From positions 1 to 64,000 of the forward strand of contig CAILHZ010000020.1 of assembly GCA_903834135.1 (NCBI GenBank): DNA of 64,000 bases, written 5' to 3'. Numbering within the stretch: the first letter of the stretch is position 1; each line of letters opens with the position of its first letter. Under the pieces are notes generated by a model. That model made no database searches. It was not told the origin of the DNA and was given only the letters and a program-made list of their open reading frames with translations. This document shows positions 1 through 64,000 of the stretch, in pieces. Source of the stretch: an uncultured Opitutia bacterium (GTDB lineage Bacteria; Verrucomicrobiota; Verrucomicrobiia; Opitutales; Opitutaceae). Position numbers and translations under genes: made by a program.

Positions 1-25
1 CTCTAACCAACTGAGCTACATCGGC
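1..25 (-). tRNA. 5' part of a tRNA truncated by the window edge (possibly tRNA-Thr)
   Basis: Reverse complement reads GCCGATG-TA-GCTC-AGTTGGTTA-GAG, a canonical acceptor 5' strand plus D-arm. The anticodon is outside the window; Thr is only a guess from the acceptor sequence. Confidence 0.8.
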
Positions 26-192
26 AGCACGAAAGAGTAAGGAAAAAGCCGCTCAGTGGTACTGTCAAGGTACTAAGCCACTTAGAGAGCCTGTACAGAG
101 CCTAATTGCACCATAGTTTTCTGACTGTACCACTTACTCGCTTAAGATCTGATTTGCACCCAGGATTTAGATGCATGATACTCTGATAATAC

Positions 193-1260
193 ATGAAACT
201 AGGCCTTGGCTTATATCGCCACATGCTCACTCAAGAGAATTTCCGTTTTGCTAAGCAAGCGGGTGCTACCCATATCGTCGCACATCTTGTAGATTATTTC
301 CGTGGGACTTCTCACGGCGCCAAAGATGATCAACCCACTGGTACAGACAGGGGTTGGGGGATTGCAGGTGATCCTGAACTGTGGACACTGCAAGAACTTA
401 TTAACTTACGCCGTAATATTGAAGCCGAAGGACTTAAACTTGAGGCGATAGAAAATTTTGATCCCGCGCACTGGCATGATATTTTACTCAATGGACCTCG
501 CTATCATGAGCAGATTGAAAATGTGAAAACGATTATTCGCAGACTGGGTGAAGCAGGTATTCCTATTATGGGATATAATTTTAGTATCGCAGGAGTCGCA
601 GGACGTGTGACGGGGAATTTTGCTCGTGGCTCAGCACCTTCAGTAGGCATGGATGGTCCTTTAGATAAACCACTTCCAAACGGTATGGTATGGAATATGG
701 TCTACGATGAAAAAGCGCCGCAAGGCACCTTAGATTCCATTACACATGAAGAGTTATGGAAACGTCTCACTCGTTTCTTAAATGAAATTTTACCTGTTGC
801 TGAAAAATCTGGAGTTAAGCTTGCAGCACATCCGGATGATCCGCCGCTTCCAACAATCCGTGGGCAGCCAAGGCTTGTGTATCAGCCTGCACATTATCAA
901 AAGCTCATCGATATTAATACCAGTAAAGCAAATCAGTTAGAATTTTGTATCGGATCTCTTGCTGAAATGACTGAAGGAGATGTCTACGACTCAGTCGATC
1001 AGTACAGTAAACAGGGTCGTTTAGGCTATGTGCATTTCCGTAATGTAAGAGGTAAGGTGCCTACTTATAAGGAAACCTTTATAGATGACGGAGATGTCGA
1101 TATGATGCGTATTCTGACAATCCTTAAGAAGAATAATTTCGATGGCGTTTTAATTCCTGATCATACACCTCAAATGGCGTGTGCGGCACCGTGGCATGCA
1201 GGAATGGCGTATGCTATGGGCTATATGAAAGCTGCTATGAAATCTTTAAATATATCCTAA
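193..1260 (+). CDS. uxuA: Mannonate dehydratase
   Basis: 355 aa with UxuA-like N-terminus, IAGDPELWTLQELINLRRNIEAEGLKLEAIENFDPAHWHDIL, and a C-terminal LIPDHTPQM motif. Confidence 0.93.
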   Translation: MKLGLGLYRHMLTQENFRFAKQAGATHIVAHLVDYFRGTSHGAKDDQPTGTDRGWGIAGDPELWTLQELINLRRNIEAEGLKLEAIENFDPAHWHDILLNGPRYHEQIENVKTIIRRLGEAGIPIMGYNFSIAGVAGRVTGNFARGSAPSVGMDGPLDKPLPNGMVWNMVYDEKAPQGTLDSITHEELWKRLTRFLNEILPVAEKSGVKLAAHPDDPPLPTIRGQPRLVYQPAHYQKLIDINTSKANQLEFCIGSLAEMTEGDVYDSVDQYSKQGRLGYVHFRNVRGKVPTYKETFIDDGDVDMMRILTILKKNNFDGVLIPDHTPQMACAAPWHAGMAYAMGYMKAAMKSLNIS

Positions 1261-2027
1261 TGCATAATTTCCCTGAAGTATTCTCACTTAAAGGTCGCAC
1301 TGTGTTAATTACAGGGGGAGGGACCGGTATTGGTGCTGCGATTGCAAAAAGTATGCATGCAGCGGGAGCTACGGTTATTTTAGTGGGACGTCGTCAAGCA
1401 GAACTATCAGCAGCTGTGAATGAATTAGGTTCACGTGCATACGCAGTATCTCATGACATTACTCAGTTTGATAAAAGTGATAGCTTGATTGAGCTAATCA
1501 CCAAAGAATATGGTCCTATTCACTGCTTAGTGAATAATGCTGGAATTAATTTAAAGAAACCCGCGATTAATACCTCCGTTGAGGAGTTTCAAACAATCCT
1601 ATCGACAAATGTGCTAGCAGCTCACGCTTTAACAAAAGCGGTGGCTCCTCAGATGATTGAACGCAAATCTGGTTCAATACTCTTTATTGCTTCAATGGCC
1701 TCACTCTTTGGTATTCCTCAGGTCGTGGCTTATAGCGCAGCTAAATCAGCTCAGGTAGGTATGGTAAGAACGTTATCAGCAGAACTCTCGTCTCAAGGTA
1801 TTCGAGTCAATGCGATTGCACCTGGCTGGATTGAAACAGCGATGTCAGCAAAAGCGTTTGCTGGAGATCCTGCACGACTGCAAAAAGTTTTGGGACGAAC
1901 ACCGATGGCTAAACTAGGAAAGCCAGAAGACATTGGTTGGGCTGCAGTTTATTTGGCTTCTGAGGCTGCTTCCTTTGTTACTGGCGTAGTATTCCCTGTT
2001 GATGGTGGTGCAAGTATTGGATTCTAA
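1260..2027 (+). CDS. SDR family oxidoreductase, possible fructuronate/mannonate reductase partner of uxuA
   Basis: Rossmann TGGGTGIG, NNAG and YSAAK motifs. Likely start is the ATG at 1260, overlapping the uxuA stop (TAATG); the ORF-track start at 1179 lies inside uxuA. Confidence 0.88.
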   Translation: MHNFPEVFSLKGRTVLITGGGTGIGAAIAKSMHAAGATVILVGRRQAELSAAVNELGSRAYAVSHDITQFDKSDSLIELITKEYGPIHCLVNNAGINLKKPAINTSVEEFQTILSTNVLAAHALTKAVAPQMIERKSGSILFIASMASLFGIPQVVAYSAAKSAQVGMVRTLSAELSSQGIRVNAIAPGWIETAMSAKAFAGDPARLQKVLGRTPMAKLGKPEDIGWAAVYLASEAASFVTGVVFPVDGGASIGF

Positions 2028-2036
2028 GTTAGACTT

Positions 2037-2231
2037 ATGAGTTCACGTCTTCGTAGTAGATTAGCCTTCATTGCCTTAATGCTTTTACTTATTGCAGCTG
2101 TGATTATTTTACCTCGTTTCCTTATTGTGGCAGAGATTGCAGGTAGGGAGTTATTTCTCATGCGCAGCCTAATTTTCCCTGCGGCCTTTATATTCGGCTT
2201 TTTGTATATCACCCGTAAGCGTGGGGAATAA
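2037..2231 (+). CDS. Small two-helix membrane protein, unknown function
   Basis: 64 aa with two hydrophobic segments, immediately downstream of the SDR and ending before a hairpin. Confidence 0.55.
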   Translation: MSSRLRSRLAFIALMLLLIAAVIILPRFLIVAEIAGRELFLMRSLIFPAAFIFGFLYITRKRGE

Positions 2232-2234
2232 AAA

Positions 2235-2256
2235 AGGGGCCCCTTATGGGCCCCAA
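2235..2256. terminator. GC-rich hairpin, putative transcription terminator
   Basis: GGGGCCC CTTAT GGGCCCC palindrome flanked by A/T runs, between the convergent uxuA operon and tRNA-Tyr. Confidence 0.55.
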
Positions 2257-2263
2257 AGTCGTA

Positions 2264-2349
<86 letters not shown>

Positions 2350-2440
2350 AATACGAAGGGGTTAGTCTTCTGGCAGTTACATTAAATTCAAGAGTTTTTT
2401 CACACGACTTACACATCTTGCCTATATTGGGGTATAGTAT

Positions 2441-3907
2441 TTGATCATTTTTAGCCTTATGAACGCAGAAATACGCGATTTTTTAGGAAAAGTGCTCGCA
2501 AGTGGCTATATTGCCCACTTATTCGCGATTGCTGGCTTTCTGCTCGCTTTCTTTCTGGTTGCCCGGCTAATGAGCGAAAAAAGGGCTCCAGCTAACACTT
2601 TTGCATGGTTATTGGTCATTATTTTGGTCCCTTACGTTGGAGTGCCCCTGTATCTGCTGATTGGAGGGCGTAAATTAAGGCGGTTAATTAAACGCAAGAC
2701 TCAGCTTCATCCTGAACTACCTGTAGGTTCTTCCTATCCACGTGTTTTACTGGGTGGGCCAATTGCTCATGCCCTTACTGGCGCAGGTGCTTCACCATCA
2801 GTTCCTGGTAATTCTCTTAAATTATTACTTACTGGTGAGGATGAATTTAATCTCTTGGCTAAGCATATTTTAGAAGCCAAGCATACGATTCATATAACGA
2901 CTTTTATTTTCAAACGAGATGAGACAGGAAAGAAGATTGTAGAACTGCTTGCGCAAAGAGCGCGTGAAGGCGTTAAAGTTAGAGTGCTTCTTGATGCTGT
3001 GGGGTGTCTGATTTCGAGTATGAATTTAATGAATCCTATTCGGGATGCAGGAGGTGAGGTGGGTCGCTTTATGCCTGTAATTCCTTTTTCATCCAGTGGT
3101 TCAGCTAATTTACGTAATCACCGCAAGATTGCTATATTTGATCACGCAACTGCAATTTTAGGCGGCAGAAATATAGCTAAGGAATACATGGGTCCTAGTT
3201 ACTTTAAACAGAGATGGTGTGATCTAGGTGCAGAGATCAAAGGTCCAGCCGCTGCGTTACTAAATGAAGTGTTTATTGCGGATTGGTGTTTCGCGACAAA
3301 GCAAAATCCAGATGCTGTACATAGGGGTATTTCACCTGCTGTTGCTGAATTAGTTGGAGAAAGTGAACTGCAGGTAGTTGCTAGTGGTCCCGATGTTAAA
3401 GGAGATCCACTCTACGAGGGAATTGTAGCCTCCATTCAGGAAGCAGATAAAAATATCACAATAGTTACACCGTATTTTATACCGGATGAAGTGCTTCTAC
3501 GCTCTCTGATTGTGAAAGCTCGTGCAGGAAAAGAAGTCACCTTAATTGTGCCGCTTCACTCAAACCATCCGATCACTGACTTTGCTCGCCGCTATTACAT
3601 GCGGGAACTTAAAAAAGCGGGTGCTAAGATTTTACTTTATCCACGCGGTATGCTTCACGCTAAAGCAATTATTGTGGATGAGCGTGTAGCAGTTTTTGGA
3701 TCAGCAAATTTTGATTTAAGAAGTTTATTTGTAAATTTTGAAGTCTGTGTTTTTTCCTATTCTAAAGCAGATGTGCAGTCATTGAGGACTTGGGCTAATG
3801 AGTTAATGAGTCAGTGCAAAGAAGCTAAACCTGAGAGACGTGGGCGTACACGTTTACTGGGAAGTCTTGCTGAGGATTTAAGCCGCTTACTTGCGCCACT
3901 TCTGTAA
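2441..3907 (+). CDS. cls: Cardiolipin synthase / phospholipase D family protein
   Basis: Two N-terminal TM segments and HRKIAIFDHATAILGGRN / HAKAIIVDERVAVFGSANFDLRS HKD motifs. True start may be the ATG at 2459. Confidence 0.92.
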   Translation: MIIFSLMNAEIRDFLGKVLASGYIAHLFAIAGFLLAFFLVARLMSEKRAPANTFAWLLVIILVPYVGVPLYLLIGGRKLRRLIKRKTQLHPELPVGSSYPRVLLGGPIAHALTGAGASPSVPGNSLKLLLTGEDEFNLLAKHILEAKHTIHITTFIFKRDETGKKIVELLAQRAREGVKVRVLLDAVGCLISSMNLMNPIRDAGGEVGRFMPVIPFSSSGSANLRNHRKIAIFDHATAILGGRNIAKEYMGPSYFKQRWCDLGAEIKGPAAALLNEVFIADWCFATKQNPDAVHRGISPAVAELVGESELQVVASGPDVKGDPLYEGIVASIQEADKNITIVTPYFIPDEVLLRSLIVKARAGKEVTLIVPLHSNHPITDFARRYYMRELKKAGAKILLYPRGMLHAKAIIVDERVAVFGSANFDLRSLFVNFEVCVFSYSKADVQSLRTWANELMSQCKEAKPERRGRTRLLGSLAEDLSRLLAPLL

Positions 3908-3909
3908 GG

Positions 3910-4638
3910 TTAAATTAGGCCCGCATCTCGGAAGCTATAATAACCCCTGCCTAAGGGATCAAGTTCTGCTCTACCTAGGATAACATGGTCAAGAAGGGGT
4001 ATCTGAACAGCTTTAGAGGCATCACGTAGTTGCCGAGTGATATCTAAATCGGCATGACTTGGCCTAGGATCTCCACTGGGATGGTTGTGAGCACAGATAA
4101 CTGCACACGCTGATTCTCGCATCGCTGCACGATAGACCTCGCGTGGATGGGCTAGGGCAGCTGTAGCAATCCCGGATGAAATTTCTACTACACGTAGTAA
4201 TCTGTTTTTTCGATTTAAACAAACAGCCCAGAATTTTTCTACTTTTAGGCCTACTGTATAATTTGCCATGTGCTCAGCAACAAGTGGTGCGCTATCTAAA
4301 GGTTCATACTTCTCGCCGCGGTGCGCGACTACACGGTGAGCTATTTCCATGACTGCCATAAGCTGTAGGGCTTTAACATGGCCTATTCCTTTATGCTTTC
4401 TAAAGTCTGATTCTGACCAGCTAAGTAAAGAGGCAAGAGATCCACTTTGTTCTACTAGGGTATTTGCTAAGGTAATTACATCGTTATCCTTAGTCCCACT
4501 GCTGAGTAAAATAGCGAGTAATTCGGCATCGCTTAAGGCGAGAGCACCGCGCTTATGCATACGATCACGTGGGTGCTCGTTTCTATCTAAGGGACGAATT
4601 TTAGTTGGAAAAATTTTAGGGAATAAGGCGATTTGCAT
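3910..4638 (-). CDS. radC: RadC family (JAB/MPN) protein
   Basis: ALSDAELLAILLSSGT, VKALQLMAVMEIAHRV, ICAHNHPSGDPRPSHADLDITRQL. The ORF opens at 4686, but a minus-strand terminator (4685-4710) abuts it, so the start is probably MQIALFPKIF near 4638. Confidence 0.9.
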   Translation of the reverse strand: MQIALFPKIFPTKIRPLDRNEHPRDRMHKRGALALSDAELLAILLSSGTKDNDVITLANTLVEQSGSLASLLSWSESDFRKHKGIGHVKALQLMAVMEIAHRVVAHRGEKYEPLDSAPLVAEHMANYTVGLKVEKFWAVCLNRKNRLLRVVEISSGIATAALAHPREVYRAAMRESACAVICAHNHPSGDPRPSHADLDITRQLRDASKAVQIPLLDHVILGRAELDPLGRGYYSFRDAGLI

Positions 4639-4684
4639 CACCTCTATAATGGCAACTTCCCAACCTAGCCTCTGTTTGATCCAC

Positions 4685-4710
4685 AAAAAAGGGAGCTTTA
4701 AAAAGCCCCC
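4685..4710 (-). terminator. Rho-independent terminator downstream of the surA-like gene
   Basis: Minus strand GGGGGCTTTTTAAAGCTCCC followed by TTTTTT. Confidence 0.75.
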
Positions 4711-4719
4711 TGTGGTAAA

Positions 4720-5745
4720 TTAGAAGTGTTTTACGTAACCTGTACGTCTAAGACGTTCGAGCCAATGCTCGGTATCAGTTTGAGTCGTTTGAGTCATTAA
4801 GATGTGCTCAATTTGCTCACGTACCTGGTCGAGAGGTTGGATGCCTGCATATTTGCGGTCTTCAACAAAAAGAACAAAACAACCATCTGGCGTCATGATT
4901 GCATCGGTAACGTTGTTTTTCTTTAAAACAAAGATTGGATCAGCAAATTCTGGTTTTAAATCAGTACGTTTCATCCAGCCCCAATCTCCACCTTTGGATC
5001 TCTTGGTATCTTCACTGAGTTCCTTGGCGAGGTCTTCAAATTTTTCTCCCGCATTGAAGCGCGTGATAATAGCTTGAGCACGTGCTCTTAAACCTTCAGC
5101 AGACTCAGTGTCAGTCTTGTTGAGTTGAATCAGACGCAAGTGAATACTGTCTTCCTGGTAAAATTGATCTTTGTTCTCTTTGTAGAATTGTTCGATCTTA
5201 ACAGGACTTACGATACTGACCGACTTTTCCTGCTGCTGACGCATGTAATGATAAATGATATCCTCTTCTATATCCTTACGATATTCCCTCATGGTCATAC
5301 CACGACTGCGTAGGTAAGCTAAAAACTTGGAGCGGTCGTTATCGAATTGGTCACTTAGCATTTCAGCAATACGGTTATCTATGAAGCTTGCTGGAATCTG
5401 CTTTTCGTCTTCTCCCTCTTTGTGCTTACGAAATGCTTTAATGATAAGTACTTTGTCGATTAACTGTTGGATAACGCTATCCTGAAGCTGTTCTAGTCTT
5501 TGATTAAATTCTTGTTCATTACGGGCTTCTTTTTGAAGCTGCGCAACCAGTGGTTGGATTTCATGGCGGACGTCATCCACTGTGATTACTTTTTCCTCAA
5601 CAATGGCTACGATACCATCTGCGTAGCGCAGATTAAGGTTATCGCCTGGTGCGATTGCAGTTTGAGTAGCTTCTGTTTGGGCCAGCACACGGCAGCAGGT
5701 CCCAGCAATGAAGAGAAGTGAGGTACTAAAGCGACGTAGCGTCAT
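4720..5745 (-). CDS. SurA/PpiC-type periplasmic peptidyl-prolyl isomerase
   Basis: Signal peptide; parvulin domain (IHLRLIQLNKTD...FEDLAKELSEDTKRSKGGDWGWMKRTDL). Confidence 0.88.
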   Translation of the reverse strand: MTLRRFSTSLLFIAGTCCRVLAQTEATQTAIAPGDNLNLRYADGIVAIVEEKVITVDDVRHEIQPLVAQLQKEARNEQEFNQRLEQLQDSVIQQLIDKVLIIKAFRKHKEGEDEKQIPASFIDNRIAEMLSDQFDNDRSKFLAYLRSRGMTMREYRKDIEEDIIYHYMRQQQEKSVSIVSPVKIEQFYKENKDQFYQEDSIHLRLIQLNKTDTESAEGLRARAQAIITRFNAGEKFEDLAKELSEDTKRSKGGDWGWMKRTDLKPEFADPIFVLKKNNVTDAIMTPDGCFVLFVEDRKYAGIQPLDQVREQIEHILMTQTTQTDTEHWLERLRRTGYVKHF

Positions 5746-8700
5746 GTATTCGGCAGATTATTAAGGAAACAAACGATCTCTTCCAAACGTAGAAGGGCTT
5801 TCGCTGCGGTCAACCTCGGAAAACGTGAGCCTGGCATGACCCAATCATCCCTACGGCCGCTGTTACGTAAGCACTTCAGTCTGTGAGACTCACATTCGAC
5901 CAGTAAGAGTTTTTTTTGTTCGGCTAAGATTCTTATTTTTGTGGTCAAAATAAGGGCTTTAACTTCGTCACCGTACTTGCCGAATCGGTCTTTAATTTCA
6001 TCTGTAACTTTTTTAAGACCCTCTAAATCAAGTGTTAATGCAAGTTTTCGGTATAGGTCTATTCTTAGTCTAGTCTCCGTTACGTAAGTTGAGGGGATGA
6101 GTGCCTGTATTGGGGTTATCGCAATTGCACCATCTGCTTTGTTCTCAGCGTCTTTTATGGCAGTATAGCCGTCGTCACGTCTACCGGCTGCTTTTTGAGC
6201 ACTATTTATTTTTTCTCCAGTTGAGACAAAATCCAGTTTTACGCTTGCTCGTATGTAGGATGCCGTGGTTTCGCCCTTAAGGCGGGCCACTGATTGTCTT
6301 AAAAGCTGGCAATATAGCTCGAATCCCACTCCCACGATATGCCCACTTTGCTCTGTTCCCAGTAAATTTCCAGCTCCCCTGAGCTCTAAATCGCGCATGG
6401 CTATTCTAAAGCCAGCTCCTAATTGATTATGTTGGCGTAACGCAGATAAGCGTTGGCGAGCAACTTCGAGTAACTTCGTGTGCTTATGTAAAAGTAGGTA
6501 AGCATAGGCTTGATGTTTGAAGCGTCCTACACGTCCCCTTAATTGATAGAGTTGGGATAATCCAAAACGGTCAGCTCCTTCGATGATGATAGTATTACAG
6601 TTAGGAATATCTAGGCCACTCTCGATGATTGTTGTACATACAAGGACCTGATTTTTTCCTGCGACAAATTCAGTCATGACCTGCTCTAAAGCATCAGCAT
6701 CCATTTTTCCGTGACCTATACCAACACTCACCCCAGGAAGTAATTCAGCTAAACGATTCGCAACATTCTGAATCGTTGATACTCGGTTGTGTAGATAGAA
6801 CACTTGCCCACCACGTCTTAATTCATGACGAATTGCGTCCACGACAACTTGCTCATCATAAGTTTTAACAATCGTTTGAATCGGATGCCGATTAGTAGGT
6901 GCAGTTTCAATTACACTTAAATCACGTGCACCAGTAAGTGCTAAATATAAAGTACGAGGAACAGGAGTGGCACTCATGGAGAGTACGTCCACACTTTCTC
7001 TCATACGCTTGAATACTTCTTTATGTTTTACACCAAAGCGCTGCTCTTCATCTATAATCACCAGCCCTAAATCTTTAAACTGAACGTCATCCTGGATTAA
7101 GCGGTGTGTTCCTATTAAGATATCCACTTGCCCAAGTGTTGTTGCTTCAAGAATCAGCTTTTGCTCTTTAGCAGTTTTAAAGCGGCTAATCATTTCAATA
7201 GCGATTGGGTAGCCTGCCATTCGCTCCCTAAATGTATTTAAGTGTTGTTGGGCAAGTACGGTTGTTGGAATGAGTATTGCCACTTGCTTGCCATCTTGAA
7301 CGGCCTTGAAAGCGGCTCGCAGTGCAACTTCAGTTTTTCCAAAACCAACATCTCCACAGATGAGCCTATCCATTGGGCGGTTTCGCTCCATGTCAGCTTT
7401 AGTTTCTGCTATCGCTTTGAGTTGATCGCGTGTTTCAGTGAAAGCAAAAGAGGCTTCGAATTCTCTTTGCCACTCCGTTTCTGAACCAAAACTGTAGCCA
7501 GGTTGTGATTCACGGCGTGCTTGAACGCGTAAGAGTTCTGCTGCGACGTCCAACGTTGCTCGTTCCGCTGCTTGGCGTGCTTTCTCCCATCTTCCAGAGC
7601 CTATTTTCCCAAGTTGGGGACGGATTTTACCTAACCCAACGTAGCGACTTAATAGATGAGATTCAGAGAGTGATACGTGAAGGGTAACGCCTTCTTCAAA
7701 TTCTAAAGAGATCACTTCACGTACGCCCTGAGCGGTATCTAGTTTGGTAAGACCCCTAAAAAGTGCGATCCCATGTTGTAAGTGAACGACAAAATCGCCT
7801 TCTACTAATTCAGCAAAATCAAGGAGTTGATCGACCTGAGCTTTTTGTACACGAGCTCTTTGATCTGTTGCAGCTCGCCTTGGTCTTTGACGTCCTAGGA
7901 TTTCAGTTTCGGTTACAAATATAATTCCTGTCTTTGCCTTAGCGAGGGAGATTTTTTCAGGTAGCTCACTTGCTTTAGTATCTCGGTACTTTATTTTAAA
8001 ACCTTCGTTAAGACCCGCCTGAAGAAATACGGGTTCGATGTGTTTTGTTTTAGAATGCGCCTTAAGAATTTCCCTCATCCTTTGTTCTTCACCACTTTTT
8101 GCTGCAATAAACACTATGCCATAATCTTTATTTTTCCAGATACCCAGTTGCGTGAGAAATTCACTACGTGCACTTTCTTCGGCTTCGAGTCGATCTTGTG
8201 CAACTAATTCATCTCCAGGAAAGTGTCTACTATGGCTTAAGTTTTCAGTATCCCAGACTGTGCTATCACAGGTAGAATCAAAGTACGTGCTTGCTTCATC
8301 TAGATCACCTACAGCGATCAATTCAGCGCATGCTTCAAGGATTGGAGTAGCTCCTTGACCCTCGTCCGGATTAAGTGCTCTAAATTCCTCCTCAAGAGTC
8401 GTGGGCTCAATTAATACACACACGGTTGATTTAGGCAGATAGTCTGCAAGACCAGAGCGTGCAGCATCAAGGCGAACTCGCGGGGAAGCAGATAAAGTAA
8501 TTGTTTCTACAGGATCACCTGAGCGCTGTGTCACAGGATCAAACGTGCGAATGGATTCAATCTCGTCTCCAAAGAAATCCAAACGGTAAGGTCTTACATC
8601 AGTGACTGGATAGACATCAATAATGCCACCTCTGATGGCGTAGTGTCCGGGTGCCTCACACAGCGCTTCGCAGTCATAATCAAGTGTTTGAAGTTCGGTA

Positions 8701-9206
8701 AGTAGACCCGTAAAGGAATGGTGTTTACCTTGATGGAGCGTAAGTTCATGCGCACTAAATTTTTCAAGTGCGGGGACTGCCTGTAAAAGAGCTGAAGGAG
8801 TCGTGATAACAATTAAAGCAGGGGAAGGTTTCCCTTTCTTTTTCGCATCAGAGGCTTCAGGCTTAACATCTGAATGACTAAGTCTGCCTTTAAGTTTAGA
8901 TAGTACATTAAGTCTATCGCTTGATGCTACAAAGGCTTCTCTTAAATCACGTGAATCTGGGATCGATTCTGGGAAGACTAAAATTTCTGCATCAGCCCTA
9001 TCTTTTTTCGCTATCTTAGCTTCTGTCATTGCAGCGTAGAAAAGACGTATGTCTTCACTCATTGCTTCAGCTTGGCGTAAGTCTTCTATAACAATTAATG
9101 AGACTGGCTTTTTACGTTCACTGAGTAATTCAGATACCACAACAGCACGCGCTGCTGGGCATATGCCAGTTAAGCGGTGACGTGTATTTTGAGCGGAGTC
9201 AGACAT
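5742..9206 (-). CDS. mfd: Transcription-repair coupling factor
   Basis: 1154 aa; DFVVHLQHGIALFRGL RID region; DRLICGDVGFGKTEVALRAAFKAV, DEEQRFGVKHKE, MSATPVPRTLYLALTGARDLSVI helicase motifs. Overlaps the PPIase start by 4 bp. Confidence 0.97.
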   Translation of the reverse strand: MSDSAQNTRHRLTGICPAARAVVVSELLSERKKPVSLIVIEDLRQAEAMSEDIRLFYAAMTEAKIAKKDRADAEILVFPESIPDSRDLREAFVASSDRLNVLSKLKGRLSHSDVKPEASDAKKKGKPSPALIVITTPSALLQAVPALEKFSAHELTLHQGKHHSFTGLLTELQTLDYDCEALCEAPGHYAIRGGIIDVYPVTDVRPYRLDFFGDEIESIRTFDPVTQRSGDPVETITLSASPRVRLDAARSGLADYLPKSTVCVLIEPTTLEEEFRALNPDEGQGATPILEACAELIAVGDLDEASTYFDSTCDSTVWDTENLSHSRHFPGDELVAQDRLEAEESARSEFLTQLGIWKNKDYGIVFIAAKSGEEQRMREILKAHSKTKHIEPVFLQAGLNEGFKIKYRDTKASELPEKISLAKAKTGIIFVTETEILGRQRPRRAATDQRARVQKAQVDQLLDFAELVEGDFVVHLQHGIALFRGLTKLDTAQGVREVISLEFEEGVTLHVSLSESHLLSRYVGLGKIRPQLGKIGSGRWEKARQAAERATLDVAAELLRVQARRESQPGYSFGSETEWQREFEASFAFTETRDQLKAIAETKADMERNRPMDRLICGDVGFGKTEVALRAAFKAVQDGKQVAILIPTTVLAQQHLNTFRERMAGYPIAIEMISRFKTAKEQKLILEATTLGQVDILIGTHRLIQDDVQFKDLGLVIIDEEQRFGVKHKEVFKRMRESVDVLSMSATPVPRTLYLALTGARDLSVIETAPTNRHPIQTIVKTYDEQVVVDAIRHELRRGGQVFYLHNRVSTIQNVANRLAELLPGVSVGIGHGKMDADALEQVMTEFVAGKNQVLVCTTIIESGLDIPNCNTIIIEGADRFGLSQLYQLRGRVGRFKHQAYAYLLLHKHTKLLEVARQRLSALRQHNQLGAGFRIAMRDLELRGAGNLLGTEQSGHIVGVGFELYCQLLRQSVARLKGETTASYIRASVKLDFVSTGEKINSAQKAAGRRDDGYTAIKDAENKADGAIAITPIQALIPSTYVTETRLRIDLYRKLALTLDLEGLKKVTDEIKDRFGKYGDEVKALILTTKIRILAEQKKLLLVECESHRLKCLRNSGRRDDWVMPGSRFPRLTAAKALLRLEEIVCFLNNLPNT

Positions 9207-9284
9207 TTAGCTTTTAAATCAAGGCTAAGTCCTCAAGAAAGCAAATATCTACACTCACTTAGCATACGGCTTCTACCTAGTGCT

Positions 9285-9998
9285 TTACTTGGCAATATCA
9301 AACAAGGGCAGTGCTTGGCGAGCGGCTGCTTCTTCAGCAATCTTTTTAGAATGTCCACGCCCACGGCCGAGTTCTTTATCTAATAAGTAAACGGCAACTT
9401 CAAAGGCCTTAGCATGATCTTCACCTTCCTCTAAAATCACCTCATATCTTAAAGCATGATTGCCGTGGATAGGTTGTATAATCTCTTGAAGCCGACCTTT
9501 CGGGTTGTCACGACTACTTGAACCTTCCAGCCGTTGAGCTATATCGCCGTAGAGTGCTACGACAGTTTTTTTAGCAGCCTCAAAACCACCGTCCAAATAA
9601 ACTGCACCAATGAGTGCTTCACAGGCATCCTCAAGAGACGATGCACGGCTGCGACCTCCAGAGGATTCCTCACTTGTACCTAAACGAATGCATGTATCGA
9701 TATTAGCTTCTTTAGCAACTTCTACTAAGAAAGTTCCATTCGTAAGCGATGCTCTACGTTTACTTAAGCCTCCTTCTTGCTCTCCTGGGTATAGTGCAAA
9801 AAGAAGATCAGTCATGATGAGCTGTAAGACAGCGTCTCCTAAAAATTCTAGCCGCTGATTACTGACGGTTACTTCAGCATGATCTGCAAGATAGGAGCGG
9901 TGTGTGAGTGCCTGAGTTAAAAAACGTTGCTCTTTAAATACGTGATCAATGCGTGTTTGAAGCGTTTTAAGCAACTGATCGTAAGTCTTAGTATCCAT
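9285..9998 (-). CDS. rnc: Ribonuclease III
   Basis: NQRLEFLGDAVLQLI, EDACEALIGAVYLDGGF, C-terminal dsRBD. Confidence 0.97.
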   Translation of the reverse strand: MDTKTYDQLLKTLQTRIDHVFKEQRFLTQALTHRSYLADHAEVTVSNQRLEFLGDAVLQLIMTDLLFALYPGEQEGGLSKRRASLTNGTFLVEVAKEANIDTCIRLGTSEESSGGRSRASSLEDACEALIGAVYLDGGFEAAKKTVVALYGDIAQRLEGSSSRDNPKGRLQEIIQPIHGNHALRYEVILEEGEDHAKAFEVAVYLLDKELGRGRGHSKKIAEEAAARQALPLFDIAK

Positions 9999-10015
9999 GA
10001 ATCTTTGAATTAGGA

Positions 10016-10801
10016 TTAAGACGAGGCGCTTGCGTAGCGCTTTAGGCCACGATTAAAAACAAAAATAGCGACGCTAAGCCAAATGATCGCAATCCCAACA
10101 AGACCTAAAGCCCAACTTAATTTAAAGCCGCTGAATAAAATTTCTGCAGGAGTATTACTGACGACGACTAAGGGTAAAATCCAAACAAAAACTAGACGTG
10201 CCAAACCGTGGAAAGCTCCCTTGGGGAGTCTTGAAAATTCAGTAAGCGCAAAGTATGTACCTTCAATACCGCTTGTACTGGTAAGCCAGAAGGATAGGGA
10301 CATTGTGAGAACAAGAATGCTATAGTGAATGGCAAGGCCTGCAAAGATCACAAGCGTGTAGCCTATCATGTCTAAAACGGAAGGGTGCAAGTTAAGTTTG
10401 TTAGCTGCAAAGATCACGACTCCCAGTGCAACAAACGAATTAGCTAGTCCATCTGGATCTAGCTTGCGTGTAGACGCCATAAATAAGGGATGGCCTGGTT
10501 GAGATAGGAAAAAATCGAAGGCTCCGCTGCGCACATTGCGGCCAAGCTCAAACAGATTAGTCCAAAAGAAACCCATCAGTAAGCGCTGAACAAGCATGCC
10601 TGTTCCAACGAGCATAACCATTTGGTACTGCGTCCAACCTGCAATGGATGGTGTGTGCTGATAGATGACTGCAACTAAAAGTAAATTTACACCCATCCAG
10701 AGTAATTCAACTAAAGACCAGATAAAGAAATCTCCCCTAAACATCATGGTACGCACCAGAGAATACCGAGCACCAGCTAACCATATTTTAAAATAATTCA
10801 T
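10016..10801 (-). CDS. ABC-2 family transporter permease
   Basis: 261 aa with six hydrophobic segments; LVGTGMLVQRLLMGFFWTNLFELGRNVRSGAFDFFLSQPGHPLF. Confidence 0.8.
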   Translation of the reverse strand: MNYFKIWLAGARYSLVRTMMFRGDFFIWSLVELLWMGVNLLLVAVIYQHTPSIAGWTQYQMVMLVGTGMLVQRLLMGFFWTNLFELGRNVRSGAFDFFLSQPGHPLFMASTRKLDPDGLANSFVALGVVIFAANKLNLHPSVLDMIGYTLVIFAGLAIHYSILVLTMSLSFWLTSTSGIEGTYFALTEFSRLPKGAFHGLARLVFVWILPLVVVSNTPAEILFSGFKLSWALGLVGIAIIWLSVAIFVFNRGLKRYASASS

Positions 10802-10811
10802 AGGTGCTTAC

Positions 10812-11621
10812 TTATCCTCCTACAGCTGTATGACGTTTGAGTCCACGTACCCAAAGTAGCTGAGATGTGCAGAGTAATACAACGACCCAAAACGCTTGAA
10901 TCATGAAGCCTTGTGTAATGAGTTCTGGACCTATACGGCCTGTGATAATTGCCGCTGGGAAATACATTTGGTAGAAAAATGGTAGGTACTGAGCGATATT
11001 GAAAATCGCTTTAGGCATAAGGTCTAAGGGGAAAGCTTGTCCACCCAGTGCTGTCTCTACTGCCATAGAAAGAATAACAAAACCTTGTATTTCTAAAAAC
11101 CAGAAGCTTAGCATGCCAAAACAATACGCTATCGAAAATTGAATAATTGCTGCCATTGCCATTGCAGGGATAGCGCAAAGTAGTCGCCACATGTCATGGG
11201 GAAATACCAGATAGCTTCCAATCCAAGGAGAAATAAAAATTAAAGGAATTAGAACTAGGGCTCCAGATACAAGACGAGCTGCAACAAAAACACTGAAGCG
11301 GTAAAGGTAATAATTGATTGGTTTTAGAAGAAACTGATTGATGAGCCCATTTCTGATTTCTTCACTGATTTGGTAGTCTTCATTAAACGCACCAATGAAA
11401 AATTGAAGAATAATTAGAGTAACAAAATAGGTGATTGTTTGTGCTAAGTTAAAGCCACCTATCGTTGGCTTAACTGTAAAGATAGCACCCCAAAGAATAA
11501 AGGCTGCAGCTAGATGTAGTAGGGAGAACAAGCCACGAGCTAAGAAGTTCCAGCGGTAGACAAGATTGCTTTGTAACCCCAGAATGAACGCCTGTTTATA
11601 TTTACTAAAAACTGCGATCAT
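10812..11621 (-). CDS. ABC-2 family transporter permease
   Basis: 269 aa polytopic protein; EDYQISEEIRNGLINQFLLKPINYYLYRFS. Confidence 0.8.
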   Translation of the reverse strand: MIAVFSKYKQAFILGLQSNLVYRWNFLARGLFSLLHLAAAFILWGAIFTVKPTIGGFNLAQTITYFVTLIILQFFIGAFNEDYQISEEIRNGLINQFLLKPINYYLYRFSVFVAARLVSGALVLIPLIFISPWIGSYLVFPHDMWRLLCAIPAMAMAAIIQFSIAYCFGMLSFWFLEIQGFVILSMAVETALGGQAFPLDLMPKAIFNIAQYLPFFYQMYFPAAIITGRIGPELITQGFMIQAFWVVVLLCTSQLLWVRGLKRHTAVGG

Positions 11622-12409
11622 TGCAGAGAAAAGCGTGCAATTATTTCTTCAGCGAGTTGCTTGTAAGCGTGAGCTCCTGGACTGCTTGCATCGTAGGAGA
11701 AAATTGTTTTTCCAAAACTTGGAGCTTCGCTAAGCCTAATTGTGCGTGGAATTACAGTGCTAAAAATCTTACCAGGCAGATGCTGTTTAACCTCATCAAT
11801 CACTTGTTTCGAAAGTTTTGTACGCGCATCGTACATAGTCATGATGACTCCACCTAGTTCTAGGTCGGTATTAATCCCTGCTGTTTTTAGCCGATCAACA
11901 TTACGTATAATTTGGCCAAGACCTTCTAGAGCCATGTATTCACATTGCAGTGTGATTAAAAGAAAATCAGCTGCAACTAAGCTATTCATTGAAAGCATTC
12001 CCAAGGCTGGGGGACAGTCTATGATAACGACCCTAAATTTCTCTGACGCTCTTACGGGTGCTAGTACTGTTTTAAGTTTGAGTAGGAAGTTCTCAGTTTG
12101 AGCAATTTCTATTTCAGCTGCTGCTAAATCTTCTTCACTTGGAATTAAGCTTAGATTCTTAGTTGATGTCTGTACAATCAAGTCCATCGCGTTTCCTTCT
12201 CCGCGTAATGGTCCGTAAAGACTTTTACCTTCTTGTTTCTCAACGCCAACAGAGCTCGTAGCGTTCGCTTGCGGATCAAGATCCACTAAGAGGGTAGTGA
12301 TTTTTTTTGCTGCAAAGGCGGCAGCAAGATTCACGGCCGTGGTTGTCTTACCGACACCCCCTTTTTGATTGGCTATGGTGAATACGATCGTAGGCATAAA
12401 CTTAACCAT
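11618..12409 (-). CDS. ParA/Soj family ATPase
   Basis: IANQKGGVGKTTTAVNLAAAFA deviant Walker A, DLDPQANATSSVG, VIIDCPPALGMLSMNSL. Start may be MPTIVF at about 12397. Confidence 0.93.
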   Translation of the reverse strand: MVKFMPTIVFTIANQKGGVGKTTTAVNLAAAFAAKKITTLLVDLDPQANATSSVGVEKQEGKSLYGPLRGEGNAMDLIVQTSTKNLSLIPSEEDLAAAEIEIAQTENFLLKLKTVLAPVRASEKFRVVIIDCPPALGMLSMNSLVAADFLLITLQCEYMALEGLGQIIRNVDRLKTAGINTDLELGGVIMTMYDARTKLSKQVIDEVKQHLPGKIFSTVIPRTIRLSEAPSFGKTIFSYDASSPGAHAYKQLAEEIIARFSLQ

Positions 12410-12512
12410 GTAAGCGGCTTGGACTTAGGGCAAAGCGGAAAATTAACTTTCTTAGCCTTGCTTTGATTACTTATGACAAGCAGAGGCAACACGGGTATAT
12501 ATAGGTTCACAG

Positions 12513-12537
12513 TCATCCTTTAAGAGCTAAAGGATGA
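12513..12537. repeat. Perfect 10-bp inverted repeat with 5-nt loop
   Basis: TCATCCTTTA AGAGC TAAAGGATGA. Confidence 0.75.
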
Positions 12538-12654
12538 AATTCTATGCTAATTTAACCATATTTCGGCTAGAATTTAGACTATAACTACATGCTTAGCTAA
12601 CGGATTTTGGAATCCAGTTTAAGTCCTACACGTAGACAGGCGGGTTTTTGCTGT

Positions 12655-12688
12655 AAATGCAGCCTTCATAGGACAATATCCTGCATTT
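12655..12688. repeat. Nested inverted repeat
   Basis: AAATGCAG ccttcat AGGA caata TCCTGCATTT. Confidence 0.65.
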
Positions 12689-12741
12689 CTGATTTCTTTG
12701 TATTTCTTAACTAAAAAGTGAAATTTTGCATTCGTTTACAG

Positions 12742-12799
12742 GTAATCTACAAATCAAATTCTATTTTTGGTAGCTTAGGGAATTGATTTGTAGTTACCG
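12742..12799. repeat. About 19-bp inverted repeat upstream of the TonB receptor
   Basis: GGTAA(T)CTACAAATCAA(A)TTC ... GAATTGATTTGTAGTTACC; arms fully complementary apart from two single-nt bulges. Confidence 0.8.
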
Positions 12800-12910
12800 G
12801 ATCCAGTAATGCCAGTATTAGATTATCTTTTAATGCGATATAGTACTGCTTATTGGCAGCTATTTTGTTCTAGTCTAATAAATACAAATGTATTTCAATT
12901 TTACTACACC

Positions 12911-15900
12911 ATGAAACATAACCTATACCCTAAGATTGTTGGATTACTTGTTCCATCAATTTTTGCTTCAGCGCTAGCTATTATAAATCCTGTCAACGCA
13001 CAAGTAGCGCCACCTAAGGATGAAGTAGTCAAACTCAGTGCATTTTCTGTTACCGGTTCTAACATTAAGCGTGTTGAACAAGAAAATGTACTTCCTATCA
13101 CTGTTGTTGATCAGGAAATGTTTGAATCACGTGATGCTAATCAAGCATCTGAATTGCTAACTGCTTTACCTGAAATTACGGGTATGCCAGGCAATGAAAC
13201 AGCTGTTGCTGGTGCTACTGCTCGTGGTGATAATGCAACAATTTCGATGCGTGGTTTACCTTCCAGTAATACGCTAATATTAGTTAACGGTCGTCGCTTA
13301 GTTCCTCATCCTATCAGTCAATCTGAAGCAGGCGTTCCTACGTTATCTGTTAATTCAAATCAGCTACCTAATGGCGGAGTAGACCATATTGATATTTTAA
13401 GAGATGGTGCTTCATCAATTTACGGCACAGACGCTGTAGCTGGTGTAGTCAATTACCAGATGAATAAATCATTTGTAGGTACACAGCTTAAGTTAGCCTG
13501 GGGTCAAACCCGCTATGGCGACGGAAAAGACCGCCGTATTACAGTAACACAAGGACAAACATTTGCAGGTGGTAAAGGTCATATTGTTGCAGTTGCTGAC
13601 TATTACGATCGTGGGGTAGTGTTTTCTGCCAATAGACCTTTTTCTTCGAATCCAGATAATACTGCTAATGCTCCTGCTCCTTGGAATGTGCCTACTGATA
13701 CCACATTTAATTTATTATCAACATCGAGTGCTTTCGGTTCCTATATCACAGGTACCGCTACAGCTACTAATCCGTATGGCCAAGTAAGTACATTTACAGG
13801 TGCTCGTCCTACTGGTGTTCCAACAACAATGACTTCAAGTACGGGTGTTTTCTACCTAACCCCACTAGCAACAGGTGGTGTAGGTTTCGGAACAGCTGCT
13901 CCTGCACGTACATGGACAGGTCCTGGTCATGATTATTATTGGAATAATAGCGCTTACCGCCACATCCAACCATCAAGTAAGCGTACCAGTATTTACACTT
14001 CAGCAGAGTATGAAATTAACTCTAAATTGTCCGTCTTTGGTGAGTTCAACATGTATCAAGCGCATTCAACAGCTTACCGTGAGCCTGATGCCTATTCGCA
14101 AAGCACGGATGGCTACTTAATTGTACCTGCATCTAATCCTTATAATCCTTTTGGTACTCGTTTCTGGGATGTGAACGGTGCAGCAAACACAGATGGTACA
14201 GCTCGTTTGAAGGGTACCCCTTCGGCTGTTTCTGTTACCAATAAGCGCTTTATCGATTTTGCGACACGTACCGATTATGTCACTGACTCAGTTTACCGTG
14301 GAGTGCTAGGAGTTCGTGGTAAATTTTTTGATTCATGGACATACGAGGGAGCACTTTTATATTCTGCAGCTCGCGGCATTGAATATGAGGCAGGTGCTAC
14401 ACGTCGCAGTCTTCTTAACGCAGCTATCAATCAAACTGATCCTGCAAAGGCGATGAATCCGTTTGGTCAAACCTTTGCCATTCAAAATGGTGTTGAAGTT
14501 GTTACTGGGGCTTTCACTAATCCGCAAAGCGTAGTGAATACATTTGCAGCACCATTTATTCGTAATGGTATTACAAAACTCGGAAGCGGTGATTTTAATG
14601 CTAGCGGAAACTTGCTACCAATATGGGGTGGTAATTCAATCGGTGCTGCTTTTGGTGGTGAATTCCGCTATGAGGCGTTTGACGATTTCCGCCCTCCATT
14701 TGCTGGTTTAAATCCAGCAACCTCTGGACTTGATCCACTTGGTGATGATTTCGTTAGCTTTTCACCTAATAACGATACGCATGGTAATCGTCATGTTTCA
14801 GCACTTTATGCTGAAACTGTTTTACCGCTCGTTGGTCGTTCCTTTACCTTACCATTGGTTAGGTCGCTTGAATTAACTGCTTCAGTGCGTAGGGAAAATT
14901 ACTCAACCGTGGGTTCAACTTCTAAGCCAAAATACGGCGTATCTTGGAGACCGCTTAGTTTTGTAATGACACGTGCTTCCTATAGCGAAGGCTTTCATGC
15001 ACCTAATTTGAATGAATTATTTACTGGGACCTTACAGCGTACCTTATTAAGCAGTAATGACACGTACCGCTCGATAGTAACTGGATTACCAACAGACGGT
15101 CCTTCAAATCGTATTAGTATCGCTCAAGGTAATTTAAATTTAAAACCAGAAACATCTAAGAGTAAGTCTGCAGGTATCGTGATCGATATCCCTTATGTTA
15201 AAGGTTTGTCGCTATCTGTAGATTACTGGGAAATAGCTCAAAAGAATGTTATTGTTACAGGTGGTGGTATTGCTGCTGATACGGCTACACTACTAGCAGC
15301 CACTCAGGCTGCTGTAGCATCTGGTAAAAGTATCGGTAGTGTTGATTTAGGTTCTGGAACAGCAAACTACCAAGGCGATCCTTCCGTAGTTCGTATGCCT
15401 GTTACTGCTGCAGATATTGCCGCCTTTGCTGCATATAACGCTACTCAAGCTCCAGGAAATCAGCGCGCTGTTGTCGGTGCCATCTCCTACGTAAACGTAA
15501 GTTACTACAATGCTGCTTCCCAGTTTGTAAATGGTTATGATTTTGATCTTAATTATCGTTTACCAAAGATGAGAATTGGAAGCTTCACCTTTGATACAAC
15601 ATGGACATACCTAAACGATTTCCATGCTTATACTTCAGCAACCGCAGCCCGTACTGAATACCGCAGTTCAAACAGTGCTAATGTCGGAGGCGCAACACCT
15701 CCATGGCGTGGCACTAGTATGTTAAATTGGAAGAAAAGCAATTGGTCGGCAGGTGTTTCTATGTATTACATAGGTCGGTACACGGATACTGGTGCAACCA
15801 CATCTTTAACTACATGGAATACACTTGGTAATCCTACTTATATTCAGCCGATATTTAGCAATGGATCATATAGCTACCGCTACGTAGTGCATGATACTAA

Positions 15901-16102
15901 AATGTATAATACTTATATTGCATACCGCTTGGAGCCTTCTAACAAGTGGTTTTCTGATACACGTATCAGGTTGGGTTTAAACAATGCCTTAGATGCTAAA
16001 CCACCACTTGTATCTGGAAGCTCACAAGGTTTTGAAACAGGTCTATACACCAGAATGGCTCGTGGCCGTACCTATTCTATAGATATTACAAAGAAAATAT
16101 AA
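12911..16102 (+). CDS. TonB-dependent outer-membrane receptor
   Basis: Signal peptide MKHNLYPKIVGLLVPSIFASALAIINPVNA; plug domain (VEQENVLPITVVDQEMFESRDANQASELLTALPEITG, RGLPSSNTLILVNGRR, VDHIDILRDGASSIYGTDAVAGVVN); TonB-dependent beta-barrel C-terminus. ORF opens at 12809; start at 12911 preferred. Confidence 0.95.
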   Translation: MKHNLYPKIVGLLVPSIFASALAIINPVNAQVAPPKDEVVKLSAFSVTGSNIKRVEQENVLPITVVDQEMFESRDANQASELLTALPEITGMPGNETAVAGATARGDNATISMRGLPSSNTLILVNGRRLVPHPISQSEAGVPTLSVNSNQLPNGGVDHIDILRDGASSIYGTDAVAGVVNYQMNKSFVGTQLKLAWGQTRYGDGKDRRITVTQGQTFAGGKGHIVAVADYYDRGVVFSANRPFSSNPDNTANAPAPWNVPTDTTFNLLSTSSAFGSYITGTATATNPYGQVSTFTGARPTGVPTTMTSSTGVFYLTPLATGGVGFGTAAPARTWTGPGHDYYWNNSAYRHIQPSSKRTSIYTSAEYEINSKLSVFGEFNMYQAHSTAYREPDAYSQSTDGYLIVPASNPYNPFGTRFWDVNGAANTDGTARLKGTPSAVSVTNKRFIDFATRTDYVTDSVYRGVLGVRGKFFDSWTYEGALLYSAARGIEYEAGATRRSLLNAAINQTDPAKAMNPFGQTFAIQNGVEVVTGAFTNPQSVVNTFAAPFIRNGITKLGSGDFNASGNLLPIWGGNSIGAAFGGEFRYEAFDDFRPPFAGLNPATSGLDPLGDDFVSFSPNNDTHGNRHVSALYAETVLPLVGRSFTLPLVRSLELTASVRRENYSTVGSTSKPKYGVSWRPLSFVMTRASYSEGFHAPNLNELFTGTLQRTLLSSNDTYRSIVTGLPTDGPSNRISIAQGNLNLKPETSKSKSAGIVIDIPYVKGLSLSVDYWEIAQKNVIVTGGGIAADTATLLAATQAAVASGKSIGSVDLGSGTANYQGDPSVVRMPVTAADIAAFAAYNATQAPGNQRAVVGAISYVNVSYYNAASQFVNGYDFDLNYRLPKMRIGSFTFDTTWTYLNDFHAYTSATAARTEYRSSNSANVGGATPPWRGTSMLNWKKSNWSAGVSMYYIGRYTDTGATTSLTTWNTLGNPTYIQPIFSNGSYSYRYVVHDTKMYNTYIAYRLEPSNKWFSDTRIRLGLNNALDAKPPLVSGSSQGFETGLYTRMARGRTYSIDITKKI

Positions 16103-16121
16103 TAACTGTTTTTATTAACTC

Positions 16122-16155
16122 AAAAGACGTGCTTATAACCAGCACGTCTTTTTTT
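16122..16155. terminator. Bidirectional rho-independent terminator
   Basis: AAAAGACGTGC TTATAACCA GCACGTCTTTTTTT between convergent genes. Confidence 0.85.
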
Positions 16156-16159
16156 GTGC

Positions 16160-16933
16160 TCACTGTTTAGTGGCTAGCCAAAAGCGGCACTCATCTGAAA
16201 AGTCTTTCACTGCAGCTGATTCTTTGGAAATTTCTTTCCTTAATGCATCATACTGATGGGTCCAACCTGTTGCAGATAAGTCATCGAGTATTTCAGAACG
16301 ATTGGGTAAATGCATGAAAGTTTTCCCGTGTTCATGGGAAAAATAGCGATCACCAAATTCTACTAAACGTTTGTCTTGGGTGCCTTTTTCCCAGCGCAGT
16401 GTCTCAAGTGACCACAAGGCTCGTTCGGTAGGCGAATAATCCCGGTCATGGGTAGTGAATAATAGTGGAGCACCCGGATTACTTACGCGTTTTAATTCAA
16501 GCAAAGCTTTACGTCTATTATCTCTTCCTGGAATTTGCATTAGTCCGTTAAAGAGAAATAAAACACCATCAAATTTCTTTTTAAAGCAGGCAATTTTGGG
16601 TAAGCAAGTTGCATCTGCTACATGAAGATCAATGCCGTGTGCTTCTTTTTCTTTTACCAGACTCTTTGCTTGCTCGATGGGTTCATCTGCTAAGTCGAAA
16701 GCTGTTATGTTTGTGTAGCCTTTATTCCAAAGGCCTAAGGCTGCACGACCAGCGCCGCAGCCTGCCTCAAGAAGACGTGCACTTTTATCTTTAAAAAAAC
16801 GGTCGATTAAAATTTCCTCCGATTTCCAAAGTCCTAAGTTATGTGCTGCACGGGTGTAATGCACCACGGCAACTGGATCATTGAAATGATCTTTGACTGC
16901 CTGAATTGTTATTTTCTTATGTTTATTTTTCAT
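16160..16933 (-). CDS. Class I SAM-dependent methyltransferase
   Basis: LLEAGCGAGRAALGLWNKGYTNITAFDLADEPIEQAK SAM-binding motif. Confidence 0.85.
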   Translation of the reverse strand: MKNKHKKITIQAVKDHFNDPVAVVHYTRAAHNLGLWKSEEILIDRFFKDKSARLLEAGCGAGRAALGLWNKGYTNITAFDLADEPIEQAKSLVKEKEAHGIDLHVADATCLPKIACFKKKFDGVLFLFNGLMQIPGRDNRRKALLELKRVSNPGAPLLFTTHDRDYSPTERALWSLETLRWEKGTQDKRLVEFGDRYFSHEHGKTFMHLPNRSEILDDLSATGWTHQYDALRKEISKESAAVKDFSDECRFWLATKQ

Positions 16934-17877
16934 GCTACGTCCCTGACGCAGCGAAATCCAATGTTTGATGCTGCACTGTCAGGCGTATTACTACTGCGGG
17001 CATCTGTTCTATAGCGATTACAGTAACTGGAGTGGCATAGATAGCTGCCGCCGCGCATGCATCTACGAGTTCCAGTATCTGGGCCTAATGGATTCTCTTT
17101 TGAGGATTTTAGATAATAGCCCGATTCAAACCAATCCCAGCACCATTCCCACACGTTGCCCGTCATCTGATATAAACCGTATGCATTTGCTTTATAACTT
17201 TTAGCAGGTGCGGTCCCGTAAAATCCATCGGCATTGGTGTTATGATTAGGAAAGTCACCTTGCCATACATTCATGCGGTGCGTCCCCTCTGGCTCTAGTT
17301 CATCACCCCAGGGAAATCTTTTTTGAACTAATCCGCCGCGTGCTGCATATTCCCATTCAGCTTCGGTGGGTAGGCGTTTTCCAGCCCATGTAGCATAGGC
17401 TTGGGCATCATTCCATGAGATATGAGTTACAGGATGCAACCAGCGTTGCTTAATATTTGTACCAGCACCTTCTGGATGTCTCCAGCTAGCACCCTCGATA
17501 CGGTACCACCATTCACTACCTTGTACGACTAAGCGAACTCCTGCGTCTAATTGTTTTGAATTCAAATGCCCGAAAAATACAAATGACCAACCGTATTTTT
17601 CAGAATCTGTTTTATAGCCTGTAGCGTTTACGAATAAATTGAAGGATTCGTTAGTAACACAGTTTGTATCAATGTAGAACGCATTAACTGCAACATCATG
17701 TGCAGGGCCTTCACCGTCTGCAGCAAAACCGTATGTCGCATTTGTCCCCATACTAAAGACGCCACCAGAAATAAGCCGCATACCTTCAGATGATCCTGAA
17801 GTGATGCGGCTAAACCGAGTAGGTAGGGTCTCGTGACGAGACCCTTCTGGGGAACTAGGGGCGCAGCAAGCGCCCAT
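16930..17877 (-). CDS. Formylglycine-generating enzyme (SUMF1/FGE type)
   Basis: MRGGSYLCHSSYCNRYRTDARSSNTPDSAASNIGFRC contains the paired FGE active-site cysteines (C-x4-C). RLPTEAEWEYAARGG and GNVWEWCWDWF also present. Candidate starts at 17877 (MGACCAPSS) or 17904. Confidence 0.92.
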   Translation of the reverse strand: MGACCAPSSPEGSRHETLPTRFSRITSGSSEGMRLISGGVFSMGTNATYGFAADGEGPAHDVAVNAFYIDTNCVTNESFNLFVNATGYKTDSEKYGWSFVFFGHLNSKQLDAGVRLVVQGSEWWYRIEGASWRHPEGAGTNIKQRWLHPVTHISWNDAQAYATWAGKRLPTEAEWEYAARGGLVQKRFPWGDELEPEGTHRMNVWQGDFPNHNTNADGFYGTAPAKSYKANAYGLYQMTGNVWEWCWDWFESGYYLKSSKENPLGPDTGTRRCMRGGSYLCHSSYCNRYRTDARSSNTPDSAASNIGFRCVRDVA

Positions 17878-17881
17878 AGGC

Positions 17882-18376
17882 TTACTTGACTGTGAGGATT
17901 CCATGCATGCCGGCCTGGAAGTGGGCTGGAAATGTGCAAATAAAGGTGTATTGGCCAGGTGTAGTAGGTGCTTTAAACTCAACCTCACCTGATTTGCGTG
18001 GTCCAAGAATGTCCACTTTGGCAATTATATCAGCTGCACGGTCTGCTGGGATATAGTTAGTGTCTTTTGCTGCAGAAGCTGCTGTATCAAAAGAAGTTAC
18101 GTCAACATTGCTATTCAAAAGAACCCAGTTATGTCCCATGACTTCCTTAGGGATTGTGCCCGCGTTTGTGAATACCACTTTAAGGGATTCACCAGGACTT
18201 GCTGAGATTGCTGTTATGTCGTATTTCATTGTGTCATTGGCACTTATGTCAATTTCACGAGGACCTGATGGTGCTGGTGTAGCCGCTGCCGCGGTTGTAG
18301 CAGGCTGGGAAGATTGGCCACAGCCAGCGCCGATAAGCGCCATTAAAGTAAGAACTGAGAATGTGATTTTCTTCAT
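17882..18376 (-). CDS. Azurin/plastocyanin-family type 1 copper lipoprotein
   Basis: Lipobox LIGAGC; MGHNWVLL and YTFICTFPAHFQAGMHGILTVK supply His...Cys-His-Met ligands. Confidence 0.92.
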   Translation of the reverse strand: MKKITFSVLTLMALIGAGCGQSSQPATTAAAATPAPSGPREIDISANDTMKYDITAISASPGESLKVVFTNAGTIPKEVMGHNWVLLNSNVDVTSFDTAASAAKDTNYIPADRAADIIAKVDILGPRKSGEVEFKAPTTPGQYTFICTFPAHFQAGMHGILTVK

Positions 18377-18535
18377 TGTAGATGTTAATTCGCATTTTGC
18401 TGACCCTTACGCAACTATGATTGATTACCTTAGATGGTCATTAGAACAAGGAATGATTACTAGGAGTTATATTAAATGCGTAGATTAATGCTTGAAAACT
18501 AGCTCATTTCGTTGAGCTTGGTTGGATTCGTATCC

Positions 18536-19783
18536 ATGCGTCTGCATAAATTTTTACATAATTCGTTCACCAACATCCGCTCCCTCGGAGCTGTTGCCTC
18601 ATTGGCATTGCTATCCGGGTGCTCTTGGCAGTCCCTGCTTGGTCTGGACGGCAAACAATCTACTTTCATCACTGAAGGTCCCGTAGCTAGGACACAGCTG
18701 GATCTTTTTTATGTCACGTGCTACGTGACGTTTGCAATATTTGTCATCGTTGCATCAATTCTTGCATACGCTACAATCAAATTTAAAGCACGCACTCCAG
18801 CTGAAGAAAGTGCTATTCCACCTGAAGAAGGCCATGGCAACCCACTTATCGAGGTAGGGCTTATTGCCGCGTCTGTATTCGCTTTAGTCATTATAGCTGT
18901 TCCGACACTTAAAGGAATTTGGTATACCTACGACGTACCCGTTGAAGAAAAGGCAAATGCTTATGAAATCACTGCAACTGGCTATCAGTGGTGGTTTAAA
19001 TTTGAGTACCTTAATGAGCAAGTTCCTGGAGCAGGCGTATTAACTACCGGTAATGAACTTGTTGTTCCAGCAGGTCGACCAATTCATGTAAATTTACGTA
19101 GCATGGATGTTATGCATAGTTTCTGGATTCCAAAGCTTGCAGGCAAAGTTGATATGATTCCTAACCGCGGTAATTTGCTTTGGTTTAAAGCAGACAAGCC
19201 TGGTTATTTCTGGGGTCAGTGCGCTGAGTTCTGCGGCGACTCCCATGCTTTGATGCGCTTCCGCGTTATTGCACTTAGTCCGCGTGATTTTAACGACTGG
19301 TTAGATCAACAATCTAAATCGTATCGTGTTGTAGCTTCCACTGGATCTGGTTTAGGCAAAGCTCAATTTGCATCGCTTCGTTCGTTTAAAGAAAATGAGC
19401 CAGGTGTATCAGGCGACTTCGAAGTAAGTCCTCTCGATGCCTGGAAAGCTAAGCAGTTTCCTGAGAAGAATGAGAATCCAGAATTGATCACAAGAGGTAT
19501 GCATCTTTTTTCAGAAAAGACCTGTAACACATGTCACATGATTCGAGGCTACGCTGGCGCAGTGGGTGTAGCAGGACCAGAACTTACACACGTTGGCTCA
19601 CGCACAACGATTGCTGGTGGAAACCTTGATAACAACGCTGAGCAGCTTCAGCGCTGGATACATAATCCTGGTGCTGTAAAGCCAGGTAACAAAATGTGGG
19701 TAAATGGTTACCTACTAAATAATATCAAACTGACTTCAGAAGATGAAGTCGCACTTGTCGCATTTCTTCAAAGCCTTAAATAA
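18536..19783 (+). CDS. coxB: caa3-type cytochrome c oxidase subunit II with fused cytochrome c domain
   Basis: CuA motif CAEFCGDSHALM; C-terminal CNTCH heme c site; lipobox LLSGCS. ORF-track start 18512 is a TTG; the ATG at 18536 fits better. Confidence 0.95.
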   Translation: MRLHKFLHNSFTNIRSLGAVASLALLSGCSWQSLLGLDGKQSTFITEGPVARTQLDLFYVTCYVTFAIFVIVASILAYATIKFKARTPAEESAIPPEEGHGNPLIEVGLIAASVFALVIIAVPTLKGIWYTYDVPVEEKANAYEITATGYQWWFKFEYLNEQVPGAGVLTTGNELVVPAGRPIHVNLRSMDVMHSFWIPKLAGKVDMIPNRGNLLWFKADKPGYFWGQCAEFCGDSHALMRFRVIALSPRDFNDWLDQQSKSYRVVASTGSGLGKAQFASLRSFKENEPGVSGDFEVSPLDAWKAKQFPEKNENPELITRGMHLFSEKTCNTCHMIRGYAGAVGVAGPELTHVGSRTTIAGGNLDNNAEQLQRWIHNPGAVKPGNKMWVNGYLLNNIKLTSEDEVALVAFLQSLK

Positions 19784-19812
19784 GCAATATCTAGTTTTAA
19801 ACTCATTTTTGT

Positions 19813-21777
19813 ATGGCTGACGCAATTACTAAATCCGGTTACACGGCACACGACGAGAAGATCACTGCACGTTCTTCTCTATTTTACAGACCTCAAGCTA
19901 AGACTGGCTTAATGAGCTGGCTTACCACTGTGGATCATAAACGCATTGGATTCCTTTACGGAGTCTTTGCATTATTTTTCTTTTTAGTGGGTGGGGTAGA
20001 AGCTTTGCTGATTCGTATTCAGCTGGCCGTACCTAATAATAACTTTCTGTCTGCTCAGCAGTACAATGAAATGTTTACGATGCATGCCACGACTATGATC
20101 TTTTTAGCGATCATGCCACTGAGTGCTGCATTCTTTAACTTTATTATGCCGCTTCAGATCGGAGCACGCGACGTTGCTTTCCCACGTCTAAATGCATTTT
20201 CCCTGTGGGTATTCCTAGCAGGTGCAATCATCGTTAACTTAGGTTGGTTCTTGCACGACGGGGCTCCTAATGGTGGTTGGTTCGGTTACACACCACTGAC
20301 AACTCGCGCTTTCAGCCCTAATCACGCCATTGATATGTGGGTAATGGGTTTACAGCTACTTGGTGTAGCGTCTATTGCAGCTTCACTTAACTTTATCACA
20401 ACGATCATTAATATGAGAGCTCCTGGGCTCACAATGATGCGCTTACCAGTATTTACTTGGATGACCCTCATCACAGCGTTCCTGATCGTTCTATCGTTTC
20501 CTGCAATTACGATTGCTTTAGTTGAACTCATGATGGACCGCTCTTTTTCCACAAACTTCTTTGAAGTTTCTAATGGTGGTATGCCGATTTTATGGACTCA
20601 TTTATTCTGGGTTTTCGGTCACCCTGAAGTATATATTCTGATTTTACCTGGTATGGGAATTATCTCGGAAATTCTTCCGACCTTCTCTCGTAAGCCACTA
20701 TTCGGTTATCCTATTGTTGTATTCTCAGGTGCTTGTATAGGCTTTTTAGGATTCGGCGTATGGAGTCACCATATGTTTACCACAGGTATGGGCACTGTTG
20801 CTACAGCCGCTTTTGCTATGACTACTATGGCTATTGCAGTACCTACAGGTGTTAAGATCTTTAACTGGATTGGTACAATCTGGGGCGGTCATATTTCCAT
20901 GCGTACTCCTATGATGTTCGCTCTCGGATTTATTTGGTTGTTTATGTTTGGTGGTTTCTCAGGAATTATGCACTCCGCAGCTCCTGCTGATGCACAACAA
21001 CATAACAGTTACTTTGTAGTTGCGCATTTCCATTACGTATTAATCGGTGGCTCACTTTTTGCACTACTTGCAGGCATTCATTATTGGTTCCCACTTATGT
21101 TCGGTCGTAAAGTCAGTGAATTCTGGGGTAAATTATCCTTCTGGGTTATTTTCATTGGATTTAATACGACCTTTTTCCCGATGCATTTCTTAGGTCTCAA
21201 TGGTATGCCACGCCGTACCTTCACCTATGATCCTAACATGGGTTGGAATAATTCTAACTTCATCGCAACGATCGGCGCATTTATACTAGGTGTTGGTGTA
21301 ACTATTTACTTTGCTGTGATGGTTTATACCTACTTCAAAGGTGAGAGAGTAAAGAATGATCCATGGGATGGTCGCACACTCGAGTGGAGTCTTCCAAATC
21401 CAGTGCCTGAATATAACTACCGTGTTATTCCTGTAGTCCATGCTCGGGATGCTTTCTGGTATGAAAAGCAGCACAAAGAAGAAATTGCAGCTGAACATGC
21501 TAAGCTAGAAAAAGCAGAATCTGCACACGGCGGCATTCATATGCCATTCCAATCCATTTATCCTTTTATTGCATCTCTTGGTATTTTAATTGGTGGTGTT
21601 GGTGTAGCAACGATCGATTCAAATCCAGATCCTAAAGTCATCGTAGGTAAAAAACTTACGGTATGCTTAATTGGTTTAGGCATATTCTTATATGGAGTAT
21701 ATTGCTGGGCTCTGGAAGGTAACGAAGGTTATCACCTGCACCTTGATGGTCATGATAGCTCAGACACTAAGCACTAA
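19813..21777 (+). CDS. coxA: Cytochrome c oxidase subunit I
   Basis: WLTTVDHKRIGFLYG, WVFGHPEVYILILPGMGIISEI, HNSYFVVAHFHYVLIGG. Confidence 0.98.
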   Translation: MADAITKSGYTAHDEKITARSSLFYRPQAKTGLMSWLTTVDHKRIGFLYGVFALFFFLVGGVEALLIRIQLAVPNNNFLSAQQYNEMFTMHATTMIFLAIMPLSAAFFNFIMPLQIGARDVAFPRLNAFSLWVFLAGAIIVNLGWFLHDGAPNGGWFGYTPLTTRAFSPNHAIDMWVMGLQLLGVASIAASLNFITTIINMRAPGLTMMRLPVFTWMTLITAFLIVLSFPAITIALVELMMDRSFSTNFFEVSNGGMPILWTHLFWVFGHPEVYILILPGMGIISEILPTFSRKPLFGYPIVVFSGACIGFLGFGVWSHHMFTTGMGTVATAAFAMTTMAIAVPTGVKIFNWIGTIWGGHISMRTPMMFALGFIWLFMFGGFSGIMHSAAPADAQQHNSYFVVAHFHYVLIGGSLFALLAGIHYWFPLMFGRKVSEFWGKLSFWVIFIGFNTTFFPMHFLGLNGMPRRTFTYDPNMGWNNSNFIATIGAFILGVGVTIYFAVMVYTYFKGERVKNDPWDGRTLEWSLPNPVPEYNYRVIPVVHARDAFWYEKQHKEEIAAEHAKLEKAESAHGGIHMPFQSIYPFIASLGILIGGVGVATIDSNPDPKVIVGKKLTVCLIGLGIFLYGVYCWALEGNEGYHLHLDGHDSSDTKH

Positions 21778-21817
21778 GTCATAATATTCTTATCCTTTAA
21801 CCAATTATTATAATACC

Positions 21818-22435
21818 ATGAGCTCTGTAGCTTCAGGTGCCATTGATCACCATCACGACTCGACTACCTCTACAGGTATTTCGAACAAAAAGCTCCTTAT
21901 GTGGATCTTTCTTGCTTCGGATTGCATGTTTTTCGGTTGTTTGATTTCGACCCATCTTATTTACCGACTTCATCCTCCTGTAGGTACTCCTCCAGCTAGT
22001 TCTATTTTCAGTATCGAACTAACTTCGTTCTCTACCTTCATTCTTCTTATGTCATCACTGATGATGGCACTCGCAGTGAATGCTATTCAGAAGGGTAACT
22101 TAAAGAGTATGCGAGCATCGTTGGTCTTAACGATCATCTGCGGACTTATTTTCTTAGGCTGCCAAGTGTTCGAGTTTAGTGAATTCGTTCACGTTAAGCA
22201 TCTGACAATTTCTAATAGTATATTAGGAACTACATTCTTCACGTTAACAGGCACACACGGTATTCACGTACTTATCGGTGTTATCTGGCTAACAACCATG
22301 TTGATTTACTCCTACACTGGTCGTTTGAGTGAAAAGGATGCTATCGATGTTGAATCCATGGGCCTATATTGGCATTTCGTGGATATTGTATGGATCGTAA
22401 TCTTCACGGTCGTTTACCTGCTAGAATACATTTAA
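21818..22435 (+). CDS. coxC: Cytochrome c oxidase subunit III
   Basis: LLMWIFLASDCMFFGCLISTHLIYR, GTHGIHVLIGVIWL, YWHFVDIVWIVIFTVVYL. Confidence 0.95.
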   Translation: MSSVASGAIDHHHDSTTSTGISNKKLLMWIFLASDCMFFGCLISTHLIYRLHPPVGTPPASSIFSIELTSFSTFILLMSSLMMALAVNAIQKGNLKSMRASLVLTIICGLIFLGCQVFEFSEFVHVKHLTISNSILGTTFFTLTGTHGIHVLIGVIWLTTMLIYSYTGRLSEKDAIDVESMGLYWHFVDIVWIVIFTVVYLLEYI

Positions 22436-22447
22436 TTTAAAAAGAAC

Positions 22448-22780
22448 ATGAGCCACTCCGCTGTAGCATCTCAGGATCACGGTACAGAACATAGTAAATT
22501 TGAACTCTTTGTTCAGATTGCTATGCTTTTAGCAGTTATTACGGGTATCGAAATTGTTACCGTATACCTTCCTTTTTCTCATACCGCTTTAGTGACGATC
22601 TTAATGTTGTCATCCACAGTAAAGTTTTTGTTCGTTATCTTTATCTTCATGCATTTGCGCTGGGATAAGCCTTTCTGTACGGTCCTTTTCTTTATCGGAA
22701 TGGTACTTGCAGGGTTTACGATGTGGGCTTTACTGCAGGTGTTCTCTGCTCAAGCAAGCATACCGCTTTCGAGTTTATAA
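22448..22780 (+). CDS. Cytochrome c oxidase subunit IV family protein
   Basis: 110 aa, three TM segments, KFLFVIFIFMHLRWDKPF; in the cox operon. Confidence 0.87.
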   Translation: MSHSAVASQDHGTEHSKFELFVQIAMLLAVITGIEIVTVYLPFSHTALVTILMLSSTVKFLFVIFIFMHLRWDKPFCTVLFFIGMVLAGFTMWALLQVFSAQASIPLSSL

Positions 22781-22833
22781 AAACAGGCGGTTTCATACCG
22801 CTTATATCGTAATTAAACTAGTCACTCACTACT

Positions 22834-23610
22834 ATGATCGACTGGTTTGATTGGATATATGAACCTGCTGCACTATATTGCCTCATTGGACTAGGATGGG
22901 CATATGCCCTATGTATTGGGCCACTGAGATCTCGTTTTGAAGGGCAACCTTTATTCCCCAAAAAAGAGGCCCTCTATTTTTATTTAGGACTGAGTATACT
23001 TTTTATAGCTGTTGGCTCTCCATTTGCCCGAATCGGTGCGCTTTATTTATTTAGCGTACATGTGGCTATGCAGCTTTTGATCGTGTTTCCTGCAGCGTCT
23101 TTATTGTTACTTGGTTTACCAAGTTGGATGCTAGATACATTTTTAAGATTACCCATCGTTCGCATATTTGCCCGTATCTTATCGCATCCGTGGCTGATGG
23201 GTGCCTTGTTTGTACTCATGGTAAGTCTTTGGTACGTTCCCCGTGCCTTTCTGTGGGGAGTGCGTAATTCTATTAATCACTGCTGTGAGTATAGTGTCAT
23301 TATAGCGGCAGGAATGCTTATGGCATGGCCACTTCTATCGCCTTCGAAGCTTTACCCTAGCTTTAGGTATGGTACGCGTATGGTGTACCTATTTGGCTTA
23401 GAAGTAGCAATGACTGCTGTCTTTTCTTACCTATTGATGGCTGAACACGCAATCTATCCAAACTATGTTTTAGCACCTCGCCTAATTCCAGGCTTTGATG
23501 TTCTTAGCGACCAAGCTTTTGGAGGTATTCTTTTGTCAGCAATTAGTTCCCTGTTTTTTGTAGGAGCACTTGGCAGTGCTTTTTATCAGTGGTCTAAAAG
23601 TAGCAAATAA
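22834..23610 (+). CDS. ctaG: CtaG-type cytochrome c oxidase assembly factor
   Basis: Polytopic protein with FLGLSILFIAVGSPFARIG, FSVHVAMQLLIVFPAASLLLLGLP and MAEHAIYP; located directly after coxD. Confidence 0.82.
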   Translation: MIDWFDWIYEPAALYCLIGLGWAYALCIGPLRSRFEGQPLFPKKEALYFYLGLSILFIAVGSPFARIGALYLFSVHVAMQLLIVFPAASLLLLGLPSWMLDTFLRLPIVRIFARILSHPWLMGALFVLMVSLWYVPRAFLWGVRNSINHCCEYSVIIAAGMLMAWPLLSPSKLYPSFRYGTRMVYLFGLEVAMTAVFSYLLMAEHAIYPNYVLAPRLIPGFDVLSDQAFGGILLSAISSLFFVGALGSAFYQWSKSSK

Positions 23611-23613
23611 AGC

Positions 23614-24519
23614 TCAAGGTTCTACAGTTAAAGGAAATGAATAGTATTCAACTGTACCTGAAATATTCACTTCCGCCCAGACAGTGTATGTGCCTGGGTC
23701 AGGTAAGGATATATTAAAGTAAAACTCAGGTGAGTGTGAATCCAGGCTATGAGTGACGTGCTGAGGATCTGTCTTAGCGTTGATAAAAGACGTGCGTTGC
23801 TTATCAATAACTATCAAGTGAGCAAACGATCCTAAGCTAGGAATCACTGTAATCATCTCATGATTTTTGGACTTTAAAATTAAGCACAGTTCATACGGCT
23901 GCCCGGCATAAAGAATTGGCGTTGGTTTTATCAGTGTTGCCTGTATCAGATCTGAATGTGTTGCAGCTGGGCTTACTTTTTGCTCACTAGCACTAACTGG
24001 AAAGTTTGTAGAAGTATAGATTTCAGCCTGGGTTGCTTCTGGTGTTATATCAGCAAAGAGACGATAGTTGCCCTCGGTCGTTGGTTTAAAATCAAATGCC
24101 CATCTACCATTCGGTGATATTGGATAGGGTTCAATTAATTGAACGTCATCTAAATGTGGACTTACTAAAATGATTTGAAAATTCTGATTTGTTCCTTCTG
24201 TGAGCTCATGAAGACCGATAGGTTTTCCGCTTGCAGCATAAAGACCAAATGAAGCGTGTGTAGTTTTTCCCGCCTTAAGAGTATCTGCTTCAAAGTAAGC
24301 GATAGTTACTCGTGGAATTCTATTTTCTACAGCTATTACACGGGGGCGGTCTGGATCGCAGAATTGAACACTGTTTGCTCCCTTGGGACTAAAGTCCAGG
24401 TGACTTAGTTTATGAGAATGGGGGATTAAATACACACCTAAACTAAGAGTTAAGGCTGCGAGTGTTATCACCAGCAATTGAGACCTAGGGCTGACTGATT
24501 TGACTTCAGATTGCTTCAA
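23614..24519 (-). CDS. Exported protein of the cox/copper cluster, two beta-sandwich-like repeats, unknown function
   Basis: N-terminal TM anchor; C-terminal PSLGSFAHLIVIDKQRTSFINAKTD resembles the LGA.aHLVvi.ed...H domain found near Sco/copper genes. Confidence 0.6.
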   Translation of the reverse strand: MKQSEVKSVSPRSQLLVITLAALTLSLGVYLIPHSHKLSHLDFSPKGANSVQFCDPDRPRVIAVENRIPRVTIAYFEADTLKAGKTTHASFGLYAASGKPIGLHELTEGTNQNFQIILVSPHLDDVQLIEPYPISPNGRWAFDFKPTTEGNYRLFADITPEATQAEIYTSTNFPVSASEQKVSPAATHSDLIQATLIKPTPILYAGQPYELCLILKSKNHEMITVIPSLGSFAHLIVIDKQRTSFINAKTDPQHVTHSLDSHSPEFYFNISLPDPGTYTVWAEVNISGTVEYYSFPLTVEP

Positions 24520-24531
24520 TGGAGTTGCGGA

Positions 24532-25464
24532 TTAAAGCTGCTTAGGACTGTTTGCTGGAGCCTCTTTATGCATTCGATTAACGAAATCTTGAGGCTCCCA
24601 ATCACTACCATCAGCTCTCCATATAATTTTTCCATTAGCATTGATAAGAAGAGTTGCGAGGGTGTGTTTTACTAAGTCTCCAGAAAATTCTGCAATCACT
24701 CCGAATTGTGTCAGTAGATCTCGTATTGAACCTTCAGGTCCAGTTAAGAACGTATAGTTGTGTGTATTAATTCCTCGTGCTGATGCGTATTCTTTAAGTA
24801 CGCCTGGTGTGTCATTGGTTGGATCTAGCGATATAGAAATAAACTCAATATTTGTAACTTTACTTGCTTCGGCTAAACGCTGCGTAGTCATCATCTTCAG
24901 GGTAGCTGCTGGACACATATCCGCAATCGGACAGCGCGTGTAGATAAAGTTTAGCATCACTTGTTTACCCCTGAAGTGATCACTTTGTACGATCTGTCCT
25001 TCTTGGTTTAGTAGAGAGAACCGTGGAATTACTTCGCCTACTTCTCGGTACGCGGTTTCACCTCTATCGTGAGTTTCTTCTCTGAGTGCAGAAGCGGATG
25101 CGTTTAAAATATCTGTCATTTGGCGATCATCAGGCCAAATATGCTCTAGACGAGCTGGACTATCCGGTATGATTACGAGTTCTGCTTTGATGTGTTCACC
25201 TGCATGCACGAGTGCTGCATCGCTACTAGAGACAGCGAACTCCATCGTCATTGCCGGCATAAAGCCTACTACGGCTTGATGCCGCACTTTAAGTGTTTGA
25301 GTTTTAATGTCCACGGATAGTACCTCACCAACAAGTGGATAATGTTTTTCGTCGTTGTGCTGAGCTGGTGGCTTAGTAGGGGTAGGACTTTGTACGCTAG
25401 CTTGCTTTGAACAGCTAACGACTAGCAGAAGGCCTAATACGATAAAGAAGGTATTTATACGCAT
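24532..25464 (-). CDS. SCO1/SenC family protein with N-terminal CusF-like copper-binding domain
   Basis: Lipobox VVSCSK; CusF-like VGFMPAMTMEFAV; Sco motif NFIYTRCPIADMCPAATLKM and a distal conserved His (VKHTLATLLIN). Confidence 0.9.
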   Translation of the reverse strand: MRINTFFIVLGLLLVVSCSKQASVQSPTPTKPPAQHNDEKHYPLVGEVLSVDIKTQTLKVRHQAVVGFMPAMTMEFAVSSSDAALVHAGEHIKAELVIIPDSPARLEHIWPDDRQMTDILNASASALREETHDRGETAYREVGEVIPRFSLLNQEGQIVQSDHFRGKQVMLNFIYTRCPIADMCPAATLKMMTTQRLAEASKVTNIEFISISLDPTNDTPGVLKEYASARGINTHNYTFLTGPEGSIRDLLTQFGVIAEFSGDLVKHTLATLLINANGKIIWRADGSDWEPQDFVNRMHKEAPANSPKQL

Positions 25465-25551
25465 GAGAATAGTGAATTAGAGCTGGTAAAAAGTTGTCAA
25501 AGAGTTTGCTGAAATTGAAAAATTTGCTTCTTATATTCGTTTTGAATTTAC

Positions 25552-26532
25552 ATGGCTACAATGGCACAACCTTCACAGAACCATCGCTACTCAGCTGCTT
25601 TAGCGGCGTTTGCTGTTTTGGGCAGTGCCTGGGTCTTTGTATTGGTTACTTTAGGCGCATTTACAACAACCATCAATGCAGGAATGGCATTTGCTGATTG
25701 GCCTCTATCCAATGGCTCGTTTAATCCGCACGGTTGGTTGACCAATATTTCTATGTTTGCTGAGCATGCACATAGACTCAGCGCTACGACTATGGGGCTT
25801 ATAACGATAGCCCTAAGTCTGTGGATATTGAAAACGGATCAAAAACAGTGGTTACGTAATTTAGGGCTATGGGCTATAGGGATGGTTGTCTTGCAAGGTA
25901 TTGTGGGTGGCTTGCGCGTTCTTTTAGATGGAGTAAATTTCCCAGGATTTGAAATGACTATAGGTCAGATGTTACGAATTCCTCATGGAATTATTGCACA
26001 AGCTTATGTCTGTATTCTAATCGCGATAGCAACCGGCTGCTCAAAGTCTTGGATTACAAAACCAATACATGTTTCAAATAGTGTGAAACGTTTAGGTCGC
26101 TGGTGTGTGGCTCTGCTTTTCATGCAACTTACAATTGCTGCTGTGATGCGGCATAATAATGCAGGTATGGCGATTCCCTCGTTTCCTTATTCAAGTAGTG
26201 ATGGATCACTGCTTCCTCAGGTGTGGAGTTTTAAAGTAGCTATCCATTTTGCGCACCGAGTGATGGCCTGTGTGCTTACGGTTCTTCTAACACTATTTGT
26301 AGTTAAAATATGGCGAGATAAGGCTGCGACTACAGGTATGCGTTTTGGCGCTTCAACGCTTTTATGTTTACTTGGACTGCAGTTGTTACTGGGTATGTCT
26401 ATTATATGGTCACTCAGAGCTGTAGCGATTACTACAGGACACGTCGTAGTGGGTGCTTTGACTTTGGCTACCTGTTTTTGGCTCATGTTTTATTCTCATA
26501 GAGATCATATCGAAGAGGGGATTTCCTCATGA
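25552..26532 (+). CDS. ctaA: Heme A synthase (COX15/CtaA)
   Basis: TINAGMAFADWPLSNGSF, EHAHRLSATTMGL, FAHRVMACVLTVLL, TGHVVVGALTLA. Confidence 0.92.
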   Translation: MATMAQPSQNHRYSAALAAFAVLGSAWVFVLVTLGAFTTTINAGMAFADWPLSNGSFNPHGWLTNISMFAEHAHRLSATTMGLITIALSLWILKTDQKQWLRNLGLWAIGMVVLQGIVGGLRVLLDGVNFPGFEMTIGQMLRIPHGIIAQAYVCILIAIATGCSKSWITKPIHVSNSVKRLGRWCVALLFMQLTIAAVMRHNNAGMAIPSFPYSSSDGSLLPQVWSFKVAIHFAHRVMACVLTVLLTLFVVKIWRDKAATTGMRFGASTLLCLLGLQLLLGMSIIWSLRAVAITTGHVVVGALTLATCFWLMFYSHRDHIEEGISS

Positions 26533-27425
26533 GTACTCAAACGACAGTAACTGCTCCAGCTGCTACTTTTTCAGATTACCTTGAGTTAACTAAGCCAAGA
26601 TTAAGTTTACTTTCTGTATTAACAGCTTTGGTGGGTTATTATGCCAGTAAGCCTGAGCATGATTTACTCACACTTTTATACGTCTTTGTTGGAACCAGTA
26701 TGGCTGCTGGCGGTGTAGCAGTACTCAATCAGTGGCTTGAATTTGATACGGATGCACAAATGCACCGTACCGCGCAACGCCCCATTCCTTCTGGCAAGGT
26801 TCCTACTGGTTCTGCATTCGTTCTTGGCTCCTCCTTGTGTCTTTTCTCCTGCATGGGCATCTTTGCTTTAGTGGGTCATCTTGCTGCTCTTTTTACTGTG
26901 CTCACGATTGTGACTTATTTAGGCTGGTACACCCCGGCAAAGAAGTTTTCACGCTGGAGTACAGAGATCGGAGCTATTGCTGGAGCTTTCCCTCCGCTCA
27001 TTGGATGGGCTGCGGGAGAGGGTAGGATTAGTGCTTTGGGATGGATACTTTTTGCCTTCATGTATTTTTGGCAGATGCCTCATTTCATGGCTGTGGCGTG
27101 GATTTATAGAAAAGATTATTCCGCGGTTAATTTCCCTATGCCAACAGTCACAGATGATACGGGTCGTTGGGCTGCTGGGTGGTCATTTGTTAATACAATA
27201 CTTTTACTTGTGATTAGTCTTTTACCCTACACCTTACATTTGGTTAGTATTTACTACACAGTTTTTGTAGGAATTTTAGGACTATGGTTTTTATGGCGTG
27301 CTATTATATTCTTAAATCCTGAAGGTCGTGATCAATCGGCACGTAAACTTTTTCTTGTTTCAATAACTTATCTTCCCCTTGCTTTAGGGGCACTTGTGAT
27401 CGATAGACTTTTCATACGACCATGA
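26529..27425 (+). CDS. ctaB: Protoheme IX farnesyltransferase (heme O synthase)
   Basis: LELTKPRLSLLSVLTALVGYY, NQWLEFDTDAQMHRTAQRPIPSGKV, FAFMYFWQMPHFMAVAWIYRKDY. Confidence 0.96.
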   Translation: MSTQTTVTAPAATFSDYLELTKPRLSLLSVLTALVGYYASKPEHDLLTLLYVFVGTSMAAGGVAVLNQWLEFDTDAQMHRTAQRPIPSGKVPTGSAFVLGSSLCLFSCMGIFALVGHLAALFTVLTIVTYLGWYTPAKKFSRWSTEIGAIAGAFPPLIGWAAGEGRISALGWILFAFMYFWQMPHFMAVAWIYRKDYSAVNFPMPTVTDDTGRWAAGWSFVNTILLLVISLLPYTLHLVSIYYTVFVGILGLWFLWRAIIFLNPEGRDQSARKLFLVSITYLPLALGALVIDRLFIRP

Positions 27426-27853
27426 CTGTAACACAAATACCGCTGTTTAACGCATCTATGAATGCACTCGCCACGGTACTGATATCCGCTGGCTTTATTT
27501 TTATTAAAACGGGTAATAAAACAGCACATCGTAAAGCGATGCTATCTGCTGCTGTTGTTTCAGCTTTATTTTTATGTGGCTATGTGACGTATCACTATTT
27601 GCGCCGTGGCCTGCATACGCCGTTTGGTGGTACAGGAATAATTGCTCGTATTTACTATACGATGCTTATTTCTCATATCACATTAGCAGTGGCGATTACT
27701 TACTTAGTACCAAAGACCTTTGCTTTAGCCTTAAAAGGTGACTACGTACGCCACAAAGCTTGGGCTAAGATTGTTTTCCCTATCTGGTGGTATGTTTCCG
27801 TGACTGGGGTGCTTGTATACTTCTGTTTGTATAACTGGTGGCCAGCTAAGTAA
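27422..27853 (+). CDS. DUF420 family membrane protein
   Basis: 143 aa; NKTAHRKAMLSAAVVSALFLCGYVTYHYL, HKAWAKIVFPIWWYVSVTGVLVYFCLY; typical position after ctaB. Confidence 0.88.
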   Translation: MTVTQIPLFNASMNALATVLISAGFIFIKTGNKTAHRKAMLSAAVVSALFLCGYVTYHYLRRGLHTPFGGTGIIARIYYTMLISHITLAVAITYLVPKTFALALKGDYVRHKAWAKIVFPIWWYVSVTGVLVYFCLYNWWPAK

Positions 27854-27856
27854 AAG

Positions 27857-28627
27857 TTAGAACTGTAGGTGCTTAACAGTAGCTCCGTTATTGATGAGCT
27901 GTTTAAGAGCATCGATACCAATTTGAATGTGATCTGAGACAAACTTTCTGTTTACCTCTTGGTCACTGATATCTGTTTTAATTCCTTCTGGTAGCATGGG
28001 TTGATCTGAAACTAGTAGAAGAGCACCAGTTGAAATTTCATTGTAAAATCCGGTGATAAATAGGGTTGCTGTTTCCATATCTACAGCAATTGCACGGATC
28101 TTCTTGAGGTACTTTTTAAATTCTTCGTCGTGTTCCCAGACTCTTCGATTGGTTGTATAAATTGTGCCTGTCCAGTAGTCGCGTTCATGATCTCGAATCG
28201 TCGTAGAGATTGCTTTCTGGAGTGCGAAAGCTGGCATAGCTGGCACTTCTGCAGGGAAGTAATCATTACTTGTACCTTCACCGCGTATTGCTGCTATAGG
28301 TAGAATTAAATCACCAATTTCAGCACGGTGCTTAATTCCTCCACATTTTCCTAGAAATAGCACTGCTTTGGGGTGAATTGAGCTTAATAAATCCATAATG
28401 GTAGCCGCAGTAGCGCTACCCATTCCAAAGTTTATTATCGTTATGTCGCCCGCTGTAGCATTAGGCATGGGCTTATCACGACCAATCACAGGTACGTTGT
28501 TTAATTCAGCAAAACGGTCGACGTAATTTTGGAAATTAGTCAGTAGTATGTATTGGCCAAACTTATCTAGCGCGTTACCCGTGTACCTGGGTAGCCAATT
28601 TGTTACAATTTCTTCACGTGTTGTCAT
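27857..28627 (-). CDS. amn: AMP nucleosidase
   Basis: ITIINFGMGSATAATIMDLLSSIHPKAVLFLGKCGGIK, AVDMETATLFITGFYNEISTGALLLVSD. Confidence 0.88.
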   Translation of the reverse strand: MTTREEIVTNWLPRYTGNALDKFGQYILLTNFQNYVDRFAELNNVPVIGRDKPMPNATAGDITIINFGMGSATAATIMDLLSSIHPKAVLFLGKCGGIKHRAEIGDLILPIAAIRGEGTSNDYFPAEVPAMPAFALQKAISTTIRDHERDYWTGTIYTTNRRVWEHDEEFKKYLKKIRAIAVDMETATLFITGFYNEISTGALLLVSDQPMLPEGIKTDISDQEVNRKFVSDHIQIGIDALKQLINNGATVKHLQF

Positions 28628-28693
28628 ATAACAACACTAGAGATCTACTGAAAAAAAGGCACCACTAAAATAAGGATCTCGAAATGACTTAGT

Positions 28694-29590
28694 CTAAACT
28701 GAGGCTAAGCTATTTTCTGTATTAAGATGTTCAGTACCAGTAAATTTAAGGGACTGTTCATCGGCGTGGTAGCTAGAACGAACCATGGGCCCACTTTCAA
28801 TCACTCCGATACCAAGGCCTAGACCAAAGGTTTTCCAGTTTTGAAATTCCTCGGGTGTTACCCAGCGTGAAATAGGTAAGTGATTAGCTGTTGGCTGTAA
28901 ATATTGGCCGATCGTTACGATATCTGTTTTATCACTCGCGATATCACGTAAGGTTTGCTCGATTTCATGGGCTTCTTCACCAAGCCCTAGCATAATACCT
29001 GTTTTGGTTGTGAAGCCTCGTGATTTAGCATGCCGAAGAACACTGCGGGAGCGGTCGTAGCGGGCTTGAACTCTAACAGGTTTTTGAAGCCTCTCGACGG
29101 TTTCAATATTGTGATTGAAAATATCAGGTTTTGCATCGAGTACCGTATCAACATCATTCATACGACCTTTAAAGTCGGGAACGAGTACTTCAATTGCAGT
29201 CTTTGCATTTAAATGTTTAACGGCGCGTATTGTAGCTGCCCAAACCGATGCTCCACCATCTGCTAGTTCATCGCGAGCTACACTTGTGAGTACGCAGTGC
29301 TTTAAATTCATCTTAGCAACAGCCTCGGCTACTCGTGCTGGCTCTCCTAGATCAAGTTCTGTAGGTTTACCCGTTTGTATCGCGCAAAAGTTGCAAGAAC
29401 GTGTACAGATATTGCCCAAGATCATTAGGGTAGCTGTACCCCGTGACCAACATTCCCCAAGGTTAGGGCACTGCGCACTTTGGCAGACCGTGTGTAGCTT
29501 GTTTTCATCAACAAGTGCTCGGACTGCGGAATAACCCGGACCGCTTGGTAATTTTGCTCTAAGCCAAGAGGGTTTGCGTGTGGTGCTCAT
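28694..29590 (-). CDS. lipA: Lipoyl synthase
   Basis: CQSAQCPNLGECWSRGTATLMILGNICTRSCNFCAI: auxiliary CX4CX5C and radical SAM CX3CX2C clusters. Confidence 0.98.
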   Translation of the reverse strand: MSTTRKPSWLRAKLPSGPGYSAVRALVDENKLHTVCQSAQCPNLGECWSRGTATLMILGNICTRSCNFCAIQTGKPTELDLGEPARVAEAVAKMNLKHCVLTSVARDELADGGASVWAATIRAVKHLNAKTAIEVLVPDFKGRMNDVDTVLDAKPDIFNHNIETVERLQKPVRVQARYDRSRSVLRHAKSRGFTTKTGIMLGLGEEAHEIEQTLRDIASDKTDIVTIGQYLQPTANHLPISRWVTPEEFQNWKTFGLGLGIGVIESGPMVRSSYHADEQSLKFTGTEHLNTENSLASV

Positions 29591-29700
29591 CTGTTAGGTG
29601 CTAAACAATCACTATAAACACAATTTGGAGGGATAATCAAAGACGCTTTTGGAGCTATTAGGTAGGTTAAACCAAGATGCATGTACTGTGATGGCCTGGC

Positions 29701-30366
29701 TTATACTCGATTTAGGTGATTTGGCAGTGCCCGTTCAAATTCCTTAGCTATGACCCGGCTTACTTCATTAAGATCGGGTGCACTCCCTAGTTCTTTTTTA
29801 AGTGAAGTCACAGTTCCCGTAGAAGCTTCGATCCCACAGGGAATAATCCCTGAAAAGTGACTAAGATTAGGGTCAACATTGAGCGCAAAGCCGTGGTATG
29901 TAACCCAGCGTCGTACTGCAACCCCTAGGGCAGCTATTTTACGTGTTTGAATCCATATACCTGTATGCTCAGGTCTTCGTTCTGCTTTAAGCCCAAAGTT
30001 TGCCAAAGAATTAATCAGGACTTCTTCTAAAAACCTTAAATAGGCGTGTAAGTCGGGATGTGTGCTTAGATTGATGATCGGATAGCCTACAAGTTGGCCA
30101 GGTCCGTGATACGTGACGTCGCCGCCCCTGTTAGTCTTTATGACTGTAACCCCATGTTTAGCCAGCATACTACCATTCCATAAGATATGACTTTCGGCAC
30201 CTGCACGTAACCCTAGGGTAAAAACTGGATCATGCTGCGTAAATATTAGGGTATCTGAAATTCTACCTGCTATTCTCTCGGCTACGAGGGCTTCCTGCCG
30301 TTTGGTTGCATCCTCATGCTGAGTATGGCCCCAGTCTAAAATTTGCAGGCTTGGAGAGGAGGGCAT
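29701..30366 (-). CDS. lipB: Lipoyl(octanoyl) transferase
   Basis: NRGGDVTYHGPGQLVGYPIINL; KIAALGVAVRRWVTYHGFALNV. Confidence 0.97.
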   Translation of the reverse strand: MPSSPSLQILDWGHTQHEDATKRQEALVAERIAGRISDTLIFTQHDPVFTLGLRAGAESHILWNGSMLAKHGVTVIKTNRGGDVTYHGPGQLVGYPIINLSTHPDLHAYLRFLEEVLINSLANFGLKAERRPEHTGIWIQTRKIAALGVAVRRWVTYHGFALNVDPNLSHFSGIIPCGIEASTGTVTSLKKELGSAPDLNEVSRVIAKEFERALPNHLNRV

Positions 30367-30486
30367 AGTTCTAAAGAAACTTAACCTAGGCTTAGTTGCA
30401 ACTGCCAGCTAGAGCAAATTTGTCCTATAAGCTTAGTGTAAAAGGGGTTGCCCCAAAGCGATCCTTTGGCCACGCTTATTCTTTCC

Positions 30487-31971
30487 ATGAGTGAAACACC
30501 TAGTAGCGATATCTCCCATGATCAGCACGCCGTAAGAAGGCAGAAACTTGCCGATTTGCGTGCCGGAGGATTTGATCCATTCCGCGCTAATTTTGCTCAA
30601 ACACATTTCAGTGCAGATGCAATTAAAGAGCATGTTGAGGGCCAGGATAATGCAGTCACTGTAAGTGTTGCAGGTCGTTTGACTGTCATACGCGATATGG
30701 GCAAAAGTCAGTTCGTTAAAATTTTAGATCAGCAGGGACTTATTCAGCTCTACGTAAAAAAAGACGTAATTGGAGATGATGCTTACTTAGCTTTTAAGAA
30801 ATTAGATATCGGTGATATTATTGGTGTTCGCGGAACTTTGTTTAAAACAAAAGCGGGTGAAGTAACTGTACGTGCTGAATCAGTCCAGCTGGTTGCCAAA
30901 GCACTTAGACCATTACCAGAAAAATGGCATGGATTGACCGATCCTGAGCAAGTTTACCGCATGCGCTATCTTGATTTAATTGTTAATCAGGAATCGCGTC
31001 GTCGTCTCTTGCTGCGTTCGCAAATTGTATCTGCGATTAGACGCTTCTTAGATGATCGTAAGTTCTTAGAAGTAGAAACTCCAGTACTTCAATCTGTGGC
31101 CGGCGGTGCAGCAGCACGGCCTTTTACAACTCAGCATAAGGCACTCGGGGTAGATTTTTATCTTCGTATTTCACTCGAGCTATATTTGAAGCGTCTTTTA
31201 GTAGGCGGAATTGACCGCGTATATGAGATAGGTCGCAATTTCCGTAACGAAGGTATTTCCAGACGTCATAATCCTGAGTTTACGATGCTTGAAGTATATC
31301 AAGCTTACAGTGATCACCGCGGTATGATGGTTTTAATTAAGGACATGTTAATGACCTTGTGCCGTGATGTGCTAGGAACAACCAAGATTGCACATGCAGC
31401 CAGCGGGCAAGAAATTGATTTTGGTGGAGAATGGCGAGAGGTGTCATACAAAGATTTAATTCGCGCACAAACAAAAGACCCTGAGTGGTTTAATCGCTCT
31501 AAAACAGAGCATGTGGAAGCTGCGACAAAACTTGGCCTTAAAGTTGAAGCTCAGTGGCAAGACTTCGAAATCACTAACGAGATTTTTTCAAAGTTAATTG
31601 AGCCTACATTAATACAACCTACGTTTGTACTTAATTTGCCAAAAGAATTGTGTCCTTTAGCTAAGATTAACTCGGCTGATCCTACTACCTTGGATGTATT
31701 CGAATTATGCATTGGAGGAATGGAAGTTGCGCCTGCTTATTCTGAGCAGAACGATCCTGATATTCAACGTGCCATGTTTGAAGGCCAGGCAGGTGAGGAA
31801 AAGCAAAGTATAGATCAAGATTTCTTACTTTCTTTAGAGTATGGTATGCCTCCAGCAGGTGGAATGGGTGTAGGAATTGATCGTTTATGCATCCTATTAA
31901 CTGGTGCTGAGAGTATTCGAGATGTAATCCTTTTCCCTCAGCTGCGCCCTGGAGGTAAGACCGAGGGGTAA
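30487..31971 (+). CDS. lysS: Lysyl-tRNA synthetase, class II
   Basis: MRYLDLIVNQESRRRLLLRSQIV, EIGRNFRNEGISRRHNPEFTMLE, PPAGGMGVGIDRL. ORF opens at 30448; start at 30487 preferred. Confidence 0.98.
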   Translation: MSETPSSDISHDQHAVRRQKLADLRAGGFDPFRANFAQTHFSADAIKEHVEGQDNAVTVSVAGRLTVIRDMGKSQFVKILDQQGLIQLYVKKDVIGDDAYLAFKKLDIGDIIGVRGTLFKTKAGEVTVRAESVQLVAKALRPLPEKWHGLTDPEQVYRMRYLDLIVNQESRRRLLLRSQIVSAIRRFLDDRKFLEVETPVLQSVAGGAAARPFTTQHKALGVDFYLRISLELYLKRLLVGGIDRVYEIGRNFRNEGISRRHNPEFTMLEVYQAYSDHRGMMVLIKDMLMTLCRDVLGTTKIAHAASGQEIDFGGEWREVSYKDLIRAQTKDPEWFNRSKTEHVEAATKLGLKVEAQWQDFEITNEIFSKLIEPTLIQPTFVLNLPKELCPLAKINSADPTTLDVFELCIGGMEVAPAYSEQNDPDIQRAMFEGQAGEEKQSIDQDFLLSLEYGMPPAGGMGVGIDRLCILLTGAESIRDVILFPQLRPGGKTEG

Positions 31972-32063
31972 GACTTTATCCCCAAATTATTGTTAGTGCC
32001 ATATGCCCTTGAAGTATATAACTATTTTAATGTTCCTTTAGTACGTTTTATTAACCTCATATT

Positions 32064-33380
32064 ATGACAACCGAATTTCCTGCCCCTACGGTTTCAACAC
32101 AACCTTCCACAAATTATCGCTGGACAGTGTGTGCTCTGCTTTTTGCAGCAACCACGATCAACTATATCGACCGTCAGATTTTAGCTTTAATTAAGCCTAT
32201 ACTTGATGAGCAATTGCACTGGAGTAACGAGCAGTTTGGTCTTACTAACGCTTTTTTCCAGCTTTCCTACGCAGTCAGTCTGATGATTTTTGGTTGGTTA
32301 GTGGATAAGTATGGAACCAAAATAGGTTATGGCATTTCAATCGCAGCTTGGAGTTGTGCAGCGGTTGGTCATGCCTTGGTTGGTAGCATTGGCGGTTTTT
32401 ATATCGCACGTGTAGTATTAGGTCTTGGTGAAGGTGGAAATTTTCCTTCTGCAATCAAAGCAGTCGCTTTGTGGTTTCCTAAAAGAGAGCGAGCTACGGC
32501 GACTGCAATTTTTAACTCAGGTACAAATATGGGCGCAATTATAGCACCACTGATTGTTCCTGCTATTGCCTTATCCTTAGGATGGCACTGGGCCTTTATT
32601 TTTGCAGGTATAGCAGGATTTCTTTGGTTATTTTTGTGGATCCCATTCTACAATGTTCCAGAGAAAATTAAGGCAACTAACGCAGCTGAGCTAGAGCTTA
32701 TAGGCAGCGATAAAGATGATACTAGCCGTGATGGTGAAAAAATATCCTGGCTTAGCTTATTAGGTTATAGACAGACGTGGTCATTTGTTGTTGCTAAAGC
32801 ACTTACGGATCCCGTTTGGTGGTTCTTCCTTACTTGGCTACCTGATTTCTTTAAACAAACACGTAATTTAGATATTAAGCAAAGTGGGTACATGCTCGCT
32901 ACGATATATGGTATGTCGACTGTTCTGAGTATTTTCGGCGGTGTAGTTGTTGGAAAACTTGTTAAATCAGGTTGGTCGGTAACTCGTGCTAGAAAAACTG
33001 GAATGATAATTTTCGCTGTTTGTGTTTTACCAATCGTTTATGTTGTGGATGTAAATAATTGGACCGCTGTATTGCTCATCGGTTTCGCATGTTCTGCTCA
33101 TCAAGCTTGGTCTGCTAACTTATTCACTACTGCTTCCGATATGTTTCCAAAGCGTGCAGTGGCCTCTGTTGTAGGTTTAGGTGGTATGGCAGGTTCAGGT
33201 CTTGGGTTTGTATTTCCTATTTTGGCCGGTCATTTGTTAGATCGTTTTAAACTTCATAATAATATCTCTGGAGGATATTCAGTGCTGTTTTCAATTTGTG
33301 CAGGAGCATATTTGTTAGCTTTTGTTTTACAGCATATTCTAGCACCTCGCTTTGAGATGACCAAACTTAAGGAAGTTTAA
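32064..33380 (+). CDS. MFS transporter, ExuT-like (anion:cation symporter family)
   Basis: TINYIDRQILALIKPILDEQLHWSNEQFGL; VVLGLGEGGNFPSAIKAVALWFPKRERATATAIFNSGTNMGAIIAPLIVP. Confidence 0.88.
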   Translation: MTTEFPAPTVSTQPSTNYRWTVCALLFAATTINYIDRQILALIKPILDEQLHWSNEQFGLTNAFFQLSYAVSLMIFGWLVDKYGTKIGYGISIAAWSCAAVGHALVGSIGGFYIARVVLGLGEGGNFPSAIKAVALWFPKRERATATAIFNSGTNMGAIIAPLIVPAIALSLGWHWAFIFAGIAGFLWLFLWIPFYNVPEKIKATNAAELELIGSDKDDTSRDGEKISWLSLLGYRQTWSFVVAKALTDPVWWFFLTWLPDFFKQTRNLDIKQSGYMLATIYGMSTVLSIFGGVVVGKLVKSGWSVTRARKTGMIIFAVCVLPIVYVVDVNNWTAVLLIGFACSAHQAWSANLFTTASDMFPKRAVASVVGLGGMAGSGLGFVFPILAGHLLDRFKLHNNISGGYSVLFSICAGAYLLAFVLQHILAPRFEMTKLKEV

Positions 33381-33413
33381 GTATAGACTAGGGGCGTAAT
33401 ACGATAAAATGCT

Positions 33414-34673
33414 ATGCCCTGGTATCTATACCTCGCTTTAAAGCAGCTCTTCTCATCTGGGCAGAGGCTTTTCTTTACGTTGATATCGATCGTAAGTGTA
33501 GCTCTAGGCGTGATGCTTCTGATCATCGTCATGAGTGTAATGGGTGGTTTCAGATATGAAATCAGACAAAAAATTGTAGATACCCAAGGTGATTTACAGG
33601 TCAGGGCTTCAGGGTATATCCAGAATGCTTCGTCTTTAGAAAAAGTTATTAATACAGTACCTGGTGTACTAGCATCTACGGCATTTGCTCAGGGTGTAGT
33701 GATGTTAGAGAAGGACCAGAAGCCATCATTTCCTTCGATTCAGGGACTAGATATGCGAACAGTGGAAAAAGTGATTCCATTAAATCGCTATATTATTCAA
33801 GGCTCATTACAGGATCTCGATGATGACTCAGTTATTTTGAGTTCTCAGCTTGCCCTTTCCTTAGGTGCGCGGGTAGGTAATGCCGTACAAATCTACACTC
33901 CCTTAATGCTTGAAGTTGCAAAAGGGCAGGACGAAGTGCTCTTGCCTACTGAACTTAAAGTCATTGGCATTTTTGAAATAGGGCATCAACAACTCGATAG
34001 CTCTACAGTCATAGTAACTTTAAGGCGGATGCAGCAGCTCTACGGTTTAGGCCATGGAGTTCACGGGATTAATGTCAGAATTGCAGCAAGTGAAGATGCT
34101 GATTTAGTAACCGCTCGAATTAATGCAGCCTTACAAAAGGCTCAAGGTAAGAGTATTGATATTATGCCAGGACTTTGGGCGCGCTCTTGGTCTGAATTAA
34201 ATCAAGAATTTTTATGGGTCTTGCAGTTAGAGAAAAATATTATGACCGTAATTTTATTAGCAGTAGTTATTGTCTCTGCTTTTTTAACGATGAGCCTATT
34301 ACTTGTTCTAGTATTAAAGAAAACAAGGGAAATTGGCCTCTTGGGCGCTTTGGGGGCTACGCGTAAACAAATTGCCTTATGCTTTTGTTTGCAGGGTGTA
34401 AGTATTGGCGTTGTGGGTACTAGCTTAGGGCTTATTTTTGGATTCACATTCCTGCATTTTAGAAATGACGTTGTACTTTTAGTAACTCGTTTTACTGGTA
34501 GCCAAGCAATTCTTGAACGGTTTTATCAGTTCAGTGAAATGCCTGCACATACCGCTTTTTCTGATTTAGTGATCGTGGTAATTTCAGCGATTGTTCTTTC
34601 CACTTTAGCAGGACTTATACCTGCTTTTATTGCTGCACGACTTAAACCTGTGGAGGCGCTTCGTAGTGAGTAA
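33414..34673 (+). CDS. LolC/LolE family lipoprotein-releasing ABC permease
   Basis: LISIVSVALGVMLLIIVMSVMGGF; TREIGLLGALGATRKQIALCFCLQG. Confidence 0.92.
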   Translation: MPWYLYLALKQLFSSGQRLFFTLISIVSVALGVMLLIIVMSVMGGFRYEIRQKIVDTQGDLQVRASGYIQNASSLEKVINTVPGVLASTAFAQGVVMLEKDQKPSFPSIQGLDMRTVEKVIPLNRYIIQGSLQDLDDDSVILSSQLALSLGARVGNAVQIYTPLMLEVAKGQDEVLLPTELKVIGIFEIGHQQLDSSTVIVTLRRMQQLYGLGHGVHGINVRIAASEDADLVTARINAALQKAQGKSIDIMPGLWARSWSELNQEFLWVLQLEKNIMTVILLAVVIVSAFLTMSLLLVLVLKKTREIGLLGALGATRKQIALCFCLQGVSIGVVGTSLGLIFGFTFLHFRNDVVLLVTRFTGSQAILERFYQFSEMPAHTAFSDLVIVVISAIVLSTLAGLIPAFIAARLKPVEALRSE

Positions 34674-35328
34674 TCCTGTTTTATTTGCCCAAGCTTTAGT
34701 CAAGTCCTACCAAAGTGGAGATCGCCGCTTGGAGGTCTTACGTGGAGTAAATTTACAAGTCCTTCCTGGTGAAACAGTCAGTATTCGTGGCGAGTCAGGT
34801 TCTGGTAAGTCAACTCTACTTCATTTACTAGCAGGTTTAGATTCACCAGAGAATGGGAGTATTGTTTGGGGTAAAGAAACAAATCCCGATGCAGTGCGAA
34901 GCACCGGTTATCTTGGTATGGTCTTTCAGGCTTTTTATTTAATACCTGAACTAAATGCCCGCGATAATATTTTAATGGCCAAGCGTATTCAAGGTGGACT
35001 TGACCAAGCTGCTTATGCCAGAGCAGATGAGTTGCTTAAGAAAGTAGGTTTAAGTGAACGCGCTAACCATCTGCCTTCACAGCTTTCAGGTGGTGAATGC
35101 CAGCGGGTTGCTGTTGCAAGGTCCCTTATGAATTTTCCACAGGTTATTGTTGCTGATGAACCTACTGGTAATTTAGATGAGCAGACCGGTGATTCCGTGA
35201 TTAGCCTCTTAATAGACCTGTGTGCAGATATGAAAACAAGTCTAGTTCTTGTGACTCATAATCCAAGTCATGCTATGCGCACACAGCGGCAACTTATCCT
35301 TAAACACGGTGTCTTACTAGAGGCTTAA
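34666..35328 (+). CDS. lolD: LolD-type ABC ATPase
   Basis: GESGSGKSTLLHLLAGLD, LSGGECQRVAVARSLMNFPQVIVADEPTGNLD. GTG start at 34666 overlaps the permease by 8 bp (ORF opens at 34630). Confidence 0.92.
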   Translation: MSNPVLFAQALVKSYQSGDRRLEVLRGVNLQVLPGETVSIRGESGSGKSTLLHLLAGLDSPENGSIVWGKETNPDAVRSTGYLGMVFQAFYLIPELNARDNILMAKRIQGGLDQAAYARADELLKKVGLSERANHLPSQLSGGECQRVAVARSLMNFPQVIVADEPTGNLDEQTGDSVISLLIDLCADMKTSLVLVTHNPSHAMRTQRQLILKHGVLLEA

Positions 35329-35389
35329 GTTTTTAGTAGACTTAGAATTTCAAGTTTGCGGCTTTGGCATAAGCTCTCATGGTTTAGCT

Positions 35390-36376
35390 ATGGCAAGTCC
35401 CAAGATTAAGTGCGGTGTTGCTGGCGTTGGTTCATTAGGCCAACACCATGCACGTATTTACGCTCAACTCCCCGGTGCTGAACTAGTGGGTATTTATGAT
35501 AGGGACAGTAAGCGTGCAGCTGAAATTGCAAAATTATACGGCTGTAAGGTCTTCACCTCTGTTGAGGAATTAGGGGTAGCCTGTGAAGCGGTATCTGTTG
35601 TTGTTCCAACAGATCTACATGCCGAGGTTGCGATTCCCCTGCTTAAACAGGGTTGTCACCTATTAATTGAAAAACCAATTTGCGCTTCTCTTGAAGAAGC
35701 TGAACAAGTGATGGCTGTAGCTCTAGAAAAAAAACGTTTAGTTCAAGTTGGGCACATTGAACATTTTAATCCGGTCATGGCGTTCTTAGAGAAAGAAGCT
35801 AATCACCCTCAGTTTATTACCTCCGAGAGATTGGCGCCATATCAACTCCGAGGAACTGAAGTGGGTGTTGTTTTGGATCTTATGATTCACGATATAGGTA
35901 TTGTGCTAGCACTCGTTAAATCTCCGGTGAAGCGCATCGATAGTGTAGGCGTAAAAGTACTCTCCAAGACCGAGGATATAGCGAATGCACGTATTGAATT
36001 TGAAAATGGGTGTGTCGCTAATCTTAATGCGAGTCGAATTAGCTTAAAGAAAGCGCGCGAAATTCGTATATTCCAAGACGATGCATACTTGTCCTTAGAT
36101 TTTATGAATCAGGGCGGTCATCTTGTGCGTAAAAGTGATATTATAGCTTACGGTATTAAGATGAAAATTGGCCTCGTTAAAGCAGGGGACCATGCTTCTA
36201 TTCCCGTGCATGAAATTCCGATTGAGAAGGGTGAGCCTCTCGCTCTTGAATTAGCTCATTTTATATCAAGTGTTGCTGAATCCAAGCAGCCTAAAGTAAA
36301 TGCTCAAATGGGTAAGACAGCCCTTGAAGTTGCACTCACAATTACTGATCAAATTAAGAAGGCTGTAGTACGTTAA
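35390..36376 (+). CDS. Gfo/Idh/MocA family oxidoreductase
   Basis: CGVAGVGSLGQHHARIYAQLPGAELVGIYD; HLLIEKPICASLEEAEQVM. Confidence 0.92.
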   Translation: MASPKIKCGVAGVGSLGQHHARIYAQLPGAELVGIYDRDSKRAAEIAKLYGCKVFTSVEELGVACEAVSVVVPTDLHAEVAIPLLKQGCHLLIEKPICASLEEAEQVMAVALEKKRLVQVGHIEHFNPVMAFLEKEANHPQFITSERLAPYQLRGTEVGVVLDLMIHDIGIVLALVKSPVKRIDSVGVKVLSKTEDIANARIEFENGCVANLNASRISLKKAREIRIFQDDAYLSLDFMNQGGHLVRKSDIIAYGIKMKIGLVKAGDHASIPVHEIPIEKGEPLALELAHFISSVAESKQPKVNAQMGKTALEVALTITDQIKKAVVR

Positions 36377-36388
36377 GCTTGGTTTCTT

Positions 36389-37567
36389 ATGGCTCACGTA
36401 TCACCACTTCATTTCGTTTCACCTAATAAGGGAAGTGTTGATATGTTGATTATTGCAGGTGAGCACTCGGGAGATTTAAATGCGGCCCGTGTTCTTAGGC
36501 AGTTGCTTCAAAAATCACCGTATTTGAATGTGGCTGCGATTGGGGGTCCAGCCCTGGAAGAAGCAGGTGCTCAATTACTCTGTGATGTGACAGGTGCATC
36601 CGTCATAGGCTACATTGAAGTGTTTAAAAAATATCGGTCATTTTTTAAACCGCTTTTTAATGAAACCCTTCGTTGGATAACACAGCACCAACCTAAAGCC
36701 GTCTTATTTGTAGATTATGGTGGATTTAATATTCGCATGGCAAAGGCACTGCGTGAAAAAGGAATTAGTACGAAAGGTTGGGGTAGTGTTAAAACGCTAT
36801 ATTATATCAGTCCCCAAATCTGGGCATCACGCCCTAATCGCCGTTTTTCAATAGCACGGTCGGTTGATTCTTTAGCTGTTATTTTTCCTTTTGAGAAAGC
36901 CTGTTACGACGATACGAGTTTAGATGTCGAATTTGTAGGGCATCCCTTTACCGCTTCTGATTATACTCCGCCCGTTGTATATGATCGACTAGGGCCTGTC
37001 CTTATTCTGCCAGGAAGTAGGAGGCCTGCTGTAGTACGCCTATTGCCTGTACTTTTAAGAGCCTATAAAGCCTCCAAAGCACCCTCTGCGGTTGTTTTAT
37101 ATCCCAGTGACTCTATAGCCACTCTAATGCGCTCTATCGCAGAAGACATGGGTATAGTTAATCTTATCTTTAAGCCATTCAGTACTGAGGTGAGTGATGC
37201 CCCACAAAAGGCCTCAGCTGTTTTAATGAGTAGTGGTACTATTTCAGTGCACTGCGCATTGGCTGGAATTCCGGGTGCCATCGCTTTCAAAATTGATCCC
37301 CTTACTTATATGTTAGGGCGTTTAATCGTAAACGTGAAGCAAATCGGCCTAGCTAATCTCTTACTTAAAGAAACCATGTATCCTGAATATATTCAGGATG
37401 CGGCTACTGAAGAGGCTCTTTGTGGTGAACTCAGTGAGTGCTTAAATAACTCGAACCGAATTGACTGCACTCTTGATCAAGCAAGTCGCTTGAAAAAAGC
37501 TTTAGCACAACCTGCGGGCTTAACAGCAGCGGATTGGCTCAAGCATCATATTGAAGCTGATTCTTGA
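36389..37567 (+). CDS. lpxB: Lipid-A-disaccharide synthase
   Basis: IIAGEHSGDLNAARVLRQL, YYISPQIWASRPNR, LPGSRR, SSGTISVHCALAGIPGAIAFK. Confidence 0.95.
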   Translation: MAHVSPLHFVSPNKGSVDMLIIAGEHSGDLNAARVLRQLLQKSPYLNVAAIGGPALEEAGAQLLCDVTGASVIGYIEVFKKYRSFFKPLFNETLRWITQHQPKAVLFVDYGGFNIRMAKALREKGISTKGWGSVKTLYYISPQIWASRPNRRFSIARSVDSLAVIFPFEKACYDDTSLDVEFVGHPFTASDYTPPVVYDRLGPVLILPGSRRPAVVRLLPVLLRAYKASKAPSAVVLYPSDSIATLMRSIAEDMGIVNLIFKPFSTEVSDAPQKASAVLMSSGTISVHCALAGIPGAIAFKIDPLTYMLGRLIVNVKQIGLANLLLKETMYPEYIQDAATEEALCGELSECLNNSNRIDCTLDQASRLKKALAQPAGLTAADWLKHHIEADS

Positions 37568-38637
37568 GGTGGAGTCGGCTTCGCGCTGACATGTGAAGTG
37601 CTAGGACTAATTAGCTGAGGCTCGATGTGTTTCCACAAGTTTTCAACTTTTTCACCTAGTAGATTTTTGCAAGTTATTATTTCTGCTTCACGAGAAGCCC
37701 GGTTTTCGTCAGCAATTTTCGCTAAATCATCGAGATTATAAACGAATACGTTTTGCAGTATATTTACGGATGCCTCTACGTTACGAGGTAGAGCTAAATC
37801 AATTAAGAATAATGGACGTGTTGGCCTCTTTTTCATTGCAGCTAACACTGTTTCTTTGGTTAGGATGCACTCGGGCGCCGAGGTAGAGCATACAACGACG
37901 TCGAAATCGCAAAGTCTGGAATCTTTTTGATCAAAGGGTAGTGCTGATGCTCCGAGTTCAGTTGCAATATGTAGGGCTTTGTCAAAACCGCGGTTTGATA
38001 CCGTCAATGCGAGTGCTCCTCTGCTTTGAAATGCCTTTGCAGTTTTTTCTCCTATATCTCCAGCACCTAACAGAAGTATGCGTGTTTCTTTAAGTTGACC
38101 AAAAATATTAAGGGCTAGTTCTACGGCAACATTTGCTATGCTTACTTGGCCTACAGTAATTTTTGTAGTACTTCGGACATGCTTAGCTGCTTGAAATATT
38201 TTCTGAAAAATACGATTTAAGATTGGCCCTGTAAATTTGCGGGTTTGCGCGTTCGCATACGCTTCTTTGATTTGGCCAAAGATTTCTGTTTCCCCAAGTA
38301 TCTGAGAATCAAGTCCAGCTGCTACTTCGGCTAAATGCTGAACTGCATCTTTACCTTTAAGACTTAAACGAAACGCTTCAAATTCACTAATTTCGAAGGC
38401 TTGTTGTTTACAGAAAGCTGCGGTGACTTCTTCTGCTATAGTCTTCGAATTGCCCACACCGTAAAATTCAATACGGTTACAGGTATTAACTACAGCGAGT
38501 TCATGTAAACCTTCTATCGAGCGCAAGTGCGTGAGTAAGGCGTCCTCATTATGGGAAGCTAGTGCGAGCTTTTCACGCACTTCAATAGGAGCTTTATGAT
38601 GATTGGCCCCAATTACGAAAACATTGGGGAAGCTCAT
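37546..38637 (-). CDS. hemA: Glutamyl-tRNA reductase
   Basis: GANHHKAPIEVREKLAL, VVNTCNRIEFYG, AAGLDSQILGETEIFGQIKEAY. Confidence 0.97.
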   Translation of the reverse strand: MSFPNVFVIGANHHKAPIEVREKLALASHNEDALLTHLRSIEGLHELAVVNTCNRIEFYGVGNSKTIAEEVTAAFCKQQAFEISEFEAFRLSLKGKDAVQHLAEVAAGLDSQILGETEIFGQIKEAYANAQTRKFTGPILNRIFQKIFQAAKHVRSTTKITVGQVSIANVAVELALNIFGQLKETRILLLGAGDIGEKTAKAFQSRGALALTVSNRGFDKALHIATELGASALPFDQKDSRLCDFDVVVCSTSAPECILTKETVLAAMKKRPTRPLFLIDLALPRNVEASVNILQNVFVYNLDDLAKIADENRASREAEIITCKNLLGEKVENLWKHIEPQLISPSTSHVSAKPTPPQESASI

Positions 38638-39488
38638 GGTTGTGCTTCTAGTTTAACATGAATTGCACCGTTTGATGAGTGACGGCTTGTATCTACTGGC
38701 CAAAGAGAAAGTAGTGCAGCTACAAATAATAAAATACCCACCCAGCCAAAGCGTTTAGCAATTAACTTACCATTCAGTCTTAGGATAAGGGCAACCGAGT
38801 AGGCTACCCACACACTACACGTTACAATAAGTTTAAATACACTTACACTTGCAAAGTCATGGGTCCAATACACTGAACCAACTATGAGTGAGATGGCTAA
38901 AATAAGTACCCCAGAAACAAGTAGGCGCAGTCCAATTTGGTCCAAATCTATTACGGAGGGTAAAAAAGAAAACCAGCCGCCTATGCGTTTAGATTTTAGG
39001 GAATACAGACGTAAAAGATATAGCGCCGAAGTAAGAGCAAGTAGTGCGAAAACTCCATAGCTAAACAGTGCTATTGCTGCATGAAATTCTATCCATGGAT
39101 TGTTGCCAAAAATATGAGCTCTACGTGTTGCGTCAAAATCGGGCAAAAGTAGAGAACTGAGTGTGAGTGCTGCCGCTAAGCACGAAGTGAAGTAGCCCAG
39201 TAAACTGGAGCGAAAGGTTACCCCAATTACTAAGTACAGGGTAATTGCAGACCAAGCGGTAAACTGAAAAATTTCAAATGAGTTTCCTAATGGACAACCA
39301 CCAACGGCGTGGCCTCGAACACCAAGTCCCATGAGTTGTAAAAGGTAGCCTGCGGTAATAACTGCATACATTGTTACCCCGGATGGACGCCCGCCTTTAA
39401 TAAGTGATAAGGTGCCTAATATTAAACCGGTGAGGTAAAATGCACCTGCAGCCCATAGCCATTCTCGGTCAGTTAAAACAGCGAACAT
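38634..39488 (-). CDS. CcsA/HemX-like cytochrome c assembly membrane protein
   Basis: Polytopic protein; EFHAAIALFSYGVFALLALTSALYLLR; four-bp overlap with hemA. Confidence 0.85.
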   Translation of the reverse strand: MFAVLTDREWLWAAGAFYLTGLILGTLSLIKGGRPSGVTMYAVITAGYLLQLMGLGVRGHAVGGCPLGNSFEIFQFTAWSAITLYLVIGVTFRSSLLGYFTSCLAAALTLSSLLLPDFDATRRAHIFGNNPWIEFHAAIALFSYGVFALLALTSALYLLRLYSLKSKRIGGWFSFLPSVIDLDQIGLRLLVSGVLILAISLIVGSVYWTHDFASVSVFKLIVTCSVWVAYSVALILRLNGKLIAKRFGWVGILLFVAALLSLWPVDTSRHSSNGAIHVKLEAQP

Positions 39489-39537
39489 AAAATGACCTTA
39501 GACTGACTTGCCTTGTGTTGCAAGCCAGTCACACATC

Positions 39538-40716
39538 CTAGGCTTTACTTCTGCGCCAAGTGGCAATGTACATGCCATTTGCATCAACAGCCTGGGGCCA
39601 TAAGAAGAGGCTACCCGGTTTTGATAGAGGGTCAGCTGGAAGTCCATTTACTGTCTTTAATTCAGGGATAAATTCGGGGTTTGCTGCAGTAAAGGCATCG
39701 AAAATACCGGTGGTTTCAGCATGCGTTAATGTACATACTGCATACATGAGTAGTCCGCCTGGTTTAACGAGCTCGGAAACTTGTTTTAACAGTGCCGCTT
39801 GAATAACTGCTAGTTCTTTAATGTCTTCAACAGTTACACTCCAGCGCGCATGTGGATTACGTCTCCATGTGCCGATACCTGAGCATGGAGCATCCAGTAA
39901 AATACCATCGAACTTTGTTTTAAATGGAAGTTTTCCAGGTAACATAACACCTGGATTTTTTGGATCTTCAATTTTTTGACCACCATCCCAAGGCTTGGAG
40001 CGGTAGTTAAATACTTTGGCCCTTTTAGCACGAGTCTTTAGTACATCCAGGCGTCTTAATGAACGATCTGTTGCCCAGACAACGCCCTTATTTTGCAGTA
40101 GATCTGCGATATGAAGTGTTTTGCCACCTTCGCCCGAACATGCGTCCCACCAGGTTTCACCTGGTTTTGGTGAAGCAATAACACTTACTAATTGAGAGGA
40201 TAGATCTTGGATCTGAAAATCTCCATTTTTGAAACTTTGAGATAAAAATAAATCGCGAGATCCTTTATAGCGTATCGAATCTGGTGAAGAGGGAGCTGCG
40301 ATACAATCACCCAACGCCATCATGAGTTTTGAACCGTGACCAGGACGTGCTCTAAGCCACAAGGGAGGCTCTTGTTGCAACTGGCGTATAAATTCAGGTG
40401 TCACTGTCATTTCTGACTTAAGCCACTCAGGAACTGCGAGTGCAGCCAGTGCAGGTTCTTTGATCGACTTAGGATCTTTTGCAAAATTTATACTGAGTTC
40501 AACAGCTTGCTCTACTTGTGCTTCACGACTGACTTTTGAATTAAGCCAGCCAAACCAGCGGAAGTATGCAAATACTGCGCGACTGACTTCACGGCGCTCT
40601 GTGCCGATCAAGTATTGTTTTTCCACGAAGTAGCGCTTAAGCGCCATGTCGGCAGGAAAATCAGCTGTAGTGGCAGTCACGATTTGTGCTGCGTGGGAGA
40701 GGGTACGTTGATTCAT
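39538..40716 (-). CDS. RsmB/NOP family RNA m5C methyltransferase
   Basis: FQIQDLSSQLVSVIASPKPGETWWDACSGEGGKTLHIADLL; GILLDAPCSGIGTWRRNPHARW; AVCTLTHAE. Confidence 0.92.
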   Translation of the reverse strand: MNQRTLSHAAQIVTATTADFPADMALKRYFVEKQYLIGTERREVSRAVFAYFRWFGWLNSKVSREAQVEQAVELSINFAKDPKSIKEPALAALAVPEWLKSEMTVTPEFIRQLQQEPPLWLRARPGHGSKLMMALGDCIAAPSSPDSIRYKGSRDLFLSQSFKNGDFQIQDLSSQLVSVIASPKPGETWWDACSGEGGKTLHIADLLQNKGVVWATDRSLRRLDVLKTRAKRAKVFNYRSKPWDGGQKIEDPKNPGVMLPGKLPFKTKFDGILLDAPCSGIGTWRRNPHARWSVTVEDIKELAVIQAALLKQVSELVKPGGLLMYAVCTLTHAETTGIFDAFTAANPEFIPELKTVNGLPADPLSKPGSLFLWPQAVDANGMYIATWRRSKA

Positions 40717-43700
40717 TTTTTTCGAGACCAGGATTTTTCCTGCTTTAATTCCAGGCGCCTTGCCTCGAACTGCACTCCAGCTACAGCGGAGTGTCCGCGT
40801 AGTTTCTGAAATGCTTGTGCATTAATTTTCCAAGAAAGTGCTGAGCTAACCTCTGCGATAGGAGTAGCTTTGTCGGGGAATAGAAAAGCGAACTCAAGTC
40901 GGGTGTCCCCGGTTTCTTTACCCACTGTATCGCGCAAGAGACTTAAAAATTGAGGAGCCGTAGGATCTTCTGGCTTAAGAAGCCATGTGACTTTTTTGAT
41001 CTGGGACGAAACGTAGTTATCTAGGGCGTAGCATTCTTTAACATTAATGCGTGCTCCCTCAGTTCCAGCAATGATATTACCTGCAACCACTACTGATGCA
41101 TTCTCAGCAAGTATGGAACCGTAGGCTGCGTAGGCATCCGCAAACATATTCAGTGCCACGGTGGATTTACGTGTTGTTAAATTAAACGAAGCCCACGGTC
41201 TATTGTCTTTTTTAGAGAGCCGTTTTGCAATTGAGCCAACAATACCGCATAGGCGAAATTCAGTTTTACTGGTCTGCTGGGTCAGTACTTCAGGAAGGAA
41301 GCTATCGAGTGCTTCTGTGATTCCTGCGTAGGGATCAAGCGGATGCCCAGAAATGTAAAACCCGAGTAGTTCTTTCTCGTAAAGAAGTCTATTGGCCTGC
41401 GTAAGTTTACGTTCAGGTGTAGTAGCACTTTGTGATTTCGATTTTGCCGTTTGTTTCGAGGCACTTTCTCCAGAGAGTCCCAGGAAAGAATCATCATTTG
41501 ATGCTGTACTTGTTAAGCGAGCAGCTCCTTTTTTAGTATGCTTAAGTATTTCAGCATACTCTTTAGCAAGGCGTGGAAGTTCGGGTACTTCTACGGGTGC
41601 TTCAACAAAATCAAATAACATAGCCTCAACGGGTTTCTCGGGCTTAGCTGCATTAGCTGACTCTTTTCTTAAAGCTGGATATTTACGCTGAAGTTCCCCT
41701 AAAGCAGACAGGGCATCATCAATACGACCAAATAAAATAGAGGGATCTTCTTTGCTAAAATCGAAAGCACCTGTTGCAGCTAAATTCTCAAGGACTCGCT
41801 TATTAACAGCGCGGCCATCTACGCGAATCAGTAAATCATCAAAGTCTTTGTATGAGCCATTCTTTTCACGCTCTTCGATGATACGCTTTGCTGCGAGTTC
41901 ACCGACACCTTTAATACCAGCTAGACCAAAGCGAATTTTAGTTCCTACAGGAGTAAAGGCTTCACGCGATTCATTTACATCTGGTCCTAAGACTTGGATT
42001 CCAATTGCCCCGCAATCTGCAACAAAGTGAGACACCTTGTCGGCGTTTCCTAGTTCAGCGCTTAACATAGCTGCCATGAACTGCACAGGGTAGTTCGCTT
42101 TTAAGAAACCGGTTTGATAACTCAAAATAGCGTAGGCTGCTGAGTGAGATTTATTAAAACCGTAACCTGCGAACTTATTTAAAATATCGAAAATTGCGTT
42201 CGCTGTTTTCGCATCAATTGCGTGTAGCTTAGCTGCGCCATCTACAAACTTAGTTCTTTCTTGGGCCATTGCATCAGCATCTTTCTTACCCATTGCACGC
42301 CTTAACATGTCTGCGCCACCTAAAGTGTAGCCTGCAATGACTTTAGCTGCCTCCATTACCTGCTCTTGGTAGACCATGACCCCGTAGGTTTCACGACATA
42401 CCTCTTCAAGGAGAGGATGAGGGAATGTAACCGTACTTGGATCTTTTTTACCCCGGATATAATCAGGGATCCAGTCCATCGGGCCTGGTCTGTACAGTGC
42501 AATCAGTGCAATAATTTCATCTATTGAGGAAAGTCCTAATTGACGGCAAAGATTTTGCATGCCGCCTGATTCCAATTGGAAAACACCTGTTGTTTTTCCG
42601 GAAGTTAAAAGCTTAAACGTTTTTGCATCATCAAACGGAATTGCCTCGATATCAAAGGAAGGATTTTCGGTACGTCTAATATTGTCTACAGCATCTGCAA
42701 TAACTGTTAAGGTTTTTAGACCTAAAAAGTCCATCTTAAGTAACCCCAGTTTGCCGATTGCGTTCATATCAAACTGAACGGTCACGTCACCTTCTTGTAG
42801 GGTCAGGGGAACGAATTCTTCAAGGGGCTGATCTGAGATAATAATACCTGCAGCATGCTTACCGGTATTACGGACCATGCCCTCAAGTACGGTTGCTTCT
42901 TCAAAGATTTTTTTGGCAACAGGATTTCCTGCAATTTCAGTTCTTAACTCAGTGGATTTAGCAACCGCATCTGCGAGCGTAATATTGAGTTCATCAGGAA
43001 TCATCTTTGCTAAACGATCTGCGTCAGCAAAAGGCACATTGTGTACACGTGCGACGTCACGGATAACCATCTTTGCTCCCATTGTGCCGTAGGTGATAAT
43101 ATTGGCTACACACTGGTCGCCATATTTTTTACGTACGTAGTCAATAACTTCACCCCTTCGGCGCATGCAAAAATCGATATCAAAGTCTGGAGGTGAAACA
43201 CGCTCTGGATTAAGGAAGCGCTCGAAGAGAAGCTTAAAGCGAAGTGGATCTAGATTAGTGATACCTAGTACGTAAGCTACAATACAGCCAGCGCCCGAAC
43301 CACGCCCTGGACCAACCGGAATACCTTGAGACCTAGCCCATGCAATAAAATCCCAGACTACTAAGAAGTAATCAATGAATCCTGTTTTAGCGATTACGCT
43401 GAGTTCGAAATCTAAACGATCGGATAAGGTTTTTTGTAAGCTATCCACTGCTGCAGTGGAGTTGTAAGATAAGTTATAGCGTTTTTTTAGACCCTCTAAA
43501 CAAAGTACACGTAAATAATCTAAGCGGTCACCTTTGACTTCAGGGGGCAGGGGATACTTAGGATATCGCTCACTGCCTTTGGGAAATGGAATTGAAATGT
43601 CGCACATCTCTGCAACAGCCTGCGTATTGATTACAGATTCAGGTACCTCGATAAAGAGGCGTTCCATTTCTTCACGAGACTTTAAATAAAATTCTTCGGT

Positions 43701-44483
43701 GCTAAAGTGCATCCGATCTTTATCCTCTAATTTTGCACCCGTTTGAATACAGAGCATGGCATCATGCGGACCTGCATCGGTTGCATTCACATAATGCACG
43801 TCATTAGAGCAGACGACTTTGAGTTTAAATTCTTCAGCCAGTTTGAGCAGTAAGGGGATTATCTTTTTTTGCTCATAAATGCCATGATCTTGAATTTCGA
43901 CAAAATAGTTTTCACGGCCGAAAATATCCACAAAGCGTGCTAAGGCCCTGCGTGCTTCCTCCCACTTGTCGTTCATGAGGTAGTAGGGAACAAGCGAAGC
44001 TAGGCAGCCAGTGAACCCAATTAAACCCTCAGAATACTTGGCTAACGTAGCAAAATCGGTTCTAGGCTTATAATAAAACCCCTTTAAGTGAGCGTCTGAC
44101 ACTAATTTAAGTAAGTTTTGGTAGCCTTTCATGTTCTTGGCTATCAAGCCCAAGTGAAAGATCGACTTACCCTCATCAGACCTTCCGTGGCGTTCGGTTC
44201 TAGAGCCTTCTACTAAATAGAGCTCACAACCTAGAATTGGTTTGATGCCTTTAGCTTTCGCTGTGTTATAGAAGTCTATGGCTCCGAACAAGTTACCATG
44301 GTCCGTTAAGGCAATAGCCTTCATTCCGAGTTGAACGGCTTTTTCAGTTAAGCGGTCAATTCGGCATGCCCCGTCCAGTAAGCTGTAGTCGCTATGGACA
44401 TGGAGATGGACAAAATTCTTATCGGCAGACGACACGATACCAGCCAAGCATGAGAGGGAGTCCGTGCAAGTGTTAAACCACAC
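40713..44483 (-). CDS. dnaE: DNA polymerase III subunit alpha
   Basis: PHP domain HLHVHSDYSLLDGACRIDRL; PGRGSGAGCIVAYVLGIT, PPDFDIDFCMRRRGEVIDYV; C-terminal OB fold. True start may be a downstream GTG near 44432. Confidence 0.97.
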   Translation of the reverse strand: MWFNTCTDSLSCLAGIVSSADKNFVHLHVHSDYSLLDGACRIDRLTEKAVQLGMKAIALTDHGNLFGAIDFYNTAKAKGIKPILGCELYLVEGSRTERHGRSDEGKSIFHLGLIAKNMKGYQNLLKLVSDAHLKGFYYKPRTDFATLAKYSEGLIGFTGCLASLVPYYLMNDKWEEARRALARFVDIFGRENYFVEIQDHGIYEQKKIIPLLLKLAEEFKLKVVCSNDVHYVNATDAGPHDAMLCIQTGAKLEDKDRMHFSTEEFYLKSREEMERLFIEVPESVINTQAVAEMCDISIPFPKGSERYPKYPLPPEVKGDRLDYLRVLCLEGLKKRYNLSYNSTAAVDSLQKTLSDRLDFELSVIAKTGFIDYFLVVWDFIAWARSQGIPVGPGRGSGAGCIVAYVLGITNLDPLRFKLLFERFLNPERVSPPDFDIDFCMRRRGEVIDYVRKKYGDQCVANIITYGTMGAKMVIRDVARVHNVPFADADRLAKMIPDELNITLADAVAKSTELRTEIAGNPVAKKIFEEATVLEGMVRNTGKHAAGIIISDQPLEEFVPLTLQEGDVTVQFDMNAIGKLGLLKMDFLGLKTLTVIADAVDNIRRTENPSFDIEAIPFDDAKTFKLLTSGKTTGVFQLESGGMQNLCRQLGLSSIDEIIALIALYRPGPMDWIPDYIRGKKDPSTVTFPHPLLEEVCRETYGVMVYQEQVMEAAKVIAGYTLGGADMLRRAMGKKDADAMAQERTKFVDGAAKLHAIDAKTANAIFDILNKFAGYGFNKSHSAAYAILSYQTGFLKANYPVQFMAAMLSAELGNADKVSHFVADCGAIGIQVLGPDVNESREAFTPVGTKIRFGLAGIKGVGELAAKRIIEEREKNGSYKDFDDLLIRVDGRAVNKRVLENLAATGAFDFSKEDPSILFGRIDDALSALGELQRKYPALRKESANAAKPEKPVEAMLFDFVEAPVEVPELPRLAKEYAEILKHTKKGAARLTSTASNDDSFLGLSGESASKQTAKSKSQSATTPERKLTQANRLLYEKELLGFYISGHPLDPYAGITEALDSFLPEVLTQQTSKTEFRLCGIVGSIAKRLSKKDNRPWASFNLTTRKSTVALNMFADAYAAYGSILAENASVVVAGNIIAGTEGARINVKECYALDNYVSSQIKKVTWLLKPEDPTAPQFLSLLRDTVGKETGDTRLEFAFLFPDKATPIAEVSSALSWKINAQAFQKLRGHSAVAGVQFEARRLELKQEKSWSRKK

Positions 44484-44559
44484 GAGTAAAAACCATTGAC
44501 TGCCTCGCTTTTGGGCTACCTAATCAACCTTTTAACACCTGAAATCGTACAGTTGAACC

Positions 44560-44757
44560 ATGTCCATCGAAATCAAAATTCGTAAGAACGAGCCTATTGA
44601 CCGCGCATTACGTCGCATGAAAAAGAAGCTCGACCGTGAGAACATCATCAAAGGTGTTCGCGCAAAGCGTTACTATGAAAAGCCATGCGAAAAGCGTCGA
44701 CGCAAAGAGAAGGTTATGGCCTTCACCGCGATGCTACGCCGCCGCTACGATAGCTAA
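44560..44757 (+). CDS. rpsU: 30S ribosomal protein S21
   Basis: IEIKIRKNEPIDRALRRMKKKLDRENIIKGVRAKRYYEKPCEKRRRK. Confidence 0.97.
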   Translation: MSIEIKIRKNEPIDRALRRMKKKLDRENIIKGVRAKRYYEKPCEKRRRKEKVMAFTAMLRRRYDS

Positions 44758-44781
44758 GGTATCGGATCAAATTTTAGTCCT

Positions 44782-44816
44782 AACCCTCCTTCTTGATAAG
44801 ACGGAGGGTTTTTTCA
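44782..44816 (+). terminator. Rho-independent terminator of rpsU
   Basis: AACCCTCC ttcttgataagac GGAGGGTTTTTT. Confidence 0.88.
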
Positions 44817-44819
44817 TTT

Positions 44820-45851
44820 TTAGGCTAATTCCTCAATCCAGCGCTTATGGGGTCCAGATAGGATGACAGTACTGAGTTTGTTAAGGGGAACCCACACTAA
44901 GTCAGGCTTTAACTTCTTTTTTACACGACTTAGCCTGTAAATAGATTCAACCATCTGAAAGCGTGTAATCGTACGTACTTTTTTTACGATTAAATCAGAG
45001 GCTTTAAGGTCTGACTCAGAGATACCTACTTGATCTTGTGTAGGTAATTCATGAATACCGGACAAGCGCTTTGCTTTAGCTGTTGCTTTATGCAGTAAAA
45101 TATTTCCATCCTTAATACACCAGATGCGGTAAATTTCTTTTTTCTCTATTTTTTTCTGAGTGAGTTTAGGAAAATTTTCCGGATTTTCTTTTGTGCCTTT
45201 ACAGAAATTTTTCACTGGGCAGAGTAGACATTCAGGACTTCTGCGGTGACACACTGTAGCGCCCAGTTCCATCATCGCTTGATTATGGTCTCCCGGATTA
45301 TCAGTGTTAACTAAAGCCTGGCCTAGTGGAGCAAAATATTTTGAAGCTGTTGCACTATCTGTAAATTCACGGCTATTTGCAGTTAGACGTGATAAAATAC
45401 GAACTACGTTTCCATCTACACATGCTAATGGTTCTTTAAACGAGATACTTGTAATGGCAGCAGTTGTGTAGGGGCCAACACCAGGTAGTTCTAGCCAAGC
45501 CTCAGGTGTCTTAGGGATTTGAGGCATAGCAACTAAGGCTTTAGCTAGCTTATGAATATTGCGAGCGCGTGTGTAGTAGCCTAGGCCTTCCCAGAGTTTT
45601 AAGACCTTTTCAGGCGTTGCTTTAGAGAGTGCCTCAAAGGTGGGTAGTTCATCTACCCAGCGGTGAAAATAGGGTAAGGCTGTTTTAATCTGAGTTTGCT
45701 GAAGCATGAACTCGCTTAAAACGGTTTTATACAACGTAGGCTCTATTCGCCAGGGGAGTACTCTTGCATGGGTGTGGTACCACCTTAAAAGGGCCTCTTG
45801 GAAGGCCTTTTTATGGAATATGAGCTCCTCTGATGCGGTTTTAGCCATCAC
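44820..45851 (-). CDS. mutY: A/G-specific adenine glycosylase
   Basis: LPWRIEPTLYKTVLSEFMLQQTQIKTALPYFHRW; LPGVGPYTTAAITSISF; FeS motif CHRRSPECLLCPVKNFC. Confidence 0.95.
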   Translation of the reverse strand: MMAKTASEELIFHKKAFQEALLRWYHTHARVLPWRIEPTLYKTVLSEFMLQQTQIKTALPYFHRWVDELPTFEALSKATPEKVLKLWEGLGYYTRARNIHKLAKALVAMPQIPKTPEAWLELPGVGPYTTAAITSISFKEPLACVDGNVVRILSRLTANSREFTDSATASKYFAPLGQALVNTDNPGDHNQAMMELGATVCHRRSPECLLCPVKNFCKGTKENPENFPKLTQKKIEKKEIYRIWCIKDGNILLHKATAKAKRLSGIHELPTQDQVGISESDLKASDLIVKKVRTITRFQMVESIYRLSRVKKKLKPDLVWVPLNKLSTVILSGPHKRWIEELA

Positions 45852-45941
45852 CTCTTATCGCTGAGGGAACTACGGCTTCATGCAAGTCTCTATTCTCAGC
45901 GCTTGCCCTTTTGCCTTAATTTTGCGGCCATTATAGGGTTC

Positions 45942-46949
45942 ATGCCAAAGAAAAACACAGAGCAAGAGCAAGTTCCTAAGAAGTTAGCCATCTATACGGT
46001 TAAGTTAGAAAACGCCCAGATGGATACCTTGCACTCCCTTTTAAAATTAAAGGGTTGGGAGAGCTTTGAAGTCCCGTATGCGCGCTTTGCTTATAAAGGA
46101 CTAAATTGTAATGTCACTGCCTACGAAAGCCGTAAGGTTGTAATCGCTGGTAAAGGGACAGAGGACTTCGTGATTAATATTTTGGAACCTGAAGTCACTA
46201 AAGCTCCTAAACTTGGTTATGATGAAGTGCTACACCCCGACTGGTTTGAAGCGCATGCTGGTTTAGATGAAAGCGGTAAGGGTGATTTTTTTGGTCCTGT
46301 GGTTGCAGCTACCGTCATTGCTGACCGAGCTGCGATTGATGCATGGATTAAAGCAGGAGTAAAAGATTCTAAAAAAATTGCTGATACTCAGATTGTTAAA
46401 TTAGAGAAAATTATTTTAGGTACACCAGGTGTTATAGTTGAGACCTGTTTTTGTGGCATGCGTAAGTATAATGAATTAATGCTTAAGCCTGAAGCTAATT
46501 TGAATCGCTTACTGGCCTGGCAGCACGCCACAGCACTTGCTAAGGCACTGTCGAAGAAAACAGTGCCTTGGGGTTTACTGGATCAATTTACAGAGCAGCC
46601 CTTGGTACAAAAAGAACTCGTGACTAAGGGAGTGAAGGACTTTGAGTTAAGAATGCGAACGAAGGCTGAAGAAGATCCTGTCGTTGCTGCTGCCTCAGTG
46701 ATTGCACGTGCAGAATTCGTCAGACAAATGCATGGTCTGTCTAAAAAGTTTGGGGCAAAACTGCAAAAGGGTGCTGGGCCATTAGTCAAAGACCAAGCTA
46801 TTGATATTATTCGCCGTTTTGGTGCACCTGCACTGCATGATTTTGCTAAACTACATTTTAGAACGGCGTATGAAGTCGTATCTTCAGAGGGAAAATTAGG
46901 CGAGTTGCCTCTGAAGGAACCTAAAGAAAAAACTGAGTGGGGAAAATAA
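45942..46949 (+). CDS. rnhC: Ribonuclease HIII
   Basis: HAGLDESGKGDFFGPVVAATVIADRAAI after an N-terminal TBP-like domain; AAASVIARAEFV. Start ATG at 45942. Confidence 0.93.
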   Translation: MPKKNTEQEQVPKKLAIYTVKLENAQMDTLHSLLKLKGWESFEVPYARFAYKGLNCNVTAYESRKVVIAGKGTEDFVINILEPEVTKAPKLGYDEVLHPDWFEAHAGLDESGKGDFFGPVVAATVIADRAAIDAWIKAGVKDSKKIADTQIVKLEKIILGTPGVIVETCFCGMRKYNELMLKPEANLNRLLAWQHATALAKALSKKTVPWGLLDQFTEQPLVQKELVTKGVKDFELRMRTKAEEDPVVAAASVIARAEFVRQMHGLSKKFGAKLQKGAGPLVKDQAIDIIRRFGAPALHDFAKLHFRTAYEVVSSEGKLGELPLKEPKEKTEWGK

Positions 46950-46950
46950 T

Positions 46951-47718
46951 ATGCCCAAGCGCCGCCAACTTCGTGCGTTTGATATTAAGCAAATCGAAGG
47001 TCTCGAGGGTTTGCTGGGCGTAGATGAAGCAGGCCGCGGTGCTTTGGCAGGTCCTGTGGTGGCTGGGGCTGTCTTAGTAAGTAAGGAATTTTTAGAAAGT
47101 AAGTGGGCTTCAACTCAAGGGGGCCGAGTAAATGATTCAAAACAACTTAGTTCAGAGGAACGTGAAGCACTTTGGGCTGAATTTGAAAAATTGATGCATC
47201 ATGGATTAATTCATGCTCACTATGGTGTGGCATCAGTGGGTGAGATTGAGACGCTTAATATTTTAGGTGCAACAAAGTTAGCTATGAAGCGTGCTTTAGA
47301 GGGAATCTATCCTGCAGAATTATTTACAAAACGAACTGAGCCTGATTTATTTTCTTCCTTTGAGGAACGCTCAGCTTTTAAGCCGTCAGTCTCATGTAAA
47401 ATTTTAGTCGATGGCTTAGCGTTACGTCATTTCCCTTATCCGCATACAGGGGTTGTTAAAGGGGATGCAAGGTCACTGTGTATTGCGATGGCTTCAATTG
47501 TAGCTAAAGTAACACGTGATCGATTGATGATTAAATTGGATAAAAAATATCCAGGCTATGGTTTTTCTCAGCATAAAGGCTACGGCACTGAAGAGCATCG
47601 CCTAGCGCTTCTTAAACTAGGGCGTAGCACTGAGCATCGGGAACTCTTCTTAAGGAAATTATTTGCCGAGCATGTAGATCCTTCACAAATGGATTTTCTT
47701 GCCCAACAACAAGACTAA
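46951..47718 (+). CDS. rnhB: Ribonuclease HII
   Basis: LLGVDEAGRGALAGPVVAGAVLV; IASIVAKVTRDRLMIKLDKKYPGYGFSQHKGYGTEEHRLAL. Confidence 0.95.
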   Translation: MPKRRQLRAFDIKQIEGLEGLLGVDEAGRGALAGPVVAGAVLVSKEFLESKWASTQGGRVNDSKQLSSEEREALWAEFEKLMHHGLIHAHYGVASVGEIETLNILGATKLAMKRALEGIYPAELFTKRTEPDLFSSFEERSAFKPSVSCKILVDGLALRHFPYPHTGVVKGDARSLCIAMASIVAKVTRDRLMIKLDKKYPGYGFSQHKGYGTEEHRLALLKLGRSTEHRELFLRKLFAEHVDPSQMDFLAQQQD

Positions 47719-47770
47719 TCTTCCTGCGGTTGACCTTACGTATAAGCTCTCTTACTGTTTGCTTTAACAC

Positions 47771-48955
47771 ATGGCAGGAAAGAAAAATACTTCACTTGAT
47801 AGAGTATTGGGCCGCTTAGACTCGTTAGATTCTGTTAATCTTGCGAACTTAGTGCAGCGCCTTGCTCGTGAGCGTGGGCTTTTTGAAGAGATTTTTAATA
47901 CCTTACAAGAAGGCGTTCTTGTCATAGATCCCGAGGGTACAATTGAGTATGCTAATGAATCGGCTCATAGTTTAATTGGAGTCAGTGAGGATGATTTAGA
48001 AGGCGGAATTTTATGGAAATTTTTACCAGGTCTTAGGCCTTCAATGGGTACGGCAATGGAGCCTGAGGACGGAGGCTCTCCTGTAATTGCTTCACGTGAA
48101 TTTGAGTTAACCTATCCTAAGCCACGTACGCTACGTTTGTATATGGTTCCTTTTAGAGCAGGTACTCGAGAAGTGAAGCGCAGGTATGTTGTTATTTTAT
48201 CTGATATTACACGAGATAAAGAGGCGACTGGTCAGCGCATAGAAGATGAACGTACCTCCTCAATTTTACTTTTAGCAGGTGGGGTAGCTCATGAGTTGGG
48301 TAATCCACTTAATTCTCTGACAATTCATTTGCAGCTTATGGAGCGTAAGCTCAAGAAGTTAAAAGCAAATTCAGAGAGTGATTCGATTGCTGAATCTGTA
48401 AAAATTTGCCGCGATGAAGTGCAGCGGCTAGACGGAATTATTAAAAACTTTCTTGAAGCTATTCGTCCTCAGGTTCCCGATTTAAGCGAAACCAATTTAG
48501 CCGACGTTTTATCTGAAGTGTTAAAGGTGCAAAAACAAGAAATTGCTGACCGTGGAATAGTCATTGAGGCTGAAGCTTCCGCTTCTCTACCGGTTGTCAT
48601 GGCTGACAAAAATCAGATTAAGCAGGTTTTCTTCAATCTCACTAAAAATGCGATGGAAGCGATGCAACCCGGCGGCAAGTTGCGTATTCGCTCAGGTATA
48701 GATGATGAGTCAGTCTATCTTTTAATTGGTGATAGTGGTACTGGTATAAAGCAAGATGACTTAGTGAAGTTATTTCAGCCTTATCACACCACAAAGACTG
48801 GAGGCCATGGCCTAGGTCTTATGATTGTGCAGCGTATTATGCGAGCACACGGTGGCCAAGTTGGCATTGAGAGTAAAGAGGGAGTAGGGACTGTCGTTAC
48901 CCTACAATTTCCTCGTAAAGATAAACGTGTAAGAATGTTACACGGTGGTATTTAA
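47771..48955 (+). CDS. PAS-domain sensor histidine kinase
   Basis: [28 protein letters not shown]-box [45 protein letters not shown]. No obvious TM segment. Confidence 0.93.
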
Positions 48956-48971
48956 TCTAAGCTAGCCAAAC

Positions 48972-49751
48972 TTATTTGGCTAAGGATTCTGAGTTCGAAG
49001 TCGCTAAAAGATTTTTGATGACAATAGTCTGTGTCTCGGATTTTGACCCAATTTTTAAACGTACTTGAACAGGAATTTCATCTGAGGTGATACCTAATTG
49101 AGAAATCATTGGATCAGGAGAGATGGTTTCTCCAGGGGCAATTTTTAGCACATCAGGGTGAATTGCAAAATTACCTAGATCTGAATTAAAATCCATAATC
49201 GAAACAGTGATCGGACTTGTACTCGTATTTTGTAGAGTAAAATGAATGGTCACTGGAGGCATTGGACTGCCGACTGCTGCCTTGGCGCGTAGGTAGGCCA
49301 TAGCTTCATCGTTCTCCATGCCGCTAATATCAGCCATTTGCTGTCTACCATCGCCACTATTGCCGCCGCGTAGTGCGCTAAACATTCCTCGCCTAGTATT
49401 ACCATCTTCTGGTGAAGCTCCTCCTCCAATGCCATCGCCACCACCTAAAAAGGCTGTATCTTTTGTGCCGGAGCTCTTTGCATTCTTAGAAGCATCTGCA
49501 TCTGCTTTAATTGTAGCAGCTTTTCTTCCTTTACCTATTCCACGGCTAATAGTGATCGTAGCCACTAGTTTATCACTAAAAAAGGCGTGAGCCCCCTTCA
49601 TCGCTACAGGTCGTTCGCCCATATTAACCGCTTGTGCGAGTTCGTCTGTTGGACGGCGTTCTTGACAACCTTCTGTCAGTAAAAGGCAGCTTGCGGTTGC
49701 AATAAGGCTTAAATTTAGAACAAAACGAGAATGTCTAAAGCGGTTCATCAT
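48972..49751 (-). CDS. Hypothetical lipoprotein
   Basis: Signal peptide with LLLTEGCQE lipobox-like site; Gly-rich middle; C-terminal IHFTLQNTSTSPITVSI... beta domain. Confidence 0.6.
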   Translation of the reverse strand: MMNRFRHSRFVLNLSLIATASCLLLTEGCQERRPTDELAQAVNMGERPVAMKGAHAFFSDKLVATITISRGIGKGRKAATIKADADASKNAKSSGTKDTAFLGGGDGIGGGASPEDGNTRRGMFSALRGGNSGDGRQQMADISGMENDEAMAYLRAKAAVGSPMPPVTIHFTLQNTSTSPITVSIMDFNSDLGNFAIHPDVLKIAPGETISPDPMISQLGITSDEIPVQVRLKIGSKSETQTIVIKNLLATSNSESLAK

Positions 49752-49911
49752 GAGGTTTATGGACTTACTTGAATTGGGCTATAAGTTATAAAATATAGAG
49801 ATTTTCGATCTATTTGCCATATTAAAGGTCAAAGCTGTGCTTGAATGACCATAATTTGAACGAAAGGTTGCATAAAGGCCTTACCTCAGCCAATTGAAAA
49901 TCGCATCTTTT

Positions 49912-49942
49912 GGTTATTTTGTGCGTCTAGCGCAACATAACC
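49912..49942. promoter_or_regulatory. Inverted repeat just upstream of the ECF sigma gene
   Basis: GGTTAT tttg TGCG tctag CGCA ac ATAACC, ending 13 nt before the ATG. Confidence 0.4.
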
Positions 49943-49955
49943 AGATGCCCTTTAC

Positions 49956-50504
49956 ATGGATAAAAGTCCAACGACCGAGCTGGTCGACCTTGTTCGCCGC
50001 GCCCAGCGTGGTGAGGAGGCCGCACAACACGACCTTATTGTTAGCTACCAAAACCGGGTTGCTGGGTTTGTCTATGCCATGATGAATCGAAGTGATGCAG
50101 TTGAAGATATTTCTCAGCAGGTATTTATTAAAATGGTTCGAGCCATACACGGACTACAAGCTCCTGCTCAATTTGAATCATGGCTTTTTAGACTCGCACG
50201 CAATACCTGCATAGATCATCTACGCAGACAAAAATTAAGACGTATTTTTTTACCTTTTGAAGCAGAGCACGAATCTGTCGCTGAACCTGCAGGTGCATTG
50301 GATACGGAAGAACTCGACGCTTTGCGCCATGCTTTAGGCCAGTTAAGACCGCAAGACAGAGCGTTAATTGCACTTGTGCAAGAAGGCCGAAGTCATTCTG
50401 AGATTGCAGAGACATTAAAAACCAGCGTTGCAGCGGTGAAAGCAAGGCTTCATCGTGCACGTGAGCACTTAAGAAAACATTATAATTCCGACCATGAAAA
50501 CTGA
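49956..50504 (+). CDS. ECF-type RNA polymerase sigma factor
   Basis: DAVEDISQQVFIKMVRAIHGL, FESWLFRLARNTCIDHLRRQK, HSEIAETLKTSVAAVKARLHRAREHLRKH. Confidence 0.95.
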   Translation: MDKSPTTELVDLVRRAQRGEEAAQHDLIVSYQNRVAGFVYAMMNRSDAVEDISQQVFIKMVRAIHGLQAPAQFESWLFRLARNTCIDHLRRQKLRRIFLPFEAEHESVAEPAGALDTEELDALRHALGQLRPQDRALIALVQEGRSHSEIAETLKTSVAAVKARLHRAREHLRKHYNSDHEN

Positions 50505-50772
50505 ATTAATCGCGTGGAATCAGCTTAGAAATAAAGCTGCTGCTCAACTACATCCGCAGTTTGCTCAGCGCGTCATGCGTGCAGCACGTATGAGTGCTGA
50601 GGTAGCACCTTCGCTATTAAGCTATGTTAGCCTAAGTGCTGCGACACTTGTCGTGTGCTTTTCCGCACTGACTTATGTGCATAATGTTTCCATTGCTCAA
50701 GATGACATGCGTCAATCTTCAGATTGGCAGCAAGTACTTTCAGTTGATGAAGAATCGAGTATTCTGCAATGA
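50494..50772 (+). CDS. Small single-TM protein, candidate anti-sigma or membrane tether
   Basis: 92 aa with one TM segment (LLSYVSLSAATLVVCFSALTYV), overlapping the sigma gene by 11 bp. Confidence 0.6.
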   Translation: MKTELIAWNQLRNKAAAQLHPQFAQRVMRAARMSAEVAPSLLSYVSLSAATLVVCFSALTYVHNVSIAQDDMRQSSDWQQVLSVDEESSILQ

Positions 50773-51425
50773 ATCGCCGCCTCATAGTCGCACTCTCTAC
50801 AGCCGTTGTTTTTATGGCAGGATATGCCACTGGTGTATGGCATGAAAATACTCGACCACTACCACCTCCGCCTTCGTCCTTAGGTGCAGAGTTTGGTCAT
50901 ACGAAGTTAAGTTATTCTTTTTCCAGCCCCAGGGATCGTGCTATTAACCGTAAGGAGCTTGTTACTCGTATTGAAGCGCTTAAGCCACAACTCGACGCAT
51001 TTCGAAAAGAAGTAATCTCTATCGACAAAGCCTTTGAAGCTGATTTTAAAAAAATATTATCTGCAGAGCAATTAACGCGGTATGAAGATCATTTAAAACG
51101 CCGTGAAGTTAATCGTGGTAAGGGTGCTAAGCATGATGCTCCAATGAGTGATGCTGAAATTGAGAATTTAATGTGGGATCAACCTGCACGTAGTCTTATA
51201 AGTGAGATGGTTTTACCGCTTCGTTTAGATATTCTGTCTCGTGAGTATAAGTTGGATGATCAGCAAAAAATTACAGTAAATGATTTGCTTAAAATTAGAC
51301 GTACTAAGGTGCTCGCTTTAATTGATAGTTCTCCACCTCCTTCGGTTCAATTAATGCGACTTGCACCTTATATTCAAAGATTAGTAAAACCAGTGCCTTT
51401 AGCTGAAGCTTCAGTTGCAAAATAA
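50769..51425 (+). CDS. Exported CpxP/LTxxQ-like protein (putative envelope sensor)
   Basis: N-terminal signal/anchor; helical LSAEQLTRYEDHLKRREVN and YKLDDQQKITVNDLLKIRR resemble LTxxQ-type motifs. Confidence 0.55.
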   Translation: MNRRLIVALSTAVVFMAGYATGVWHENTRPLPPPPSSLGAEFGHTKLSYSFSSPRDRAINRKELVTRIEALKPQLDAFRKEVISIDKAFEADFKKILSAEQLTRYEDHLKRREVNRGKGAKHDAPMSDAEIENLMWDQPARSLISEMVLPLRLDILSREYKLDDQQKITVNDLLKIRRTKVLALIDSSPPPSVQLMRLAPYIQRLVKPVPLAEASVAK

Positions 51426-51461
51426 TTATTTAAGATAAAGTACTTAGGTAAATAACTCTTT

Positions 51462-52829
51462 ATGGTTCCGAGCTTACTTATAGTTGATGATGAAAAACAT
51501 ACCCGAGAAGGGCTGCAGCAGGCGCTTGCCGACAACTATGACGTGAGTGTAGCAGCAAGTGCGGATGAAGCCTTCAACTTAATGCAGAGTCAGCCTTTTG
51601 ATGTAATCATCACCGATTTAAGGATGCCTGGTAAGTCTGGACTTAAAGTAATTGATCAAGCACTACTTCAGTCCAATCAGCCAGCAGTATTGATGATGAC
51701 TGCCTACGGAACTATCGAGAGTGCTGTAGAGGCTATGAAACGCGGTGCAGTGGATTTTTTAACTAAGCCTGTAAATATTGAGCGCTTAGAAGTGCTCATA
51801 CAAAGAGCGCTCAAATCGAAGACCCTTGAAGTCGAGGTCAAGCAGCTGCACGAGAGATTAGATGAGAAATATCAGTTTGATGGAATTCTTGGACATTCAC
51901 CTAAAATTCAGGCTGTAATTGATCAGGTGAAGTTAGTTTCCACGTCTAAGGCTACTATTTTAATTGAGGGTGAAAGCGGTACAGGTAAGGAATTAATTGC
52001 ACAGGCTGTACACCAGACTAGCCCAAGAGCGCGCGCTCCTTTTATTCCGGTGCATTGTGCAGCTTTGTCTGAAAATTTATTAGAGAGTGAATTGTTTGGT
52101 CATGAACGCGGTGCTTTCACCGGAGCCGCCGAACGTAGGATAGGGCGCTTTGAATCTGCAGATGGAGGAACACTCTTCTTGGATGAAATCGGAGAAATTT
52201 CTTTAGCGACTCAGGTAAAGTTACTGCGTTTCCTTGAAACACGTTCGATCGAGCGCGTTGGTGGTTCCAAGCCAATTGACTTAGATGTTAGACTTGTTGC
52301 AGCAACGAATAAAAATTTAGAAGAACTCTGCAGGCAGGGTAAATTTAGAGAGGATCTCTTTTTTAGGCTCAACGTTGTTCGGTTACTTTTGCCTCCACTT
52401 CGCGATAGGGCAGAGGACATTCCTCTTTTGTTAGTACATTACATTAAGCATTTTTCAGATGAAAATAGCTTACCTGTACTTACGATAGAACCGGGTGCTT
52501 TACACACGCTACAGTCCTACCGCTGGCCAGGAAATATCCGTGAATTGCGCAATTTCTGTGAAAACGCAGTCGTTACTCACCGGGGTGGTAAATTAAGTGA
52601 GTATGACCTTGATCCTAAGTATAGGGGTTCTGTGGTTGTATCACTTTTAACGAATTCAGGGGCAAATGAGCAGCTTTCTGTCGAAGAGAATGAGAAAAGA
52701 CTGCTTAAAGAGGCCCTCCTTAAGGTACGTGGTAACCGCACCAAGGCAGCGGAACTCATGGGAATTAGCCGTAGAACCCTACATCGTAAGCTCTCACAAT
52801 GGCCTGAATTGGATGTAACCGATTCTTAA
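51462..52829 (+). CDS. NtrC-family sigma54-dependent response regulator
   Basis: REC DVIITDLRMPGKSG; GESGTGKELIAQAVH; HERGAFTGAAERRIGRFE (GAFTGA); C-terminal Fis HTH RTKAAELMGISRRTLHRKL. Confidence 0.96.
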   Translation: MVPSLLIVDDEKHTREGLQQALADNYDVSVAASADEAFNLMQSQPFDVIITDLRMPGKSGLKVIDQALLQSNQPAVLMMTAYGTIESAVEAMKRGAVDFLTKPVNIERLEVLIQRALKSKTLEVEVKQLHERLDEKYQFDGILGHSPKIQAVIDQVKLVSTSKATILIEGESGTGKELIAQAVHQTSPRARAPFIPVHCAALSENLLESELFGHERGAFTGAAERRIGRFESADGGTLFLDEIGEISLATQVKLLRFLETRSIERVGGSKPIDLDVRLVAATNKNLEELCRQGKFREDLFFRLNVVRLLLPPLRDRAEDIPLLLVHYIKHFSDENSLPVLTIEPGALHTLQSYRWPGNIRELRNFCENAVVTHRGGKLSEYDLDPKYRGSVVVSLLTNSGANEQLSVEENEKRLLKEALLKVRGNRTKAAELMGISRRTLHRKLSQWPELDVTDS

Positions 52830-52896
52830 GTCGTATTTTGGGTAAAAAATCAGGTTGACGGAACCAAGGAACACTTTAACTCTCATACCTCAGATC

Positions 52897-52972
<76 letters not shown>

Positions 52973-52982
52973 TTTTAATACA

Positions 52983-53024
52983 AGCCTTTCTTAATCAATG
53001 ATTTAGAAAGGTTTTGTTGTTTTA
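52983..53024 (+). terminator. Rho-independent terminator after tRNA-Gly
   Basis: CCTTTCT taatcaatgattt AGAAAGG TTTTGTTGTTTT. Confidence 0.75.
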
Positions 53025-53130
53025 AGGACTTTCAAAATGGTAAGGAAATGAGGTATTGGTGGTATATTTATACTTCAAAATTGTACTGATTTAAGGCCGT
53101 CCAGTTAATGAAATAGTTTCGTATTATTTT

Positions 53131-54144
53131 CTAAACTTTAACTAGGCCTAGGCCTGGTAAGTCAGTAGCAATAATAGAGCCGTTATTAAGATAAGCTCCT
53201 TTAAAAGGATCATTTTTAATTAATAAAGCTCCGTCCAAATCACACCAATCTACAAGTGAGGCGATTTGAGCAGCTGCTGAAATGGCGCATGAGGTTTCAG
53301 TCATACATCCAAGCATGATTTTTAAACCTAAATTACGTGCCTCAGTTATCATAGCACGTGCTTCGTTAAGTCCTGTGCATTTCATGAGTTTAATATTAAT
53401 TCCGTGAAACAGTGCTGCTACAGCTTTGATATCACTTAATCTCTGAACACTTTCATCTGCAATCAAAGGAAGGCTGCTACGTTCTTTTAGCCAAGCCATA
53501 TCTTCTTTTTGGCTTTTAGGCATAGGCTGTTCAATGAGTAACACGTTCTGATCGGCTAGCCATTCGATCATGCGAAGTGCCTGTTCTTTATTTGTCCAAC
53601 CCTGATTAGCATCAATAAACAGTGGCTGCTTACTTACTGAACGAATAGCCTGGATGATTTCTTTATCATCTAAGCTCCCCAGTTTCACTTTCAGAATTTT
53701 AAATTCTACAGCTTGTTTTGTTTTTTCGATAATAATATCTGGGGTATCTATACCAATAGTAAATGAGGTGAATGGATTAAGGGTAGGGTTAAGTCCCCAT
53801 AAAGTGTACAAGGGTTTCATCTCTACTTTTCCAATCCAGTCGTGCAGAGCTATATCTACAGATGCTTTTGCAGCAGTGTTGCCCAAGGTAATTAAATCAA
53901 CTTTGCGTAATATATCAGGAATATCCGTAATAGATGTGATATCTGGTAATTTGATCTGATTTAAAAACTGACTGGCTGTCTCTACATTCTCACCTAAATA
54001 AGGCGGCATTGAGGCTTCCCCATAGCCTACGATACCATCTTGTTCGACTTCAGTAAGGATACTAGGGGTACTTGTACGTGACGAAGTAGCTAGGGTGAAT
54101 CTATGCCTTAATTCTAAGGTATAGGGATGAAATCGCAGGTGCAT
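53131..54144 (-). CDS. Dipeptide epimerase (enolase superfamily, L-Ala-D/L-Glu epimerase-like)
   Basis: ILKVKLGSLDDKEIIQAIRSVSKQPLFIDANQGWTNKEQAL; IEQPMPK; ADESVQRLSDI; NIKLMKCTGLNEARAMI. Confidence 0.9.
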   Translation of the reverse strand: MHLRFHPYTLELRHRFTLATSSRTSTPSILTEVEQDGIVGYGEASMPPYLGENVETASQFLNQIKLPDITSITDIPDILRKVDLITLGNTAAKASVDIALHDWIGKVEMKPLYTLWGLNPTLNPFTSFTIGIDTPDIIIEKTKQAVEFKILKVKLGSLDDKEIIQAIRSVSKQPLFIDANQGWTNKEQALRMIEWLADQNVLLIEQPMPKSQKEDMAWLKERSSLPLIADESVQRLSDIKAVAALFHGINIKLMKCTGLNEARAMITEARNLGLKIMLGCMTETSCAISAAAQIASLVDWCDLDGALLIKNDPFKGAYLNNGSIIATDLPGLGLVKV

Positions 54145-54190
54145 CAGTTGGTATAAAAGCTAATTTTAACATAAAAACCAACCTTTCCCT

Positions 54191-54901
54191 TTGGCTTTAA
54201 ATCCTCTACACTGGTTGTCACGTTTGAAAGCTTCCGATTATTTCACACTTCCTGAATCCTTAAGTGGATTTACTGCTTTTTTTAAAGCAGACGTACACCC
54301 TTGGGTGTGGATATCTCAAATTGAGAATGCCTTAGCTTCGTGGAACTTCAAAGATAAGCCTGTAGTGCCTAGCGGGGTTCATATGGAAGGTAATGTTTAT
54401 ATCCATCCTTCTGTAAAACTGCCCCCTTACTGCGTAATTACTGGCCCTGTCTGGATTGGGCCTGAATGCGTAATTCGCCCAGGTGCTTTAATTCGCGGCA
54501 ATGTCATTGCTGGAGCAAGGTGTGTTTTAGGAAACAGCTCCGAATATAAAAACTGTCTCTTACTAGAGGACGTAGAGACCGCTCACTTTAATTATGTGGG
54601 TGATTCCATTCTTGGAAACGGAGCTCACTTAGGAGCTGGTGCAATTTGCTCTAATCTAAGACTTGATCGTAAACCTATCAGTATTGTTGGACTTAATCAG
54701 ACCTTTGATACCCACCTTACTAAGTGTGGTGCTATTGTAGGAGATAAAGCTGAAGTAGGCTGTAACGCTGTTTTAAATCCAGGTACAGTACTCGGAAAAA
54801 GAGCATTAGTTATGCCTTCCATGGCTTTTTCAGGTGTACTTCCTGCAGCAACGATTGCCAAAATACGTGCTACAGTCACTACGGCACCACGTCGGGATTA
54901 A
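54191..54901 (+). CDS. Left-handed beta-helix (hexapeptide) nucleotidyl/acyltransferase-like protein
   Basis: VYIHPSVKLPPYCVITGPVWIGPECVIRPGALIRGNVIAGARCVLGNSSEYKNCLLLEDVETAHFNYVGDSILG, GlmU C-terminal-like. TTG start. Confidence 0.85.
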   Translation: MALNPLHWLSRLKASDYFTLPESLSGFTAFFKADVHPWVWISQIENALASWNFKDKPVVPSGVHMEGNVYIHPSVKLPPYCVITGPVWIGPECVIRPGALIRGNVIAGARCVLGNSSEYKNCLLLEDVETAHFNYVGDSILGNGAHLGAGAICSNLRLDRKPISIVGLNQTFDTHLTKCGAIVGDKAEVGCNAVLNPGTVLGKRALVMPSMAFSGVLPAATIAKIRATVTTAPRRD

Positions 54902-54906
54902 TTTTT

Positions 54907-55872
54907 ATGCGGACTCTTACAGGTATCACGCCTTCTGGCACTCTTCACATTGGTAATTATTTTGGGGCCATGCGCCCAGCTATAGAAGCTCAGGTGAAAG
55001 GGGACTGTTTTTATTTCATCGCAGATTATCACTCGATGACATCTTTGTTTGATCCTGTAGAGCGTCGTAAAAATACCTACGGCATTGCTTTGGATTGGCT
55101 CGCGTGTGGGCTAGATCCTAAAAAAAGTGTATTTTGGAAGCAAAGTGACGTACCTGAAGTCTGTGAACTGACTTGGCTAATTGGAAGTTTGACTCCTATG
55201 GGTCTTCTTGAGCGTGCACACGGCTATAAGGATAAAACAGCTAAAGGGCTTTCTCCTAACTTTGGTTTATTTTCTTATCCTATTTTGATGGCTGCAGATA
55301 TTTTACTCTACGATACCCATGTTGTACCTGTAGGGCAGGATCAGAAGCAGCATCTTGAGATGACACGTGATATTGCAATTAAGTTTAATCAAACATACGG
55401 CGATACTTTTATTGTTCCTGAACCCCGAATTCGTGAAGACGTTGCAGTAGTACCCGGCCTAGATGGTCAAAAGATGAGTAAGAGTTACGGCAACACGATT
55501 GATATTTTTGGTGACGAAAAAGCTTTAAAAAAACGTATCATGGGAATTGTGATGGATAGCCGTCTTCCTGCAGACCCTAAACCTGACGCAGATAAAAATA
55601 TTGCTATCCAACTTTTAAAATTGCTCGCACCTAAGGAGGTAGCTGTAGATTTTGAAAATCGGTTACGTGAGGGAGGTTTAGGTTATGGAGATTTAAAGAA
55701 AGCTTTATTTGAGTATTACTGGACTACTTTTGCTGATGCTCGTACTAAACGTACGGAACTTGCTGCTCAGCCAGATTACGTAGAGGCCGTCCTAAAAGAA
55801 GGCGCAGTTAAGGCACGAGATGTTGCCTCTGATGTAATTAAACGAGCACGTAAAGCGTGCGGTATTGTTTAA
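54907..55872 (+). CDS. trpS: Tryptophanyl-tRNA synthetase
   Basis: GITPSGTLHIGNYFGAMRP; VPVGQDQKQHLEMTRDIA; GQKMSKSYGNTI. Confidence 0.98.
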   Translation: MRTLTGITPSGTLHIGNYFGAMRPAIEAQVKGDCFYFIADYHSMTSLFDPVERRKNTYGIALDWLACGLDPKKSVFWKQSDVPEVCELTWLIGSLTPMGLLERAHGYKDKTAKGLSPNFGLFSYPILMAADILLYDTHVVPVGQDQKQHLEMTRDIAIKFNQTYGDTFIVPEPRIREDVAVVPGLDGQKMSKSYGNTIDIFGDEKALKKRIMGIVMDSRLPADPKPDADKNIAIQLLKLLAPKEVAVDFENRLREGGLGYGDLKKALFEYYWTTFADARTKRTELAAQPDYVEAVLKEGAVKARDVASDVIKRARKACGIV

Positions 55873-56501
55873 ATCACCCGCTCTTTAGGTAACTTAAGGT
55901 CAGCAATCGAAGCCATAATGCGCTCTGCAGCATTAGGGTAACGTAGTTTTCCGTCGTTTGGATTATCAAAGGCTGCAGGTAAAAGTGCAGGTCCAAAACG
56001 CAAGCCAACACGAGTACCTAGTTTAATCGAGCTGTCTTTTCCTAAGGCATCAAAGGATCCAAAAATACGAGTAGGAATAACAGGGACTTGCATCTTACAG
56101 GCCATCATACCTACACCTGGTTTAGCGCTCTGTAATTTACCATCCTTTGAGCGCGTACCTTCTGGAAATAAAATAACGGCTTTTCCACTGCGTAAGGACT
56201 GAATAACGCGTTTAATAGCAGTAACGTCTGCTCCTCCGTCTCGGTCTACAGGAATAGTGCCTACACCATCTAACCACCACGATGGGAATCCTGGTTTCCA
56301 TAGCGTTTTACGTGCAAAGAAAGCAACTTCTTGTGGAATGTTACACCCTACAATGGGTGGATCGAGTAAACTTTCGTGGTTACATGCTATAATAAAGCCG
56401 CCTTGTAGAGGTAGGTTTTCTACGCCTGATACTTCGCCACGAAAGAAAGCCTCGAAGCTTATCTTCATGATGTTCTGGCTGACTTTATAAAGGAGATTCA
56501 T
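55869..56501 (-). CDS. plsC: 1-acyl-sn-glycerol-3-phosphate acyltransferase
   Basis: CNHESLLDPPIVG; LFPEGTRSKDGKLQSAKPGVGMMA. Confidence 0.93.
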   Translation of the reverse strand: MNLLYKVSQNIMKISFEAFFRGEVSGVENLPLQGGFIIACNHESLLDPPIVGCNIPQEVAFFARKTLWKPGFPSWWLDGVGTIPVDRDGGADVTAIKRVIQSLRSGKAVILFPEGTRSKDGKLQSAKPGVGMMACKMQVPVIPTRIFGSFDALGKDSSIKLGTRVGLRFGPALLPAAFDNPNDGKLRYPNAAERIMASIADLKLPKERVI

Positions 56502-56506
56502 AAGCC

Positions 56507-57178
56507 TTACTGTGCAGTAAGTTTTGTTGAAATTATTTCAGCTAGTTTTTTGACAACTTCAGGCAGTGTTAAAAAAGTAGAATCAATTGCGATTGCTCCT
56601 GGAGGACAGGCAAGGGGATCCTTCGCTCGAGATGAATCAAGACGGTCTCTTTCGGCAACTTTATCTAAGTGTCCTTCTTTTGCTCTTCGCTTACTGCGTT
56701 CTTCGGGATCTGCATGTAAATAAAATCTAAAATCAGCATCGGGAAATATAGCCGATCCAATATCTCTGCCTTCCATGATTAGTCCTGAGAAACCGTTTAC
56801 TTTCGCTACTTCAGCTTGGCTTCTTTCGTAGGCTTTGAGAGTTTCACGCAGTTCGTTAATAGCTGCGAAATGAGAGACGGCTGCATTCACCTCAGCGCTT
56901 CTGATTTCATCTCCAGCAACATACCCTGAGAGTTCCATTTCAGCACGTCTGCCCGTGATTCGTGTTTTTAGATTAATCGAGTGTAGCGCTTTTTTAACTG
57001 CCTCAGTATCGCTGTAATTTACACCACGTTTAAGCATTTCTGAGGCAAGGGATCTAAAGTAAGATCCAGTATCAGAATGTAGTAAATTGAACTGTTCACT
57101 TAAGGCACGCGAGGAGGAGGACTTTCCTGCAGCTGCACCTCCGTCTATAGCGACAATGATAAATGGCTTAGTACTCAA
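56507..57178 (-). CDS. cmk: Cytidylate kinase
   Basis: VAIDGGAAAGKSSSSRALSEQF; MEGRDIGSAIFPDADFRFYLHADPEERSKRR. Confidence 0.95.
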   Translation of the reverse strand: MSTKPFIIVAIDGGAAAGKSSSSRALSEQFNLLHSDTGSYFRSLASEMLKRGVNYSDTEAVKKALHSINLKTRITGRRAEMELSGYVAGDEIRSAEVNAAVSHFAAINELRETLKAYERSQAEVAKVNGFSGLIMEGRDIGSAIFPDADFRFYLHADPEERSKRRAKEGHLDKVAERDRLDSSRAKDPLACPPGAIAIDSTFLTLPEVVKKLAEIISTKLTAQ

Positions 57179-57190
57179 GAGTGGGTGTGC

Positions 57191-58528
57191 TTAAGGCCTT
57201 AAGGATTCGAGTAATTGAAAAAAGTGAGGGAATGTTTTACCACAACATTCAGGATTACGAATTGAAAGCCATGATTTACCGTCACCGAATAAATCATATG
57301 TACCTAGAATACCAAAACTCATTGCGAAGCGGTGATCACCGTAAGTATCTAATTCGATAGGGCCTAAGTGCGCTAGAGTTTTAAGGGCTTCGAGGTTAGG
57401 AGTAACAGTAAATGAATCTTCTGTTTCTACGACGTCTTGGCCTAAGGCACGTAGATTTTTTACAGCGCCTGCAATACGGTCCGTTTCTTGTCTACGGGTA
57501 TGCTCTACGCCAGAGATTGTAGTTGGCCCTGCAAGTAAAGGTGAGATTGCTGCTAGGGTTAAAAAAGTGTCTGAGAATTCTTCGAAGTTAACACTCACGC
57601 CTTGAGCTAAACCTGTTTTAAATTCAGAGAGAACGCCTTCTTCAGTTGGAGTAAGTTTAAAGCCAACTTCCCTTAGTACATCTTGGTAGGCGATATCACC
57701 TTGTAGGGAAGGATTGCTTAAGGCCTTGAGTGTTAAACTTCCTAAAGAAAGATAAGGAAGCGTAAGAAAGTAACTTGCTGCCGTAGCATCAGGTTCGATC
57801 TTGTAGTTTTCTTTCGAGCCAGGTGTATCATACTTACCTGGATGAATCACTGTATGTTCACTTGTTCGTTCTACGTTGATTCCAAATTGGCGCATGAGAT
57901 CAACAGTCATTGCGACAAATGGTTCTCTTACAGCTTTTTTGAGTTTAATTTCAATGGGTAATTTCGCTAGGGGAGCAACCATCATGATTGCAGAAAGCAT
58001 TTGGCTACTTTCACTCGCATCAATTGATACGGTTCCACCAGTTATTCCATTTGCATGAATTTCAATTGGCAGATGACCTTCATTTTCCAAACAACGAATA
58101 TCAACTCCAAGTTCTCGTAAGACATCAATTAGGCCGCCCATGGGGCGCTTACGCATTTGGGCAGTGCCATCGATAGTAAAAATACCGGACGAAGCTGCAG
58201 CGCATAAAGCAGTAATAAAACGAGCTGTTGTACCTGCTAGACCTACAAACAGTTCTGCTTTCTGGGCCGGGATATTGCCGCCTTGGCCGTGAACATGAAT
58301 CTCTGATTTAAGAGGGTCTTCCTCTACGGTGAACCCCAGCTTGCGCAAGGCTTCTGCCATGAGTGCTGTGTCTTCACTAAACAGTGCTCCTTCAAGTTTA
58401 ACGGGACCCTTACAAAGGGTTGCTAGCATCATTGCTCTATTGGTGAGACTCTTGGAGCCTGGAATTACGACTTCACCTTTAAGCGGGCGTGTGAACGGAT
58501 AAATTGGAAGAATTGCAGGCAGTGCCAT
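57191..58528 (-). CDS. aroA: 3-phosphoshikimate 1-carboxyvinyltransferase (EPSP synthase)
   Basis: IPGSKSLTNRAMMLATL; GLAGTTARFITALCA; EFSDTFLTLAAISPLL; YGDHRFAMSF. Confidence 0.96.
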   Translation of the reverse strand: MALPAILPIYPFTRPLKGEVVIPGSKSLTNRAMMLATLCKGPVKLEGALFSEDTALMAEALRKLGFTVEEDPLKSEIHVHGQGGNIPAQKAELFVGLAGTTARFITALCAAASSGIFTIDGTAQMRKRPMGGLIDVLRELGVDIRCLENEGHLPIEIHANGITGGTVSIDASESSQMLSAIMMVAPLAKLPIEIKLKKAVREPFVAMTVDLMRQFGINVERTSEHTVIHPGKYDTPGSKENYKIEPDATAASYFLTLPYLSLGSLTLKALSNPSLQGDIAYQDVLREVGFKLTPTEEGVLSEFKTGLAQGVSVNFEEFSDTFLTLAAISPLLAGPTTISGVEHTRRQETDRIAGAVKNLRALGQDVVETEDSFTVTPNLEALKTLAHLGPIELDTYGDHRFAMSFGILGTYDLFGDGKSWLSIRNPECCGKTFPHFFQLLESLRP

Positions 58529-58533
58529 GATAC

Positions 58534-59385
58534 TTAGCTTAGAATGAAACGCTCGCGGCAGGTTTTACCTTTCGCTAAATGACGTGTTACTTGAGAATAA
58601 TTTTTCTTTTTAAGAGCTAATTCAAATTGGCATAATTCTTTTTGGAATTGTTGGATCGCTTTAAGGACTTCAGATTGATTGAGCTCTAAGATTTCACGCC
58701 ACAAGTGTGAATCACTGCCCGCAATGCGTGTGGTGTCTTTAAGCCCATTGCCTGCGTAGCGTAGTGCGTTCTTATCTGTACTCAGTAAATAGGAGCATAA
58801 ATTAGAAGCGATTACTTGAGGCAAATGACTGATATGAGCGACTGTCTTATCGTGTTTCTCTGGACTTAAAGAAACGACTTTAGCGCCTAGTTTTCTCCAA
58901 AACTGTGAAACTGTTTTTACTGCAGCTTTATTGGTTTTAGAAACAGGAGTGATAAAGCAGGTTCTTTTTTGAAATAGATCTGCAGAACTATTCTCCCAAC
59001 CTGTTTTTTCGGAACCAGCCATTGGGTGAGAACCTACAAAATGAGCGTGGGGAAGGAGCGCTTGAGTGCAGGTCTTTACTAAAGCTTTTTTTACACTTCC
59101 AACATCAGTTACAACACAACCTTTGGGTAGGTAGGCTGCAATTTGAGTAGCTATTGGTGCGATTTGCGTAACCGGGGCTGCTATCACCACTAGGCTTGCG
59201 CCTTGCACTGCTGCTTCAGGGGTGTCGGCAACTGAGCTTACGAAGTTTTGCTTAGCCAGGGCTTTGCGGGTTTCAGGACGTCTTGCCCATATTACTATAC
59301 GCTTAGCGGCATGGGTGGAATAAGCCGCTTTTGCGACGGATCCGCCTAAAAGGCCGGGTGCTAGAATAGTAAGTTGTTCAATCAT
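58534..59385 (-). CDS. tyrA: Prephenate dehydrogenase
   Basis: LAPGLLGGSVAKAAYS; VGSHPMAGSEKTGWENSSADLFQKRTCFITP. Confidence 0.93.
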   Translation of the reverse strand: MIEQLTILAPGLLGGSVAKAAYSTHAAKRIVIWARRPETRKALAKQNFVSSVADTPEAAVQGASLVVIAAPVTQIAPIATQIAAYLPKGCVVTDVGSVKKALVKTCTQALLPHAHFVGSHPMAGSEKTGWENSSADLFQKRTCFITPVSKTNKAAVKTVSQFWRKLGAKVVSLSPEKHDKTVAHISHLPQVIASNLCSYLLSTDKNALRYAGNGLKDTTRIAGSDSHLWREILELNQSEVLKAIQQFQKELCQFELALKKKNYSQVTRHLAKGKTCRERFILS

Positions 59386-59393
59386 GAATAGGA

Positions 59394-59804
59394 TTATTGG
59401 CCCATCTGAACGATCCGGTTGAATTGATCCTTAGTTAGGCTAGATACAGATAGACGGCTATTTCGCACAAGGGCAATCGTGGAGAGTGAGGCCTCCTGCT
59501 TGATTTGCGCTAGGGTCACGGGCTTAGGAAGGCCTTTTATGGCCTTTAACTCTACAGCTACCCAGCCTTCCTCTTCGGCTGTCTTATCGGGAAATGCGGC
59601 TTTGGTTACTTCAGCTATACCCATAACAGCCTTGGTTTCCACACTAGCGTAGAAAAGAACACTATCCCCAGGTTGCATAGCCTTAAGGTTATTGCGTGCT
59701 TGATAGTTGCGCACACCCTCCCAGACCGTGCGTTTATCTTTAACGAAATCGTCCCAAGAGTAGCTATCGGGTTCTTGCTTAACTAACCAAGTCTGTGGTT
59801 TCAT
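59394..59804 (-). CDS. EVE domain-containing protein
   Basis: WLVKQEPDSYSWDDFVKDKRTVWEGVRNYQARNNLKAMQPGDSVLFYAS. Confidence 0.95.
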   Translation of the reverse strand: MKPQTWLVKQEPDSYSWDDFVKDKRTVWEGVRNYQARNNLKAMQPGDSVLFYASVETKAVMGIAEVTKAAFPDKTAEEEGWVAVELKAIKGLPKPVTLAQIKQEASLSTIALVRNSRLSVSSLTKDQFNRIVQMGQ

Positions 59805-59828
59805 ACTTTAAAGTAGAATGTAATACCA

Positions 59829-59948
59829 ATGCCTTTAGACGATCCTGAAAAGACCAAAGCGGATAGAACGATTATTATTCTTTATATCGTTATGGCTGTA
59901 TTTGTAGGTATGCCCTTTGTGCTCTTTTTCATATTTGGCAAAAAATAG
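59829..59948 (+). CDS. 39-aa single-pass membrane protein, absent from the supplied ORF track
   Basis: Manual translation: MPLDDPEKTKADRTIIILYIVMAVFVGMPFVLFFIFGKK*. Charged N-terminus plus one strong TM helix. Confidence 0.5.
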   Translation: MPLDDPEKTKADRTIIILYIVMAVFVGMPFVLFFIFGKK

Positions 59949-60006
59949 TCGGACTTTGTATTGGACTTAATAGGTGGTATCTAAAGAGAGTAGAAACAGT
60001 AATCTT

Positions 60007-60082
60007 GGGCCTGTAGCTCAGTTGATAGAGCGCTTCGTTCGCAACGAAGAGGCCGTCGGTTTGATCCCGATCAGGTCCACCA
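60007..60082 (+). tRNA. tRNA-Ala (CGC) with G3:U70 and a non-canonical A19/U56
   Basis: GGGCCTG TA GCTCAGTTGATAGAGC G CTTCG TTCGCAA CGAAG AGGCC GTCGG TTTGATC CCGAT CAGGTCC A CCA. G3:U70 is the alanine identity element. Confidence 0.93.
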
Positions 60083-60095
60083 GTAATGCATAAAT

Positions 60096-60128
60096 AAAAA
60101 CACCACGCCTTTTAAAGACGTGGTGTTA
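60096..60128 (-). terminator. Rho-independent terminator for the minus-strand gene at 60166-60444
   Basis: Minus strand ACACCACG TCTTTAAAAGG CGTGGTGT TTTTATTT. Confidence 0.7.
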
Positions 60129-60165
60129 GAATGATAAAATGATTTAAGTCTTAAGATATAGTCTT

Positions 60166-60444
60166 TTATTTTTTTTCTTTAGCTTTAGCAGCTACGATTT
60201 TTTTTAAATACTGCTCAGGATTTGCTTCAAACGCTGTTTTTTCAGATTCATCACAAACTTTTACTTCCTGTCCTTTGTAAACAAACGAGAATGGTTTCAT
60301 TTCACTTAGTTTCATTCCGCATACTATACATGTATTAAGTGGGTAGGATTCAGCGGTTTTGCTTTCATTGGCCTTGCTGCTAGGGAGTACTGAAAGAAAC
60401 ATTAATCCGAGGACAAGCGTAGCTAAAAATTTGAATATTTTCAT
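60166..60444 (-). CDS. Exported YHS/TRASH-like cysteine protein, putative metal-binding
   Basis: Signal peptide; NTCIVCGMKLSEMKPFSFVYKGQEVKVCDESEKTAFEANPEQYLKKI. Confidence 0.65.
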   Translation of the reverse strand: MKIFKFLATLVLGLMFLSVLPSSKANESKTAESYPLNTCIVCGMKLSEMKPFSFVYKGQEVKVCDESEKTAFEANPEQYLKKIVAAKAKEKK

Positions 60445-60616
60445 AAATCAGAACGTATACCTAACTCGCATTATAACAAGTGTGAGTTTAAAGACATCTG
60501 AGTATGAGGATTGGATTATAGTCCTAATAAGTTAGGTTACTGCTCTGAGTGCAGCTTATATCTATTATGGTTTGTAGGATTGATCCCTACCAAAGCTTTG
60601 TTCAGGCTAGTGAGTA

Positions 60617-61594
60617 ATGGCTACTAAGGAATTTAGCTCAGTAAAGTTTGAGACGATTCTTGAAGCGCGTGATCGTATTAAAGGCTACGTCAGCCGTACA
60701 GCTGTTGTTACAAGTACTACTTTTAATCGTTTAAGTGGTGCTCAGGTATTTTTTAAATGTGAGAATTTACAGAAAACTGGATCGTTCAAGGTACGCGGCG
60801 CTCACAATGCTGTACTTTGCTTGAGTGATATAGAAGCAGCGGCAGGGGTCGTCACACATTCATCAGGTAATCATGCTGCAGCGCTTTCGCTTGCTGCAAA
60901 GAGTCGTGGTATTCCTGCTTACATTGTTATGCCGCATGGATCTCCTGAAACGAAGATTGCATCTGTGGAGCGCCTAGGAGGAATTATTACAATGTGTGAG
61001 CCAACTTTGGCTGCACGTGAAGCTGCTTGTGAAGCCTTAAAGCTTAAAAAAGGAGCTGCTTTAGTACACCCGTATAATGATGTGCGTGTGATAGCAGGAC
61101 AAGGTACTGCTGCTCTTGAACTCATGGAAGACTATCCAGATCTTGATGTTCTAATTGCGCCTGTGGGAGGAGGAGGCCTTTTGTCAGGATCTGCTATCGC
61201 AGCACACGGAAAATCATCCCGTATTTCGGTGATTGGAGCAGAACCACTTGGTGCAAGCGACGCCTTTGAATCTATGGCTAAAGGGCAACTTGTCCCCCTT
61301 ACAAGTCCAGTAACCATAGCAGATGGTTTACGTGCAAGTTTGGGTCCTATTGCTTTTGAACTTTTGAAAGAACATCAGGTAGCTATAACGACCGTATCAG
61401 AAGAAGCAATTGTGGCTGCGATGAAGCTTGTGTTTGAAGTACTTAAATTAGTGATAGAGCCCTCTGCTGCAGTTGGGGTAGCGGCCTTACTTGACTCAAA
61501 GCTTAATTTAAGCGGTAAGAAAGTGGGTGTTATTTTATGTGGCGGAAATGTCGATCTGGATAAATTGCCCTGGATAAAGAGATTAAAAATCTAG
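60617..61594 (+). CDS. PLP-dependent threonine/serine dehydratase
   Basis: FKCENLQKTGSFKVRGAHNAV (PLP Lys); SSGNHAAALSLAAK; APVGGGGLLSGSAIA. Confidence 0.93.
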   Translation: MATKEFSSVKFETILEARDRIKGYVSRTAVVTSTTFNRLSGAQVFFKCENLQKTGSFKVRGAHNAVLCLSDIEAAAGVVTHSSGNHAAALSLAAKSRGIPAYIVMPHGSPETKIASVERLGGIITMCEPTLAAREAACEALKLKKGAALVHPYNDVRVIAGQGTAALELMEDYPDLDVLIAPVGGGGLLSGSAIAAHGKSSRISVIGAEPLGASDAFESMAKGQLVPLTSPVTIADGLRASLGPIAFELLKEHQVAITTVSEEAIVAAMKLVFEVLKLVIEPSAAVGVAALLDSKLNLSGKKVGVILCGGNVDLDKLPWIKRLKI

Positions 61595-61631
61595 TGCTCG
61601 AAAGTCTCTAGATTTCTGATTCACTTATTTT

Positions 61632-62828
61632 ATGCCCCTACGTTCTGTTTACTTTTTTGTAGGTTTTTTCATCACCGGTTTACTTGCTGCGCAATTAGCA
61701 GCAGCTGAAAATTCTTTAAGTACTGGTCCCCTTGAATGGGCTACACGGATGGCTCGCTCAGAGATGACTCGCCGGGGCCCAAACCCTAAAGCAAATTGGG
61801 AGTACGCACAGACTGTACTCTCCCTAGCGATGATGGAATTAGGAGATAAAACAAATCAGACTGATATCGCTTTGTACGGCAAAAATTTAGTAGCTCCTTG
61901 TGTTAATGCAGATGGTTCTATTCGGGGTTATGACCCTAAAATACTGAGTTTGGATATGGTAGCACCCGCACGTGCAGTCATGGTCATTTACAATCAGACA
62001 AAAGAGGACTGCTACCAAAAAGCTGCAGCACTTATTTGGAAGCAATTAAGTGATCAACCTAAAACCAGTGAGGGTGGATTTTGGCATAAGCAGCGTTATC
62101 CCTATCAGCTCTGGCTTGATAGTGCTTACATGTCTGGACCTTTTGCTGCAATGTATGCGAAGACATTCAGTGAGCCTAAAGGTTACGCCTTAGTTGTGAA
62201 TGAATTAACCTTAATCGATAAGCATATGTTCGATGACACTACTGGCTTATATTATCATGGTTGGGATGAAAAACATGCACAGGATTGGGCAGATAAAGAA
62301 ACAGGTACTTCACCTTCTTTTTGGTCTCGTGGGATAGGCTGGTATGGAATGGCACTGCTTGATGTGAGGGATTATTTTCCAGCTCATGATCCTAGAGTGC
62401 GTACACTCAATAGTATTTTACAAAAAGTAGCTGACGCGATTGAGCGTTATCAAGATCACAAATCAGGATTATGGCGTCAGGTCACTGACCAAGGTCCTAG
62501 AGAAGGTAACTATTTAGAAGCATCTGCCTCTGCTATGTTTGTATACACATTAGCTAAAGGAATTAACCAAGGTTATCTTTCACGTGAACGTTATCTGCCA
62601 GTTGCACAGCGCGGCTTTAATGGACTTATTAAGCGGTTAGTAAAAACTGAGCCCAATGGTACAATTGATTTAACACAGATTTGTTTAAGTGCGGGTCTTG
62701 GCTACGGACGTGATGGTACGTATGCGTATTACTTAAAAGAACCAATCGTTGAAAATGATCCTAAAGGGGTTGGTCCCTTTATAATGGCTTGTGTTCAGAT
62801 GCAGCAGTTACAGTCAGGTGCTCACTAA
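61632..62828 (+). CDS. GH105 unsaturated rhamnogalacturonyl/uronyl hydrolase
   Basis: Signal peptide; LWLDSAYMSGPFAAMYA; SPSFWSRGIGWYGMALLDV; LEASASAMFVYTLAKGI. Confidence 0.92.
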   Translation: MPLRSVYFFVGFFITGLLAAQLAAAENSLSTGPLEWATRMARSEMTRRGPNPKANWEYAQTVLSLAMMELGDKTNQTDIALYGKNLVAPCVNADGSIRGYDPKILSLDMVAPARAVMVIYNQTKEDCYQKAAALIWKQLSDQPKTSEGGFWHKQRYPYQLWLDSAYMSGPFAAMYAKTFSEPKGYALVVNELTLIDKHMFDDTTGLYYHGWDEKHAQDWADKETGTSPSFWSRGIGWYGMALLDVRDYFPAHDPRVRTLNSILQKVADAIERYQDHKSGLWRQVTDQGPREGNYLEASASAMFVYTLAKGINQGYLSRERYLPVAQRGFNGLIKRLVKTEPNGTIDLTQICLSAGLGYGRDGTYAYYLKEPIVENDPKGVGPFIMACVQMQQLQSGAH

Positions 62829-64000
62829 GGCAAGCGCCTTAGTCCTTCTGACCGAACAACCCAATGCCCATCTTTGGGTATCCCAGGTTGATCTACACTC
62901 CCATCAAAGCCACCTACCATGAGCGCAACTGCGGAGAGTAGAGAACCGTTTGCTGGAAGATAAAGGGGTAGATTTGGTCTTTGCCAGCAGTTGCCATTTA
63001 TTTCGTAAGAATTTCCGGGACTAACTTTCAAAAGAATATCAATCGCTTTATTAGGTTCGTTAAGACGTGCCGCAGTCATTGCTATCATGGGATAATCCCA
63101 TCCCCATATTTTTTTATTCCATTGCCACTGATTTAATACGCCCTCCAGAGTTGCACGCATGATCTGTGGATCTACGTTTACACCTGGAAGTAATCCGTAG
63201 GCCATAAGAAATGAGGGATGATCTTGTCTACTATTAATATTAGTCCAGGTGTCAGGCATAGACTCAATGGCCACATAGCGACCATCTTTTATGGGTAGAG
63301 CTGATAGGCCTGCTAATTTTTTATCCCACTCTGGATTACGCGCTAGGTGTTGCCTTTCTCTCCACGTTTGAGCGACTTGAAGACCATATGCCCAGTAACT
63401 TAGTTCATAGGTAGGATTACTGGTTTTCTTTTGATCGTAAATTTCTTGGGCAATCCATACCGGAGGGCCTAAAATGTAGCGCTTAGTCGTGTCATCCAAG
63501 AAAAGCATTGAAGACATACATTCGGCAGTTTCAGATACAAGTGTACTCCAATGATTCAATGTTTCTTCAGTTGGAGTTTCGCGGTAAAGTAATTCAGCTA
63601 AGGCTATAGGATGCGGCTGGTTCCAAATAATCAGCGGATTACCACCGGGACATTCTCTGTCATCTATCCCGATCATTTTAGGCCAACGTGCTCCAGTAAG
63701 ACCCCTAAAGTGGGCTAGTTCTTTGGCTTCACTTATATGTTTATTAAACCATTCCAGTGCATTTGAGGTATAATCTGAATGTCCCCATAAAGCAAAGTGA
63801 GCGACATGCCACCATACCATTTCAGTATTATGCTTTCCCTGCCACGACGAACAGGTTAGCCCTGTTTCACAAGGAGGCACTTCACCTTTAAACTGAACCG
63901 CGGTTAAATATTCTGAAAGTATAATGCGGCGTTCGAGTTCAAATGCGCGAGTGTCTGTACTTCCTGTAAAATCGACACAGGCTCCTGTATTCCAATATGT
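62825..64000 (-). CDS. Six-hairpin (alpha/alpha) glycosidase-like protein, N-terminus beyond the window
   Basis: Frame stays open to the window edge: TYWNTGACVDFTGSTDTRAFELERRIILSEYLTAVQFKGEVPPCETGLTCSSWQGKHNTEMVWWHVAHFALWG... Confidence 0.75.
   Translation of the reverse strand, partial: TYWNTGACVDFTGSTDTRAFELERRIILSEYLTAVQFKGEVPPCETGLTCSSWQGKHNTEMVWWHVAHFALWGHSDYTSNALEWFNKHISEAKELAHFRGLTGARWPKMIGIDDRECPGGNPLIIWNQPHPIALAELLYRETPTEETLNHWSTLVSETAECMSSMLFLDDTTKRYILGPPVWIAQEIYDQKKTSNPTYELSYWAYGLQVAQTWRERQHLARNPEWDKKLAGLSALPIKDGRYVAIESMPDTWTNINSRQDHPSFLMAYGLLPGVNVDPQIMRATLEGVLNQWQWNKKIWGWDYPMIAMTAARLNEPNKAIDILLKVSPGNSYEINGNCWQRPNLPLYLPANGSLLSAVALMVGGFDGSVDQPGIPKDGHWVVRSEGLRRLP

Follow-up and report, generated by a model that had tools for sequence, protein, structure and literature searches.

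The tRNA-Ala(CGC) Locus

The window, i.e., the whole stretch of 64,000 nucleotides that was analyzed, carries three tRNA genes recognized by ARAGORN: tRNA-Tyr, tRNA-Gly(GCC) and tRNA-Ala(CGC). The features of the last of these and of its neighbor are as follows:

60007..60082, + strand: tRNA-Ala(CGC) gene, 76 nt, CCA encoded (ARAGORN; Rfam RF00005, 64.4 bits; MFE cloverleaf, -29.6 kcal/mol)
60009, + strand: G3 of the G3:U70 alanine identity pair (numbering; partner U70 at 60076)
60025, + strand: position 19, A instead of G; D-loop AGTTGATA (sequence and base-by-base numbering)
60040..60042, + strand: anticodon CGC, reading GCG (ARAGORN; position numbering)
60062, + strand: position 56, T instead of C; T-loop TTTGATC (sequence and base-by-base numbering)
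60076, + strand: U70 of the G3:U70 pair (numbering)
59394..59804, - strand: EVE-like protein gene adjoining the tRNA (named from its own sequence)

The first-pass annotation of this DNA had read A19 and T56 in an otherwise unbroken tRNA-Ala(CGC), and this reading holds: the gene was confirmed by ARAGORN and Rfam, and the two letters and the intact remainder (G3:U70, stems, encoded CCA) by position numbering. The Rfam score lies above the RF00005 cut-off of 29 bits, as befits a tRNA, all stem pairs, including G3:U70, are Watson-Crick or G-U, and U8-A14, G15-C48, G18-U55, U54-A58, A73 and CCA are unbroken. G3:U70 and A73, together with the alanine anticodon CGC, identify it as an alanine tRNA (numbering, ARAGORN). 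What the gene lacks is the canonical elbow of G19 and C56, in place of which it has A19 and T56. G19-C56 is a consensus feature of tRNAs, and the bacterial model does not count it among the alanine identity elements. Compared with canonical bacterial tRNA-Ala(CGC), such as that of the outgroup genomes G079 and G080, the window gene shares the anticodon, G3:U70, A73, the stems and the other tertiary positions, but has A19-U56 rather than G19-C56 and U20 rather than A20.

The genome (2.65 Mb in 26 contigs, 94% complete) yields 45 tRNA matches, and among the tRNAs read out from them tRNA-Ala(CGC), found once, is alone in having TTT rather than TTC at positions 54-56. The GCG codon that it reads accounts for 10% of alanine codons in the 32 open reading frames of the window. 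A plasmid search returned only short matches around the tRNA. Downstream, a strong terminator-like hairpin with a T tail (60099-60127, - strand) sits between the tRNA and a small minus-strand gene at 60166-60444.

Two States of the 19-56 Pair in the Family and Class

A DNA search of 95 relatives gave matches in 94 of them, and A19 and T56 were both present in all 30 best homologues, some of which belong to the genus of the analyzed genome and others to many further genera of its family. Pairs 4-69, 6-67 and 28-42 change on both sides among these homologues; the stems covary while both letters are kept. The gene is thus constrained, and A19 and T56 accompany it. When the class was searched with a tRNA-Ala(CGC) pattern permitting any purine at position 19 and any pyrimidine at 56, 54 of 286 genomes matched, divided into 26 A-U, 28 G-C and no mixed forms. 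Moreover, a survey of one genome per genus plus outgroups, with any base permitted at both positions, assigned A19-U56 to 36 of the 49 family genera sampled and G19-C56 to seven, with six lacking such a gene and none being mixed; outgroup families f20 and f21 have G19-C56. Hence, the real covariation of positions 19 and 56 proposed in the first-pass annotation is supported, and relatives with only one of the two changes, for which it had advised looking, were seen neither among the 30 homologues nor in the class search or the genus survey. The window tRNA may thus be placed in a wider class, that of elbows with a Watson-Crick 19-56 pair, whose complementary letters change together among relatives.

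The one-sided forms were also sought with general patterns, which take in only tRNAs with the AGCTCA/GAGC D-arm; within that type neither A19-C56 nor G19-U56 occurred in 200 family genomes, while the A19-U56 version of the pattern, serving as positive control, matched 75 of 100 genomes. All 77 matches of this version are tRNA-Ala, one of them with the anticodon TGC. A second alanine tRNA with the anticodon TGC, also with A19-U56 and much like tRNA-Ala(CGC), is found in G531 (contig C16, locus L292), G360 (C102) and G514 (C307), and likely represents an anticodon switch in a duplicate. Across all loci examined, 298 distinct tRNAs comprised 227 G-C, 71 A-U (two assigned by eye) and no mixed forms; as the A-U loci were picked by pattern, only the absence of mixed forms is informative in this count. 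Position 20 differs too, the G19-C56 relatives having mostly GGAAGAGC and the A19-U56 genes GATAGAGC. A locus with the same tRNA type is present in Lacunisphaera, which makes Opitutaceae (Verrucomicrobiota) the probable family of the host. In five genomes from genera g9, g13, g20 and g48 (G020, G024, G031, G059 and G313) tRNA-Ala(CGC) was not found; on the dnaE tree they group as a single clade, in which this isoacceptor may have been lost.

A19-U56 in Other Cellular Lineages and in Virus Contigs

When about 85,000 species were scanned, each represented by one genome, at least 119 stretches with A19-U56 were returned, and all 80 matches listed are tRNAs. Among these and the further matches read, the commonest type is Gly(UCC) of Bacteroidales and Marinilabiliales, accompanied by Gly(GCC) in Clostridia, Bdellovibrionota, a gammaproteobacterium and a flavobacterium, Gly(CCC) in Oligoflexia, Ala(CGC) in Opitutia, Saccharimonadota and Alphaproteobacteria, Thr in small archaea, Fructobacillus, Runella and Fibrobacterota, and a single Lys tRNA; several Bacteroides species are included. 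Different isoacceptors in different phyla imply that these cases do not share a single origin. In 37 of these genomes, from other phyla, searched with A19 followed by C or T at position 56, T56 accompanied A19 in 52 of 52 tRNAs, and the reverse one-sided pattern, G19-U56, was absent from the same 37 genomes. A19 was met in only two of 148 Bacteroidota genomes, each time together with T56; the swap is therefore confined largely to particular orders. The Bacteroidales also contain a tRNA-Arg(ACG) (L144:6592-6666 and L146:962-1036) with D-loop TGAATAGAGC and T-loop TTTGAAT, which is a further A19-U56 case lying outside the pattern used.

Virus contigs gave at least 120 matches to A19-U56 tRNAs, and those listed represent more than 20 isoacceptors; Thr(UGU) is the most frequent among them (L294-L475). 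One-sided forms were met here, with A19-C56 in eight virus contigs, all in tRNAs, and G19-U56 in 27 as pattern matches. One-sided steps at 19-56 thus exist but are rare, and the rare forms in virus contigs offer a path between the A-U and G-C states. As read from the sequences, the two-sided swap is kept in most of the family and has arisen anew in tRNAs of other phyla and of viruses, with both sides almost always changed together.

Switches on the dnaE Tree and History of the Locus

On a dnaE tree of 53 genomes, a well-supported group, comprising 44 rows, contains the A-U genes and encloses five islands of G-C genes (G045; G050; G025, G041 and G048; G022; G362). At least five concerted changes of 19-56 are needed on this tree, a count that rests on dnaE as a single marker and is open to transfer of either dnaE or the tRNA gene, and a tree forcing the A-U rows together was rejected (p = 1.7e-34). 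With the same caveat about transfer, a single origin of A19-U56 within the family is not supported by this tree. Most of the G-C islands carry the GGAAGAGC loop, as do the outgroups; hence retention or replacement of the gene is as possible as reversal.

The distribution might accordingly have arisen by horizontal replacement of tRNA genes, phage-borne ones included, rather than by repeated double substitution in place. This alternative would explain both the scatter of the A-U genes on the dnaE tree and the outgroup-like loop of most in-family G-C genes, which moreover lack linkage to the EVE-like gene, and A-U tRNAs are carried by virus contigs. However, in part of the family the EVE-like or prephenate dehydrogenase gene of the window also lies within 2 kb of tRNA-Ala(CGC); this neighbor marks an orthologous locus and is common to many A-U genomes. 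The clearest case of a switch in place is G050, in which G19-C56 is found near an EVE-like gene, whereas its congener G376 has A19-U56. In addition, the tree evidence comes from one marker gene, on which two genomes of the same genus (g11) fall apart, and the diversity of isoacceptors across phyla excludes one origin. Taken together, we regard replacement by transfer as unlikely, albeit the alternative that has to be taken most seriously.

Discussion

We propose that the window gene very probably encodes a working tRNA in which a near-isosteric Watson-Crick swap would keep the outside of the elbow flat. The 19-56 pair lies exposed as the flat end of this elbow and is recognized via stacking: 23S rRNA, RNase P and T-box RNAs stack on it, and L5 contacts it (PMC4810234; PMC9433436). 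An archaeal AlaRS contacts G19=C56 (PMC7566577). On our model, the pair would close the outer corner of the L, and the flat face would dock on the ribosome, RNase P and AlaRS, so that stacking on a Watson-Crick pair would matter more than the identity of its bases. Because stacking would outweigh base identity, the double swap could be tolerated while one-sided states would rarely be kept. The RNA would then be made, form the A19-U56 pair, be charged and work about as well as the G19-C56 form. These ideas are consistent with mutational data, since aminoacylation is kept in G19C/C56G and abolished when the pair is broken (PMC3602588). The closest precedent is an engineered Thermus pre-tRNA-Gly with the identical double change, G19A/C56U, which plant PRORP3 cleaves at about the wild-type rate (1.78 vs. 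1.67 per min; PMC5039416); that RNA is a laboratory mutant assayed with a plant enzyme, whereas the window tRNA is a natural bacterial gene.

Some observations argue against full equivalence of the two pairs. In the ribosomal E site, Arg130 of L1 touches N2 of G19, a group that A lacks (PMC3602588). C. elegans AlaRS requires G18G19; its charging activity was not restored on a compensated G18A/G19A/C56U mutant, although G18 was altered there as well (PMC10485164), while the window tRNA keeps G18. Possibly, A19-U56 is a recurrent variant that selection has favored for weaker pairing or for docking unlike that of G19-C56, tuning elbow flexibility or contacts with the ribosome or processing enzymes mainly in cellular Ala, Gly and Thr tRNAs. 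Ala, Gly or Thr make up 12 of 13 isoacceptor-by-lineage combinations in cells among the matches listed, against a small baseline of three of seven eligible tRNAs of the genome itself (rough binomial p = 3e-4), and both translocation and bypassing are altered when the elbow is changed (work cited in PMC4810234). However, the cellular events behind this bias come from the matches listed, the more than 20 isoacceptors listed from virus contigs show no such bias, and lineages shift between A-U and G-C, as near-neutrality predicts. We therefore consider selection for a distinct elbow improbable. Finally, a decaying duplicate, pseudogene or sequencing error would account for a departure from a near-universal consensus but is scarcely credible, and was rejected on score and conservation: the low score or pseudogenization against which the first-pass annotation had cautioned is nowhere apparent, the stems being unbroken; weak duplication and drift are disfavored because the genome yielded no other tRNA-Ala(CGC) and 36 genera preserve this one, with compensatory changes in its stems, and sequencing error is implausible because dozens of separate assemblies share the same letters.

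The preferred reading, a functional Watson-Crick swap, bears on how the elbow is studied. Since G19-C56 is presented as invariant (PMC6337575), sequence variation offers little means of testing its pairing, and its particular bases are readily taken to be required; two-sided swaps that occur naturally in cells and viruses separate the need for a Watson-Crick pair from the need for G and C, and this natural experiment applies to RNase P, AlaRS and the ribosome. Moreover, the swaps caution against treating G19 and C56 as indispensable in annotating tRNA genes or in assessing their function. A natural A19-U56 pair is not named in the papers searched and may be recorded in subscription papers or tRNA databases; given that several Bacteroides species have it, the databases must contain such sequences. 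Hence, the swap is unremarked in the literature searched rather than never seen.

Other tertiary pairs of tRNA show comparable behavior. Eukaryotic tRNA-Ala has unusual 15-48 and 54-58 pairs (PMC7566577), likewise a clade-wide departure from conserved tertiary pairs, but these lie at other positions, are purine-purine and are confined to eukaryotes, whereas the window tRNA has a Watson-Crick swap at 19-56. The bacterial Levitt pair 15-48 also varies on both sides, as G15-C48 or A15-U48 (PMC7566577); in contrast to it, the 19-56 pair is of the standard Watson-Crick type and is the one described as invariant. In the G19-C56 tRNA-Ala(CGC) of G050 (contig C180, locus L284), T15 and A48 replace the G15-C48 kept by its congener G376, and, judging from these letters, both partners of its Levitt pair seem to have changed as well.
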